This document shows, piece after piece, positions 1 through 64,000 of a stretch of DNA of 64,000 nucleotides. The DNA is taken from positions 62,001 to 126,000 of the forward strand of contig CACOMO010000002.1 of NCBI GenBank assembly GCA_902628335.1. The letters are read 5' to 3'. Every line of letters begins with the position of its first letter. Position 1 is the first letter of the stretch. Both the position numbers and the translations under genes were made by a program. This DNA is from an uncultured Gammaproteobacteria bacterium (GTDB lineage: Bacteria > Pseudomonadota > Gammaproteobacteria > GCA-002705445 > GCA-002716945). The notes under the pieces are model-generated. The model ran no database searches and had not been told where the DNA came from. It was given only the letters and a program-made list of their open reading frames with translations.

Positions 1-1012
1 CATATTTAGAAATATGCGATATCGCATCATCTAGAGACTTAACAATCTTAACTGCTAAAATTGGCCCTAAATATTCCCTATACCAGTCGCTCTCAAAAGC
101 AATCTTTGATTTAGGAAATATTTTCTTTATTTTTTTGCAACCTCTTATTTCAATACCCGAGTCTCTCAATGCCGATAATATCTCCGACGATTTCTTAATA
201 GAATATTTTTCATGTATAAGTAAAGTCTCTATGGCATTACAAACACCAAGTCTCTGCACCTTAGAATTTAACGAGACATTCAAAGCTACCTTATGATCGG
301 CATCTCTATCAATAAAAACATGACAATTACCATCTAAGTGTTTTATCATTGGAATTTTAGATTCTTGCATAATCATCTCAATAAGTGACTTTCCTCCTCT
401 AGGAATCACAACATCAATATGATCAGTTTTCTTTAATAAATATTTCAATGCTTGTCTATTTGTTGTCCTAACAAGTTGAACTAAATCACTACTCATATTC
501 GCCTTCTTTAGCGCAATCTCTATAAGTTTCACTAAATACTGGTTTGTATTCAACGTATCAGACCCACCTTTCAGGATAACTGAGTTCCCAGATTTTAAAC
601 ATAAACATGCAGCATCTATGGTTACATTAGGTCTAGATTCATATACTATCGCTATGGTTCCCAGAGGTACTCTCATTTGTGACAAATAAATCCCATTTTC
701 TAATTTAGTAGATTTTGTTTTTTTATAGAGGGGATCTGGTAGCTTGATTATGTGTCTTATACAATTTATCATCGATTTTATCCGATCAGAAGAAAGAGTC
801 ATCCTATCAATAAAGCTCTCAGAAAGTTTTTTTTTCTCTGCGACGATTAAATCTTTTTTATTATATGATATTATGCTTGATTGGTTCTGTTTTATTAATA
901 GACAAAGATTTTTCAACATAGCATTCCTTTGTCGTATGTCATAATCTCCAACATCTAAACGTGAGTTACGAGCTCTGTCACACATTTCATCTATAGATTT
1001 CTTAATATTCAT
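1..1012 (-). CDS. proA: Gamma-glutamyl phosphate reductase (ProA), 3' end outside the window
   Basis: Open minus-strand frame from ATG at 1012 (MNIKKSIDEMCDRARNSRLDVGDYDIRQRNAMLKNL...) running off the left edge; aldehyde-dehydrogenase-like content typical of ProA. Confidence 0.85.
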   Translation of the reverse strand, partial: MNIKKSIDEMCDRARNSRLDVGDYDIRQRNAMLKNLCLLIKQNQSSIISYNKKDLIVAEKKKLSESFIDRMTLSSDRIKSMINCIRHIIKLPDPLYKKTKSTKLENGIYLSQMRVPLGTIAIVYESRPNVTIDAACLCLKSGNSVILKGGSDTLNTNQYLVKLIEIALKKANMSSDLVQLVRTTNRQALKYLLKKTDHIDVVIPRGGKSLIEMIMQESKIPMIKHLDGNCHVFIDRDADHKVALNVSLNSKVQRLGVCNAIETLLIHEKYSIKKSSEILSALRDSGIEIRGCKKIKKIFPKSKIAFESDWYREYLGPILAVKIVKSLDDAISHISKY

Positions 1013-2003
1013 ATACAAGTCTCTTTTCTATCATATCACGATGATGGGATGAAGTTAGCATTACTACTATCTCCTCGAAATTATCCCAAACATATGACAT
1101 TTCTGAATTGGATTTTATATATTTATCTAGCAAGAAACAATGCCTTATTAAGATCTCTAGAGACGAAGAACTAAACTGAGACATTACTTCATTATATTGT
1201 TTTTGTTTGAAACTTGGGATATAAGGTTTAGGAGATAAGTTTTGTTTTAGATATAGAAATTTCCTCACTTCACTCTGTAATAAATAAAGCACGTAGACTT
1301 CAGAGACATTTAAGTCTCTGAGGTGTCTTAATATTTTTAAGCTTCTGCCATGATTTTGATTCAGAATAGAATCTATCAGGTCAAATTCTGAGTATTTTGA
1401 TGTCTTGTGTACACTAGACAGATACTCGTCAACTCTTTCTGGTTTTAAAATCGACATTTTATAAATTTCTTGTGACATATTTGAAGTATTACCATCATGC
1501 ATCTCTTTAATTAATTCAAGTGACTTATTATCGTAACATATACCTGCAGAACTCAGTTTTGATTTTAACCACACATCTAAATTATTATTATTCAAAGGTC
1601 TTATTTCTATAGCCACATAGTGTTTATCAATAAAGTCTAAAAATTTATTTTTTTTAATTGAGGTGTTTGATTTCGTAAATTTCAATATAATAGTTACACC
1701 ATCTAGTAATTTTACATCTTGTATATAATCTGATAATTTTTTTGGTACAGATGAAGATACGATATTGATAATAATAACATCGTTGCGAGAAAATAAAGAT
1801 GAAGACTCACAATCATTCTTTATCTCTTCAAGTGATGAATCATTATCGACATAGTGAGTATTATAATTTGTCTCATCATCAAAGTTCTTTTTAAGTATCG
1901 ACTGCGTCTCGTTCATAAGATGGTACGGGTCTCCGTAAATTAGATATAGACGCGATTTAGGTATAGGATTATCATTCAAGATTTGGCTAAATGTTATTTT
2001 CAT
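1002..2003 (-). CDS. holA: DNA polymerase III subunit delta (HolA)
   Basis: ORF 1002..2057; preferred start MKITFSQILNDNPIPKSRLYLIYGDPYHLMNE; HolA-type N-terminus, overlaps proA start. Confidence 0.85.
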   Translation of the reverse strand: MKITFSQILNDNPIPKSRLYLIYGDPYHLMNETQSILKKNFDDETNYNTHYVDNDSSLEEIKNDCESSSLFSRNDVIIINIVSSSVPKKLSDYIQDVKLLDGVTIILKFTKSNTSIKKNKFLDFIDKHYVAIEIRPLNNNNLDVWLKSKLSSAGICYDNKSLELIKEMHDGNTSNMSQEIYKMSILKPERVDEYLSSVHKTSKYSEFDLIDSILNQNHGRSLKILRHLRDLNVSEVYVLYLLQSEVRKFLYLKQNLSPKPYIPSFKQKQYNEVMSQFSSSSLEILIRHCFLLDKYIKSNSEMSYVWDNFEEIVVMLTSSHHRDMIEKRLVYEY

Positions 2004-2036
2004 ATCAATAGACGAGTATTTCTTATACAATATACC

Positions 2037-2927
2037 ATGGGAAAAAAAATATCTCATGATGAAATAGGTTTTATAGGTTTGGGTATCATGGGGAAACCTA
2101 TGATTATTAACCTCCTTAAATCAGGTTATAAAGTTAAATTCTTTGCCAGAAGAAAATCAGTGGCGAAAAATGTAAGAAGTAAAGGTGGGATTCAGTGTAG
2201 TTCCATCAGCAGCCTCGCCTCAACATGTAAGATTATTTTCTTAAATCTCACTGATGACAAAGCAATAAATGAAGTTGTTTTCGGCCAAAACAACATATTT
2301 GATAATATTCAACAAAAATCAACACTCATTGACATGAGCACAATATCTCCAGGTACATCTATAAAAATAGCGAAGAAATTAAAGAGGAAAAATTCATACA
2401 TTCTAGACTGTCCGGTCTCTGGAGGCGAGATTGGAGCTATTAATGCAAAACTCTCAATAATGGTAGGAGGTGATGAGAGGATCTATAAAAAAATGAGGTC
2501 TCTGCTATCTTGTCTTGGAGATAACATTACATATGTCGGAAAAAGCGGAAGTGGACAGATTGCGAAAGCTTGTAATCAAATTCTTGTTGCGCAGACAATT
2601 GTAGCTGTTAGTGAAATTCTCGCGCTAGCAAAAGAGACGAGGACTGACCCTGTTCTAGTGCAAAAAGCGCTCATGGGAGGCTTTGCATACAGCAAAATTC
2701 TTGATATACATGGCACCAGAATTATAAAAGGACATTTCAACCCTGGTTTTAAGTCTAAACTCCATTTAAAGGATATGAATATAGCAACGGGACTATGTAG
2801 AGAGTATGGGCTTACGTTAAATGGTGCTAAATACGCCAGAAGGATACTAAAAAAAGTAGTAAATGCGGATCATGGTAATCAAGACTCGTCCATTATGAGT
2901 AAAATTATTAAAAATCTTACAAAATAG
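2037..2927 (+). CDS. NAD(P)-dependent beta-hydroxyacid dehydrogenase (3-hydroxyisobutyrate dehydrogenase / tartronate semialdehyde reductase family)
   Basis: IGFIGLGIMGKPM Rossmann motif, DCPVSGG, GKSGSGQIAKACNQ motifs of the family; preferred start MGKKISH. Confidence 0.85.
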   Translation: MGKKISHDEIGFIGLGIMGKPMIINLLKSGYKVKFFARRKSVAKNVRSKGGIQCSSISSLASTCKIIFLNLTDDKAINEVVFGQNNIFDNIQQKSTLIDMSTISPGTSIKIAKKLKRKNSYILDCPVSGGEIGAINAKLSIMVGGDERIYKKMRSLLSCLGDNITYVGKSGSGQIAKACNQILVAQTIVAVSEILALAKETRTDPVLVQKALMGGFAYSKILDIHGTRIIKGHFNPGFKSKLHLKDMNIATGLCREYGLTLNGAKYARRILKKVVNADHGNQDSSIMSKIIKNLTK

Positions 2928-2966
2928 TGTTTAAAATACATAGACTTTGATTATAATATGATTATC

Positions 2967-3362
2967 ATGAAATTCGTTGAATTCTTAAAAGAGAATGGTA
3001 TCACTCCAACTAAGCAAAGGGTGGAGTTGGCAGAAATAATTTTTAGAGAAAATCAGCACTTTACCACAGCAGATTTAATTGATACAGCCTCAAAAGCGGG
3101 GCTTGAAATATCACAAGCCACTATTTACAACACTCTTTATCTTTTTGAGAAAAAGAATATTTTGAAGACTATTGATCTACAAAATGATTGTAAATTTTAT
3201 GATACTAATTTATCTCCACATCACCATATTTATAATACATCAACAAATCTACTTACAGATATCAGAGAGGAAGAAATCAACTTTTCTAAACTTCCAAACC
3301 TTCCGAAATCTCTAGTTATTGAAAAAACTGAAGTTCTGATAAAAGTTAAAAATAAAGACTAG
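2967..3362 (+). CDS. irr: Fur-family transcriptional regulator, Irr-like (iron response regulator)
   Basis: Fur-type winged helix (TPTKQRVELAEIIF...ISQATIYNTLYLFEKK) and Irr-like C-terminal half FYDTNLSPHHHIYN...KLPNLPKSLVIEKTEVLIKVKNK. Second Met (2967) preferred to 2958. Confidence 0.8.
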   Translation: MKFVEFLKENGITPTKQRVELAEIIFRENQHFTTADLIDTASKAGLEISQATIYNTLYLFEKKNILKTIDLQNDCKFYDTNLSPHHHIYNTSTNLLTDIREEEINFSKLPNLPKSLVIEKTEVLIKVKNKD

Positions 3363-3940
3363 TCAAAATCAGCCATTAAAGATCTAGTAATATCATCTGT
3401 TAATTCACTGCATAGCTCATACTCTGAGTGACTTATCCCAATATTAATCTTAGTAGCAGTTTTGAGTAATTCAATATATTTGACATCAAATTGAAATCTC
3501 AGGAAATGTACTGCAGAAGTTTTTCTCTCATTGGACCTATCAAGATCTTCGTCAGAAATAGCAAAAACTCGTTTATGATTATTAGCAGATATCCAAACTT
3601 CATTTTCTATGCCGTTAAGCTTCATTAACATTTGTTTTCTTTGAATAACATTAGGATACATTATTAACATTGTAGCTTTTAAGTTATTTCCATCTGGTAT
3701 CAACGGGTTATATGCATTCAGTTCCTCTTGTACGTCGACTTTTTTGGTTATTCTCTCTATTCTCAGCATTTCTTGTACTTGATAATGTATTGTCGTGAAA
3801 TCCTCAAAAAGAAGGATGATATTTTCTCCGATCGTTACAGATCGACGTTTTTTATGATTAATGGCGTTGGTTTTTATTTGTTCCCGTTGTTTTTCGTAAT
3901 CTTTTAATGAGAGCAAACTGTTATACGTTAGGATTTTCAT
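3359..3940 (-). CDS. DUF3501 family protein
   Basis: Sequence and context: LTYNSLLSLKDYEKQREQ...IGENIILLFEDFTTIHYQVQEMLRIERI, downstream of an Hdr-type Fe-S protein and rubrerythrin. Confidence 0.8.
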   Translation of the reverse strand: MKILTYNSLLSLKDYEKQREQIKTNAINHKKRRSVTIGENIILLFEDFTTIHYQVQEMLRIERITKKVDVQEELNAYNPLIPDGNNLKATMLIMYPNVIQRKQMLMKLNGIENEVWISANNHKRVFAISDEDLDRSNERKTSAVHFLRFQFDVKYIELLKTATKINIGISHSEYELCSELTDDITRSLMADFD

Positions 3941-3954
3941 TATCTCCTCTTTTG

Positions 3955-5286
3955 TTAATTAATCCCATATGCATTTTTAATAAGTGTAATTGGATGATTG
4001 GAAACGTGATTTTTACTTGATATATTAGCTATATGATTCCCAGCTAAAGAGCAGTCACTAATAAATTTTGGGTAATTTCCTGAATCCAATGCTTTAATAA
4101 TTGGTCTTGCTAGCTTAACAGATATTTTATGTGTCTCTTCCTTCACTCCATAGGTGCCATCATGCCCAGAACATTTCTCTAAAGCCTCGACATTCGTATC
4201 TGGCACAAGTTCTAGTACTTTCTTTGTTAATAGTCCAAAATTTTGAACCCGTTGATGGCATGCAACCTGATAAAAGACCGATCCTAACCCTTTTTTAAAA
4301 TCCATTTTAAGCATCCCTGATTTATGCAAAAAGAATAAATACTCAAATGGGTCATAAATTGATTCAGCAATTCTTTTCAAATCTATATTTTCAGGGAACA
4401 TCAGAGGGAGTTCCTGTTTAAACATTAAAACACATGACGGTACAGGGGCTATTATCTTAAAACCGTTTTGAATATATTTAGTTAATTCTTTAGAATTAGA
4501 TTTCATGAAAGATTCAACTTTTTCGAGATCACCTAACTCTAGTTTTGGCATACCGCAACAATTATCTTTTTTGATAATCTGAACAGACACATTATTATGT
4601 TTAAGCACTAAAGATAAATCTTCTATTATCTCTGGTTGATTATAATTATGGTAACAAGTAGTGTATATAGCAACTTTATTATCTGTTCCAGAAATATAAT
4701 CAAGTCGTGAGGCCATAGATTTTGCTGTAGTAGATGTAAACACTGGTAACTTGGCATTTATGTGTATATGCAATAATCTTGAGAGTATCTTCCTGAAAAA
4801 TGAGAGCTTAGTAAAATAATTCACGATCGGTGCAAAAATTCTATTTGCAAATATTTTACCAAGCAAGTCAGTAGATGTTAGGATTCTATCTCGAAACGAT
4901 ATTCTTTTTTTATTAAACTTAATTGTCTTAGCACGTAGCATTAGGTGTGGAAAATCTATTTCCCACTCATGAGGTGGGACATAGGGACATTTTGTTAAGA
5001 AACAGAGATCGCATAAGTAGCAGTGGTTAACAACCTCTTCAAATTGAGAATATTCAACACCATCTACTTCGAAAGTCTCAGATTCATCGATAAGATCAAA
5101 TAATGAGGGGAAAGATTTACATAAACTGACACACCTTCTACATCCATGGCATGCATCTGCGACTCTCCTTAATTCTTTCTCAAACAAATCCTCATTTAGA
5201 TAATCAGGATTTTTCCAGTCAACATTATGGCGAACCGGTCTCTCTAAACCACCTTCCATTCTCTCTCCCATTAGTACACTCCCCAT
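3955..5286 (-). CDS. Heterodisulfide reductase / GlpC-like (Fe-S)-binding protein
   Basis: CHGCRRCVSLCKSFPSLF and CYLCDLCFLTKCPYVPPHEW ferredoxin-type clusters plus CCG-domain motifs (NCCGMPKLELGD, CHQRVQNFG, CSGHDGTYGVK). Confidence 0.88.
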   Translation of the reverse strand: MGSVLMGERMEGGLERPVRHNVDWKNPDYLNEDLFEKELRRVADACHGCRRCVSLCKSFPSLFDLIDESETFEVDGVEYSQFEEVVNHCYLCDLCFLTKCPYVPPHEWEIDFPHLMLRAKTIKFNKKRISFRDRILTSTDLLGKIFANRIFAPIVNYFTKLSFFRKILSRLLHIHINAKLPVFTSTTAKSMASRLDYISGTDNKVAIYTTCYHNYNQPEIIEDLSLVLKHNNVSVQIIKKDNCCGMPKLELGDLEKVESFMKSNSKELTKYIQNGFKIIAPVPSCVLMFKQELPLMFPENIDLKRIAESIYDPFEYLFFLHKSGMLKMDFKKGLGSVFYQVACHQRVQNFGLLTKKVLELVPDTNVEALEKCSGHDGTYGVKEETHKISVKLARPIIKALDSGNYPKFISDCSLAGNHIANISSKNHVSNHPITLIKNAYGIN

Positions 5287-5307
5287 CTAAGAGAGTATTC
5301 ATAAAAA

Positions 5308-5727
5308 CTATACGAGTGCTTCTAGCGCTTTTGCAAATCTGTTAGCATGAGAACGTTCAGCTTTAGCAAGTGTCTCAAACCAATCAGCAATTTCATCGAA
5401 ACCCTCATCTCTTGCAGTTTTAGCCATCCCGGGATACATATCAGTATATTCATGTGTTTCTCCAGCTATTGCGGCCTTGAGATTAGATTCGCTGTCACCA
5501 ATTGGCTCACCTGTTGCAGGATCACCGCATTCTTTTTCAAGATATTCTAAGTGTCCATGTGCATGACCAGTTTCCCCCTCTGCAGTTGACCGAAAGACGG
5601 TTGCAACGTCATTTTGCCCTTCTACATCAGCCTTTGCAGCAAAGTATAAATATCTTCTATTTGCTTGAGACTCCCCTGCAAAAGCATCTTTTAAATTTTG
5701 TTCAGTTTTAGAACCCTTTAAACTCAT
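5308..5727 (-). CDS. Rubrerythrin
   Basis: [37 protein letters not shown]...[15 protein letters not shown]: rubrerythrin di-iron ExxH motifs. Confidence 0.93.
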
Positions 5728-5766
5728 AATTCTCTCCCAAAAACTACACTGTTTTTTGTAAGTCTA

Positions 5767-5783
5767 TTTAGAATGATTCTAAT
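5767..5783. promoter_or_regulatory. Putative Irr/ICE box overlapping the -10 of the rubrerythrin operon
   Basis: TTTAGAATGATTCTAAT, one mismatch to TTTAGAA-N3-TTCTAAA. On the minus strand TTGACA (5804..5799) -17 nt- TAGAAT (5781..5776) forms a sigma70-like promoter whose -10 lies inside the palindrome. Confidence 0.7.
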
Positions 5784-5863
5784 TTTATTTATAATAGTTG
5801 TCAACCGAAATATGTTAAACTGGAACAACGTATTCATAATCAATATCAAACAGGAGTATTCGT

Positions 5864-6859
5864 ATCTTATTTGATCTCTATAAAAAATTTATCTTCTTAC
5901 TGCCACCTGAGATGTCCCATAATGTAAGTTTAAGAGCTGCAGATTTTCTTTATAAATATCTTCTAAAAAATAATCAAAAAGACCAGAAAATTATTAAATT
6001 GATGGGGATAAACTTTGCAGGAGAGCTAGGTTTAGCTGCTGGGTTTGACAAAAACGGTGATTATCTTAATTTTAGCAATAATATAGGCCTAGGATTCATC
6101 GAACTCGGAACAGTGACTCCAAGAGCTCAGTATGGTAACAAAAAACCAAGGGTTTATAGGTTGTCAAATGATATGGCGATTGTAAATCACCTTGGATTTA
6201 ATAACAAAGGAGTCTTATACTTAAAGAATAAACTTAAATCTTTCGAGAGAAAAATCCCTATAGGAGTAAACGTTGGCAAAAATTCTTCAACTAGTCTTGA
6301 ATCTGCACATGAAGATTACAATTATTGTATAAGAGAGATTTTTGATGTTTGTGATTACATTACGCTTAATATATCATCCCCAAACACAAAAGATCTGAGG
6401 GAGCTTCATACAAAAAAATATCTCAATGACTTTCTGTACAAAGTCAAACGATGCTGTGACGAATTATCTAAGAAGAATAAAAAGAATATTCCAATTTTAT
6501 TGAAAATATCGCCAGATCATGATGAAAAAAAGATTGAAGAACTTTGTAGAATTATAGATATTCATGAAATCCAAGGGGTAATTTTAACTAATACGTCTGT
6601 GGACAAATCTCTGTTGTCTACAAGGAAACACGATCATACTAATGGAGGAGTAAGCGGACTTCCACTTTTAAAAAAGTCAACTAAGATGATAGAAGTCTGC
6701 AAAAAATGGTTACATACAGATACAGTTATAGTTGGATGTGGCGGCATTATGTCTAAGTCAGATGCAGATGATAAATTAAGAGCTGGAGCAAACCTTCTTC
6801 AGGTTTATACTGGTCTGGTTTATAAAGGTTTGCAGCTAATCAAACAAATTAATAATTAA
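5864..6859 (+). CDS. pyrD: Dihydroorotate dehydrogenase (quinone), class 2
   Basis: GINFAGELGLAAGFDKNGD, NISSPNTKDLRELH, GGIMSKSDADDKLRAGANLLQVYTGLVYKG. ORF track starts at ATG 5912, but homologous N-terminal residues LFDLYKKFIFLLPPE continue in frame upstream; likely non-canonical ATC start at 5864 after AGGAG. Confidence 0.9.
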   Translation: MLFDLYKKFIFLLPPEMSHNVSLRAADFLYKYLLKNNQKDQKIIKLMGINFAGELGLAAGFDKNGDYLNFSNNIGLGFIELGTVTPRAQYGNKKPRVYRLSNDMAIVNHLGFNNKGVLYLKNKLKSFERKIPIGVNVGKNSSTSLESAHEDYNYCIREIFDVCDYITLNISSPNTKDLRELHTKKYLNDFLYKVKRCCDELSKKNKKNIPILLKISPDHDEKKIEELCRIIDIHEIQGVILTNTSVDKSLLSTRKHDHTNGGVSGLPLLKKSTKMIEVCKKWLHTDTVIVGCGGIMSKSDADDKLRAGANLLQVYTGLVYKGLQLIKQINN

Positions 6860-7140
6860 CTTGGTTTCCAAATTCCAAAAGCCTCTTTAGATTCATTACT
6901 AGCTGGCTCTGGTGATACTCCCTGAGTTTGTTGATCATATACGTATTTTGTAAAATCAAGAATCTGTTTTAATATCTCCTCTTGTTGATCAGGTGGTAAA
7001 TTTGAGGTTGCCACTATGGATCCCACAATTGCTGACAAATATTGTGCAGCTAAAATTGGATCTTGATTAGCTGACTCATAATCAATTAATACTTTTTGAA
7101 TATTTTTAATCAACTCAGGTTTTAAAACTATTTCTGTCAT
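6856..7140 (-). CDS. Hypothetical protein
   Basis: 94-aa ORF between pyrD and a divergent MBL gene; no recognised domain. Confidence 0.55.
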   Translation of the reverse strand: MTEIVLKPELIKNIQKVLIDYESANQDPILAAQYLSAIVGSIVATSNLPPDQQEEILKQILDFTKYVYDQQTQGVSPEPASNESKEAFGIWKPS

Positions 7141-7178
7141 GTTTGTACTATAACATAAAATAAGATTATACTCATACT

Positions 7179-7874
7179 ATGATTAAAATAAAAAAGCCAT
7201 ATAAGATAACGACCTTTGAGAGTGGTCCAATGGCGAATTTCATTTATTTAATAGAGGATATTGCTTCTAAGAAGTGTGCTTTAATTGATCCTGCATGGAA
7301 TTTGACGGAGATTTTTGAGTATATACAACAAAAAAGTTTGTCTCTTGAGAGAATACTTCTCACTCATAGTCATAATGATCATGTTAATGCAATAGACGAA
7401 GTTCTGAACGACTATGATGTACCTATAAATATTAATCATGATGAACATGTTTTTTGGGGGAAAAAATATGATAACTTTGATTTGAACTATGGTGGTGATT
7501 TGATTTATCTAGGTGATACAGTAATTAAATGTATTCATACGCCTGGACATACACCAGGGTCTACATGTTATTACATAGATGATGATCTAATTGCAGGTGA
7601 TACCTTATTTGTATTTGGTTGTGGTCGTTGCGATCTTCATGGTGGTGATCCAGAATTAATGTATAAATCGCTGATTCAAATACGCGAGAGTTTAAACAGT
7701 AATACATTGATCCTCCCGGGCCACAATTATTCCACAAAAAAAACATCGATACTCAAAGATGAAATCATACATAACCCTTTTTTTCATTTTGATAGCCTTA
7801 ATGAATTCGTAGAATATAGAATGGTAACTCACGATCAGATAAGGTCATCACCTTATGGACCTGTTACAAAATAA
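7179..7874 (+). CDS. MBL-fold metallo-hydrolase (glyoxalase II-like)
   Basis: LTHSHNDHVNAIDE (HxHxDH), HTPGHTPGSTCYY, AGDTLFVFGCGRCDLHGGD, LPGHNYS motifs. Confidence 0.88.
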   Translation: MIKIKKPYKITTFESGPMANFIYLIEDIASKKCALIDPAWNLTEIFEYIQQKSLSLERILLTHSHNDHVNAIDEVLNDYDVPININHDEHVFWGKKYDNFDLNYGGDLIYLGDTVIKCIHTPGHTPGSTCYYIDDDLIAGDTLFVFGCGRCDLHGGDPELMYKSLIQIRESLNSNTLILPGHNYSTKKTSILKDEIIHNPFFHFDSLNEFVEYRMVTHDQIRSSPYGPVTK

Positions 7875-7876
7875 AA

Positions 7877-8374
7877 CTATAAGCCTCTATTTTTTATTCT
7901 CGCAAGTAGTTTAGTGAATATCAGTGATGCTGCATTAGAGATCATCTCTTTTTTAATTTGTGATTCTCTATCGGTATTACCCATTATATTATTTTCGTCA
8001 AATGAATAATCTCGATAGAGTGATAAAGTCTCTTCTTTCAATTTTTCATTTGGACTACTTATTTGATAAATGACATTATAAATTAACTCATATTCATTCA
8101 CTCTACCTGTAATATTTATTGATAATTGTCTTCTATTAAATACTTCGGATACAATTTTCACTCTATAGAGATCTTTATCAGATCTATCAATGACTTGAAT
8201 ATCACTATTAGACAGGCTCTGATTTAGAGTCTTAACTAAATCACTATATTTTTCTGATACAACAGAAACTTGTTTCAGGTCTGGTGGTAGATTAATATTA
8301 CCTCGTAGCTGAAAACCACAGCCACTAACCAGCAAACTTATAGCCACATATGAAATTATCAGATATCTGTTCAT
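7877..8374 (-). CDS. lptE: LPS-assembly lipoprotein LptE
   Basis: Lipobox (VSGCGFQLRG) then NLPPDLKQVSV; directly follows leuS. Confidence 0.85.
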   Translation of the reverse strand: MNRYLIISYVAISLLVSGCGFQLRGNINLPPDLKQVSVVSEKYSDLVKTLNQSLSNSDIQVIDRSDKDLYRVKIVSEVFNRRQLSINITGRVNEYELIYNVIYQISSPNEKLKEETLSLYRDYSFDENNIMGNTDRESQIKKEMISNAASLIFTKLLARIKNRGL

Positions 8375-10804
8375 TTATAAGACATAGTTGATTATTTTAT
8401 CTCTAATAAAGATAATTTTTCTCTCTTTTCTATCAAAATATTTAGATATTTTATCATTTTCCTTAACTAAAATATTTACCTGATCTTTTGAAGATCCGGG
8501 TTTTACAAGGATTCGTCCTCTGACTTTACCATTAATTTGCACAACAATCTCTGTCTCCTTCTCGATTAACGAGTTTTTATCAGATACTGGCCATGATTGG
8601 TCCAATATGCTCTCAGAATTAATGCAGTCCCACCAAATTTTTTGACTAATATGTGGTACAAAAGGAGAGAGTAACTTAAGCATTACCTGTAAACCGTACA
8701 TGCAGAACTCTTTATTAGGTGTCTCTTGGTCTAAATATTTAGAAAAGTCATTAAGTAATTCCATAATAGTTGATATCGCTGTATTAAAATTCTTCCTTAC
8801 GAATATATCATTAGTTACCTTATCAATACTTCTATTTAACTTAATATTAACACTATCAAATAATTCGTTATCTTTGTGATCAGTGTCATTATTCAACTTT
8901 TTAATTCTGTATGAAAATTTCCAAAATCTTTTAAGAAATTTGTATGATCCCTCAATAGCAGAATCAGACCACTCTAAATTATTCTCTGGTGGAGCTGCAA
9001 ACATAATAAAAAGCCTCAATGTATCTGCACCATATCTCTCAATTATATCGTCAGGATCAATGGTGTTTCCTCTAGATTTTGACATTTTTGCACCATCTTT
9101 TAATACCATCCCTTGAGACAAAAGTGATTTAAATGGCTCAGATGACTTTACTAGTCCTAAATCTCTCATGAGTTTATGAAAAAAACGTGCGTATAATAAA
9201 TGCAAGATAGCATGCTCGATTCCGCCTACATATTGATCAACTGGAAGCCAAGAATTTACTCTATCATCCAATATTTTTTCATTATTATTTGCAGATAAAA
9301 ACCGCAGGTAGTACCAAGATGACTCAAAAAATGTATCAAAGGTATCTGTTTCGCGTATAGATTTTTTCCCTGTGCGAGGACATTGCATATATTTCCATGA
9401 TGGATGAGAATCTAGCGGATTACCATCAACACTAAAATCAATATCTTTTGGTAACTCCACTGGAAGCTCTGATTCTGTAATTGGGTACATAGTACCATCC
9501 TCATGATAGTAGACTGGTATTGGGCAACCCCAATATCTTTGACGTGATATGCCCCAATCTCTGAGTCGATAATTAACCTTCGATCTACCTAAATTATTTA
9601 CTTCAAGAAATTTAATTATCTTTTTCTTAGCTTCTTTTGAACTCAAACCTGAAAATTCTAAAGAATTAACTAGTTTACCTTCACCTGTATATGCTTGATC
9701 TGCACTTACATGCTCTGAATCTATAACTTTCACAAAAGGAAGGTCGTATTTATTTGCAAATTCATAATCTCTCTGATCATGGGCAGGAACTGACATTACA
9801 CAACCAGTCCCATAATCAGATAGTACATAATTAGCAACCCATATGGGGACGTCTTGTTTAGTGATAGGATTCTCTGCTATATATTCTGTCTTGATGCCTT
9901 CCTTGTCTAGTTGATTGACAGTCTCTTCAGATACTTTAATTTTGGAGCATTTAAGGATAAACTTTTTCACATCCTCAGAAAGCTGTATTTCAGAATTAAA
10001 GAATGGATGATTCGGGGATAGTGCCAGAAAAGCAACGCCACATATTGTATCTGGTCTTGTTGTATAGACATCTAAATAATCACTTGTTCCCTTTATCTTA
10101 AATTTGATGACAGCACCCACTGACTTACCTATCCAATTTTTCTGCATAGTTATTACAGATTTAGGCCAATCCGAAAGTTCGTCTAAGCTACTTAGTAATT
10201 CTTCTGAATATGATGATATTCTCAGAAACCATTGTGGTATTTCTCTTCGTTCTACTATTGCACCTGATCTCCAACCTCTCCCATCGATCACTTGCTCATT
10301 TGCCAGAACTGTCTTATCCACTGGATCCCAATTTACTTCAGATTTTTTTCGATAAACTAGGCCCTTTTCAAGCAATTTAAGAAAAAACCATTGCTCCCAC
10401 TTATAATAACTCGGCTCACAAGTTGATAATTCTTGATTCCAGTTGTAACTAAACCCAAGTCTTTTTAATTGACCCTTCATATATTCTATATTTTTTTTGG
10501 TCCATTCTTCTGGATGAATTTTATTCTTGATTGCTGCATTTTCTGCCGGTAATCCGAAAGAGTCCCATCCCATTGGTTGGAAAACTTTTTTACCTAGCAT
10601 CCGATTAGCACGTGAGATAACATCGCCAATTGTATAATTTCTAACATGTCCAATATGTAATTTACCGCTTGGATATGGAAACATTGATAAACAATAATAA
10701 CTCTCACTTTTATCTACATCAATTGATGTAGAAAAAGAATCATTATTTTTCCAATACTTCTGAATTTTTTCTTCTACCTTTTTAGGGTCGTAATCATCAC
10801 TCAT
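8375..10804 (-). CDS. leuS: Leucyl-tRNA synthetase
   Basis: FPYPSGKLHIGHVRNYTIGD (HIGH), KMSKSRGNTIDPDD (KMSKS); 809 aa. Confidence 0.98.
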   Translation of the reverse strand: MSDDYDPKKVEEKIQKYWKNNDSFSTSIDVDKSESYYCLSMFPYPSGKLHIGHVRNYTIGDVISRANRMLGKKVFQPMGWDSFGLPAENAAIKNKIHPEEWTKKNIEYMKGQLKRLGFSYNWNQELSTCEPSYYKWEQWFFLKLLEKGLVYRKKSEVNWDPVDKTVLANEQVIDGRGWRSGAIVERREIPQWFLRISSYSEELLSSLDELSDWPKSVITMQKNWIGKSVGAVIKFKIKGTSDYLDVYTTRPDTICGVAFLALSPNHPFFNSEIQLSEDVKKFILKCSKIKVSEETVNQLDKEGIKTEYIAENPITKQDVPIWVANYVLSDYGTGCVMSVPAHDQRDYEFANKYDLPFVKVIDSEHVSADQAYTGEGKLVNSLEFSGLSSKEAKKKIIKFLEVNNLGRSKVNYRLRDWGISRQRYWGCPIPVYYHEDGTMYPITESELPVELPKDIDFSVDGNPLDSHPSWKYMQCPRTGKKSIRETDTFDTFFESSWYYLRFLSANNNEKILDDRVNSWLPVDQYVGGIEHAILHLLYARFFHKLMRDLGLVKSSEPFKSLLSQGMVLKDGAKMSKSRGNTIDPDDIIERYGADTLRLFIMFAAPPENNLEWSDSAIEGSYKFLKRFWKFSYRIKKLNNDTDHKDNELFDSVNIKLNRSIDKVTNDIFVRKNFNTAISTIMELLNDFSKYLDQETPNKEFCMYGLQVMLKLLSPFVPHISQKIWWDCINSESILDQSWPVSDKNSLIEKETEIVVQINGKVRGRILVKPGSSKDQVNILVKENDKISKYFDRKERKIIFIRDKIINYVL

Positions 10805-12257
10805 ATTTTACAACTCTTACTACATAAGAAATTACTATTATAAATACTAGCATTAAAAGCGGGTAATCACCAAAACGACTAAATGGTGTTGAACCTTTTG
10901 TGGCAGAAGTATCTGATTGAATTATCCCAGAAGTATTGAAGTCTAATTTATTTAAGACTACTCCATACTTATTGATGTGTGCTGATATACCTGTGTTAGC
11001 AGATCTTATGAGATTCCGCTGAAATTCCATCGCTCTAACCTGCGTTATCTGAAGATGTTGATGTGGCGCAAAGGAATCACCAAACCAAGAATCATTACTT
11101 AAATTGATTATAACACTATAGTCATTATCATTTGTTTCAATTAACGATGGATATGCAGACTCAAAGCAAATTATGGGTATCAGTTTAAAAGTCTTGTACG
11201 TGAAAATATTTTGATTTGAAGCCCCGGATGATAGATCAGACATTGGAATAGCAAGAGTCTCAGCTAGAGGCTCTAGTAGTGACTTCAATGGTGTATACTC
11301 ACCAAAAGGCACTAGGTGTCTCTTATCATAAAATTGCTCTGTTTTATTGAGAAGAAGCATGCTGTTAAAAATATGATTTTTATCTTTTCTAAAAATTCCA
11401 GAAATTATGCTGTTTGCTTGTGTGAGAATTTTGTCTCTATAAAAATGTGAACTTGATTTATGCACAATTGGTAGTGCTGTCTCCGGCATTATGATTAAAT
11501 CACTCTCTATCCCTCGTGATAATGATATGTATTTTTGCTTTATCTTGTTGAGGTTTGACATATTAAATTTATAATCTTGTTTAATATTAGGTTGTATTAT
11601 TGCAAAAGAAATAGACTCATCGGAATCCTTAACCCAGGGTTTGCTATATTGAATAATAGATATTATTAAAATTATACTTAACAAAATAGTTTTATTATGT
11701 ATAGTTTCTTTCCTATTAATAAATGAAATAGCTATATATGTAGAGATCAAAACAGTGATAAAGCTAACAAAATAACTTCCTATTAACGGATAAACATTAT
11801 CAAAAATTGTGTGTATCTGACTGTATCCAATAATCAGCCAGGGGAAACCAGTAAATAAGTGAGAGCGTGCATATTCAATCAATACCAAAAATGACGCGGG
11901 AGCAAGTATTGAGAGTTTATTCTCAAAATTGAAATAACTTCTATTAATAAAAAAACCGATTATAAGGAAATAACTTGATTGTACTAGAATAAAAATGACA
12001 GTAAGAATGCTCGAAATAAAAATTCCTCCATTTCCATATGTATAGATACTATTAAAAATCCAAGAGGTACCCAAAGAGAATATTACAAATCCATAAATAA
12101 ATGATAAGATCATCGCATTCTTTTTTGATTGTAATATTATTAAACTCAAGAAAATTATAAGTGAAATATAGATTATAAATTTAAAATTAAATGGAGGAAA
12201 GGCTGAAACATACAAGATGCCGGCTAGAATAATGGCAATTAACTCCTTTGCATTCAC
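10797..12257 (-). CDS. lnt: Apolipoprotein N-acyltransferase
   Basis: Multi-TM N-terminus plus nitrilase domain (IIMPETALP, KRHLVPFGEYTP, ICFESAYP). Confidence 0.93.
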   Translation of the reverse strand: MNAKELIAIILAGILYVSAFPPFNFKFIIYISLIIFLSLIILQSKKNAMILSFIYGFVIFSLGTSWIFNSIYTYGNGGIFISSILTVIFILVQSSYFLIIGFFINRSYFNFENKLSILAPASFLVLIEYARSHLFTGFPWLIIGYSQIHTIFDNVYPLIGSYFVSFITVLISTYIAISFINRKETIHNKTILLSIILIISIIQYSKPWVKDSDESISFAIIQPNIKQDYKFNMSNLNKIKQKYISLSRGIESDLIIMPETALPIVHKSSSHFYRDKILTQANSIISGIFRKDKNHIFNSMLLLNKTEQFYDKRHLVPFGEYTPLKSLLEPLAETLAIPMSDLSSGASNQNIFTYKTFKLIPIICFESAYPSLIETNDNDYSVIINLSNDSWFGDSFAPHQHLQITQVRAMEFQRNLIRSANTGISAHINKYGVVLNKLDFNTSGIIQSDTSATKGSTPFSRFGDYPLLMLVFIIVISYVVRVVKYE

Positions 12258-12267
12258 AAGATCAAAC

Positions 12268-13101
12268 TTAATCCTTGCCGTTGGTTTCTACAATAACTTG
12301 GACTCTCTTAATTTTTTTTGAATCTGCAGATAACACCTTGAAAGATAAGTTCTTCGTGTGAAGGACTTCTGAAATACCTGGTACCTTTTCAAACTGATTT
12401 GTCAAATATCCACCTATCGTTTCTATATCATCATCTTCAAAGTCAGACGAAAAATATGAGTTGAAATCGTCTAATGACGTCAATGCATCTACAATGTATT
12501 CGTTATCTCCTTTAGAAATAATAAGTGAATCATTACGCTGATCATGTTCATCATCAATCTCACCCACAATTTCCTCTAAGACATCTTCAATTGTTATCAA
12601 ACCAGAAACACCACCATGTTCATCGATGACAATAGCAATGTGGTTACGATTTGCTTTAAATTCATTTAGAAGGATGTTTACTCTTTTGCTTTCAGGAACA
12701 AATACTGCAGGTCTTAGTAGTTCATGTAAATCAAACCCATCATTGTCAACATCGGATACTTTTTTTAGTAAATCTTTTGCCAAAAGGACACCTATTATTT
12801 CGTCCTTATTATCATCAATAACAGGGAATCTAGAATGACCTGATGTCGTGACTTTTTTAATGATTTCATTTAGATCATCTGCAATATCGATAACTTTCAT
12901 ATGAGGTCTAGGTATCATTATTTCTCGGACTTGTATCTCTGATACTTTGAAAACGCCTTCAATCATGGTCATTGACTCATTATCTAGAAGACCTCCCAAT
13001 ACAGACTCTCTCAATAACTCTAGCAGATCAACTTTCTCCTTTGGGGAATTTGAAAAAATTTTTGTTAAATTTTCGAATACTGATATTTTTTTAGTTTTCA
13101 T
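12268..13101 (-). CDS. corC: CorC/HlyC-type CBS-domain transporter-associated protein
   Basis: VREIMIPRPHMKVID, two CBS repeats, DEHGGVSGLITIEDVLEEIVGEI. Confidence 0.92.
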   Translation of the reverse strand: MKTKKISVFENLTKIFSNSPKEKVDLLELLRESVLGGLLDNESMTMIEGVFKVSEIQVREIMIPRPHMKVIDIADDLNEIIKKVTTSGHSRFPVIDDNKDEIIGVLLAKDLLKKVSDVDNDGFDLHELLRPAVFVPESKRVNILLNEFKANRNHIAIVIDEHGGVSGLITIEDVLEEIVGEIDDEHDQRNDSLIISKGDNEYIVDALTSLDDFNSYFSSDFEDDDIETIGGYLTNQFEKVPGISEVLHTKNLSFKVLSADSKKIKRVQVIVETNGKD

Positions 13102-13561
13102 AATAAGGGTTAGAAAAACCTATCCGTTTCATTAAATCTATTTCTTTTCTCTCCATGACCTGTTTACTCTTTTTAAGCATGTGATCATAACCTTGCAGGT
13201 GCAGCATAGAGTGAATAACCATATGAGCCCATCTTTTGTCAGAATCTATGTTATATTTCTTTGATTCTCTATTTACTACCTCTCCACAGATTATTATATC
13301 ACCGAGAAAATGTGAGTGGTTTAATCGTGTTAAAACATCAGGGAAAGAAAGTACATTACATGGATTTTTTTTATTGAAGAATTTCATACTCAAAGATTTC
13401 ATCTCACTTACTGAAGCAAGTTTTATATTTACTGAGTTCTGATTTTGCCCAAGATAAGCTTCCCTTGCCCATTTGCGTATCTTATGTTCGCTTGGGTAAC
13501 CATTACGGACCTCATAGTCTATAAATTTGACACTCAATGATTTATTTATCTCTTTTTTCAT
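13091..13561 (-). CDS. ybeY: Endoribonuclease YbeY
   Basis: HMVIHSMLHLQGYDH: HxxxHxxGYDH motif. Confidence 0.95.
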   Translation of the reverse strand: MKKEINKSLSVKFIDYEVRNGYPSEHKIRKWAREAYLGQNQNSVNIKLASVSEMKSLSMKFFNKKNPCNVLSFPDVLTRLNHSHFLGDIIICGEVVNRESKKYNIDSDKRWAHMVIHSMLHLQGYDHMLKKSKQVMERKEIDLMKRIGFSNPYYEN

Positions 13562-14540
13562 ATTCTTTAATAATATCTCTTACTATTTTATGTCTTATAA
13601 CTTCACTAGACTTAAATTCTATGATAGAAACACCATTAACTTTATCAATAAATTCAATACAATCTGTAAGACCTGACTTAGTTCCTTTTGGTAAATCGGT
13701 CTGACTGAGATCACCTGTGACAACTGTTTTTGATCTAAATCCAATTCTAGTTAAAAACATTTTCATTTGAGCAATAGTTGTATTTTGAGCTTCATCTAAT
13801 ATGATAAATGCATCATTAAGAGTCCTCCCTCTCATATAAGCAAGAGGGACTATTTCTATAATTTTCTTTTCTAGCAACTTGTTAAGTTGCGATTGTCCGG
13901 TAATCTCATTGAGAGCATCATAAATTGGTTGTAAATATGGATTTACTTTTTCAGCAAGATCTCCTGGTAAAAAACCCAACTTTTCACCCGCCTCAATTGC
14001 TGGTCTAGCAAGAAAAATTTTTTTCACTAACCCTTGCTCTAGGAAATATATTGCAGACGCTACAGCTAGGAATGTTTTACCAGTACCAGCTGAACCAAGA
14101 CCAAAAACTAAATCATTTGAAAACATAGAGTGAATAAAATTTTTCTGTGACTTAGTGACTGGCTTTATGTTTATTTTTTTACATCTAAGTGCATCATTTA
14201 CGCTTTCAGTTGAGCCTTCAACTATACTACTATTCTCAAAATCATCGTTCATGATCATATGAAGTTGTTTTGGTGTTAGATCTTCATATTCAGAAATAAT
14301 ATATAATTTTTGAATTAAATCGGATGTTTTTGGAACATCTGTCTCATTTCCTTTGATAGTAAAATTATTACCACGATTAGATATTTCAACATTCATAAAA
14401 GATTCAATCTGTCGTAAATTTTCATCAAGTGTTCCACATAACTTTGCAAGCCTGACATTATCTTGTGGCTTTAGTGTTAAATTTGCATGAGTGTTTTTAC
14501 TTGGCAATTTTAGCCCTTGCGTTCTGTTTTTCCTTTTCAA
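13542..14540 (-). CDS. ybeZ: PhoH family ATPase (YbeZ)
   Basis: [18 protein letters not shown] Walker A, LDEAQNTT, located next to ybeY and miaB. Confidence 0.95.
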
Positions 14541-15876
14541 TATTTTGATTTATTATTTCTCCAAAAACAATATTTTGCGTAACATTAGTAATTTCAACGT
14601 CTACAAAATTTCCTATATAATTCTCTCTTGATTTAAAATTTACGATTTTATTATTACTCGCCCGCCCAAAATATTCACCTGGTTTCTTTTTAGATCTTTC
14701 CTCCACAAGCACCCTTTGATGTGTACCATGCATGCTTTTCGAATATGCTATGGACTGTTCTCTTATTATGTTCTGTAATTCATATAATCTCTTCTTTTTC
14801 GTTTCCATTGAAATGTTGTCTTTTTCGAGGGTAGCAGGTGTACCTGGTCGAGGACTATATATAAAACTATATGCGTCAGTAAAGTTAACGTCATAAATGA
14901 AGTTGATTGTCTCCGTGAATTCATTATCAGTTTCCCCCGGATAGCCTATGATAAAATCCGAAGTCAGGTGTATGTCAGGTCGGATCTTGCGTATCTTCCT
15001 TATAATACTTTTATACTCCAACGACGTGTGCTTTCTTTTCATGCGCATCAATATGCTATCCGAACCAGATTGAACTGGTAGATGTAAATTATCCGCTAAT
15101 TTTGGATTTTTATACTCATTTATTAAATCCTCACCAAAATCTATTGGATGAGACGTCGTGTGTCGTATCCGCTCAATGCCATCAATGTATGACACATATC
15201 TTATTAAATCAGCGAAATTTACCTTATCTTTTGTATAGTTCTCTGATTTATAAGCATTCACGTTTTGTCCCAATAGAACAATCTCTTTAGCTCCTAATTT
15301 TGAGAGATTCGAAACTTCAAATATAATATCATCGAACCTTCTATTGACTTCCTCGCCACGAGTATATGGAACTACACAGAAAGTACAATATTTACTACAT
15401 CCCTCCATAATTGAGACAAAAGCACTTGGTGTTTTCTTTTTTGAGGAGGGAAGATAATCAAATTTTTCTATTTCTGGGAATGAAACATCTACTTGAACTT
15501 TTTTCTTTTTATTAATGACCTCTTCAATCATTTTAGGTAATCTGTGAATAGTTTGAGGGCCAAAAATAATATCTACTTGCGGTGATCGCGATTTTATTTT
15601 ATTTCCTTCTTGAGTAGCTACACATCCTCCTACTGCTATGAGAAGATCTGGTTTATTTGACTTGTATTTTTTCCATCTTCCAAGTTGGTGAAATACTTTT
15701 TCTTGAGCTTTTTCTCTAATCGAGCAAGTATTTAAAAAAAGGAGATCGGCGCTCTCAGGTTTATTTGTTCTCTCCATTTTGAAATGATGTTGTAAAACAT
15801 CATCAAGTTTATCAGAATCGTACTCATTCATTTGGCAACCGTGTGTCTTTATGTAGAATTTTTTATCTTCTAGCAT
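14497..15876 (-). CDS. miaB: tRNA-2-methylthio-N6-dimethylallyladenosine synthase MiaB
   Basis: [13 protein letters not shown], radical [24 protein letters not shown] tail. Confidence 0.97.
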
Positions 15877-15881
15877 TTTAT

Positions 15882-16307
15882 TTAGAAGGGAATGTCATCG
15901 TCACTAGTTGACGGAACGCTTTGATCAAAAGTTTCATTATTCTGTGGTGAACTATTTTCGAAATCTTGATTATCCGACTTGGATCCTATGAAAGTGAAGT
16001 TATCTGAGATAATATCAGTAGAATATTTCTCAACGCCATCTTTATCTTGCCATTTTCTTGTTTGTAGACGACCTTCAACATATAATTGCTGACCTTTTTT
16101 TACATATTGGCCAATAGTCTCTGCGGGTTTGTTAAAGAAAACTACTCTGTGCCATTCAGTTTTATCCTCATAAGAACCTGTATCTTGATTCTTAAACTTC
16201 CTATTAGTTGCGATAGACAAATTCACCACCGCATTTCCACTAGGCATGTATTTAACTTCAGGATTAGCCCCAACGCGACCCAAAATGATTACTTTATTTA
16301 CAGACAT
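15882..16307 (-). CDS. ssb: Single-stranded DNA-binding protein
   Basis: [27 protein letters not shown]...DDDIPF acidic tail. Confidence 0.95.
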
Positions 16308-16495
16308 CTATTCTCGAATTAACCATGAGTAAACTACTATAACTTAAATATTATCTTACGAATAGTAAAAATTCCACATAATCAGAGCACATATTCCCAA
16401 ATATGCAGCTATTATATAATCATTACGTGATATCGTAATTTCCGAGTAAAAAAAGCGGTATTTGGGGGATGAATATGATGCTATCATTCTCTACC

Positions 16496-19351
16496 ATGAA
16501 GAAGAATATTTTCGTTAAAGGCGCAAGGACGCATAACCTAAAAAATATAAACATAGAAATACCAAGAGACAAACTTATCACAATTACTGGATTATCTGGC
16601 TCTGGTAAATCCTCTTTGGCTTTTGATACTATCTTTGCTGAAGGTCAACGACGATATATGGAGTCTTTGTCATCATATGCGAGACAATTTCTATCTATGA
16701 TGGATAAACCAGACGTAGATATAATCGAAGGTTTGTCCCCGGCTATTTCAATAGAACAGAAATCATCATCTCATAATCCAAGATCTACAGTTGGAACAGT
16801 CACAGAAATCTACGACTATTTAAGACTCCTTTTTGCAAGAGTAGGTTCACCACAATGCCCAGAACACTCCATAGAACTTAAAGCTATGTCTTATAGTGAT
16901 ATTGCAGAAAAAATTATTAAAGATCATGAAAATAATAAGATTATGATTATTGCACCAGTTGTAAAACAACAGAAAGGTGAACACGTTAAATTAATCCAAT
17001 CATTTTCTCAGCAAGGCTTCAGAAGAATTAGAGTGAATGGCGAAATAATTGATATTGCAGAAATGTCAAAACATATGATAAATCATGTAATAAATCCTAA
17101 GAAGAAAAATGATATTGAATTCGTAGTTGATCGATTTAATAAAATTACAAATGACAGTAAAATGAGAGTCATAGAATCCGTAGAGCTATGTTCTGATTTC
17201 TCCTCAGGTATAGTGAACGTTCTAGATTCTAATTCAAATAAAATTGTAGATGTATTCTCAACAAAATATGCATGTCCACACTGCGGCTACTCAATAGCAG
17301 AGCTTGAGCCAAAGCTATTCTCTTTCAACAGTCCATCAGGAGCGTGCTCATCTTGTGACGGACTGGGGGTGAGAGAATTTTTTGATCCAGAAAAGATTAT
17401 AGTTAATCAAGAGCTGAGTCTCAAAAAAGGTGCTATTTACGGTTGGGATGACAAAAGTGCTTACTATTCATTGTTACTTCAGAGTCTAGCTGATCATTAT
17501 AAAGTTGACATCGGATTGCCCTATAATAAATTACCTCAAAGTTTTAAAAAAATACTTTTTTATGGAAGTGGCACTGATGTTGTTGACATGAAATATGTAA
17601 GAGGCTACAGAAGTAAAGACATGGATGACTTTGTTGTTAAGAAAGAGATTTGGGAAGGGATAATCGAAAAATTTGAGAGACAATATGAATCTGGTTCATA
17701 CTCTAAGAAAGAGAGATTAGTTAAATATCTATCTGTTGATAAGTGCTCTAGCTGCCAAGGTACGAGATTAAATGAAAGTAGTAGAAATATATTTATTTTC
17801 AAGAAGTCAATCAGTGATATTACATCAATGACAATAGGAGAATGTTTGACTTTTTTCAAAAAAAATAAATTTCATGGCATGAGCAAAGAGGTATCGAATA
17901 AAATTGTCCAAGAAATTACGAGTAGGTTGAGCTTTCTTAATAATGTTGGGCTTAATTATCTGACTCTAGATAGAAGTGCTGAAACCTTATCAGGAGGTGA
18001 AGCACAACGTATCCGTCTAGCTAGCCAAATAGGCTCTGGCCTAGTTGGTGTTATGTATATACTTGATGAGCCTTCTATTGGATTGCATCAGAGAGATAAT
18101 GACAAGCTTCTAGATACATTAAAGAACCTGAGAGATCTTGGGAATACAGTAATTGTAGTAGAGCATGATGAGGATACTATATTAAATTCAGATTGTGTAG
18201 TTGATATTGGACCAGGCGCAGGAGAATCAGGAGGTGAAGTAGTTTATGTTGGGGGACCATCAGGAATCAAAAAAGTAAAAGATTCTTTCACAGGGATGTA
18301 TCTATCCAAAAAAAAGAGGATAAGAATTCCAAAAAAAAGAAAAGAAATCCAATCAGATTCAATTATGAAAATTCATAAAGCATGTGCAAATAATCTTAAA
18401 AATATTGATGTTGAAATTCCTCTTAGTCTTATGACATGTATTACTGGTGTATCAGGTTCTGGAAAATCTACTCTTGTCAATGATGTTATTTATGAATACA
18501 TTTACAATGAATTTTCCGAAAAAGATAACTCTCAGACAGGTTGTAATAAAATAACAGGTTTGGATAAGTTAGATAAAATAATAGAGATAGATCAAAGCCC
18601 AATAGGAAGAACCCCTAGGTCAAACCCAGTTACTTACACAGGAATATTTACACACATAAGAGAATTATTCTCACGCAATAAAGAAGCGAGATCTAGAGGT
18701 TACACTCCTGGACGATTTAGTTTTAACGTAAAAGAAGGGAGGTGTAACGCATGCGAGGGAGATGGTGTAATAAGAGTAGAAATGCATTTTTTATCTGATG
18801 TATATGTTAAATGTGATAAATGTAATGGTAAAAGATACAATGAACAAACATTAGAGATTCTATTGAAAGGTAAGAATATCAATGATGTGCTAAATATGAG
18901 AATCTCTGAGGCGATCCAATTCTTTGAAAACTATCCTATAATCAAGCGCAAATTAGATGTCCTAGATGAAGTTGGTTTGTCTTATATAAAACTTGGGCAG
19001 AATGCAACAACTCTTTCAGGTGGTGAAGCACAGAGAATTAAGTTAGCAAAAGAACTTATTAAAAGAGATACAGGTAAAACTATTTACATACTTGACGAAC
19101 CAACCACAGGGTTACACTTTCATGATGTTGCCAAACTTCTCAAAGTCTTAGAAAAGCTTAAACAGAGAGGTAATACACTTCTTATAATTGAACATAATTT
19201 AGAGGTTATAAAAACAGCAGATTGGATAATTGATCTCGGTCCTGAAGGTGGACTTGGAGGTGGAAAATTAATTGCGAAAGGCACACCCGAAGATGTAGCT
19301 AATCAAGAGGAGTCTTTTACAGGAAACTTTCTCAAAGATAAGCTTGGTTAA
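16496..19351 (+). CDS. uvrA: UvrABC system protein A
   Basis: Duplicated ABC signatures ([24 protein letters not shown]), zinc motifs, [20 protein letters not shown] start. Confidence 0.97.
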
Positions 19352-19701
19352 CTTACTAATTTGACGAATGCTTTTGGTGACGCATCACCAGATTTAAAAC
19401 CATTTTTGAGAATTCTTAAATATCCACCATTTCTATCCTTGAACCTTGGTCCTAAATCTTCAAAAAGTTTCTTTACAACTTGTTTATTTCTAATTTTTGA
19501 ATACGCTATTCTTCTCCTCATAAGATTGTCTTTCTTAGCTAGAGTTATTAAAGGCTCAGCTGTTCTTCTTAATTCTTTAGCTTTTGCTAGCGATGTCTCT
19601 ATTTGCTCATATTTAAACAATGACAGAGTTAAATTCTTCATTAGTGCCTTTCTATGTGAAGAATTTCTGTTGAGTTGTCTACCATTTTTTTTATGTCTCA
19701 T
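19348..19701 (-). CDS. rplQ: Ribosomal protein L17
   Basis: [24 protein letters not shown]; internal Met preferred over ORF start at 19731. Confidence 0.97.
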
Positions 19702-20684
19702 AACCTCTTCTCTATACCTTTTGGTGGCCAATCCTCCAACTTAATGCCCAATGATAAGCTATGTGTAGCTAATACATCTTTAATCTCAGTTAACGATTTT
19801 TTTCCTAAGTTAGGTGTCTTTAATAGCTCATTTTCACTCCTTTGAACAAGGTCACCTATATAATAAATATTCTCCGCTTTAAGGCAATTTGCTGATCTTA
19901 CAGTAAGTTCTAGATCATCTACAGGTCTCAAAAGAACAGGATCAATTTGAGGAACATCTGAGTCGTCTTCGATATCTTCTTGGACTTCTAAATATGTGAA
20001 TACATCTAGTTGATTTCTCAAGATTTGACCAGCCTTCCTTATAGCATCCTCTGGCTCTATTGTTGCATTCGTTTTGAGGTCGATAACAAGTTTATCTAAA
20101 TCTGTTCTCTGCTTAACTCTAGCAGTGTCGACATTATATGTAACTTGTACTACAGGACTAAATGAAGCATCCAGCTGCATCTTTCCAATACCTAAATCCT
20201 CTTGTTCATTAAATTTTCTTTTTTGAGCTTGTTGATAACCTCGCCCTCTTGTAACAGTCATATTAATAACTAATTCCGTCTTATCATTAGTAATATTCGC
20301 AATACAAAAAGTTGGATTTTTTATTTCTAAATCAGCGCTCTCAGTTATGTCTGATGCAAGGACAGGACCTTTACCTTTTTTTCTAAGTGTTATGTTTAGA
20401 CTTTCTTTTTCGTGTAAGACAAGTGCTAGTTTTTTTATATTCAGAAGAATCTCTAATACATCCTCTTGCACACCTTCGATTGTGCTGTATTCGTGAAGAA
20501 TGTTCTCAATTGTTACTTCTGTAACTGCACTACCAGGCAACGATGATAATAGTACTCTTCTTAGAGCATTACCAAGTGTGTGCCCGAAACCTCTTTCAAG
20601 TGGCTCTATACTTATTTTTGCATGAGTAGATGACATTGCCTCAATGTCAACTAATTTTGGTTTAAGAAAGTCATTTTTATTCAT
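19698..20684 (-). CDS. rpoA: RNA polymerase subunit alpha
   Basis: [23 protein letters not shown]; alpha-[22 protein letters not shown]. Confidence 0.98.
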
Positions 20685-20691
20685 ATATCAC

Positions 20692-21315
20692 CTATTTTGA
20701 GTACAATTCTACAATTAAAGATTCATTAATTTCCGCTGGCAATTCTTTCCTTTCAGGATCCCTGATATAAGTACCAGCCATATTTTTCGAGTCTACTTCT
20801 ATCCAATCACTCATGCCTTTAGTCTCAGCTAAGCTCAAAGCTAATTTTACGCGTACTTGATTTTTTTTTGACTCTCTGAGGGATATTTTATCTTTTGGGC
20901 ATACCTGATAAGAGGGAATGTTAACAACATCACCATTAACTTGTATATTTTTATGATTAACTAATTGCCTTGATTCCGCTCGAGTCGATCCTAATCCGAT
21001 CCTATAAACAACATTATCTAATCTTGCTTCAAGCATATTTAAAAGATTTTCACCAGTCGAACCTTTTTTGCTGGCAGCTTTTTTGTAGTAATTTCTGAAT
21101 TGTTTTTCTAAAATTCCATATATCCTTTTTACTTTTTGCTTTTCTCTTAATTGAACTGAATAATCAGACATTTTCGCTCTTCTAGCATCTGATGGCTGTC
21201 CCGGTTTCTTCTCAATATTACATTTGCTATCGAGAGCTCTTGAACCTGATTTTAAATAAAGATCAGTACCCTCTCTTCTCATTAACTTACATTTAGAGCC
21301 AGTAAATTTTGCCAT
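20692..21315 (-). CDS. rpsD: Ribosomal protein S4
   Basis: [22 protein letters not shown]4 domain [30 protein letters not shown]. Confidence 0.97.
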
Positions 21316-21316
21316 A

Positions 21317-21703
21317 TTAGACTCTCCTCTTTTTTGGTGGTCGACATCCATTATGCGGGAGAGGTGTTATATCTGTTATATTTGTTATTTTATACCCAGC
21401 GCTGTTTATCGCTCTAACCGCCGAATCTCTACCTGGGCCGGGGCCTTTGACAAGCACCTCTAAGGTTTTCAAGCCATAATCTGCAGCCTTACTGCAAGCT
21501 TTTTCTGCGGCTACTTGCGCGGCAAAAGGTGTACTTTTTCTGGATCCTCTGAAGCCGGAACCGCCTGAAGTCGCCCAAGAGAGCGTATTGCCCTGCTTGT
21601 CAGTAATCGTAATAATTGTATTATTGAATGAAGCGTAGATATGAGCAACGCCCTCATTAACAATTTTTTTCTCTTTTTTCTTCTTAGTCTTATTTACTGC
21701 CAT
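21317..21703 (-). CDS. rpsK: Ribosomal protein S11
   Basis: [36 protein letters not shown]. Confidence 0.98.
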
Positions 21704-22062
21704 TATTTTGCCTTAAGTATTTTTCTCGGGCCCTTACGGGTTCTGCTATTATTCTTGGTTCGTTGCCCTCTTAAGGGTAAACTTTTTCTGTGCCTAATCC
21801 CCCTGTATGAGCCAATATCCATGAGTCGTTTTATATTGACTGAGTTTTCTCTTCGTAGGTCACCTTCTAATTGGTATTTTTCAACAAAGTTTCTCAATAC
21901 TTCTAAATCTCGTTCACTGAGATCTTTTACTTTTTTAGCCCTATCAACACCAGAATCTGAGCAAATTTTGTTAGCTCTGGTCTCCCCGATACCATATATT
22001 GACGTCAAAGCTATCCATATATGCTTATTATTTGGTAAATTTATTCCTGCTATTCTTGCCAT
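21703..22062 (-). CDS. rpsM: Ribosomal protein S13
   Basis: [26 protein letters not shown]. Confidence 0.98.
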
Positions 22063-22115
22063 TTATCTACTCTCGGACGTCATTTTATATTTCATTTTCA
22101 TTTAATACAACCTAT

Positions 22116-22232
22116 TTAACCCTGTCTCTGCTTATGTCTTGGATCTTTGCTACATATGATCCTGACTACTCTATTTCGTCTTATAACTCTACAATTACGG
22201 CATAATTTTTTTACAGATGCTCTTACTTTCAT
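22116..22232 (-). CDS. rpmJ: Ribosomal protein L36 (38 aa, absent from the supplied ORF track)
   Basis: Manual reverse-complement translation: [38 protein letters not shown], between secY and rpsM as expected. Confidence 0.97.
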
Positions 22233-23582
22233 TTATCTAAGACCTCCTCCAATTCCCTTGAGATTGGCTTTTTTCATCATTCCTTCATATTGATGAGATA
22301 GAAGATGTGCTTGAATTTGTGCCATCAGATCCATAACCACTATTACAACTATCAACAGAGAAGTTCCGCCAAAATAGAATGGGACGTTGAAATATAAAAT
22401 TAAAAATTCTGGCAGTAAACATACTGCAGTGATGTAAATTGCACCTACGGTCGTCAACCTCGTGGTAATATCATCAATATATTTTGCTGTCTGATCACCA
22501 GGCCGGATTCCTGGGATGAATGCCCCAGACTTCTTCAAGTTATCAGCCGTCTCATTCGAATTAAACACAAGTGCTGTATAGAAGAAACAGAAGAATATAA
22601 TGGCTAATGCATAGAGCATTATGTACAAGGGTTGTCCAGGTGATAATGATAGTGCAATATTTTGAATTATACTTCCCTCGCTACTTGAGCTACTCCAACT
22701 AGCAATTGTGGCAGGAAAAAGAATTATAGCAGATGCAAATATTGGTGGAATTACACCAGCCATATTTATCTTTAGAGGGAGATGCGAGCTCTGTGCAGCG
22801 TACATTTTTCTCCCTTGCATTTTTCTTGCGTAGTTAATTGGAATTTTCCTCTGACCTCTCTCTATGTATATTACAAATGCCGTAATAATTAATACTAATA
22901 AAAATATCAATATTACTGTGAAACCCTGTAATTCTCCATTTCTTGCTAAATCAATAGTGTTACCAATTGCAGAAGGAAGCCCCGCCACAATACCTGCGAA
23001 AATAATAATTGAAATACCATTACCTATACCCCTTTCTGTAATTTGCTCACCAAGCCAAACCAAAAACATTGTTCCTGTTACTAAAGTAGTGACAGCTATT
23101 AGTAGAAATGTTATGCCAGGATCAAGGACGAGGGTTGTGTTTGCGGTATTTTGATTCTGTAGTGCATTTGCAACACCAGCAGATTGAAGAATTGCCAATA
23201 TTACTGTGAAGTACCTTGTGTAACTGGTGATTTTTTTTCTGCCTCTTTCTCCCTCTTTTCTTAACTGTATCAGAGGTGAATATACATGAGTCATCATCTG
23301 AATAATAATTGAAGCCGATATGTAAGGCATTACGCCTAGGGCAAAAATTGACATACGAGATAGGGCTCCACCTGAAAACATATTGAACATGTCAAGTATA
23401 CTTCCGCGCTGTTGTTCAAATAAAAATTTCATTACAGAGGGATCAATACCAGGTAAAGTAATGAAACTTCCTAATCTGAAAATGATTAAGGCAAATATAA
23501 TAAAAAATACTCTTTGTCTGAGCTCGTTTGACTTGGTTAAACCGCCTATACCTGTTGTAGTGTTGTTGCTTAATCTAGACAT
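22233..23582 (-). CDS. secY: Preprotein translocase SecY
   Basis: Ten-TM Sec[40 protein letters not shown]. Confidence 0.98.
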
Positions 23583-23584
23583 AG

Positions 23585-24004
23585 TTACTTCCCAATATGC
23601 TCCATAACAGATTTAGTGCAAGATATCCCTTTTATTGATTTTTTTTCCTTTATTGTGCAAGGTCCAATTATTTTAACTTTCTGTATATTCTTATTTATTA
23701 ATTTATATTCTTTTAATAGTTCTATGGTAACTTCAGCTTCTTTAACTTTTGATAGTCGATCGTATTTAAGTTCTGTAGAAAATCTATTCACTCGAGCAGT
23801 GAAGCCAACTTTCGGTAATCTTCTCTGTAAAGGCATTTGGCCTCCCTCAAAACCGACTTGAACTTTACCTCCTGACCTAGATTTTTGACCTTTGTGGCCT
23901 CTACCGCAGGTTTTTCCTGTGCCAGACCCAATACCGCGACCTACTCTCTTCTTAGGAGATTTACTATTGTTTTTGGGCTTGAGTTGACTTAATAAATTGC
24001 TCAT
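23585..24004 (-). CDS. rplO: Ribosomal protein L15
   Basis: [28 protein letters not shown]. Confidence 0.98.
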
Positions 24005-24005
24005 C

Positions 24006-24191
24006 TTACTGTTTTACCTCTATCATATGATCAACAACTCTAATCATCCCTCTTATCTCAGGTGAATCTTTGAGAGTAACGGTGTGATTGATCTTACGCA
24101 AACCTAAGCCTTTAATGCAGGCTATTTGTTTTGATGTACAACCTATCGTACTTTTTTTCTGTCTAATTTTAATAGTTTTCATAGCCATCAT
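24006..24191 (-). CDS. rpmD: Ribosomal protein L30
   Basis: [35 protein letters not shown]. Confidence 0.95.
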
Positions 24192-24679
24192 AACTCGCTA
24201 GTTTTTTTCCCTCGTTTCGCAGCAATATATGCAGGATAAAACATAGATTCTAAACCTTTTACTGTGGCTTTAACTACATTTATAGGATTTGTTGATCCGA
24301 TGCTTTTCGCAAGAACATTATGAACACCTGTCGCTTCGAAGACTGCCCTCATTGCTCCACCTGCAATGACTCCAGTACCCTCACCTGCTGGTTGCATATA
24401 AACTTTTGCAGAACCATGTGAATGCGTAACAGGATGAAAGAGTGTCCCTTTCTTGAGAGCAACGCTGATCATATTCTTTTTTGCTTTCTCCATTGCTTTT
24501 TGTATGGCAATTGGAACCTCTTTTGCTTTTCCATATCCGTAACCAACTCTACCGTTACCATCACCAACAACAGTGAGTGCTGTAAAACCAAATTGTCTAC
24601 CACCTTTGACAACCTTTGCTGTTCGATTAACTGCAACAAGTTTTTCTATGTAGTCAGTCTTTTTTTCCTCGAATACCAT
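24188..24679 (-). CDS. rpsE: Ribosomal protein S5
   Basis: [38 protein letters not shown]. Confidence 0.98.
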
Positions 24680-25044
24680 TATATATTTACTCCATTTTCT
24701 CTTATTGAATCAGCGAGTGCTTTAATCTTGCCATGATATTTATAACCAGATCTATCAAAAGCAATTTTGTCTATTTTTTCTTTTTTGAGAAACTCTGCTA
24801 CGATTTTTCCAATTATTTTAGACCCTTCAATATTATTGGATTTAACTTTAGCTTTTAAATTCTTCTGATTGGATGATATTGTTTTAATTACTTTATCGCC
24901 ACTTGGTGTGATAACCTGGACATAAATATGATTCAGTGATTTAAAAACACTCAGCCTGTGAGAACCAGATTCATAAATTCTCTGCCTTGACTTTTTTGCT
25001 CTTCTTAATCTTGCGATTTTCTTACTACTATTTTTACCTATCAT
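24679..25044 (-). CDS. rplR: Ribosomal protein L18
   Basis: L18 motifs ([40 protein letters not shown]). Confidence 0.97.
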
Positions 25045-25568
25045 TTTTTCTTCGCCTCTTTTTTAACCACATTCTCGTCATCATACCTGATACCTTTACC
25101 TTTATATGGCTCTGGCGGTCTGACTGCCCTAATTTCTGAAGCTACTTGGCCAACTTTCTGTTTATCAATACCACTCACTATAATCTCGGTTTGCGATGGT
25201 GTCTCAATCTTAAGACCATCTGGTATTGGATATTTAACTGGATGTGAGTATCCAACCGTCAATTCAAGTATATTGCCTTGAGATTTTGCTCGGTAACCTA
25301 CACCAATAAGTTTTAGTGATTTTTTCCATCCGACACTTACACCATGAACCATATTTGATATAAGCGCTCTAGTAGTACCCGACAAGGCCTTGAGTTCGTC
25401 TTCTTTTGTTTCAACCATAATCGAATTTTCATTTTGTTCGATAGAAATTCCGGCATTTTTAATGAATTCCAGCTTACCAAGCGGACCCTCTACAAGAACT
25501 TGATTAGTCTCAATCACTAGTTTGATTTTTTCAGAGATTTGTATTGGTTTTTTTGCTACTTTAGACAT
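25041..25568 (-). CDS. rplF: Ribosomal protein L6
   Basis: [24 protein letters not shown] tail; L6 repeats. Confidence 0.97.
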   Translation of the reverse strand: MSKVAKKPIQISEKIKLVIETNQVLVEGPLGKLEFIKNAGISIEQNENSIMVETKEDELKALSGTTRALISNMVHGVSVGWKKSLKLIGVGYRAKSQGNILELTVGYSHPVKYPIPDGLKIETPSQTEIIVSGIDKQKVGQVASEIRAVRPPEPYKGKGIRYDDENVVKKEAKKK

Positions 25569-25572
25569 AATT

Positions 25573-25965
25573 TTATGAGACTGAACAGATTATCTCTCCT
25601 CCACAATTATTCTCTTTTGCTTGCTTGTCTGTCATTACTCCTTTGGATGTAGAGACTATACAAATACCTAATCCATTGTTAACACTTGGAATATCTTTTG
25701 CAGACTTAAATACTCTTAGCCCTGGTCTGCTCTCTCTCTTAATATATTCAATAACAGGCCTACCTTCATAATATTTCAGGGTTACTTCAATAAATTTTTT
25801 AGAGTCACCCACAGTATCCAGTCCTGAAATATATCCTTCATTTAGAAGTACCTCACAAATTGAAAACTTTATTTTTGAAAAGGGAATAAGAGCTTTTTCT
25901 TTATAAGCTCTCTGTGCGTTTCTTATTCTAGTGAGTAGATCAGAGATTGTATCATTCATGCTCAT
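25573..25965 (-). CDS. rpsH: Ribosomal protein S8
   Basis: [35 protein letters not shown]. Confidence 0.97.
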
Positions 25966-25971
25966 ATTTAT

Positions 25972-26277
25972 TTACCAACTTGCCTTTGTTAAACCAGGGA
26001 TATCCCCTCTCATAGCTGCTTTTCGTAATTTGGATCTTCCTAAAGAAAATTTTCGATATACTCCACGTGGTCTACCTGTGAGAGAGCATCTTTTTCTCCT
26101 TCTAATGGGAAGAGAGTTAAGAGGGAGCTTCTGTAACTTTTTACGTAATTCGTTTGCTTCCTCAAAAGATAAATCATCTCTTCTTAATTTAGTCTTAATA
26201 GATAATCTCTTAGTCAAATATTTTTCTGTAAGATTTTCCCGTTTTTTCTCTCGCTGTATTATCGATGATCTTGCCAT
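25972..26277 (-). CDS. rpsN: Ribosomal protein S14
   Basis: RCSLTGRPRGVYRKFSLGRSKLRKAAMRGDIPGLTKASW. Confidence 0.97.
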   Translation of the reverse strand: MARSSIIQREKKRENLTEKYLTKRLSIKTKLRRDDLSFEEANELRKKLQKLPLNSLPIRRRKRCSLTGRPRGVYRKFSLGRSKLRKAAMRGDIPGLTKASW

Positions 26278-26278
26278 A

Positions 26279-26815
26279 TCACTTAAATGGAAAATTAAAT
26301 TCTTTCAATAATTCCATTGCCTCCTCATTATTTTTAGCACTAGTAGTTATACAAATATCTAAGCCTTTAATTTTATCTATCCTATCAAAATCAATTTCAG
26401 GGAAAATAATATGTTCTTTTACACCAAGGGTATAATTCCCCCTACCATCAAAAGAGCTTGTATTAAGTCCTCTAAAATCTCTAGTTCTAGGCAGAGATAT
26501 TTTAATTAGTTTTTCGAAAAAGTCATACATTTTCTCTTTCCTGAGTGTTACTTTACATCCAATAGGCATACCTTCACGAAGCTTAAAGTTAGCAATTGAC
26601 TTTTTCGCATAAGTCAAAACAGCTTTTTGACCTGATATTTGTGTTAATTCTTGTTGAGCTGACTCTAAAACTTTTTTGTCACCAGTGGACGAGCCTAGAC
26701 CCATATTTAAGGTGATTTTGATTAATCTAGGGACTTCCATAGCACTAGATAGTTTGAGGCGCTCCTTCAAAGAAGGAACAATATTATCTCTGTAGAATTC
26801 ATGATAAGTGTTCAT
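26279..26815 (-). CDS. rplE: Ribosomal protein L5
   Basis: [45 protein letters not shown]. Confidence 0.98.
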
Positions 26816-27132
26816 CAGATGTCAATCACCTCTTTGTTGGATTTATAAATCCTAACCTTCTTGCCATTCTCTAATGTTTTACAACCGACCTTGTCTGCCT
26901 TTTTTGTTATAGGATTAAATATCATCACATTTGATATATTCAAAGGCATTTCTCTTTCTATAATACCACCTGTCTCTTCCTTATTAGGATTAGGTTTAGT
27001 ATGCTTTTTGACAAGATTGACGTTAGTTACTATCAATTTATGATTATCAATCACTTTTAGGACCTCACCTTTCTTACCCTTATCTTTTCCAGCTATCACT
27101 ATTACAGAATCACCTTTTCTTAATTTTCTCAT
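26815..27132 (-). CDS. rplX: Ribosomal protein L24
   Basis: [27 protein letters not shown]. Confidence 0.97.
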
Positions 27133-27140
27133 AACGCTCC

Positions 27141-27509
27141 TCAAAGTACCTCTGGTGCCAATGATACTATTTTCATAAATGTAAGGGCTCTTAACTCCCT
27201 CGTCACTGGTCCGAAAATTCTTGTGCCCAGTGGTTCTAATTTATTATCCAGCAAGACAACTGCATTACTATCAAACCTGATTGCTGAACCATCAGGTCGT
27301 CTAATACCTTTTTTTGTTCTTACAATAACTGCATTATACACTTCTCCTTTTTTTACCTTACCTTTTGGTATAGCATCTTTAACAGTTACTTTAATTACGT
27401 CTCCTATGGTAGCAAATTGTCTATGTGACCCTCCTAACACTTTAATACACATCAATTTCCTAGCGCCACTGTTATCTGCCGATTGTAGAGTCGTTTGCAT
27501 TTGGATCAT
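27141..27509 (-). CDS. rplN: Ribosomal protein L14
   Basis: [28 protein letters not shown]. Confidence 0.98.
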
Positions 27510-27754
27510 TTGTTTTCCTCGGTGACTAGTATCCATGACTTAGTTTTAGATATTGGTTTTGATTGTTTAATCATTACTGTTTGGCCTATTTCGCAAGTAT
27601 TATACTCATCGTGGATATGGAATTTACTCGAGCGTTTAATGATTTTTCCATTCACAGGATGTTTCACCTGTCTCTCGACTAAAACAGTTGCTGATTTATC
27701 CATTTTGTTACTCACTACTCTCGCAAATAATGTTTTAGCTTTTTTATCAATCAT
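27506..27754 (-). CDS. rpsQ: Ribosomal protein S17
   Basis: [14 protein letters not shown]-like S17 pattern ([40 protein letters not shown]). Confidence 0.96.
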
Positions 27755-27945
27755 TTTTCTTTATTACCATTGTTTAATACTGTCTTGATTCTTGCTATGT
27801 TTATTTTATTTTCACGAAACAAATGAGGTTTAGGGTTTAATCCCGATCCCCTCTTCATCTTCAACTCAAACCTCTCTTTTAATAGTTTTTCAAGCTCGGT
27901 TTTGAGCTCCTCATTTGTTTTTTTTACATAATCCTGATATTTCAT
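27751..27945 (-). CDS. rpmC: Ribosomal protein L29
   Basis: Small L29 between S17 and L16 ([24 protein letters not shown]). Confidence 0.95.
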
Positions 27946-28358
27946 TACATTATCGCCCTATTTACAAATGAAGTTAGTATAGGTAACTTAGCAGCTGCAA
28001 GTCTGAATGCCTCTCTTGCAACCTCTTCAGAGACTCCTTCCATTTCATATAAAACTTTACCTGGCTGAATTTTTGCCACCCAATATTCAACATTACCTTT
28101 TCCTTTACCCATTCTTACCTCAACTGGTTTTTTTGTGATAGGAACATCAGGGAAAATTCTAATCCAAACTTTCCCACCACGTTTGATGTGTCTAGTCATT
28201 GCACGTCTTGCTGCCTCAATTTGTCTTGCAGTGACGCGTCCACGTGTTAGGGCTTTGAGTCCATACTCACCAAAACTAACTTTTGCTCCTGAGGTAGCAA
28301 ATCCCCGTAGCTTACCTTTTTGCTGTTTTCTATATTTTGTTTTTTTTGGTTGTAACAT
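27945..28358 (-). CDS. rplP: Ribosomal protein L16
   Basis: [51 protein letters not shown]. Confidence 0.98.
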
Positions 28359-28374
28359 TTCTTATATTCCAGTT

Positions 28375-29052
28375 TTATTCTTTTGATTTTTTTACAGTTG
28401 TCTTCTCATCTTCGCTATCTCTCTCATCCTCGTGATAAATCCAAACTTTGATACCGATAATTCCATAAGTAGTCAAGGCCTCTGAGAAACCAAAATCAAT
28501 GTTTGCTCTCAGAGTGTGCAAGGGAACTCTGCCCTCTCTATACCATTCGCTTCTCGCAATTTCTGCTCCATTAAGTCTTCCAGCGACATTTACTTTTATG
28601 CCTAATGCTCCAAGTCTCATGGTGTTTGTTACAGCACGTTTCATTGCTCTTCTGTACATTATTCTTCGTTCTAATTGTTGAGCAATACCTTCAGAGACAA
28701 GTTGTGCGTCAAGCTCTGGTTTTTTAATTTCATTTACATTGAGTTTCACCGTATTCTTAGGAATTCCTATCATTTGAGAAATTTTTTCTCTGTATTTCTC
28801 GATATCTTCGCCTTTTTTTCCAATAACAATACCTGGTCTAGATGAGAAGACAGTAATGACACACTCTTTTGTTGGTCGCTCAATTAAAATTTTACTAACT
28901 TGAGCTTGTTTGAGTTTATCTCTTAAATAATCTCTAATTTTAATATCCTCTAATAAAAATTTTGAATACTCTTTTGTTGAGGCATACCATTTTGAGTTCC
29001 AATCTGTGGAAATTCCTAATCTAATACCGGTTGGGTGAACTTTTTGTCCCAT
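28375..29052 (-). CDS. rpsC: Ribosomal protein S3
   Basis: [26 protein letters not shown] domain [11 protein letters not shown]-like. Confidence 0.98.
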
Positions 29053-29054
29053 TA

Positions 29055-29396
29055 CTAACTCTCCTTCCCATCTGAAACTATAACTGTTATATGACTACTT
29101 CTCTTAAGGATCTGATTTACTCTTCCTCTAGCTCTTGGAATGTGTCTTTTTGCCATTGGTCCCTCGTCGACTAAAACATTTTTAACAATCAACTCATCTA
29201 TATCTAACGAATTGTTGTTCTCGGCATTTGCTACTGCGGACTCTAATACTTTCATTATCATTTTAGATGCTTTTTTATTATTAAACTCCAAAAATTGCAA
29301 AGCTTGATCTACCTTAAGACCTCTCACTGAGTTGGCAACCAGTCTACATTTTTGTGCAGATATGCGTTGATATTTTAAGATTGCTCTTGTGTCCAT
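29055..29396 (-). CDS. rplV: Ribosomal protein L22
   Basis: [47 protein letters not shown]. Confidence 0.97.
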
Positions 29397-29675
29397 TTAT
29401 TTCGCCTTTGCTTTCCTGTCACCTGAATGACCTTTGAATACTCTAGTAGGAGAGAATTCTCCTAGTTTATGACCTACCATATTTTCACTCACGTATACTG
29501 GTATATGTTGTTTACCATTATGTACTGAAATAGTTAAACCGACCATATCTGGAGAAATCACAGATCTACGTGACCAAGTCTTTATTGGTCGCTTATCATT
29601 AGACTCTATTGCTTTCTCAACTTTGCTTTGAAGATGATAATCAATAAATGGTCCTTTTTTAAGTGATCTAGTCAT
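29397..29675 (-). CDS. rpsS: Ribosomal protein S19
   Basis: [36 protein letters not shown]. Confidence 0.98.
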
Positions 29676-30515
29676 TTATTTACCTCTCCTTTTAGTAGCA
29701 CGTCTTCGAATTATCATGGAAGAGGTTCTCTTATTAGATCTGGTTTTGTATCCTTTAGTTGGAGTACCCCATGGTGATACCGGGTCTCTTCCTCCAGAAG
29801 TTTTCCCTTCTCCGCCTCCATGAGGATGATCTATTGGGTTCATTGCAACTCCTCTTACAGTCGGTCTTATACCAAGCCATCTCCGCGCACCAGCTTTACC
29901 AAATGACTGAAGATTATACTCACTGTTACCAACCTCGCCTATTGTTGCTCTACAATCTGAATGAATTTTTCTCATTTCACCTGATTTTAATTTGAGAGTC
30001 GCATACTCACCCTCTAAAGCAGCAATTTGAGCAACTGTTCCTGCACTCCTTGCTATTTGTGCTCCTTTACCTGGTTTCATTTCAATACAATGTACCTGCG
30101 TTCCAACAGGAATGTTTTTAAGAGGAAGCGAATTGCCAACATTAATAGCTGAATCTTTTCCAGAAACAACACAATCACCTGCTTTCAAACTTTTTGGCGC
30201 AATGATATAACGTCTCTCGCCATCTGAGTATAGTAAAAGAGCAATATTAGCATTTCTATTTGGATCATATTCCAACCTTTCAACTTTTGCATTAATATTG
30301 TCCTTATCTCTTTTAAAATCAATTATCCTGTATTTTCTCTTATGTCCGCCACCAATATGACGTGTTGTGATTCGCCCTTGATTATTTCTGCCGCCAGATT
30401 TTTTTGATTTCTGTGTCAACCCTGCAAAAGGTTTACCTTTGTAAAGAGATTCATCTTTGATCTTTACTCTAAATCTTCTTCCAGGTGAAGTAGGTTTTGA
30501 TTTAATTAAACTCAT
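29676..30515 (-). CDS. rplB: Ribosomal protein L2
   Basis: [43 protein letters not shown]. Confidence 0.98.
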
Positions 30516-30817
30516 TATGTTGTCTCTGTTTCTCCGTAACTTATATCGAAACCTTCTTTAAGTTTCACATAAGCTTTTTTCCAGTCTTTAGTTTTCCCAA
30601 AAATTTTTCCAAGGCGTTTATGTTTACCATTCATGTTTAACAGTCTTACTTGCTCTACTTCAACATTAAACATGACCTCGACTGCCTTCTTTACTTCAAG
30701 TTTTTTTGCGTCCTTGAGTACAGAAAAGACATGTTGTCTCTCACTATCTGCTTTTAAGGACGCCTTCTCTGAAACTCTAGGCGCTAGAATAATTTTCATG
30801 ATCCTCTCATTATTCAT
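30515..30817 (-). CDS. rplW: Ribosomal protein L23
   Basis: [16 protein letters not shown]...[19 protein letters not shown]. Confidence 0.97.
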
Positions 30818-31392
30818 GATGCTAGTACTTGAAGTTTATCTAGAATTTGTGAATCAATAACAACGTTATTATATTTCATTAAATTATAGGGGTTAATTCC
30901 AAGAGGACTCACGACCTCGATATTTTTTAGATTCCTTCCTGCAAGAAATACATTAATTTTCTCTTCATTGACTATGAATAAAGAATTATCTATTTTCAAT
31001 TTTTCTAGTTCTTTAATGAAGGATTTTGTTTTAGAGCTCTCCACATTGAAATCTTCTATATAATGAAGTTTTTTCTGCCTTAGTAGTTCAGAGAAAATAC
31101 AGTTCAATGCAGCTTTATACATTTTTTTATTGATTTTTTTATTATAGTTTTTATTCTGTGCAGCAAATGTCACACCTCCTGTTCTCCATATTGGAGATCT
31201 AGTCGTCCCAGCTCTAGCTCGACCTGATCCTTTTTGTGGTCTCGGTTTTGAGCCACCGCCACTAACTGCAGATCTATTTTTTTGTGCTTTTGTGCCTGAA
31301 CGATGATTAGTCATATAATCAGTAGTGACTTGATGAACCAATGCTTCATTAAAATCTCTATTAAATAGTTTTGTTAAATCTGTTTTTGCCAT
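30814..31392 (-). CDS. rplD: Ribosomal protein L4
   Basis: AKTDLTKLFNRDF..., RSAVSGGGSKPRPQKGSGRARAGTTRSPIWRTGGVTF. Confidence 0.97.
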   Translation of the reverse strand: MAKTDLTKLFNRDFNEALVHQVTTDYMTNHRSGTKAQKNRSAVSGGGSKPRPQKGSGRARAGTTRSPIWRTGGVTFAAQNKNYNKKINKKMYKAALNCIFSELLRQKKLHYIEDFNVESSKTKSFIKELEKLKIDNSLFIVNEEKINVFLAGRNLKNIEVVSPLGINPYNLMKYNNVVIDSQILDKLQVLAS

Positions 31393-32213
31393 TAACCCTT
31401 ATCCTCTTTGCTTGGCGCTGTTGCTTTTAATGCATCTTCTTCAGGCGCTTCTTCTTTGGATGCATTTTTTTCAGAGGATGCTGACTTTGCATCCGAGGTT
31501 ACATTTTCTTTATCTTTTTTTGTTTGTGGCTTGCTCTCTGGTTGTAAATCTTCTGATAATACTTTCTTTAATGTATATTTTTTTTGTGTATGCTTAATGA
31601 CCACCTTAGAACCATCATGACCCGGAATAGAGCCTTTTACTAAAATCACGTTATCCTCTTCTATTATTTTTACAATTATTAGGTTCTGTATTGTATTTTT
31701 TATATTACCTAATTGGCCTGGCATTTTTTTTCCTTTGAAGACTCTGCCTGGATCTTGACATTGTCCAGTCGAACCAAGTGCACGATGTGATAGAGAGTTT
31801 CCATGTGTTGCATCCTGTGTTTTAAAATGATGCCTTTTTACCCCACCCTGAAAACCTTTACCAATCGTAGTTCCTGTAATATCAACATGCTCACCCTCTT
31901 TAAATATATCCAAACTGAGAGATTGGCCGATTTTAAGATTCTCAATCTCGCCACGGTTTAATCTAAATTCAACTAAACCTTCTCCAGGTTGCAAGGAACT
32001 TTTTTTGTAATGTCCTAATAATGGCTTTGATAACTTGCTTTCTTTTTTGGAGCCATATGAGATTTGTACAGCCTCATAACCATCTTTATCTAATGTTTTA
32101 ATTTGAGTGATTATGTTTGAACCTAGTGCAATTGCCGTAACTGGAACTGATATTCCCGAACTGTCAAAGATTCTTGTCATACCGGCTTTACGCCCAATCA
32201 TGCCTAGACTCAT
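31392..32213 (-). CDS. rplC: Ribosomal protein L3 with a long disordered C-terminal extension (273 aa)
   Basis: MSLGMIGRKAGMTRIFDSSGISVPVTAI, canonical L3 core, then ...KKVLSEDLQPESKPQTKKDKENVTSDAKSASSEKNASKEEAPEEDALKATAPSKEDKG. Confidence 0.95.
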   Translation of the reverse strand: MSLGMIGRKAGMTRIFDSSGISVPVTAIALGSNIITQIKTLDKDGYEAVQISYGSKKESKLSKPLLGHYKKSSLQPGEGLVEFRLNRGEIENLKIGQSLSLDIFKEGEHVDITGTTIGKGFQGGVKRHHFKTQDATHGNSLSHRALGSTGQCQDPGRVFKGKKMPGQLGNIKNTIQNLIIVKIIEEDNVILVKGSIPGHDGSKVVIKHTQKKYTLKKVLSEDLQPESKPQTKKDKENVTSDAKSASSEKNASKEEAPEEDALKATAPSKEDKG

Positions 32214-32316
32214 TTTATTATCCTCAAAATGATAAAGTTAATATGCTTATTTTTCGCAAAATGTGCTGAATTTTAACATAAAATTTGAGGTATATGTATG
32301 TTTTATTTGAAAAAAA

Positions 32317-32859
32317 TCAATTTAATTCTATTTGGACATCAACGCCAGCCGCCAAATCCAATTTCATTAGCGCATCTACAGTTTTATCCGTTGGCTCGAT
32401 AATTTCCATCAATCTTTTATGTGTTCTAATTTCGTATTGATCTCGGGCGTTCTTATCTACATGAGGAGACACTAATATTGTGAAACGCTCTTTTTTTGTT
32501 GGAAGTGGGATAGGACCCAGTACTCTTGCACCAGTTCTTTTCGCAGTTTCAACAATCTCTTTGGCAGATATATCTATTAATTTATGATCAAATGTTTTTA
32601 ACCTTATTCTTATAGTCTGAGCAGATGCTTTTTTTGTTGTTGTCTTTGATGACTCTTTATTTGATGTTGAAGTTTTATCATTTTTTTTCGCGATAGTTTT
32701 TTTCTTTACAGGTGCTTTTTTTGCTGGAATTTTTTTTGTAACTGACTTTTTTGACGCTACCTTTTTCTTAGTTACTGTTTTCTTTTTTGTTGTTGTCTTT
32801 TTTGTAGCTTTAGAGGTAGTTACTTTCTTCTTTGTTACTTTTGTTTTCTTCTCAACCAT
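32317..32859 (-). CDS. rpsJ: Ribosomal protein S10 with an approximately 78-aa Lys/Thr-rich N-terminal extension
   Basis: Canonical S10 from about residue 79 ([47 protein letters not shown]...), preceded in frame by [33 protein letters not shown]...; start overlaps the fusA stop (TAATG). Confidence 0.93.
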
Positions 32860-34958
32860 TATGATGCCTGCTTAGTGAGGGTTTCCGCAACATTGCTTGG
32901 TAATTCTGCGTACTTAGTAAACTCCATTGTATAAGTAGCTCTTCCTTGTGACATAGATCTTAATGTTGTTGAATATCCAAACATCTCAGATAAAGGTACC
33001 TCGGCTTTGACAACATTACCAGCGACTGTATCTTCCATGCCTAGAACTATACCGCGTCTTCTATTAAGGTCGCCTGTGACGTCTCCAAGATAATCTTTTG
33101 GTGTAACAGCTTCGACAGACATTATAGGCTCAAGAATTACAGCTTTTGCCTTCTTAGCACCCTCTTTGAATGCTTGTGATGCAGCGACTTTGAAAGCTAC
33201 TTCAGATGAGTCCACATCATGAAAAGATCCATCAAATAATGTTACTTTAACATCGACAACTGGGAAACCACCTATTACACCATTCTCCATTTGTTCTTTG
33301 ACACCTTTTTCAACCGGATTAATAAATTCTCTTGGTATTGCGCCACCCACGATAGCGTTAACAAATTCAAATCCTTTGCCAGCTTCCTGTGGCTCAAGTT
33401 TGAGCCAAACGTGTCCATACTGGCCTCTGCCTCCACTTTGTTTTATATATTTAGCTTCTTGTTCGATTGTTGTCTTTATAGTTTCTCGATATGCTACTTG
33501 AGGCTTACCGACGTTAGCTTCAACTGAAAACTCTCTTTTAAGTCTATCAACTATAATTTCTAGGTGCAGTTCACCCATTCCAGAAATAATAGTCTGATTA
33601 GATTCTTGATCAGTTGTAACTTTGAACGAAGGATCCTCTTGGGCCAGTTTGCTCAATGCCAAACCCATTTTTTCCTGATCAGCTTTTGTTTTAGGCTCGA
33701 CAGCAATTGAAATAACAGGGTCAGGAAATTCCATTCTCTCTAGGGTTATAATTGAATCAGGTGTGCATAGAGTATCACCAGTGGTCACATCTTTTAAACC
33801 GACAGCTGCCGCAATATCACCTGCTCTAACTTCTTTGACGTCTTTTTTATCATTAGCATGCATTTGCAGAATCCTTCCAATCCTCTCTTTTTTCCTTGTT
33901 ACCGAATTATATACTGTATCCCCAGCCTTTAAGACTCCAGAATAGACTCTAAAAAAAGTTAGGGAACCTACAAAAGGATCCGTTGCAATCTTAAATGCAA
34001 GTGATGAATAAGGCTCTTCATCCGATGATTTTCTCTCAGCTTGGGTTTCATCTTTATCATCTAATATACCTTTGATAGCGGGGACATCAACTGGAGAGGG
34101 CATATAATTAATTACAGAGTCAAGCATAGCTTGTACACCTTTATTTTTAAAAGCTGTGCCACACATTGCAAGAACGATTTCATTAGAAAGGGTTCTTATT
34201 CTCAATCCCTTAATAATATTATCAATGGATAAATCACCATTGTTAAGATATTCATCCATGAGCTCCTCGCTAGCTTCTGCAGCAGTTTCAAGTAATTGTT
34301 CTCTTAATTTATTCGATTGCTCTTGTAATTCTGCTGGTATATCTCCTGTTTCGAACTTCATACCCATGGAAGCATCGTCCCAGATAATCGATTTCATTGT
34401 GAGTAAGTCTACTACACCTTTAAATGAATCCTCTGAACCTATAGGAACCTGAAGTGGAACAGGGTTTGATCCAAGTCTTGTTTTAATCTGATCCACGACT
34501 CTAAAAAAATCTGCGCCTGCTCTATCCATCTTATTAACGAAAACCATCCTAGGTACTTCATATTTATTAGCTTGACGCCATACAGTCTCAGATTGAGGTT
34601 CTACACCTCCAACAGCACAAAAAACTGCAACAGCCCCATCAAGGACTCTCAGTGATCTCTCGACTTCTATAGTAAAGTCGACGTGACCAGGTGTGTCTAT
34701 GATGTTTATCCTGTGATTGTCGAATTGTTGCGAACTTCCTGACCAGAAACATGTTGTGGCAGCAGATGTAATAGTAATGCCTCTCTCTTGTTCTTGCTCC
34801 ATCCAATCCATAGTGGCAGCTCCATCATGAACTTCGCCAATTTTATGAGATATGCCTGTGTAATAAAGTATGCGCTCGGTTGTTGTGGTTTTACCAGCAT
34901 CAATGTGTGCCATGATTCCTATATTTCTGTACTTTTCTATCGAGGTATCTCTAGCCAT
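32859..34958 (-). CDS. fusA: Elongation factor G
   Basis: [53 protein letters not shown]. Confidence 0.98.
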
Positions 34959-34963
34959 TATCT

Positions 34964-35434
34964 TTACCACCTGTAATGAGCGAATGCTTTATTTGCTTCT
35001 GCCATCTTATGAACATCCTCTCGTTTCTTTACAGCAGAGCCTTTGCCTTCATAAGCATCCTTTAATTCAGATGCGAGTTTATTCTTCATAGATTTTTCAT
35101 TTCTTTTAGATGCTGCCTCGAGAATCCATCTCATAGCTAAAGATAGTTTTCTTCGTGGATTAACTTCAACAGGTACTTGGTAATTCGAGCCACCAACACG
35201 TCTAGATTTAACTTCTATAGTTGGGCTAACATTCTGAAGAGCTTTGTCCATCATAGTAAGTGGATCATCTTTATTATTTTTTCCGAGAATCTCTAGAGCG
35301 CTGTATATGATTTTCTCTGCAGTTCTCTTTTTACCGTCACTCATTATCATGTTAGTAAAACGTGTAACAGCGGTACTGTTATAAATTGGATCAGGTTGTA
35401 ATCTTTTTTTTGCAATTAGTCTCTTTCTTGGCAT
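34964..35434 (-). CDS. rpsG: Ribosomal protein S7
   Basis: [36 protein letters not shown]. Confidence 0.98.
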
Positions 35435-35436
35435 AA

Positions 35437-35808
35437 TTATTTTGGTCTCTTTGTACCGTATTTAGAACGGCCTTGCTTCCTATTTTCTACGCCTTGGGTA
35501 TCAAGACTACCTCTCACGACATGATAACGAACACCAGGAAGATCTTTAACACGACCACCTCTAATCACAACAACAGAATGTTCTTGCAAATTGTGACCTT
35601 CGCCACCGATGTAAGACGTAACTTCTTGTCCATTAGTTAATTTAACTCTCGCAACTTTACGGAGGGCAGAATTTGGTTTCTTAGGTGTTGTTGTGTAAAC
35701 GCGAGTACAGACACCTCTCTTTTGAGGACAGGAGTCTAGAGCAGGGACTGCTGTTTTGTAGACCTTGCTTCTTCTTGGCTTTCTAACTAATTGATTTATT
35801 GTTGTCAT
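35437..35808 (-). CDS. rpsL: Ribosomal protein S12
   Basis: [15 protein letters not shown]...[22 protein letters not shown]. Confidence 0.98.
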
Positions 35809-35833
35809 ATCTCAAAAAATTCTAAAAAATACT

Positions 35834-35860
35834 AACCGCAAGGATATAGCTATCTTGGTT
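35834..35860 (-). terminator. Candidate hairpin (attenuator/terminator-like) in the rpoC-rpsL intergenic region
   Basis: Minus strand AACCAAGATAGCTATATCCTTGCGGTT (imperfect stem) followed by AGTATTTTTTAGAATTTTTT. Confidence 0.4.
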
Positions 35861-35895
35861 ATTTTGCAACAAAACTTTGTATTAAAGCAGATTTT

Positions 35896-38800
35896 TTAAA
35901 CCGTTTCCGATGGAGCATCATCCTCTTTTTTTTGCTCATTAGAAACATCTGGCAATGCGGTCATTTCCTCGGCTAGCTCTTGTTCTATAATTCTTGTTTT
36001 ATTAAGCTTAGCCTCATTCCTCTTGATAGAGAGACTGGTTCCACATGGTATTAAACGACCTACGACAACATTTTCTTTTAAACCTCTTAAGAAATCTTTC
36101 TTCCCGTTCACAGCAGCATCAGTTAGGACTCTTGTCGTCTCTTGAAAAGATGCTGCAGAGATAAATGAATTTGTAACGAGAGACGCTTTAGTAATACCTA
36201 ACAATATTGGTCTAAATATCGGCATGTTAGCCTCAGGTTTTACGGATTTAAGATCATCTGCTATCTCTAATACTGATGTCTTTTCCATTTGTTCGCCGGG
36301 CAGCAGATCTGTATCACCACTCTCTTCTATTTCTACCTTTTTGAGCATTTGCCTCAATATTACTTCAATATGTTTGTCGTTTATGGAAACTCCTTGGAGT
36401 CTATAAACATCTTGGACTTCTTTAACTATGTGTTCTGCTAACTGAGTAATGCCTCTGTATCTTAAAATATCATGGGGGTCTAGCTCGCCTTCTGATATCA
36501 CCTCACCTTGTTCAACTTTCGCACCTTCAAAGACATTTAATAGTTTTGTTTTTGCTAACATCTGCACATGTTTTTGTTCTTCTCCTTTATCGTCTGTGAA
36601 AGTGATTTCAAGCCTCCTTTTCCCTTTGGTTTCTTTTCCAAATGATACAACTCCTGTTTTTTCCGCCAATTCAGCCTTGTCTTTAGGTTGCCTAGCTTCG
36701 AACAGATCCGCAACTCTGGGAAGACCACCTGTTATATCTCTAGTACCTGATGTCTCTCTAGGAGTTCTTGCAATAGTATCTCCAACACCTACTTTCATTC
36801 CATTGGTAAGTGTCACTATAGACTTAGACGGAAGGATATAATGAGCAGGTAAACTTGAATTTGTGATGTTTAAATCTTTCCCTTTTTTGTCAACAAGTTT
36901 CACCATCGGTTTGAGGTTCTTATCATATGAGATACTTGACTGATCCTTAATTTTAGTTGACGATATGCCAGTAACTTCATCTGTCACCTGTTCTGTGCTA
37001 ACTCCTTCTTCGAAATCTACAAAATTAACAATTCCTGCTGTTTCAGTAATTATCGGGGTTGTATAAGGGTCCCATGTAACGGTGGTCTGCCCAAGTTCGA
37101 CAGCTTCTCCGTCTTTAATTGATATGACAGCGCCATAAGGTATTTTATATCTCTCTTTCTCTCTGCCACTGGCATCAGTCACTCCTAATTCTCCTGATCT
37201 TGAGACAACTACTGTATCGCCATTAGTATTAACAACAACTTTAAGATTATGAAAACGAGCTGTTCCAGATGATTTAACTTCTATACTATTGGCAGCGACT
37301 GATCTAGATGCAGCACCACCAATATGAAAAGTTCTCATAGTAAGCTGAGTACCTGGCTCCCCTATTGATTGTGCTGCAACAACTCCAACAGATTCTCCAA
37401 CTGACACACTTCTTCCTTTTGCAAGATCCCTTCCATAACATTTCGCACATATACCATGTCTAGTCTCACATGTTATGGCAGATCTTACCCAAACCTCATC
37501 TATTGCATTTTGCTCTAGCAAGTCTACATTATTCTCATCAAGCATAGTCCCAGAAGGGATAATAATGTTGGTTTTTTTGTTTTTGAGATCATGCAAGAGT
37601 GTTCTACCTAAAACTCTCTCCCTCAAAGGCTCAACAATATCGCCACCTTCAATGAGCGGTTTCATAAGAATTCCATTTTCTGTTGCACAGTCAGTCTCAG
37701 TAACTACTAGGTCTTGAGATACATCCACTAATCTTCGTGTTAGATAGCCTGAATTTGCAGTTTTCAAAGCCGTATCAGCAAGTCCTTTTCTGGCACCATG
37801 TGTAGATATAAAATATTGCATCACATCTAAACCTTCTCTAAAATTTGCCGTGATAGGAGTTTCAATTATGGAACCATCCGGTTTAGCCATTAGTCCCCTC
37901 ATGCCTGATAACTGTCGGATTTGAGCAGCGGAGCCACGCGCTCCAGAATCTGCCATCATGTAAATAGAGTTAAATGACTTATGTTCAATGTTCTTTCCAC
38001 TTGATAATTTTGTAGACTCTGTACCTAATTGTTTCATCATTGCTTGAGAAACTTGATCATTGGTGTGTGACCATATATCGACTACTTTATTGTACCTTTC
38101 TCCAGATGTAAGTAAGCCAGAGTTATATTGTTTTTCAATATCCTTAACTTCTTTTTCTGCGTTTGTGACCATCCTATTTTTTTGCTGAGGGATTACCATG
38201 TCATTAACACCAATTGATACACCAGCAACTGTTGAGTATTTAAAACCCGTATACATGATTTGATCAGCGAGTAAAACAGTTGCTTTCAAACCAGCTAATC
38301 TGTAAGAGGCATCGAATAACTCTGAAATTGCTCTCTTATCTAAATCTTTATTAATGTAGTTAAATGGGATTTCACTTGGGAGCATTTCAGCTAATATTGC
38401 TCTCCCAACAGTTGTTTCAACTATTTGGTATTGATTTTCTTGATTTGAATCGTTCTCGTGATTTGCTTGAATCCTTACCTTTACTCTTGCTTGTAATTCT
38501 ACAACTTTTTCTTGATAGGCTCTGAGAACCTCCTCAACATCGCAAAAGATCATACCTTCGCCTAATGCGTTAGGTTTCTCTCTAGACATATAATAAATGC
38601 CTAAAACTATGTCTTGAGATGGAACGATGATCGGACTGCCATTTGATGGTGAGAGAATATTATTACTAGATAACATCAAAACTCTTGTCTCTACTTGAGC
38701 CTCTATAGACAGCGGTACATGTACTGCCATTTGATCACCATCGAAATCAGCATTAAAAGCTGCACATACAAGCGGATGTAGTTGGATAGCTTTGCCCTCT

Positions 38801-40125
38801 ATTAAAATTGGTTCGAAAGCTTGTATACCCAGTCTGTGAAGTGTTGGTGCTCTGTTTAACATGACTGGATATTCTTTAATGATTTCATCAAGAATATCCC
38901 ATACTTCCTCTCCCTCTTTTTCTACGACTTTTTTGGCAGCTTTGATTGTTGTGGTAATCCCTCTCAAATGAAGCTTACCAAAAATATGAGGTTTGAATAA
39001 TTCAAGAGCCATTTTTTTGGGGATACCACATTGATGAAGACGTAACGTAGGACCAACCACGATAACTGATCGCCCAGAATAATCTACTCTTTTGCCAAGA
39101 AGGTTCTGTCTGAATCTTCCTCCTTTTCCTTTAATCATATCTGCAAGTGATTTAAGTGGACGTTTATTAGTGCCCGTGATTGCTCTTCCCCTTCTACCAT
39201 TATCTAGAAGCGCATCAACAGATTCCTGAAGCATCCTCTTTTCGTTTCTTACGATGATCTCTGGTGCTTTAAGCTCGAGCAACCTTTTTAGACGATTGTT
39301 TCTATTTATAACTCTTCTATATAGATCATTTAGATCAGATGTTGCAAACCTGCCTCCCTCTAGTGGGACTAGTGGTCTCAAATCAGGTGGTAAAACTGGT
39401 AACACAGACAATATCATCCATTCTGGTCTATTACCCGATTTTATAAAAGACTCAATTAATTTTAATCTTTTCACATTACGTTTATTTTTTGCCTGAGATT
39501 TTGTATTTGCAATTTGTTCTTTAAGTTCGTTGAATGTTCTCTCAAGTTCAATCTCTGAGAGAAGTTCCATAATTGCCTCTGCTCCCATGCCAGCTTTGAT
39601 ATCAGCGCCATGCTCCTCGATATGTTGTTGATATAATTCCTCTGATAACAGTTGCCCTCTCTCAAGTGGCGAGAGTCCACCATCAATAACAATGTATCTC
39701 TCAAAATAGAGTACTTGCTCTATTTCGCGTAATGTCATGTCTAACATAAGTCCTATTCTTGATGGTAGAGATCTCAAATACCAAATATGAGCGACAGGTG
39801 ACGCGAGTTCAATGTGACCCATTCTGTCTCGTCTTACTTTAGATAAAGTTACCTCTACGCCACACTTTTCACATATTACTCCCCTATGCTTCAATCTTTT
39901 ATATTTACCACACAAGCACTCATAGTCTTTAATTGGTCCAAAAATTTTAGCGCAGAATAGTCCATCTCTCTCAGGTTTAAATGTCCGATAGTTTATTGTT
40001 TCTGGTTTTCTGACCTCACCATAGGACCAAGATCGCATCAAATCAGGTGACGCAAGCGATATTTTAATGTGATCGAAACTATCATCTTTATTGGGTTTTT
40101 TTAGTAAATTAAGCATATCTCTCAT
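35896..40125 (-). CDS. rpoC: RNA polymerase subunit beta'
   Basis: [41 protein letters not shown] zinc motif. Confidence 0.98.
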
Positions 40126-40129
40126 TAAT

Positions 40130-43100
40130 CTATACCTCTTTATTGTCTTGATCTAAATCTATGTTTATTCCCAAAGATCTTATTTCTTTCAGTAGAACGT
40201 TAAATGATTCTGGAACACTAGGTTCTGTATTATATTGTCCATCTACTATGTTCTTGTAAACTCGGTTTCTTCCTACGACATCGTCTGACTTGACAGTGAG
40301 CATTTCTTGAAGTGTATGTGAAGCACCATATGCTTGAAGAGCCCACACTTCCATCTCACCAAATCTCTGACCACCGAATTGTGCTTTACCGCCAAGAGGC
40401 TGCTGGGTCACTAAACTGTAGGGCCCTGTCGATCTTGCATGCATTTTATCATCAACAAGATGATTGAGTTTAATCATGTACATATAACCAATAGTGACAG
40501 GCCTCTCAAACTTTTCACCGGTTCTGCCATCAAATAAAACTGCTTGTCCGCTCTCCGGTAACTCTGCTATTTTTAACATAGTTTTAATCTCTAATTCAGA
40601 TGCGCCATCAAAAACTGGTGTTGCCATCGGCACTCCATCTCTGAGATTGTTGGCTAGAACAGTTATTTCTGACTCATTGAGAGATTTGAGATCGTGCTTG
40701 TCAAAACCAGGACAAGAGGAGTATACATCTGTAAGATAAGATCTTATTTTTTTACTATTTTGCTTCTGATCAAGCAAACTACCAATTTTAAAACCTATGC
40801 CTCTCGCAGCCCATCCTAGGTGAGTCTCAAGTACCTGTCCGACGTTCATTCTAGACGGTACACCTAGTGGATTTAGGACAATATCAACAGGGCGTCCATC
40901 TTCGGTGTGTGGCATATCCTCCACAGGAACTATTTGTGAGATGACACCCTTGTTACCATGTCTACCAGCCATTTTATCACCAGGCTGAAGAGTCCTCTTA
41001 ACCGCTAGGTAAACTTTTACTTTCTTTTGTATACCTGGTCCTAAATCATCATGTTGTGAGATTTTTTGTGTGTTTAATTCAAGATCCTCAGTGAATTTTT
41101 TACTTAGATCGTCTAGCTGTGACTGAAGTGAAGCTAATGCAGTATTTCCTGACTCAGTTTTAAGTCTAAATTTGAATAAATCCTCATCTATTACAGTGTC
41201 CAAAATTGATGAAGTTAACTTAGATCCTGCTTTGATATCATTTGGTGCTTTTGATACTTGCTTGTTCAAAAGAATCTTCCTTGTCCTAACAAAGATATTC
41301 TCTTGATTAATTCGTAATTCATCCTCGAGATTTTTTCGTGCATCTCGAATTGCATCATCTTGAATTTCGACTGCTCTCTTGTCTTTATCAATACCGTCTC
41401 TTGTAAATACTCTCACGTCTATAACAGTTCCATCCATACCAGAAGGTACTTTTAATGATGTATCTTTCACATCTGACGCTTTTTCACCAAAAATAGCTCT
41501 AAGAAGTTTCTCTTCAGGTGTGAGCTGACTTTCACCTTTTGGTGTGACTTTACCAACAAGGATGTCTCCAGATTTTACTTCTGCTCCAACATATACGATG
41601 CCCGACTCATCAAGTTTATTTAATAGGTTTTCGCTGACATTTGGAATATCAGAAGTTATTTCTTCCGAGCCAAGTTTAGTATCTCTTGCTATACACTCCA
41701 GCTCTTCAATATGAATAGATGTGAACCGATCCTCTTGAACCACTCTTTCCGACACAAGAATTGAATCTTCGAAGTTGTAACCATGCCATGGCATGAATGC
41801 AATAAGCAGGTTTTGACCCAAGGCTAATTCACCTAAATCTGTTGATGGACCATCTGCAATGACGTCACCATTTTCTATCTTGTCACCAGTTGCAACGAGT
41901 GGTCTTTGGTTTATACAGGTATTCTGATTTGTGCGTGTGTACTTTGTCAGAGGATATATGTCAACTCCTGTATCATTAGTAGTTGCAACCTCATCATCAT
42001 TAACATTTACGATGATTCGAGATGCATCCACGTAATCAACTACTCCGCCACGTTTAACAGTGATTGATGCTCCGGAATCAATGGCTACTGTTTTTTCTAT
42101 ACCAGTTCCTACAAGCGGTTTCTCAGGTTTCAATATTGGCACAGCTTGACGTTGCATATTTGATCCCATTAATGCTCTGTTAGCATCATCATGCTCAAGA
42201 AACGGTATCAAAGCAGCAGCAACTGATACAACTTGTTTAGGCGAAACATCCATAAGTTCAACTTTTTCTGGAGATGTTATTGTGAATTCATTGTTATGCC
42301 TGCAAGAAATTAGCTCACCTACAATCTTATTATTCTTATCTAATTCAGTGTTTGCTTGAGCTATATAATACTTGCCCTCTTCTATTGCCGACAACCATTT
42401 TATTTGATTTCTAACTTTGCCTTTTTCGACAATTCGATAGGGAGTTTCAAGAAAACCATAATCATTAGTCCGGGAATATGTAGCAAGTGAATTAATCAAA
42501 CCTATGTTAGGCCCTTCAGGCGTTTCAATAGGACATACTCTGCCATAATGTGTTGGGTGCACATCTCGAACTTCAAACCCAGCTCTTTCTCTCGTTAGCC
42601 CACCTGGGCCAAGAGCGGATATTCTTCTTTTATGAGTTATTTCTGCTAATGGATTGTTTTGATCCATAAATTGTGACAATTGACTAGTGCCGAAGAATTC
42701 TTTGAGTGTTGCAGTTATGGGTTTTGAATTAATGATATCTTTGGGTTGTAATTTATCAGCTAGCTCCATAGTGCTCATTCGTTCCTTGACAGCTTTCTCT
42801 ACCCTAACAAGTCCAATTCTGAAAACATTTTCTACCATCTCTCCAACACTTTTCACTCTGCGATTACCCAGATGATCTATATCATCTACACTATCAAAAC
42901 CATTTCTAATATTTAAAAGAGTTGACAATACGGATATTATATCGTCATTAGATAAAACTCCTGAACCTGTTACTTGAGATCTTCCTACACGAGAGTTAAA
43001 TTTCATTCGGCCAACGCCCGATAAATCGTATCTATCCTCAGATTGGAAAAGATTAGTAAATAACTGTGATGAAGCTTCCTTGGTAGGAGGCTCACCTGGT

Positions 43101-44227
43101 CTCATCATTCTATAAATTTCAATTAGTGCAGTATCTTGATCTGTTGTCGGATCTACATCAAGTGTATTACAAATAAATGGCCCTCTATCTAATTCATTAG
43201 TGTGAAGTATTTCAAAACTCTTCAAATCCGAACTTAATATGGTTTCAACTATTTCTGGAGTTATTTGCTGATTACATGTTAGTAAAATTTCACCAGTTTT
43301 TTTGTTTATAACATCTGAGGATATTCTCTTACCATAAAGTGATTCATTAGGTATAAAAAAACCCTTCATGGAAGACTTCTTCTGAAGCTCCACATGCCTT
43401 GATGTTATTCTTTTTCCTTTCCCAACAATTAGTTTTTTACCATGTTGTATATCAAATAATGCAATACTACCTTTGAGATCGGATAAACTTTGGTGGATGA
43501 ATAATTTACCCTTTTCAATTGATACTTTGTTGCTATCGTAAAATAAATCCAGAATCTCCTTTGTGTTGTAACCCAGTGCTCTCAAAATTATAGTTGAAGC
43601 GATTTTCCTTCTTCTGTCTATTCTGGCAAAGACAACATCTTTTTGATCAAATTCAAAATCAAGCCACGAACCTCTATAGGGAATAACTCGTGCTGAGAAC
43701 AAGAGTTTACCTGAGGAATGAGTCTTCCCACTATCGTGATCAAAGAAAACACCCGGGGATCTGTGCAATTGAGAAACAACCACTCGCTCAGTTCCATTAA
43801 CAATAAACGTTCCGTATTTTGTCATTATTGGCATATCCCCAAGAAATACCTCTTTGTTCTCAAAAATCTCTAATTTACCAGCAGATTTTGGATCAATATT
43901 AACAGATAGTTTCAGATCAACTTTAAGAGGAACCGAATAACTTTTTCCTGTAATTCTGCATTCTTCTTCAGTGAACTCCTCTCTGCCGAGTTTAAAACCC
44001 ATAAACTCTAACTTACAATTACTAGCGTAATCATAAATTGGAAATACGGACTCAAAGACTTCATGAAGACCAGATTTATCTTTGTTTATGCTACCATTTT
44101 TATCTAAACCTAAAAATTTATTATAAGATTCCAATTGGAGTTGGATTAAATTTGGCATTTGGAGAACATCACCAAGTTTGCCAAAGTTTTTTCTAATCCT
44201 CTTTTTTGCAGTGTATGTATATTTCAT
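40130..44227 (-). CDS. rpoB: RNA polymerase subunit beta
   Basis: [35 protein letters not shown]; internal Met preferred because the ORF start at 44257 lies in an intergenic hairpin. Confidence 0.98.
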
Positions 44228-44248
44228 CAATTGTTCCCAATAGCATAT

Positions 44249-44270
44249 ATAGCCCAAGTTAATGGGCTAT
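44249..44270 (-). promoter_or_regulatory. Perfect hairpin in the rplL-rpoB intergenic region (attenuator or RNase III processing-type site)
   Basis: ATAGCCCA / TGGGCTAT 8-bp perfect stem with 6-nt loop, immediately upstream of the rpoB start. Confidence 0.55.
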
Positions 44271-44296
44271 TAGTTAATTGTTAGTTTCTAAAAAAA

Positions 44297-44680
44297 TTAT
44301 TTAAGCTCAACAGTAGCGCCTGCTTCTTCAAGTTGTTTCTTGAATTCCTCTGCTTCGTCCTTTGCGACTCCTTCCTTCAAAACACATGGAGCAGACTCGG
44401 CCTTTTCTTTAGCCTCTTTTAGACCTAGCCCAGTAATTGCTCTTACAGCTTTTATAACTGCTACTTTATTACTGCCTGCGTTAGCTAACGATAAATCAAA
44501 AGCAGACTTTTCCTCTGCTGCTGAATCTCCACCGTCTGCTGCTGCTGCTGGAGCTGCTGCTGGAGCTGCTGCTGCTGCTGTTACACCGAACTTTTCTTCC
44601 ATTTCTGAAATAAGCTCAACGACTTCCATCACTGTCATATTGGATATTGAGTCTAAAATTTCATCTTTTGTTACTGCCAT
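44297..44680 (-). CDS. rplL: Ribosomal protein L7/L12
   Basis: Ala-rich hinge, [25 protein letters not shown]. Confidence 0.98.
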
Positions 44681-44699
44681 CTTATGCTCTCCTGGTTAT

Positions 44700-45221
44700 C
44701 TAATTCTTTGATTGCTTTATAGCGTCAACTGTTCTAACTATCTTCGTCGGTACAGCGTTCATAGTAGATACTAATTTTTGAATAGGTGCCTGTATCACAG
44801 ACATTAGCATCGCTATAGCTTGCTCATATGAAGGAAGTGATGCTAACTTTTTAATCTCAGCTAGATCTAGTTCTTTTCCTTTGTATGCAAGTGATCGTAA
44901 TTCTATGTTCTCATTCTCGTCAATAAATTTTTTGACTAATTTGGCAAAATCACCTGGATTCTCTGAGGATGTAGCAAGAATTTGAGGGCCTTTGATTTTC
45001 TCGTGAAGATCTGAATAAGCTGATTCTTTTAATGCCATTTTAAGCATGTTATTTTTGACCACTTTGATATAAATGCCAGGTGTTCTAGCAATTTTTCTAA
45101 ATTCATTCAATTGATTAGCAGTAAGACCACGATAATCTGCAGTCATAAGTGTATCAGCTTCGGCTATTATACTGGTTACTTCTTTAACTAGATCCTTCTT
45201 CTCAGCTATATTTAATGGCAT
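44700..45221 (-). CDS. rplJ: Ribosomal protein L10
   Basis: ADYRGLTANQLNEFRK...YIKVVKNNMLKMAL. Confidence 0.97.
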   Translation of the reverse strand: MPLNIAEKKDLVKEVTSIIAEADTLMTADYRGLTANQLNEFRKIARTPGIYIKVVKNNMLKMALKESAYSDLHEKIKGPQILATSSENPGDFAKLVKKFIDENENIELRSLAYKGKELDLAEIKKLASLPSYEQAIAMLMSVIQAPIQKLVSTMNAVPTKIVRTVDAIKQSKN

Positions 45222-45225
45222 AACC

Positions 45226-45927
45226 CTAACCTCTCTTCTCGACTGTGGATAAGTCTACCTTAAATCCGGGGCCCATAGTAGAGGAAATTGTGATATTTTT
45301 CATATATTTTCCTTTTGCACCAGCAGGTTTGGCCTTTATGAGATCATCAATCAAAGCATATGCATTCTCAACAAGCTTTTCTGCCTCAAAATTCATTTTT
45401 CCTATGGGTGCGTGTATTATGCCTGCTTTGTCAGTTTTGTATCTTATCTGGCCTTTCTTGGCGTTAGCAACGGCGTCTTTAACATTTTTAGTGACAGTTC
45501 CCTCTTTGGGATTCGGCATGAGATTTTTTGGACCCAATATTCTACCAAGTTGCCCGAGTGATTTCATGCAATCGGGTGTTGCTATTACTATATCTGCTTC
45601 AAGATTTTTATCTTTCTTCACTTTTTCAATTAAATCCTCATATCCTACAATGTCCGCGCCAGCTTTATCGGCAGATGTTGCCTCCTGACCATCAGCAAAG
45701 ACGGCTACTCTAGCGGTTTTACCTATCCCATGAGGGAGTGATGATGATCCTCTTACGTTTTGATCAGATTTTTTAGGATCCACACCGAGATTAATGCTTA
45801 TGTCTACTGTCTCATTAAACTTAAGTTTGGGCATGGATTTACATACCTCTACTGCCTCCTTTAATGTATAAGCTTTTGTCTCATCAACTTTGTCTGTAAT
45901 TAGCTTTTGTCTCTTTGATAATTTCAT
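45226..45927 (-). CDS. rplA: Ribosomal protein L1
   Basis: VDISINLGVDPKKSDQNVRGSSSLPHGIGKTARVAVF, LGRILGPKNLMPNPKEGTV. Confidence 0.98.
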   Translation of the reverse strand: MKLSKRQKLITDKVDETKAYTLKEAVEVCKSMPKLKFNETVDISINLGVDPKKSDQNVRGSSSLPHGIGKTARVAVFADGQEATSADKAGADIVGYEDLIEKVKKDKNLEADIVIATPDCMKSLGQLGRILGPKNLMPNPKEGTVTKNVKDAVANAKKGQIRYKTDKAGIIHAPIGKMNFEAEKLVENAYALIDDLIKAKPAGAKGKYMKNITISSTMGPGFKVDLSTVEKRG

Positions 45928-46355
45928 TACTCTACCTCTATACCCATACTGCGAGCTGTTCCAGCTATTATTTTAACTGCCTGTTCTAGATCCCCTGCAT
46001 TTAAGTCGCCCTCTTTTTGCTTCACTATCTCCTCAAGTTGTTTCTTCGTTATTTTACCTACTTTATTACTCTGAGGAGTTGCGCTGCCTTTTTGCACACC
46101 TGCAGCTTTTTTAATTAGCACAGAGGCAGGTGTTGACTTTACAATAAAATCAAATGATCGATCCTTATAAACATTTATAACAACAGGCATCGCAAGACCT
46201 TTTTCAAGATCTTTAGTTTTATCGTTAAATTGTTTGCAGAAATCTTGAATATTGAGACCATGTTGTCCTAGTGCAGGGCCAACTGGAGGCGCTGGATTAG
46301 CATTGCCTGCAGGAACCTGGAGTTTTACTTGTGTGATTAATTCTTTTGCTGCCAT
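45927..46355 (-). CDS. rplK: Ribosomal protein L11
   Basis: [33 protein letters not shown]-type L11 motif. Confidence 0.98.
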
Positions 46356-46882
46356 TATCCTTTTTCAACCTGTGTTAATGATAATTCAATTGGTGTTGGC
46401 TTCCCAAATACCAAAACCTTTACTGTAAGCCTATTTTTTTCAAAATCAACCTTTTCTACTTCTCCATTAAAATCATTAAATGGTCCATCTGTAATTCTGA
46501 CGATTTCACCCGTCTCAAACATGACTTTAGGTCTAGGTTGATCAGAATCCTCACGCATGGATTGGATTAAATTCTCTGCTTCACTATTATCAAGAGGTAC
46601 AGGTTTATCACTAGTTCCACCAACAAAACCAAGAACTTTCGGTGAACTTTTAACTAGATGCCATGTATTATCGTTCATATCCATTTTTATCATTACATAA
46701 CCCGGAAAATACTTTCTCTCAGTTCGCTTCTTTTGGCCTTCTTTTATCTCTAAAACTTCCTCTGTTGGCACAAGTATATCTCCAAAAGATGACTCTAACC
46801 CTTCTCGTTTTATCATCTCTTCTAGTGACTGTTTAACTTTATTCTCATAACCAGAGTAAGCTTGAAGAACGTACCATTTCAT
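46355..46882 (-). CDS. nusG: Transcription termination/antitermination factor NusG
   Basis: [24 protein letters not shown] motif [22 protein letters not shown]. Confidence 0.97.
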
Positions 46883-46883
46883 T

Positions 46884-47255
46884 TTATCTTACCCCGTATA
46901 ATGTGCCTACTGACCATGCAAACAGCATGTCAAGTAACCAAAGTATGATGCCAATTATAACAACTATAACTATGACACCCAAAGTTGTTTGAGTTGTCTC
47001 CTGTTTAGTAGGCCAAGTGACTTTATTTAGCTCTACTTTTGAATCTGCCACGTAACTAAAAACTGTTCTACCGAAATCAGTTCTATACGCAATAGTTGCA
47101 GCAATTACTATTGATGAAATAACTCCAAGGACCCTATAGAATAGTCGAACTTCAGAAAAATAATAAAATAAAAAAATCCCTGTCAGTAGCACTAATAATG
47201 AGACTAACATTAGTAGAGAATTATTTTTATTATCTTCGACTTTCGATTCTGCCAT
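46884..47255 (-). CDS. secE: Preprotein translocase SecE
   Basis: ADSKVELNKVTWPTKQETTQTTLGVIVIVVI; start MAESKVEDN (upstream ORF extension runs into a tRNA). Confidence 0.95.
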   Translation of the reverse strand: MAESKVEDNKNNSLLMLVSLLVLLTGIFLFYYFSEVRLFYRVLGVISSIVIAATIAYRTDFGRTVFSYVADSKVELNKVTWPTKQETTQTTLGVIVIVVIIGIILWLLDMLFAWSVGTLYGVR

Positions 47256-47273
47256 GGTTACATTCCTAATCAT

Positions 47274-47346
47274 CAGGCCAGGAGGGACTCGAACCCCCAA
47301 CCTACGGTTTTGGAGACCGTCGCTCTACCAGTTGAGCTACTAGCCT
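47274..47346 (-). tRNA. tRNA-Trp (CCA)
   Basis: AGGCTAGTAGCTCAACTGGTAGAGCGACGGTCTCCAAAACCGTAGGTTGGGGGTTCGAGTCCCTCCTGGCCTG; loop CTCCAAA. Confidence 0.95.
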
Positions 47347-47376
47347 ATCAATCTAATTAAATCAGATGATTGACTA

Positions 47377-48567
47377 TTACTCTATGATTTTTGCAACTAC
47401 TCCTGCGCCGACTGTCTTTCCACCTTCACGAATCGCGAACTTTAGCCCTTCTTCCATAGCAATTGGTGTAATTAGCTCGACTTTCATTTTGACGTTATCT
47501 CCAGGCATAACCATTTCTGTATCTTTTGGTAGTTCAATCGCGCCTGTTACATCTGTTGTTCTGAAATAAAACTGTGGCCTATAATTTGCAAAAAATGGTG
47601 TATGCCTTCCACCCTCTTCTTTTGAGAGTACATATATTTCGCACTCAAACTTAGTATGAGGCTTCACAGAACCAGGTATACATAAGACCTGACCCCTCTC
47701 TACTTCCTCACGTTTAGTACCACGAAGTAAAACGCCAACATTATCTCCTGCCACACCTTCGTCAAGTAGTTTTCTAAACATCTCAACACCTGTGCAGGTT
47801 GTTTTGGTAGTTTCTCTTATGCCAACAATCTCAATTTCGTCCCCTACGTTAACTTTCCCGCGCTCTATTCTGCCTGTAACTACAGTCCCTCTGCCTGAGA
47901 TGGAAAATACATCTTCAATTGGCATCAAGAATTTTTGATCAACTGGTCTCTCTGGCACAGGTATGAAACTATCCATAGCTTCAATGAGCTTTTGTATAGA
48001 TGGAACACCGATGTCAGAAGTGTCCCCCTCAATAGCTTTGAGGGCTGAACCAGTTATGATAGGGACGTCATCACCAGGAAATTCATACTTCGTAAGTAAC
48101 TCTCTGATTTCCATCTCTACTAAATCTGTAAGTTCTTTGTCGTCAACTTGATCTGCCTTGTTTAAGTAAACAACGATATGTGGAACACCTACTTGTCTAG
48201 CTAGAAGAATGTGTTCACGTGTTTGCGGCATTGGTCCATCAGCAGCAGAACAAACTAGAACAGCTCCATCCATTTGTGCTGCACCAGTGATCATATTTTT
48301 TACATAGTCAGCATGCCCTGGGCAATCAACGTGCGCATAGTGCCTACTATCTGATTCGTACTCAACATGAGCAGTCGCGATTGTTATACCACGTGCTTTT
48401 TCCTCTGGTGCATTATCAATTTGATCATATGCTTTGAATTCACCACCATGCTTCTCCCCCATTACTTTGGTAAGAGCAGCTGTGAGTGTTGTTTTTCCAT
48501 GATCAACATGGCCAATAGTCCCAACGTTGACATGTTCCTTATTTCTTTCGAATTTTTCTTTTGACAT
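47377..48567 (-). CDS. tuf: Elongation factor Tu (only tuf copy in the window)
   Basis: [58 protein letters not shown]. Confidence 0.98.
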
Positions 48568-48665
48568 TTTTAGTCCCCAGTTCAGTTACAGTTTCAAGTA
48601 GAAGCAATGATAAACTACTTTTTGGCTCAAATACACAAAAAAATCGACAAAATCAGATAAAAAAT

Positions 48666-48738
<73 letters not shown>

Positions 48739-48812
48739 AATTTATATATGTTGTCAGAATATCAAATATTGGGTAGGTTTTTCAATTTTCTAAGACTATG
48801 ATACTCATATGT

Positions 48813-49106
48813 CTACTTTCTCTTAAATCTACTTATAATTTTTTTTTCCATTGCCCAGAAGTATTTGAACTCACCAAATATTGCACCAACCAGAAGGAGT
48901 AAAACTTGATAAACAGGTAAAATTAGTATTATTCTCAGTGTCCAATATGTATACGTATTAGTATTATCTATACTGATGTTGATCAAATCCAACAAAATAC
49001 CAGCCATATATAAAGCCAGCGATCCAGTAATAGCAAAAACGATGTTTACAATAAATAGTCGGTAGTTTGAATCTACCTTGAACAATTTTCTAATTTTTTC
49101 CATCAA
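48813..49106 (-). CDS. Small membrane protein, possibly DUF6787-like
   Basis: RKLFKVDSNYRLFIVNIVFAITGSLALYMAG...LLVGAIFGEFKYFWAMEKKI; two TM segments. Confidence 0.6.
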   Translation of the reverse strand: MMEKIRKLFKVDSNYRLFIVNIVFAITGSLALYMAGILLDLINISIDNTNTYTYWTLRIILILPVYQVLLLLVGAIFGEFKYFWAMEKKIISRFKRK

Positions 49107-49127
49107 ATATTTTATTCACAATGTATA

Positions 49128-49198
49128 AGCGGGTAGCGGGAATCGAACCCGCATCGTCAGCTTGGAAGGCTGAAGTTCTACCATTGTACCATACCCGC
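49128..49198 (-). tRNA. tRNA-Gly (TCC)
   Basis: GCGGGTATGGTACAATGGTAGAACTTCAGCCTTCCAAGCTGACGATGCGGGTTCGATTCCCGCTACCCGCT; anticodon TCC. Confidence 0.95.
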
Positions 49199-49209
49199 AG
49201 CAAATCAAA

Positions 49210-49291
49210 TGGAGGGGGCAGGATTCGAACCTGCGAAGGCAGGGCCAGCAGATTTACAGTCTGCCCTCGTTGACCGCTTGAGTACCCCTCC
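49210..49291 (-). tRNA. tRNA-Tyr (GTA), long variable arm
   Basis: GGAGGGGTACTCAAGCGGTCAACGAGGGCAGACTGTAAATCTGCTGGCCCTGCCTTCGCAGGTTCGAATCCTGCCCCCTCCA; anticodon GTA. Confidence 0.95.
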
Positions 49292-49346
49292 ATTTTTCGA
49301 TATGTATTTATAACATATATTTATTGTTAAAATTATCAATAATTTG

Positions 49347-49562
49347 TTAATAAGGCCGCTCTGGCTTTTTGAACACCCACAAATAAAAAGCCCAAGCACT
49401 ACCTAATAAAATTAGAATCTTAGTTGCAGTGATCAAATCATTACCATAAGTAATGCCTGACATACATAACGTTACAAACATCACCAATGCTGCCTCTATT
49501 CTATTAGATGTGATCTTCATGCCTAAAAAGCGTGGCGGTGGTCCTAATGGCGGTATAGTCAT
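49347..49562 (-). CDS. Hypothetical membrane protein
   Basis: 71 aa, two hydrophobic segments; last gene of a four-gene overlapping operon. Confidence 0.55.
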   Translation of the reverse strand: MTIPPLGPPPRFLGMKITSNRIEAALVMFVTLCMSGITYGNDLITATKILILLGSAWAFYLWVFKKPERPY

Positions 49563-49807
49563 TATGTCTCCTCTAATAGCTTAATTACATTACGATTAAG
49601 CTCATTTAGTTTATATTCTCTCACTATATCGTGAGCCTGTAAAACGCTGATGTTATGTTTGTTGGCAAGTTTAGATAACAACGGCTCTGAGATATATGAG
49701 TTTATTAATTCCTTATATTTTAGTAAGTGTGTTGCCCCTTTAATGATAAAAAAAACATGTATATATTTTTTGATGGATGTTTTAGCTCTCATCAATAATC
49801 TCAACAA
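49562..49807 (-). CDS. Hypothetical protein
   Basis: 81-aa ORF (internal start MRAKTSIKKY at 49792 possible), abutting neighbours in the same operon. Confidence 0.5.
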   Translation of the reverse strand: MLRLLMRAKTSIKKYIHVFFIIKGATHLLKYKELINSYISEPLLSKLANKHNISVLQAHDIVREYKLNELNRNVIKLLEET

Positions 49808-50186
49808 TCTTCATTAGATTTTCATTCTTCTTATTATCAAATCTCTCGAATATCTTTAAATATTTTCTACACAAATTCTTCTCCTTCATTAGACCGAGTT
49901 GGATAAGTTGCGATCGAGTAGATTGATTAATTCTAAAATATTTTTCTTTTAATTTATTAATCTCTAATTCAGATAAATTGATACTCTCTCTAAACGTATC
50001 TATAAGATCAAATAAATCTCGCTTCGCCTTCTCCTGATCAAAATCTCTGATGCAAACATCGCTATATGTGTCTACACTGGATGAAAATTGAACAAAATCC
50101 TGAAAAATATTGTAGACAGGATTCTCTGACCTTACATCGTTACAAGGTAAAAAAAATAAAATCAAAATCATAATCCTAGCAATCAT
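49782..50186 (-). CDS. Hypothetical protein with probable signal peptide
   Basis: MIARIMILILFFLPCNDVRSENPVYN...: hydrophobic leader, then a mature domain with two Cys. Confidence 0.55.
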   Translation of the reverse strand: MIARIMILILFFLPCNDVRSENPVYNIFQDFVQFSSSVDTYSDVCIRDFDQEKAKRDLFDLIDTFRESINLSELEINKLKEKYFRINQSTRSQLIQLGLMKEKNLCRKYLKIFERFDNKKNENLMKIVEIIDES

Positions 50187-50580
50187 TAATTTCCTTATGT
50201 ATTGTTCTTATAGTACTCTCATCTAGTTTTAAACCTTTAGTAGTCATATAACCTCTCATAGCGTTTATGAACGCTGATTCATTCGGATTACACTCGGATG
50301 CTTTGATTACAGATGCTACAAAAGCTTTAAGCTCCCACTTAACATACTTATTTAAACTCAGCTGATTATTATATCGGTGATTATCTTTTATTTGAATAAG
50401 GAGTTGGTCCCATAATCCGATTAACTTCTTGCTATTTAATAATTTTTCGAGTGTTGTCAACCAAAAACCGTACCATATAATTGGATCAGGATCTTTAAAA
50501 ATTTTTGTTACTATATTTGGAATCTCTTTATTCACGCCAATAAATCCTATATTATTTCTTTTTAATATATAATCAAACAT
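50176..50580 (-). CDS. Hypothetical protein
   Basis: ORF 50176..50604; start trimmed to MFDYILKRN because the longer ORF overlaps a tRNA. Confidence 0.55.
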   Translation of the reverse strand: MFDYILKRNNIGFIGVNKEIPNIVTKIFKDPDPIIWYGFWLTTLEKLLNSKKLIGLWDQLLIQIKDNHRYNNQLSLNKYVKWELKAFVASVIKASECNPNESAFINAMRGYMTTKGLKLDESTIRTIHKEINDC

Positions 50581-50599
50581 TAGTAAACAATATAATGAC

Positions 50600-50672
50600 G
50601 CCACCTTAGCTCAGTTGGTAGAGCAGGGGTTTTGTAAACCTCAGGTCGTCAGTTCGAATCTGACAGGTGGCT
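50600..50672 (+). tRNA. tRNA-Thr (TGT)
   Basis: GCCACCTTAGCTCAGTTGGTAGAGCAGGGGTTTTGTAAACCTCAGGTCGTCAGTTCGAATCTGACAGGTGGCT; loop TTTGTAA. Confidence 0.95.
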
Positions 50673-50690
50673 CAATTAGTCGGTGTTATT

Positions 50691-51167
50691 ATGAACAAAG
50701 TACCCATGACCATAACTGGTGCTGAGCAATTGAAAGATGAATTAAAAAAACTTAAGAGTATCGATCGTCCAAATATTACAAAAGCTATCAAAGAGGCAAG
50801 AGAGAAAGGTGATTTAAAAGAGAACGCTGAATATCATGCCGCTAGAGAGGAGCAAAGTTTTGTTGAAGGTAGAATAAAAGATATTGAGGGTAAGTTATCT
50901 AATGCACAGATAATTGATATAAAAACTTTCCCTAAATCATCACGAGTGATATTCGGCTCAACGGTTGTGATAATAAGATTAGATGATAATAAAAAAATGA
51001 CATATATGCTAGTAGGTGAGGATGAAGCAGATATCAAGGAAAATAAAATTTCTATCACATCACCCATTGCACGAAGCTTAGTCGGCAAAGATGAGGGTGA
51101 GATTGTGGAGATTAAGACACCCGATGGTAGTAAAGAATTTGAAATTGAAGAAGTGAAATATGTCTAG
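50691..51167 (+). CDS. greA: Transcription elongation factor GreA
   Basis: [57 protein letters not shown]. Confidence 0.97.
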
Positions 51168-51534
51168 TCAAGATAACAACGTCCTCGGCGAACCTCTCGA
51201 AATATGTGGCGAAGAGCCACTTACAGGATACTTCAGAGATGGTTCATGTAAAACGGATAAGAGTGATTATGGTTCGCACACTGTCTGTGCTTTCGTGACA
51301 GAAGAATTTCTAGAATTTTCAAAGTCCAGAGGAAATGACCTGAAAACTCCGAGGCCAGATCTAAATTTCAAAGGGCTCAAAGAGGGTGATTCATGGTGTC
51401 TGTGTGCTAACAGGTGGCTTGAAGCATATCAAAATGGTGCTGCACCAAAGATTAAATTACGTTCTACTAATATTAGAGCTTTGGATGTTATAAGTTTAGA
51501 TATACTAAAAGCAAATGCGGTTGACATTTCTTGA
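51160..51534 (+). CDS. DUF2237 family protein
   Basis: [55 protein letters not shown]...[11 protein letters not shown]. Confidence 0.88.
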
Positions 51535-51565
51535 TGTATCACTTTTTCTATATCATAATTAACAT

Positions 51566-52117
51566 GTGAAAATTGTAATAAAATATTCGTTTTTAGTATT
51601 ATGTGTATTTATGTCAAAAATATCTAACGCATCCTGCCCAGAATCACTAGATTTCAATATGAAACTTTTGGGTGAGGATAAAGAGATTAATTTGTGCCAA
51701 GAATATCTGGGCAAAGTGATATTAGTGGTAAATACTGCAAGCAAATGTGGTTTTACTCCTCAATATGAGGGTTTAGAAAAGCTTTATCAAGAAAATAAAG
51801 ATAAAGGTCTTGTTGTCCTCGGTTTTCCATCTCATGATTTCTATCAAGAGCCAGGGACTGAAAAGGAAATTAAAGACTTCTGTAATCTTACTTATGATGT
51901 AAAATTTCCAATGTTCACAAAAACAACTGTTAGAGGCAAAAATGCTCATCCATTTTTTAAGTTACTTAGCGAGGAAACTGGGAGTTCACCAAAATGGAAC
52001 TTTCACAAGTATCTTATAGGTAAAGATGGTTCGATTATTGACAGTTTTTCAACCGTTACTGGCCCTGGTAGCAACAGAATTATAAAGAGAATAAGTGAAC
52101 TCTTAAACCAGAGTTAG
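51566..52117 (+). CDS. Glutathione peroxidase (Cys-type), secreted
   Basis: Signal-like N-terminus; LVVNTASKCGFTPQYEGLEKLY, WNFHKYLIGKDG. Confidence 0.93.
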   Translation: MKIVIKYSFLVLCVFMSKISNASCPESLDFNMKLLGEDKEINLCQEYLGKVILVVNTASKCGFTPQYEGLEKLYQENKDKGLVVLGFPSHDFYQEPGTEKEIKDFCNLTYDVKFPMFTKTTVRGKNAHPFFKLLSEETGSSPKWNFHKYLIGKDGSIIDSFSTVTGPGSNRIIKRISELLNQS

Positions 52118-52161
52118 CATATCCTCACAATCAATTAACATAATAAAGTTCGTGAAAACAT

Positions 52162-52914
52162 TTATGTGTTATCTGATATTAGCCCAATTGATTTTAGAAC
52201 TAAGTCGGGTTCATAGTTTGTCTTTAGTGAAGAGTGACTCAAAACCTCCTGACCATATGATCCAGTTACTATAATCAGTGGGCTAGCGTCGATTTTCCTG
52301 GAGAATTCTTTGTATATTCTCTCAACAACCGTATTTACCATCAGTATATATCCATTGATGACCGCATGACTAGTCTCTCTCGCAAGGCAAATTCTGGAAG
52401 ATTTTTTTATCTTGTAGTCTCTCATGTTCTTTAGATTATGCGCTTGATCAAAACTGTTACGGTAGCCATCAAATCCGCTAAGTATGTAACCACCATTATG
52501 TCTAGCCTTACCATCAATGCAATCAATCGATATAGCGGTACCACAATCTATTAGAATGAGAGGCTTCTTAAATAAATTATAACTACCAACAATACTGCAC
52601 CACCTGTCATCTCCCAATTTAGATGGGTATTTATAACCATTTTTTACTCCAAGTAGAGAACTTGTAGATTTTATGCGGTTAGGTTTTAAAGAGAATATTT
52701 TTTTTAGATAATTAGTGATTCTGTTCTCGAGATCATCTGAAACTACGCTGACATATACCAATTTCTCAAAAGTCATTGATTTATATTTGTTGATTGTAGG
52801 TCTGATATTTTTGTGGTTGCACTTTAGGCATTTTTTTAATTTACCTTCACCCCAAATACCAAGTTTAATTTGAGTATTCCCAATGTCGATAAGTAATCTT
52901 GATTGCTTAGTCAT
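52162..52914 (-). CDS. coaX: Type III pantothenate kinase
   Basis: LLIDIGNTQIKLGIW; LIDCGTAISIDCIDGKARHNGGYILSG; next to birA. Confidence 0.92.
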   Translation of the reverse strand: MTKQSRLLIDIGNTQIKLGIWGEGKLKKCLKCNHKNIRPTINKYKSMTFEKLVYVSVVSDDLENRITNYLKKIFSLKPNRIKSTSSLLGVKNGYKYPSKLGDDRWCSIVGSYNLFKKPLILIDCGTAISIDCIDGKARHNGGYILSGFDGYRNSFDQAHNLKNMRDYKIKKSSRICLARETSHAVINGYILMVNTVVERIYKEFSRKIDASPLIIVTGSYGQEVLSHSSLKTNYEPDLVLKSIGLISDNT

Positions 52915-52915
52915 C

Positions 52916-53533
52916 TTAAACAGCCTCGAGTTGTTTAATTTTAATCAGGAATTCGTCTTTTCTTTCCTCTAGAGATTTAAGATTGTTTAAAATCTGACCC
53001 AAAATGTCAGGCATAAGATCCTCTACGTCTCTTCTACTAATTTCAAGATTACCAGGGTTGCCATCTATGGATCTTAAAAGAGAATCAGGAAGTGAAATAT
53101 TTAATCCAACTCCAATTGCAGAATATATATTTTCAGAATCAAAAATGATATTTTCTATGAGAATACCTCCTACTTTTTTTCCATTTTTTAAAATATCATT
53201 TGGATATTTCAGTTTAAGACCATCTAAATTGAATTTCTGAAGAATCTCGATTATGGACATACCAACTACCTGACTCAAATAATCATTTCGGATAGTATCT
53301 TTATTGAGTTTAAGACATAATGTGAAAGAAAAAGAGTGTAAATTGTAATTAATCCACAGAGCCCCTCTTTTTCCCCTAGGTCTCCTTTGATTATTAGTTA
53401 AAACTACAATTGGTACCTGATCACGAATATATTTATAGTTTACGAAATCGTTAGTTGAAGAGACATAATTCTTGCAATAAACATTGATTCCCATGCTTTT
53501 AACATTGTCTTTAATTTTCTGTATGTTAAACAT
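52916..53533 (-). CDS. birA: Biotin--[acetyl-CoA-carboxylase] ligase (no N-terminal DNA-binding domain)
   Basis: NNQRRPRGKRGALWINYNLHSF, LKYPNDILKNGKKVGGILIENI, IGVGLNISLP. Confidence 0.92.
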   Translation of the reverse strand: MFNIQKIKDNVKSMGINVYCKNYVSSTNDFVNYKYIRDQVPIVVLTNNQRRPRGKRGALWINYNLHSFSFTLCLKLNKDTIRNDYLSQVVGMSIIEILQKFNLDGLKLKYPNDILKNGKKVGGILIENIIFDSENIYSAIGVGLNISLPDSLLRSIDGNPGNLEISRRDVEDLMPDILGQILNNLKSLEERKDEFLIKIKQLEAV

Positions 53534-53606
53534 ATTTTGACATGAATTTTGCTTTAACTTATTATGATTTTGCTATTAAATATATATAGGATTAAGTTAG
53601 CATAAA

Positions 53607-54350
53607 ATGGCAATTAATTGGATAGAGACAGAAATAATAGAACACAAACGATGGACCGAAGTGTTGGCCTCTTTAAAATTCAAGGGTAACGTTCTTCCAT
53701 ATACAGCAGGTCAATTCACGAAAGTCGGTTTAGAAATAGATGGTGAGATGATTTCTCGTCCATATTCATATGTGAGTTCACCAAATGAGGATTTTTTAGA
53801 GATTGTCTATGTTATGGTGCCTGATGGCAAACTTACTCCCGCATTAAGTGGTTTAAATGTTGGTGATAAATTATTTGCAATGGAAAAGGCATCTGGTTTT
53901 TTTGTCATGAGTGAAGTTCCGGATGGAGATGATCTTTGGATGCTTGCTACTGGAACAGGTGTAGGCGTATTTATATCTCTTCTTAAAACCAGCGAACCAT
54001 GGAATAGGTTCAAAAATATTGTTCTTGTTCATGGAGTGAGAGCAGCCGATGAACTTACATACAAAAATCAGATAGATGAATTCTCAAATCAATATGGAGA
54101 TCGCTTTACATACATACCAACTGTTACCAGAGAGAAAAAAGATAATTGTTTGAATCTCAGAATACCAGCTGGTTTGAAGGATAATAAATTCCAAGAAATT
54201 GCAAACTTAGAAATTACAAATAAAACCCAAGTCATGATATGTGGCAACCCAGATATGATCAATGATACAGTGAGCTTGCTGGAGAAATCGGGTTTAGAGA
54301 GAAATCGAAGAAGTAAGCCAGGCAACATCACTCTCGAGAAATATTGGTAA
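53607..54350 (+). CDS. fpr: Ferredoxin--NADP+ reductase
   Basis: FTKVGLEIDGEMISRPYSYVSSPNEDFLEI, LATGTGVGVFISLL, HGVRAADELTY, VMICGNPDMI. Confidence 0.93.
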   Translation: MAINWIETEIIEHKRWTEVLASLKFKGNVLPYTAGQFTKVGLEIDGEMISRPYSYVSSPNEDFLEIVYVMVPDGKLTPALSGLNVGDKLFAMEKASGFFVMSEVPDGDDLWMLATGTGVGVFISLLKTSEPWNRFKNIVLVHGVRAADELTYKNQIDEFSNQYGDRFTYIPTVTREKKDNCLNLRIPAGLKDNKFQEIANLEITNKTQVMICGNPDMINDTVSLLEKSGLERNRRSKPGNITLEKYW

Positions 54351-54439
54351 TTAATCCAAATTCTGATTCCCCAGGATAATAAGTCATTCTATCACCCTTA
54401 TATCAGGAGGGTTTAGGCAATAAATGATAATAATTCCTA

Positions 54440-54468
54440 TTTACAAATGATTATCATTTACATATAAT
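54440..54468 (+). promoter_or_regulatory. Sigma70-like promoter with Fur-box-like palindrome in the spacer, upstream of azoR-prx
   Basis: TTTACA (54440-54445) -17 nt- TATAAT (54463-54468); perfect palindrome AAATGATTATCATTT at 54445-54459. Confidence 0.65.
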
Positions 54469-54497
54469 ACTCCTATAAGAAAAATTGGAGAGATATC

Positions 54498-55124
54498 ATG
54501 AAAAAAGTATTATATATCGAGGCGTCACCTCGAAAAGAAAGATCGCATTCCATCAAGATTGCAAAAGAATACATCGCTAAAGTTACAGAAAATAAAAGCG
54601 ATGTAGAAGTAAAAACAATCGATCTCTGGTCGATGAACCTCCCTGAATTTGACGGAGATATGATGGATGCGAAATATGCCACAATAGCTGGAAGCGACCC
54701 TACAGATGGCCAAAAATCTGAATGGGGTAAAGTAAAAAACATTTTTGATGAATTCGCAGATGCTGATTATTATGTGTTCAGCGTTCCTATGTGGAATTTT
54801 AATATTCCATATAAACTTAAACATTATATAGATATCGTGACACAGCCAGGAATGTCATGGAGTTTTACGCCGGAAGAGGGCTATAAGGGTCTCATGTCAG
54901 GAAGAACTGCAACTGTGATATACGCAAGTGGCGACGGATATGGTGAAGGAACTGGATTCGAGTCTTATGACTTACAAAAACCTTATATTGAACTATGGCT
55001 AGCATTTATTGGTTTTGACAAAGTTGAAAAAGTTATTGCAGACCGAACATTATTTGAGCCAGAGGAATCTGAAAAAAGAGCATCTGATGTTGCTCAAAAA
55101 TTAGCAAACTCACATTCATTATAA
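54498..55124 (+). CDS. azoR: FMN-dependent NADH-azoreductase / NAD(P)H quinone oxidoreductase
   Basis: LYIEASPRKERSHSIKIAKEYI, SVPMWNFNIPYKLKHYIDIVTQPGMSWSFTPEEGYKGLM. Confidence 0.9.
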   Translation: MKKVLYIEASPRKERSHSIKIAKEYIAKVTENKSDVEVKTIDLWSMNLPEFDGDMMDAKYATIAGSDPTDGQKSEWGKVKNIFDEFADADYYVFSVPMWNFNIPYKLKHYIDIVTQPGMSWSFTPEEGYKGLMSGRTATVIYASGDGYGEGTGFESYDLQKPYIELWLAFIGFDKVEKVIADRTLFEPEESEKRASDVAQKLANSHSL

Positions 55125-55139
55125 ATTAGGAGGAGAACA

Positions 55140-55787
55140 ATGAGTTTAAAACTAGGAGAAACAGCGCCTGACTTTAAGGCACAAACAACAGATGGTGAAA
55201 TTAGCTTTCATGACTATATTGGTGATAGTTATTGCATGTTATTCTCACACCCTAAGGATTTTACGCCTGTGTGTAGTACAGAATTATCAAGAACAGCTGC
55301 ACTAAAGCCTGAATTTGATAAGCGTAACACTAAAATTATTGGTTTATCTGTAGATAGTGTTGGTGATCACTCTAAGTGGGAGAGTGATATTGGAGATGTA
55401 GCAGAGCATTTTAATGGTGCGCCGCTTAATTTTCCATTAATAGCAGATAATGATAAAAAAATATCTGAATTATATGGAATGATTCATCCTGGTGAGTTAG
55501 ATCAACTAACAATCAGAAGTGTATTCATAATCGGTCCAGATAAAAAAATAAAACTAATAATGACCTATCCGGCAAGCACAGGTAGAAATTTTAATGAAAT
55601 TCTACGTGCTCTAGACTCAATTCAATTGACAGCAGACCATAAAGTGGCAACACCTGTTGATTGGCAACATGGAGACGATTGTATTATCGTTCCAGCATTA
55701 TCTGATGATGATGCAAAAGGCTTATTTCCAAATGGCTGGAAAACTCTTAAATCATATTTAAGACTAGTTCCAGATCCAAAAAAATAA
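55140..55787 (+). CDS. Peroxiredoxin (1-Cys / Prx6-like)
   Basis: MLFSHPKDFTPVCSTELSRTAAL; long C-terminal domain with VATPVDWQHGDDCIIVPALSDDDA. Confidence 0.95.
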   Translation: MSLKLGETAPDFKAQTTDGEISFHDYIGDSYCMLFSHPKDFTPVCSTELSRTAALKPEFDKRNTKIIGLSVDSVGDHSKWESDIGDVAEHFNGAPLNFPLIADNDKKISELYGMIHPGELDQLTIRSVFIIGPDKKIKLIMTYPASTGRNFNEILRALDSIQLTADHKVATPVDWQHGDDCIIVPALSDDDAKGLFPNGWKTLKSYLRLVPDPKK

Positions 55788-55800
55788 ATTTGTTGATTAT

Positions 55801-55931
55801 GGGTCTTAACCTAGAAATGTTTAGTATATATCTCTCCCCATAAACTACCTTAGGTTAAGATCTACAAATTTCATGTAGATGGGTCCTAGTAAATCGTCCA
55901 ATCATAACTAGCTTACTAGGGCCTAAACATT
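55801..55931 (+). ncRNA. Candidate structured RNA (three tandem hairpins plus a possible pseudoknot)
   Basis: TCTTAACCTA/TAGGTTAAGA, ATCTACA/TGTAGAT, GGGTCCTAGTAA/TTACTAGGGCCT, long-range AATGTTTAG/CTAAACATT; followed by a hairpin-T terminator at 55952-55973. Confidence 0.4.
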
Positions 55932-55944
55932 AAAAAATTATCAT

Positions 55945-55973
55945 AAAAAAAGCCCCGTCAACGGGGCTTTTTA
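55945..55973. terminator. Bidirectional intrinsic terminator at the 3' end of the 23S-5S unit
   Basis: AAAAAAAGCCCCGTCAACGGGGCTTTTT: 7-bp GC-rich stem flanked by A-run and T-run. Confidence 0.9.
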
Positions 55974-55978
55974 TTCAA

Positions 55979-56092
55979 GCTGACAGTGTCCTACTCTCAC
56001 ATAGGGAGACCCTATACTACCATCGGCGCTATATGGTTTCACTTCTGAGTTCGGGATGGATCAGGTGGTTCCCATATGCTATTGCCATCAAA
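55979..56092 (-). rRNA. rrf: 5S rRNA
   Basis: TGATGGCAATAGC...CACCTGATCCATCCCGAACTCAGAAGTGAAACCATATAGCGCCGATGGTAGT...GAGAGTAGGACACTGTCA. Confidence 0.95.
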
Positions 56093-56162
56093 CATTGAAT
56101 TCTTAGAATCCATAAATGGAATTGTACAATTCTAATCTTAATCTTAGACACTTTTAAAGTTA

Positions 56163-59075
<2,913 letters not shown>

Positions 59076-59355
59076 TTATAACTTAAAAAATGCCTATAAA
59101 AGCAATTTCTAAATCGGTTCTCGTCATTAAAAGTAACATTTCCAACATTGTATCTTTTTAATACAAAAGGTTGATTTTAATTCTAAGATTAAAATGCATA
59201 TGTACAATTCCAAATTTTCATCAGAGCTTAAAAAAGCGAGCATCGCTTTTAATACTCACCGAAGATAATTATAGCTGAATGCTAATGAATTAGTAGTGTT
59301 ATTTGAAGAGATTTTGTGAATTTATAGGGTTTCCAGGCCCGTTTTTCTTACTCTT

Positions 59356-59428
59356 TGGAGCTAGTCGGGATCGAACCGACGACCTCCTGCTTGCAAAGCA
59401 GATGCTCTCCCAGCTGAGCTATAGCCCC
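59356..59428 (-). tRNA. tRNA-Ala (TGC)
   Basis: GGGGCTATAGCTCAGCTGGGAGAGCATCTGCTTTGCAAGCAGGAGGTCGTCGGTTCGATCCCGACTAGCTCCA. Confidence 0.96.
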
Positions 59429-59447
59429 GAAAAATCAGAGTAATTAG

Positions 59448-59476
59448 AGTGTATATTCGATGATGAAATTATTCAA
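59448..59476 (-). promoter_or_regulatory. Putative promoter driving tRNA-Ala-23S-5S
   Basis: Minus strand TTGAAT (59476..59471) -17 nt- TACACT (59453..59448); predicted start about 10-15 nt upstream of mature tRNA-Ala. Confidence 0.5.
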
Positions 59477-59502
59477 CATCAAGTTAAACAATAAAACGTG
59501 TT

Positions 59503-60300
59503 CTATAGTTTGATCGCCCTCGTCATAAGATAACTCTGTATGACGGCATTATTTTCAAAATACTCACCAAGGAGTACATCCATCTCGCCTCTGAAAAGAG
59601 TTAATTTACTGGGATCTTCAATCTGGAGCTTCTTAACAACTGCTGAAACAGGACCTATATACCTCTCAAGAAGTATTCTCATATGTGCTGGGCTCATCGC
59701 TGGGTTGCCATACTGAGCTCTATGGAAGGTAACATGTTTTACTTTTTCACCAAGCCTATTTTTTATTACCTCAATTTTCCCCCAATCAACAGGAGATGAA
59801 ATACCTGTTGGAGGTTGAGCTCCATATTTTGCTGTCAAAATAAATAGCCTTCCTGTTAATAATTCTGGGGGCCATGTTGAAAATGCAATAACTCCTCCTG
59901 GTTTAAGGACCCTCAACATTTCGCTTATGGCTATATCAGCACGAGGTGCAAACATATGACCGAATTGACTCAAAACGAAATCAAATTTGTCATTGTCATA
60001 GGGGAGTTGTTCAACGTCTGCTATCTGAAACTCTATTTCAAAACCAGAAATCATTGAATTTTCTTTTGCTCTCGCAATTAGCTCGGGGGTTAAGTCCGAT
60101 GCTGTAACCTTTGCACCAACTTGTGCAGCAGTTATTGCAACTACGCCAGTTCCACATCCAACATCTACAACATAATCGCCTTTTTGAACTCCTGCAAATT
60201 TAACTAACTCTGGAGCAGCTAATCCAGTCACTGTCTCAAATGCAGCAAAAGTTGCCCACATTTTTTTTGCATTAGCTTTGATTGCGCTGTAATCAGTCAT
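59503..60300 (-). CDS. Class I SAM-dependent methyltransferase (UbiE/MenG-like fold)
   Basis: YVVDVGCGTGVVAITAAQVGAKVTASDLTPELIARAKE, MLRVLKPGGVIAFSTWPPE. Confidence 0.88.
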   Translation of the reverse strand: MTDYSAIKANAKKMWATFAAFETVTGLAAPELVKFAGVQKGDYVVDVGCGTGVVAITAAQVGAKVTASDLTPELIARAKENSMISGFEIEFQIADVEQLPYDNDKFDFVLSQFGHMFAPRADIAISEMLRVLKPGGVIAFSTWPPELLTGRLFILTAKYGAQPPTGISSPVDWGKIEVIKNRLGEKVKHVTFHRAQYGNPAMSPAHMRILLERYIGPVSAVVKKLQIEDPSKLTLFRGEMDVLLGEYFENNAVIQSYLMTRAIKL

Positions 60301-60334
60301 ATAATCAATTAAGCATAACTTGGACTAATTGTCG

Positions 60335-60463
60335 ATGAATAAGAAAAAAAACTTTTTAGGCTTTAGTAGAGAAAATCCATTTAGCTGGATTTTACCGATC
60401 CTATTAGCTGGCTTCGTTGTGCCGTTAATAATTACATTGATCCTTTACGTAGTATTTGTTTAA
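60335..60463 (+). CDS. Tiny single-TM protein (42 aa)
   Basis: Manual translation MNKKKNFLGFSRENPFSWILPILLAGFVVPLIITLILYVVFV*; below the ORF-track cutoff. Confidence 0.45.
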   Translation: MNKKKNFLGFSRENPFSWILPILLAGFVVPLIITLILYVVFV

Positions 60464-60465
60464 TA

Positions 60466-60771
60466 CTATAAAACTACATTAAATCCCTCAAATTCCGGGT
60501 GTCCAATATATAGAGGTTTGTTTTCTCCAGCATTTTTATGTGCTTTTCTAAAAGCCTCGGATTTTGTCCATGCAATAAAATGATCCTTGCTCTGCCATGT
60601 TGAATGAGAGGAATAAAGAGTGTATTCATTAGTTGCTTCTCCGCGAAGTAAATTAAAATCTATAAATCCATCTACTTCATCAAGAAATGTCTCTCTTGTT
60701 TTCCAAACATTCTCAAAATCATTTTCTTTACCTAAAATAATTTTGAATCTATTCATAGCTATAAATTTCAT
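60466..60771 (-). CDS. Antibiotic biosynthesis monooxygenase / IsdG-HmoB-like protein
   Basis: MNRFKIILGKENDFENVWKTRETFLDEVDGFIDFNLLRG...STWQSKDHFIAWTKSEAFRKAHKNA. Confidence 0.82.
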   Translation of the reverse strand: MKFIAMNRFKIILGKENDFENVWKTRETFLDEVDGFIDFNLLRGEATNEYTLYSSHSTWQSKDHFIAWTKSEAFRKAHKNAGENKPLYIGHPEFEGFNVVL

Positions 60772-60813
60772 AAATATACGATAGCACTATTTACTCTATG
60801 ATAAAATATTATT

Positions 60814-60930
60814 ATGGCTGAAAAAAATAAGAGTAAAAAAATTATTCTACTAGAATCGTTCAAATTATTTCTAGTAGGAATATCAATGGTAAGTCTGTCA
60901 ATTTTTATCTTAATCAGTCTATTTAGCTAA
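60814..60930 (+). CDS. Tiny single-TM protein (38 aa)
   Basis: MAEKNKSKKIILLESFKLFLVGISMVSLSIFILISLFS*; basic N-terminus plus one TM. Confidence 0.4.
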   Translation: MAEKNKSKKIILLESFKLFLVGISMVSLSIFILISLFS

Positions 60931-60942
60931 TATACGGTGGTG

Positions 60943-61020
60943 TCAAGAGAAGTATTTCAAGAAAACAGCGAAAACAGCAAGTATAAAGATTGTAATAAAA
61001 ATATCCTTATAAAATTTCAT
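60943..61020 (-). CDS. Tiny single-TM protein (25 aa)
   Basis: MKFYKDIFITIFILAVFAVFLKYFS*; SD-like AAAGGAA upstream. Confidence 0.35.
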   Translation of the reverse strand: MKFYKDIFITIFILAVFAVFLKYFS

Positions 61021-61208
61021 TAAATTCCTTTGTTTATTACTATTACCTTCAAGAGGCCTTAGTTAGGGCAATCTGTGTGCATAAGCAAGATCCAGCTAAC
61101 ATAGGAATAATAACACAATTATTAATGTTTTATACAAATATAGATATTTCAAATATAATGTATGAATAAACAAATAACTTGTATCCCGCAGATACATGGA
61201 GGTTTCCT

Positions 61209-61571
61209 ATGAAACTTGGTCGAGAGTTAATTAGTGTGGTTGAAACCACGTTACTTGGCTTGATTGCCTTTATGACAATCATCGCTACATCTCAAGAAAT
61301 TTATGATATTTATAAAGTAGGTCGAGTTGACTTACCAGACCTACTACTTTTATTTATATATGCCGAAGTCTTAGGAATGATTGGCGTATTTTATCAAAGT
61401 AAGAAAATACCAATCACATTGCCTCTGTTTATTGCAATGACTGCATTATCAAGGTTGATAATTCTTCAAGGGAAAGATAGTGATCCGGCAGCTATAGTTT
61501 ACGAGGCTAGTGCAATTCTCATAATCGCAATAGCCTGCTTTGTCTTGACATATAAAAAGGAAACGATCTAG
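61209..61571 (+). CDS. PsiE-family (phosphate-starvation-inducible) membrane protein
   Basis: Four-TM protein: ELISVVETTLLGLIAFMTIIATSQEIYDIY...LLLLFIYAEVLGMIGVFY; strong SD GGAGG before ATG 61209. Confidence 0.7.
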   Translation: MKLGRELISVVETTLLGLIAFMTIIATSQEIYDIYKVGRVDLPDLLLLFIYAEVLGMIGVFYQSKKIPITLPLFIAMTALSRLIILQGKDSDPAAIVYEASAILIIAIACFVLTYKKETI

Positions 61572-61978
61572 TGGCTGTTTACGTTGGCATGAATATGATA
61601 ACAGTAATAATAATTTTAATACTTATCCCTTTTGTGATAGGAACATTTTTTCTGGGTTGGCAAAGGGCTATTAACATTAAACACAGAGACTCTGATCTAC
61701 AACGTCACTGCTTTATCGGTTACTCTTGGACATATTTTCTGTTTGGGTTTTTTGTTCCTATCTTTAGAGGTGAGATTATCATTGGTGTCGTTCATGCTAT
61801 CTTTGCTTTTATAACTTTCGGATTATTCCAATTAATTATGCCATTTTTATACAATAAACAACACGCTGTAAGAATGCTCACAAACTCTTGGGTTCTTGAT
61901 GATTCACCTGGTATGAATAAGCTGGCATGTGAAAAAATAGGAATAAAGTATGATAACAATACGACTATGGATGGCTAG
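61571..61978 (+). CDS. Membrane protein of unknown function
   Basis: Multi-TM (FVIGTFFLGWQRAINIK..., HAIFAFITFGLFQLIMPFLYNKQHAVRML); overlaps the psiE-like stop. Confidence 0.65.
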   Translation: MAVYVGMNMITVIIILILIPFVIGTFFLGWQRAINIKHRDSDLQRHCFIGYSWTYFLFGFFVPIFRGEIIIGVVHAIFAFITFGLFQLIMPFLYNKQHAVRMLTNSWVLDDSPGMNKLACEKIGIKYDNNTTMDG

Positions 61979-62103
61979 AATATGGATCCATAGAAATGAA
62001 GTCTGAAACCAATATAGAGAATAGGCACCACGATAAAAAGCGCTATGAGATATGCTCTAAACATGATCCTGAATTTGTCCCTTATTCTAGTTTCTCTATT
62101 CAT
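61975..62103 (-). CDS. Tiny single-TM protein (42 aa)
   Basis: MNRETRIRDKFRIMFRAYLIALFIVVPILYIGFRLHFYGSIF*; SD GAGGAG upstream of ATG 62103. ORF track gives a longer 72-aa version. Confidence 0.5.
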   Translation of the reverse strand: MNRETRIRDKFRIMFRAYLIALFIVVPILYIGFRLHFYGSIF

Positions 62104-62253
62104 ACTCAACTCCTCATCATTATATGATATAAGTTTTTGAGTTGTGAAAAAACGTAAAATTGTGTAAATATCAAACGATTCACGTATTTTCATTATTTTA
62201 TAGTTGACCCAAAATAACCTTTTTTTTTATAATATAATTATGAGGAGGTGAAT

Positions 62254-62349
62254 ATGGGAACTGCAATAGTTTTCTACATTATTGGCGGTGTCGTTGTATT
62301 AACAGTGGCATTAGTATTAATAATGATAATATTTGGCTTACGATATTGA
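62254..62349 (+). CDS. Tiny single-TM protein (31 aa)
   Basis: MGTAIVFYIIGGVVVLTVALVLIMIIFGLRY*; full SD (AGGAGGTGA) and TATAAT at 62228-62233. Confidence 0.6.
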   Translation: MGTAIVFYIIGGVVVLTVALVLIMIIFGLRY

Positions 62350-62367
62350 CGCCAAAAAGATATTGAT

Positions 62368-62736
62368 TTACTGAATTCTCTCGAGGAGAAGGACTTTTTT
62401 AGATTCGAATTCCTCATCTGAGAGAAACCCATCTCTTTTTAGTTCTGAGAGTGTCTTAATTTGGTTAATTATTATTTCATTAGAGTTGATCTGATTGGTT
62501 TGTCTTTTTCTTTCACTATCTTCAGTGAAATAAGCTTTATTGTTTATTATCTTATTGATGATAGAATTTTCTCGCTCTTCTGCAGATTTACTTGTGTGCC
62601 CTACTTTATTATTTGCAGATGGTCGCTTAGTTTCAGAAGCATAAATAATACTCATGTTTGTGAAAAAGACAAACAACATTAGTGGATACAAATTGAAGAA
62701 TTTACGAAACGACATACATATCTCAATGTTTGACAA
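62368..62736 (-). CDS. SHOCT-domain protein with N-terminal hydrophobic segment
   Basis: C-terminal IKTLSELKRDGFLSDEEFESKKVLLLERI = SHOCT-like motif. Confidence 0.7.
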   Translation of the reverse strand: MSNIEICMSFRKFFNLYPLMLFVFFTNMSIIYASETKRPSANNKVGHTSKSAEERENSIINKIINNKAYFTEDSERKRQTNQINSNEIIINQIKTLSELKRDGFLSDEEFESKKVLLLERIQ

Positions 62737-62773
62737 GCAGAAAATGACGATTCTAAAGTCTGATTAACTAAAT

Positions 62774-62890
62774 TTAGTTATCGATCCTGCAACGAATTAT
62801 ATTATATGACTCGTTAGATTTTCTGTTGTTAATATAAGTGAACAGTCCGCCCGCCAACAACGTATAAAAAAGATATCCATAAATACACAT
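62774..62890 (-). CDS. Tiny membrane protein (38 aa)
   Basis: MCIYGYLFYTLLAGGLFTYINNRKSNESYNIIRCRIDN*; SD AGGAG 7 nt before ATG. Confidence 0.4.
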   Translation of the reverse strand: MCIYGYLFYTLLAGGLFTYINNRKSNESYNIIRCRIDN

Positions 62891-62942
62891 AATTATCTCC
62901 TATGTTTCATAATAGTACGAAAGTTTAGTTTATATCAATGAC

Positions 62943-63041
62943 TTAATCTAATTTTTCGTAATCAGTCTCAAAAATTACACTTACGATAGCGTATAATATA
63001 CTTAAAAGACCTAATATTAATATGGTATAAAGTAAATTCAT
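62943..63041 (-). CDS. Tiny single-TM protein (32 aa)
   Basis: MNLLYTILILGLLSILYAIVSVIFETDYEKLD*. Confidence 0.4.
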   Translation of the reverse strand: MNLLYTILILGLLSILYAIVSVIFETDYEKLD

Positions 63042-63104
63042 TTTTTACCTAATCTAAATGCACTATTTCAGAATACCTAATTTCAATTCACCAATCTAGA
63101 AAAA

Positions 63105-63287
63105 TTAGACGAGATTAGAGATTATTGTAGATATGAGTACAATAATTCCTGAGAGCCCGTAAGAAATTAACAAAATTGTAAAAAAAGTAGCGAAATGATT
63201 TTTTCTAGGGTCGAAAATCGCTGCTAGTATTGCTAATACTAATGGTATAACTAATGCAAGCATGAGGAGAAATTCAGTTGTTAGCAT
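63105..63287 (-). CDS. Small two-TM protein (60 aa)
   Basis: MLTTEFLLMLALVIPLVLAILAAIFDPRKNHFATFFTILLISYGLSGIIVLISTIISNLV; AGGAGG upstream. Confidence 0.55.
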   Translation of the reverse strand: MLTTEFLLMLALVIPLVLAILAAIFDPRKNHFATFFTILLISYGLSGIIVLISTIISNLV

Positions 63288-63527
63288 CTACATAGTCCTC
63301 CTTTTAAATATGAAAGTAAGATAATTATTTCCTACGATGCTCTCTTTTTGGGTCAGTTCCGTGTGGGAGTCTGACAATTCCCAGCCATCTTCGTGTAATT
63401 TTTTGAAGACTAATTTTTTATCATACCTATCCTCAGTATTGATAACAAAAGTATCTCTAGGTTGAACAGAGTAGACAATGTCATTTTGATCTACAATAAC
63501 TGTGCAAAATTTCCAATCTTTCATCAT
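63288..63527 (-). CDS. Hypothetical protein
   Basis: 79-aa ORF directly upstream of the 60-aa two-TM ORF (adjacent stop/start). Confidence 0.5.
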   Translation of the reverse strand: MMKDWKFCTVIVDQNDIVYSVQPRDTFVINTEDRYDKKLVFKKLHEDGWELSDSHTELTQKESIVGNNYLTFIFKRRTM

Positions 63528-63586
63528 TTGATTGTAGCATTTATAGAGCAGACTAGATTGTATTATTAAGATAACAGCTTATTAAC

Positions 63587-64000
63587 TTATTCTCTCCCAA
63601 GCCTAAGATTTCTTGGGATAGAAACATCCATCTTTCTCGGGATAGGTAAATTTAAGTTTTTCATCATATCAACATATTCTTGCTGAGACTTTACCTGTAA
63701 TCTTGGATTAGATTTTTTCTCTTCACCAATGGTGCTCTTGCTTTGACCATTATAATCGTGTCCGGGATAGACAACTGTTGCATCTGGTAGCTTTAGTATT
63801 AAGTTAAATAGAGAATTAAAAGCAGAAATTGAACTACCATTCTGGAAATCTGTCCTACCAGTTTCACCAATTAAAAGCGTATCACCCGTAAAAAGCTTAT
63901 CCGCGATAAGAAAACAGTAACTGTCTGATGTATGACCTGGTGTAAACATAGTCCTGACTTTAAAATTACCCAAATTTAATTCATCGTTATGGTCAAGTTT
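63587..64000 (-). CDS. MBL-fold protein, ETHE1/persulfide-dioxygenase-like; N-terminus outside window
   Basis: TMFTPGHTSDSYCFLIADKLFTGDTLLIGETGRTDFQNGS...YPGHDYNGQSKSTIGEEKKSNPRL. ORF-track start at 63973 is TTG and the frame stays open to the window edge. Confidence 0.8.
   Translation of the reverse strand, partial: KLDHNDELNLGNFKVRTMFTPGHTSDSYCFLIADKLFTGDTLLIGETGRTDFQNGSSISAFNSLFNLILKLPDATVVYPGHDYNGQSKSTIGEEKKSNPRLQVKSQQEYVDMMKNLNLPIPRKMDVSIPRNLRLGRE

Follow-up and report, generated by a model that had tools for sequence, protein, structure and literature searches.

We identified a conserved structured RNA element directly after the peroxiredoxin gene prx in the window (the whole 64,000-nt stretch of DNA analysed here), whose C-rich loop is complementary to the ribosome-binding site of azoR, the first gene of the same predicted operon. 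We consider it moderately probable that the element is a 3'UTR RNA induced through Fur, and that it represses the azoR-prx operon from which it comes as well as, probably in the form of an sRNA, mRNAs related to iron. The original prediction had recognized a structured RNA here, but it missed the anti-Shine-Dalgarno loop, the match of this loop to the ribosome-binding sites of azoR and other genes, and the Fur-type promoter. The comparison set was one family, covered by 25 genomes of small size (0.7-1.2 Mb) from six genera, g1-g6, with g1 as the genus of this genome. Both azoR and prx were found in 8 genomes; G019 is a ninth genome with azoR, which lies there at the edge of a contig. The genus members compared were those of g1, including the nearest relative G002, those of the sister genus g2 (G017, G006 and G013) and those of g6 (G024, G020 and G012). 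The features are listed in Table 1.

Table 1. Coordinates of the 3' element, the azoR-prx transcription unit and two predicted target genes in the window
Feature	Position	Strand	Description
Promoter TTTACA-17-TATAAT, sigma-70-type	54440-54468	+	11/12 match, upstream of azoR; conserved in relatives
Fur-type boxes AATGATAATAATT (54423-54435) and AATGATTATCATT (54446-54458)	54423-54458	+	Second box inside promoter spacer
azoR ribosome-binding site GGAGAGATAT	54487-54496	+	Exact 10-nt complement of SL1 loop
azoR	54498-55124	+	FMN-dependent NADH-azoreductase-like flavodoxin-fold protein; Pfam Flavodoxin_2 2e-41
prx	55140-55787	+	1-Cys-type peroxiredoxin; Pfam AhpC-TSA and 1-cysPrx_C
SL1	55801-55863	+	Long hairpin with inner stem; basis: fold and relatives
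SL1 loop GTATATATCTCTCCCCA	55824-55840	+	About 99% unpaired in predicted ensemble
SL2	55860-55880	+	Small hairpin; g1 only
SL3 hairpin GGGTCCTAGTAA/TTACTAGGGCCT	55881-55924	+	Basis: fold and compensated pairs in relatives
Intrinsic terminator	55952-55972	both	GCCCCGTCAACGGGGC, then T5 on +
Rubrerythrin, predicted target	5311-5727	-	Site GGGAGAGA before start; run 8 in g1, 9 in g2 (g2 loop); Pfam Rubrerythrin
GlpC-like Fe-S protein, predicted target	3958-5271	-	Adjoins rubrerythrin; energy -16.7 in both g1 genomes; Pfam CCG

The fold of the element was compared with that of dinucleotide shuffles. The results showed that segment 55786-55976 folded at -58.2 kcal/mol compared to -31.2 +/- 4.0 for the shuffles (z -6.8; 0/200 as low), and that the element without its terminator reached -38.9 kcal/mol (z -4.7), while the opposite strand gave a z of only -2.1. 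All hairpin arms named in the original prediction lay where it had placed them, and SL3 and the terminator hairpin folded as it had described. SL1 proved to be a real hairpin, but the 10 bp assigned to it were too few, as the stem extends further and holds an inner GUUUA/UAAAC stem (55819-55823/55841-55845) enclosing the 17-nt loop; the C-rich anti-Shine-Dalgarno seed ATATCTCTCC lies within this loop at 55828-55837. The arms of SL2 were present in the sequence, but they fell outside the minimum-free-energy fold, were altered in G002 and were absent from g2. A pseudoknot had also been proposed, and the complementarity for it exists here, but it carries a mismatch in G002 (CTATACAT for CTAAACAT) and has no counterpart in g2; we rejected it as a general feature because it is not kept in relatives and would form in competition with the inner SL1 stem, which is itself supported. 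The terminator could be used in both directions, by azoR-prx on the + strand and by the rRNA operon on the - strand. An open reading frame scan of the element found no frame of at least 20 aa, in line with the absence of coding potential noted before, and the suggested Rfam check (Rfam 15, both modes) returned no family at the gathering cut-off, the top sub-threshold match being FasX (27.3 bits vs a cut-off of 100). The element is single-copy in its own 910-kb genome assembly and stands in the same place in relatives, so a mobile or repeated element was rejected.

Structured sequence was found 3' of prx in 8/8 genomes with the azoR-prx pair. Compared to G002, the 64-nt SL1 region showed 0 changes and SL3 showed one, SL2 differed, and the terminator had another sequence with the same hairpin. 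At four-fold degenerate sites of the same two genomes, 43/79 differed in prx and 41/70 in azoR (54-59%), so chance is excluded as the source of the unchanged SL1 (~3e-25 at the four-fold-site rate). The sequence after prx has diverged in g2, yet SL1 and SL3 recur there. Pairs were counted in a hand structural alignment of 4 distinct sequences, a kind of alignment that leans towards structure and was used because MAFFT misaligned the hairpins; SL1 had 12 pairs with 0 broken and 7 compensated, SL3 had 12 pairs with 0 broken and 6 compensated, and the two hairpins together had 24 pairs with 0/96 cells broken and compensatory double changes at 13 pairs. After re-dealing of the 3' letters, zero broken cells arose in 1/2000 trials for SL1 and 0/2000 for SL3. 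These results indicate that the helices are kept by compensatory changes, as in a structured RNA. The loop was unchanged within each genus, C-rich in all and identical across the three g2 genomes; g2 had no clear terminator after the element. In g6, the same place held two segments with different C-rich loops (CCUCCUC and CUCCC), which we treat as putative homologs by position, without alignment support, and the first hairpin of G012 fell outside the minimum-free-energy fold. Two further similarities were discarded: that to G017:C36 was a chance 26-nt match, and the short loop pattern in viral contigs came from three chance matches in unrelated contexts.

The promoter upstream of azoR was the only strong promoter match of the region. 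Predicted Fur-type motifs (AATGATAAT) were present in the azoR promoter region in 8/8 genomes, with one motif within the spacer, and the genome encodes a Fur protein. Agreement with the Fur consensus was 13/19 in this genome and 16-17/19 in G006, G013 and G012. Judged by sequence, this is the Fur-box-in-promoter arrangement of iron-sparing sRNAs of the RyhB/FsrA/IsrR kind (13-17/19 in 8 genomes). The promoter, the Fur-type boxes and the encoded Fur protein therefore argue for a 3'UTR of a Fur-controlled azoR-prx mRNA, while the score of only 13/19 in the genome itself counts against Fur control. Because SL1 begins 13 nt after the prx stop, structure follows prx in 8/8 genomes and a strong promoter lies only before azoR, the element is most likely a structured 3'UTR of the azoR-prx mRNA and not a stand-alone gene, although processing may yet free it as an sRNA. 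Both options had been offered by the original prediction; a conserved structured RNA is supported, and the evidence favours the 3'UTR. As with RNAs of the CarZ/OppZ kind, the element lies directly 3' of the last gene of the operon and, as far as sequence alone tells, has no promoter of its own. The azoR product scored below the cut-offs of the NCBIfam azoreductase models. Among 369 genomes sampled from the class, six azoR loci outside the family turned up, none of them with prx next to azoR. Elsewhere, the best Fur-box match of this genome (L085:11128) and a joint-best match of G002 (L201:14170) each lay upstream of a gene for a periplasmic binding protein that by eye resembles an FbpA-type iron carrier.

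The loop sequence AUAUCUCUCC (55828-55837) perfectly complements GGAGAGAUAU at the azoR site, and a complementary run of at least 10 nt to the loop was found for 2/476 genes. This g1 match was first spotted by eye in this genome, and the other genera served as the test. In g6, the loop (CUCCUCAUUU) and the azoR site (AAAUGAGGAG) both differ from those of g1 and are still complementary over 10, 10 and 8 nt, with azoR ranking 1/150, 1/232 and 3/272 among the genes by energy. Exchanging the loops gave runs of 4-5 nt for g6 loops on g1 azoR sites and of 5-7 nt for the g1 loop on g6 sites. The match at the g2 azoR site was short and unremarkable. Complementarity to the initiation region of the own operon was thus strong in g1 and g6 and weak in g2, supporting azoR as a predicted self-target in two of three genera; the weak g2 match fits our best explanation poorly. 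RNAcofold is unable to represent the loop pairing and gave no loop duplex.

The loops of g1 and g2 differ by one C to U change (AUAUCUCUCC/UUAUUUCUCC). In step with this change, the g1/g2 sites differ before aprB (GGAGAGAUA/GGAGAAAUAAUUA), rubrerythrin (GGGAGAGA/GGAGAAAUA) and a carbon-nitrogen hydrolase (amidase; GGAGAGAUAU/GAGAAAUA), as does the ribosome-binding site of the membrane protein adjoining aprB in the apr operon. Four ortholog groups matched their own loop in both g1 and g2 (mean run at least 7.5 nt) compared to 0.39 expected (permutation P = 0.0004) and to 1 group with the loops swapped. Decoy loop pairs that kept the C-rich core gave a mean of 0.35 groups, and 1/60 pairs reached 4. 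In single genomes, matches of at least 9 nt were ~2-3 times those of decoys in 8/8, individually mostly non-significant. Given heuristic start codons and partial genomes, the co-change and decoy tests lend moderate, not decisive, support to the predicted trans targets. Among the 20 best targets common to both g1 genomes, 7 were linked to iron, Fe-S or heme (AprB, its QmoC-like neighbour, the GlpC-like Fe-S protein, rubrerythrin, CtaA, HemA and a NarI/DsrM-like cytochrome b) compared to 4/30 random genes; because several of the seven share operons, this weak enrichment among predicted targets is suggestive only. The rubrerythrin gene itself has upstream Fur-like boxes in G006 (L097:12769) and G012 (L142:8462), which fits poorly with simple iron-sparing.

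The RNA structure and its conservation, its position, the loop accessibility, the loop-site complementarity co-changing between genera and the Fur-type promoter were computed here; from these we infer transcription, processing, Hfq use and repression, and they suggest an iron-sparing purpose. Under iron shortage, Fur would be released and azoR-prx transcribed, so that the element would appear at low iron. The 3' end of the mRNA would then present SL1 with its accessible C-rich anti-Shine-Dalgarno loop, with SL3 and the terminator probably guarding the end. Blocking of the azoR ribosome-binding site by the loop would provide negative feedback on the own operon. A processed, stable 3' fragment would probably also bind the mRNAs of aprB and the gene next to it in the operon, of rubrerythrin and the neighbouring Fe-S protein, and of the amidase by pairing with their ribosome-binding sites, and such pairing would lower their translation. 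Hfq is encoded in g1 and g2 and was present in every examined genome of genera other than g6; it was not found (PF17209) in 9/9 g6 genomes (G010, G012, G014, G016, G018, G020, G022, G023 and G024), an apparent loss at genus level. The g6 form would therefore have to act purely in cis or rely on a different helper, which counts against our best explanation.

Two findings speak for a purely cis-acting 3'UTR: the g6 genomes have no detectable Hfq, and no target other than azoR is matched in g1 as well as in g6. In such a 3'UTR, as in icaR, the loop would find its partner at the azoR 5' end of its own mRNA and would have no trans targets. We regard this as unlikely, since the aprB, rubrerythrin and amidase sites co-change with the loop between g1 and g2, and the g2 azoR match is weak even though the loop is identical in three g2 genomes. 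It appears very improbable that the element is a separate sRNA gene transcribed from a promoter of its own within the last part of prx: promoters of sRNAs inside open reading frames are known (PMC9438474) and a weak promoter-like match (9/12) lies at 55661-55690, but there were 11 such matches, near the 6.5 +/- 2.5 of shuffles, this part of prx has diverged even between the closest pair of genomes, and the gap to SL1 is short. It is also quite improbable that the hairpins form a structural 3' end only, protecting the mRNA and ending transcription around a C-rich loop without regulatory meaning. Strong hairpins do stand directly 5' of the terminator, and SL3 may guard the end in g2; however, a spacer loop needs no conservation, whereas this loop is constant within each genus and C-rich throughout, and its complementarity to the sites exceeds that of decoys.

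The reading of a Fur-induced, self-repressing 3'UTR RNA was compared with known systems. RyhB, PrrF and HrrF are Fur-controlled sRNAs that repress iron-protein mRNAs in gammaproteobacteria, as is proposed for the element, but they are stand-alone genes, and the element matches none of them in Rfam. CcsR1-4, the cuckoo RNAs, carry CCUCCUCCC loops, which the g6 form of the element resembles. They are oxidative-stress sRNAs of Rhodobacter sphaeroides that RNase E releases from a co-transcript (PMC7866481); unlike the element, which has no Rfam match, they are four tandem copies and alphaproteobacterial. IsrR of Staphylococcus and FsrA of Bacillus are iron-sparing sRNAs under Fur control that direct C-rich motifs against Shine-Dalgarno sequences (PMC9410917). 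With them the element shares the Fur-type promoter, a C-rich single-stranded loop aimed at the Shine-Dalgarno sequence and predicted Fe-S and iron-protein targets; unlike these separate Gram-positive genes, it is part of a 3'UTR and has a match within its own operon as well, and no sequence kinship was found. CarZ and OppZ of Vibrio cholerae are 3'UTR-derived autoregulatory sRNAs that pair with the start region of the first or an inner gene of their own operon (PMC7398697), as predicted here for the first gene, but they have other sequences and are not known as Fur-controlled, and RNase E processing and Hfq dependence are established for them. In the icaR 3'UTR of Staphylococcus aureus, a C-rich UCCCC motif is reported to pair in cis with the mRNA's own ribosome-binding site, with cleavage by RNase III (PMC7821165); the same kind of pairing is predicted here, although the element has further predicted targets and its loop lies within a covarying hairpin. 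Sequence kinship to CarZ or to the icaR 3'UTR was likewise not found. None of the open-access literature searched described an RNA that unites a Fur promoter, an origin in a 3'UTR and a self-target.

We tentatively propose that small-genome uncultured gammaproteobacteria have an RNA family not described before. Its members would be iron-sparing RNAs in the 3'UTR of a Fur-controlled redox operon, with a second role as repressors of their own mRNA, and their seed loop would have been rewritten between genera together with the ribosome-binding sites of the targets, in one genus after loss of Hfq; this wider picture is possible, but we would not yet call it probable. Post-transcriptional regulation is almost unknown for small-genome uncultured bacteria. 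If true, the conserved 3'UTR RNA, with its link to Fur and its genus-specific seeds, would be a concrete iron regulator in such bacteria and a natural record of sRNA seed and target sites changing together, and iron control would join the known roles of self-regulating 3'UTR RNAs.

Two observations concern the surroundings of the element. Positions 55978-59428 of the window hold 5S, 23S and tRNA-Ala genes, with no 16S rRNA detected adjoining, and a 20-kb stretch of G002 with 23S and tRNA-Ala, ~2.2 kb apart, likewise had no 16S rRNA detected; a split rRNA operon could explain the missing 16S, as could masking or the assembly. At three g6 loci (L055, L050 and L049), a small open reading frame follows the prx 3'UTR and encodes a single-membrane-span-like peptide starting with MNFIESHF.
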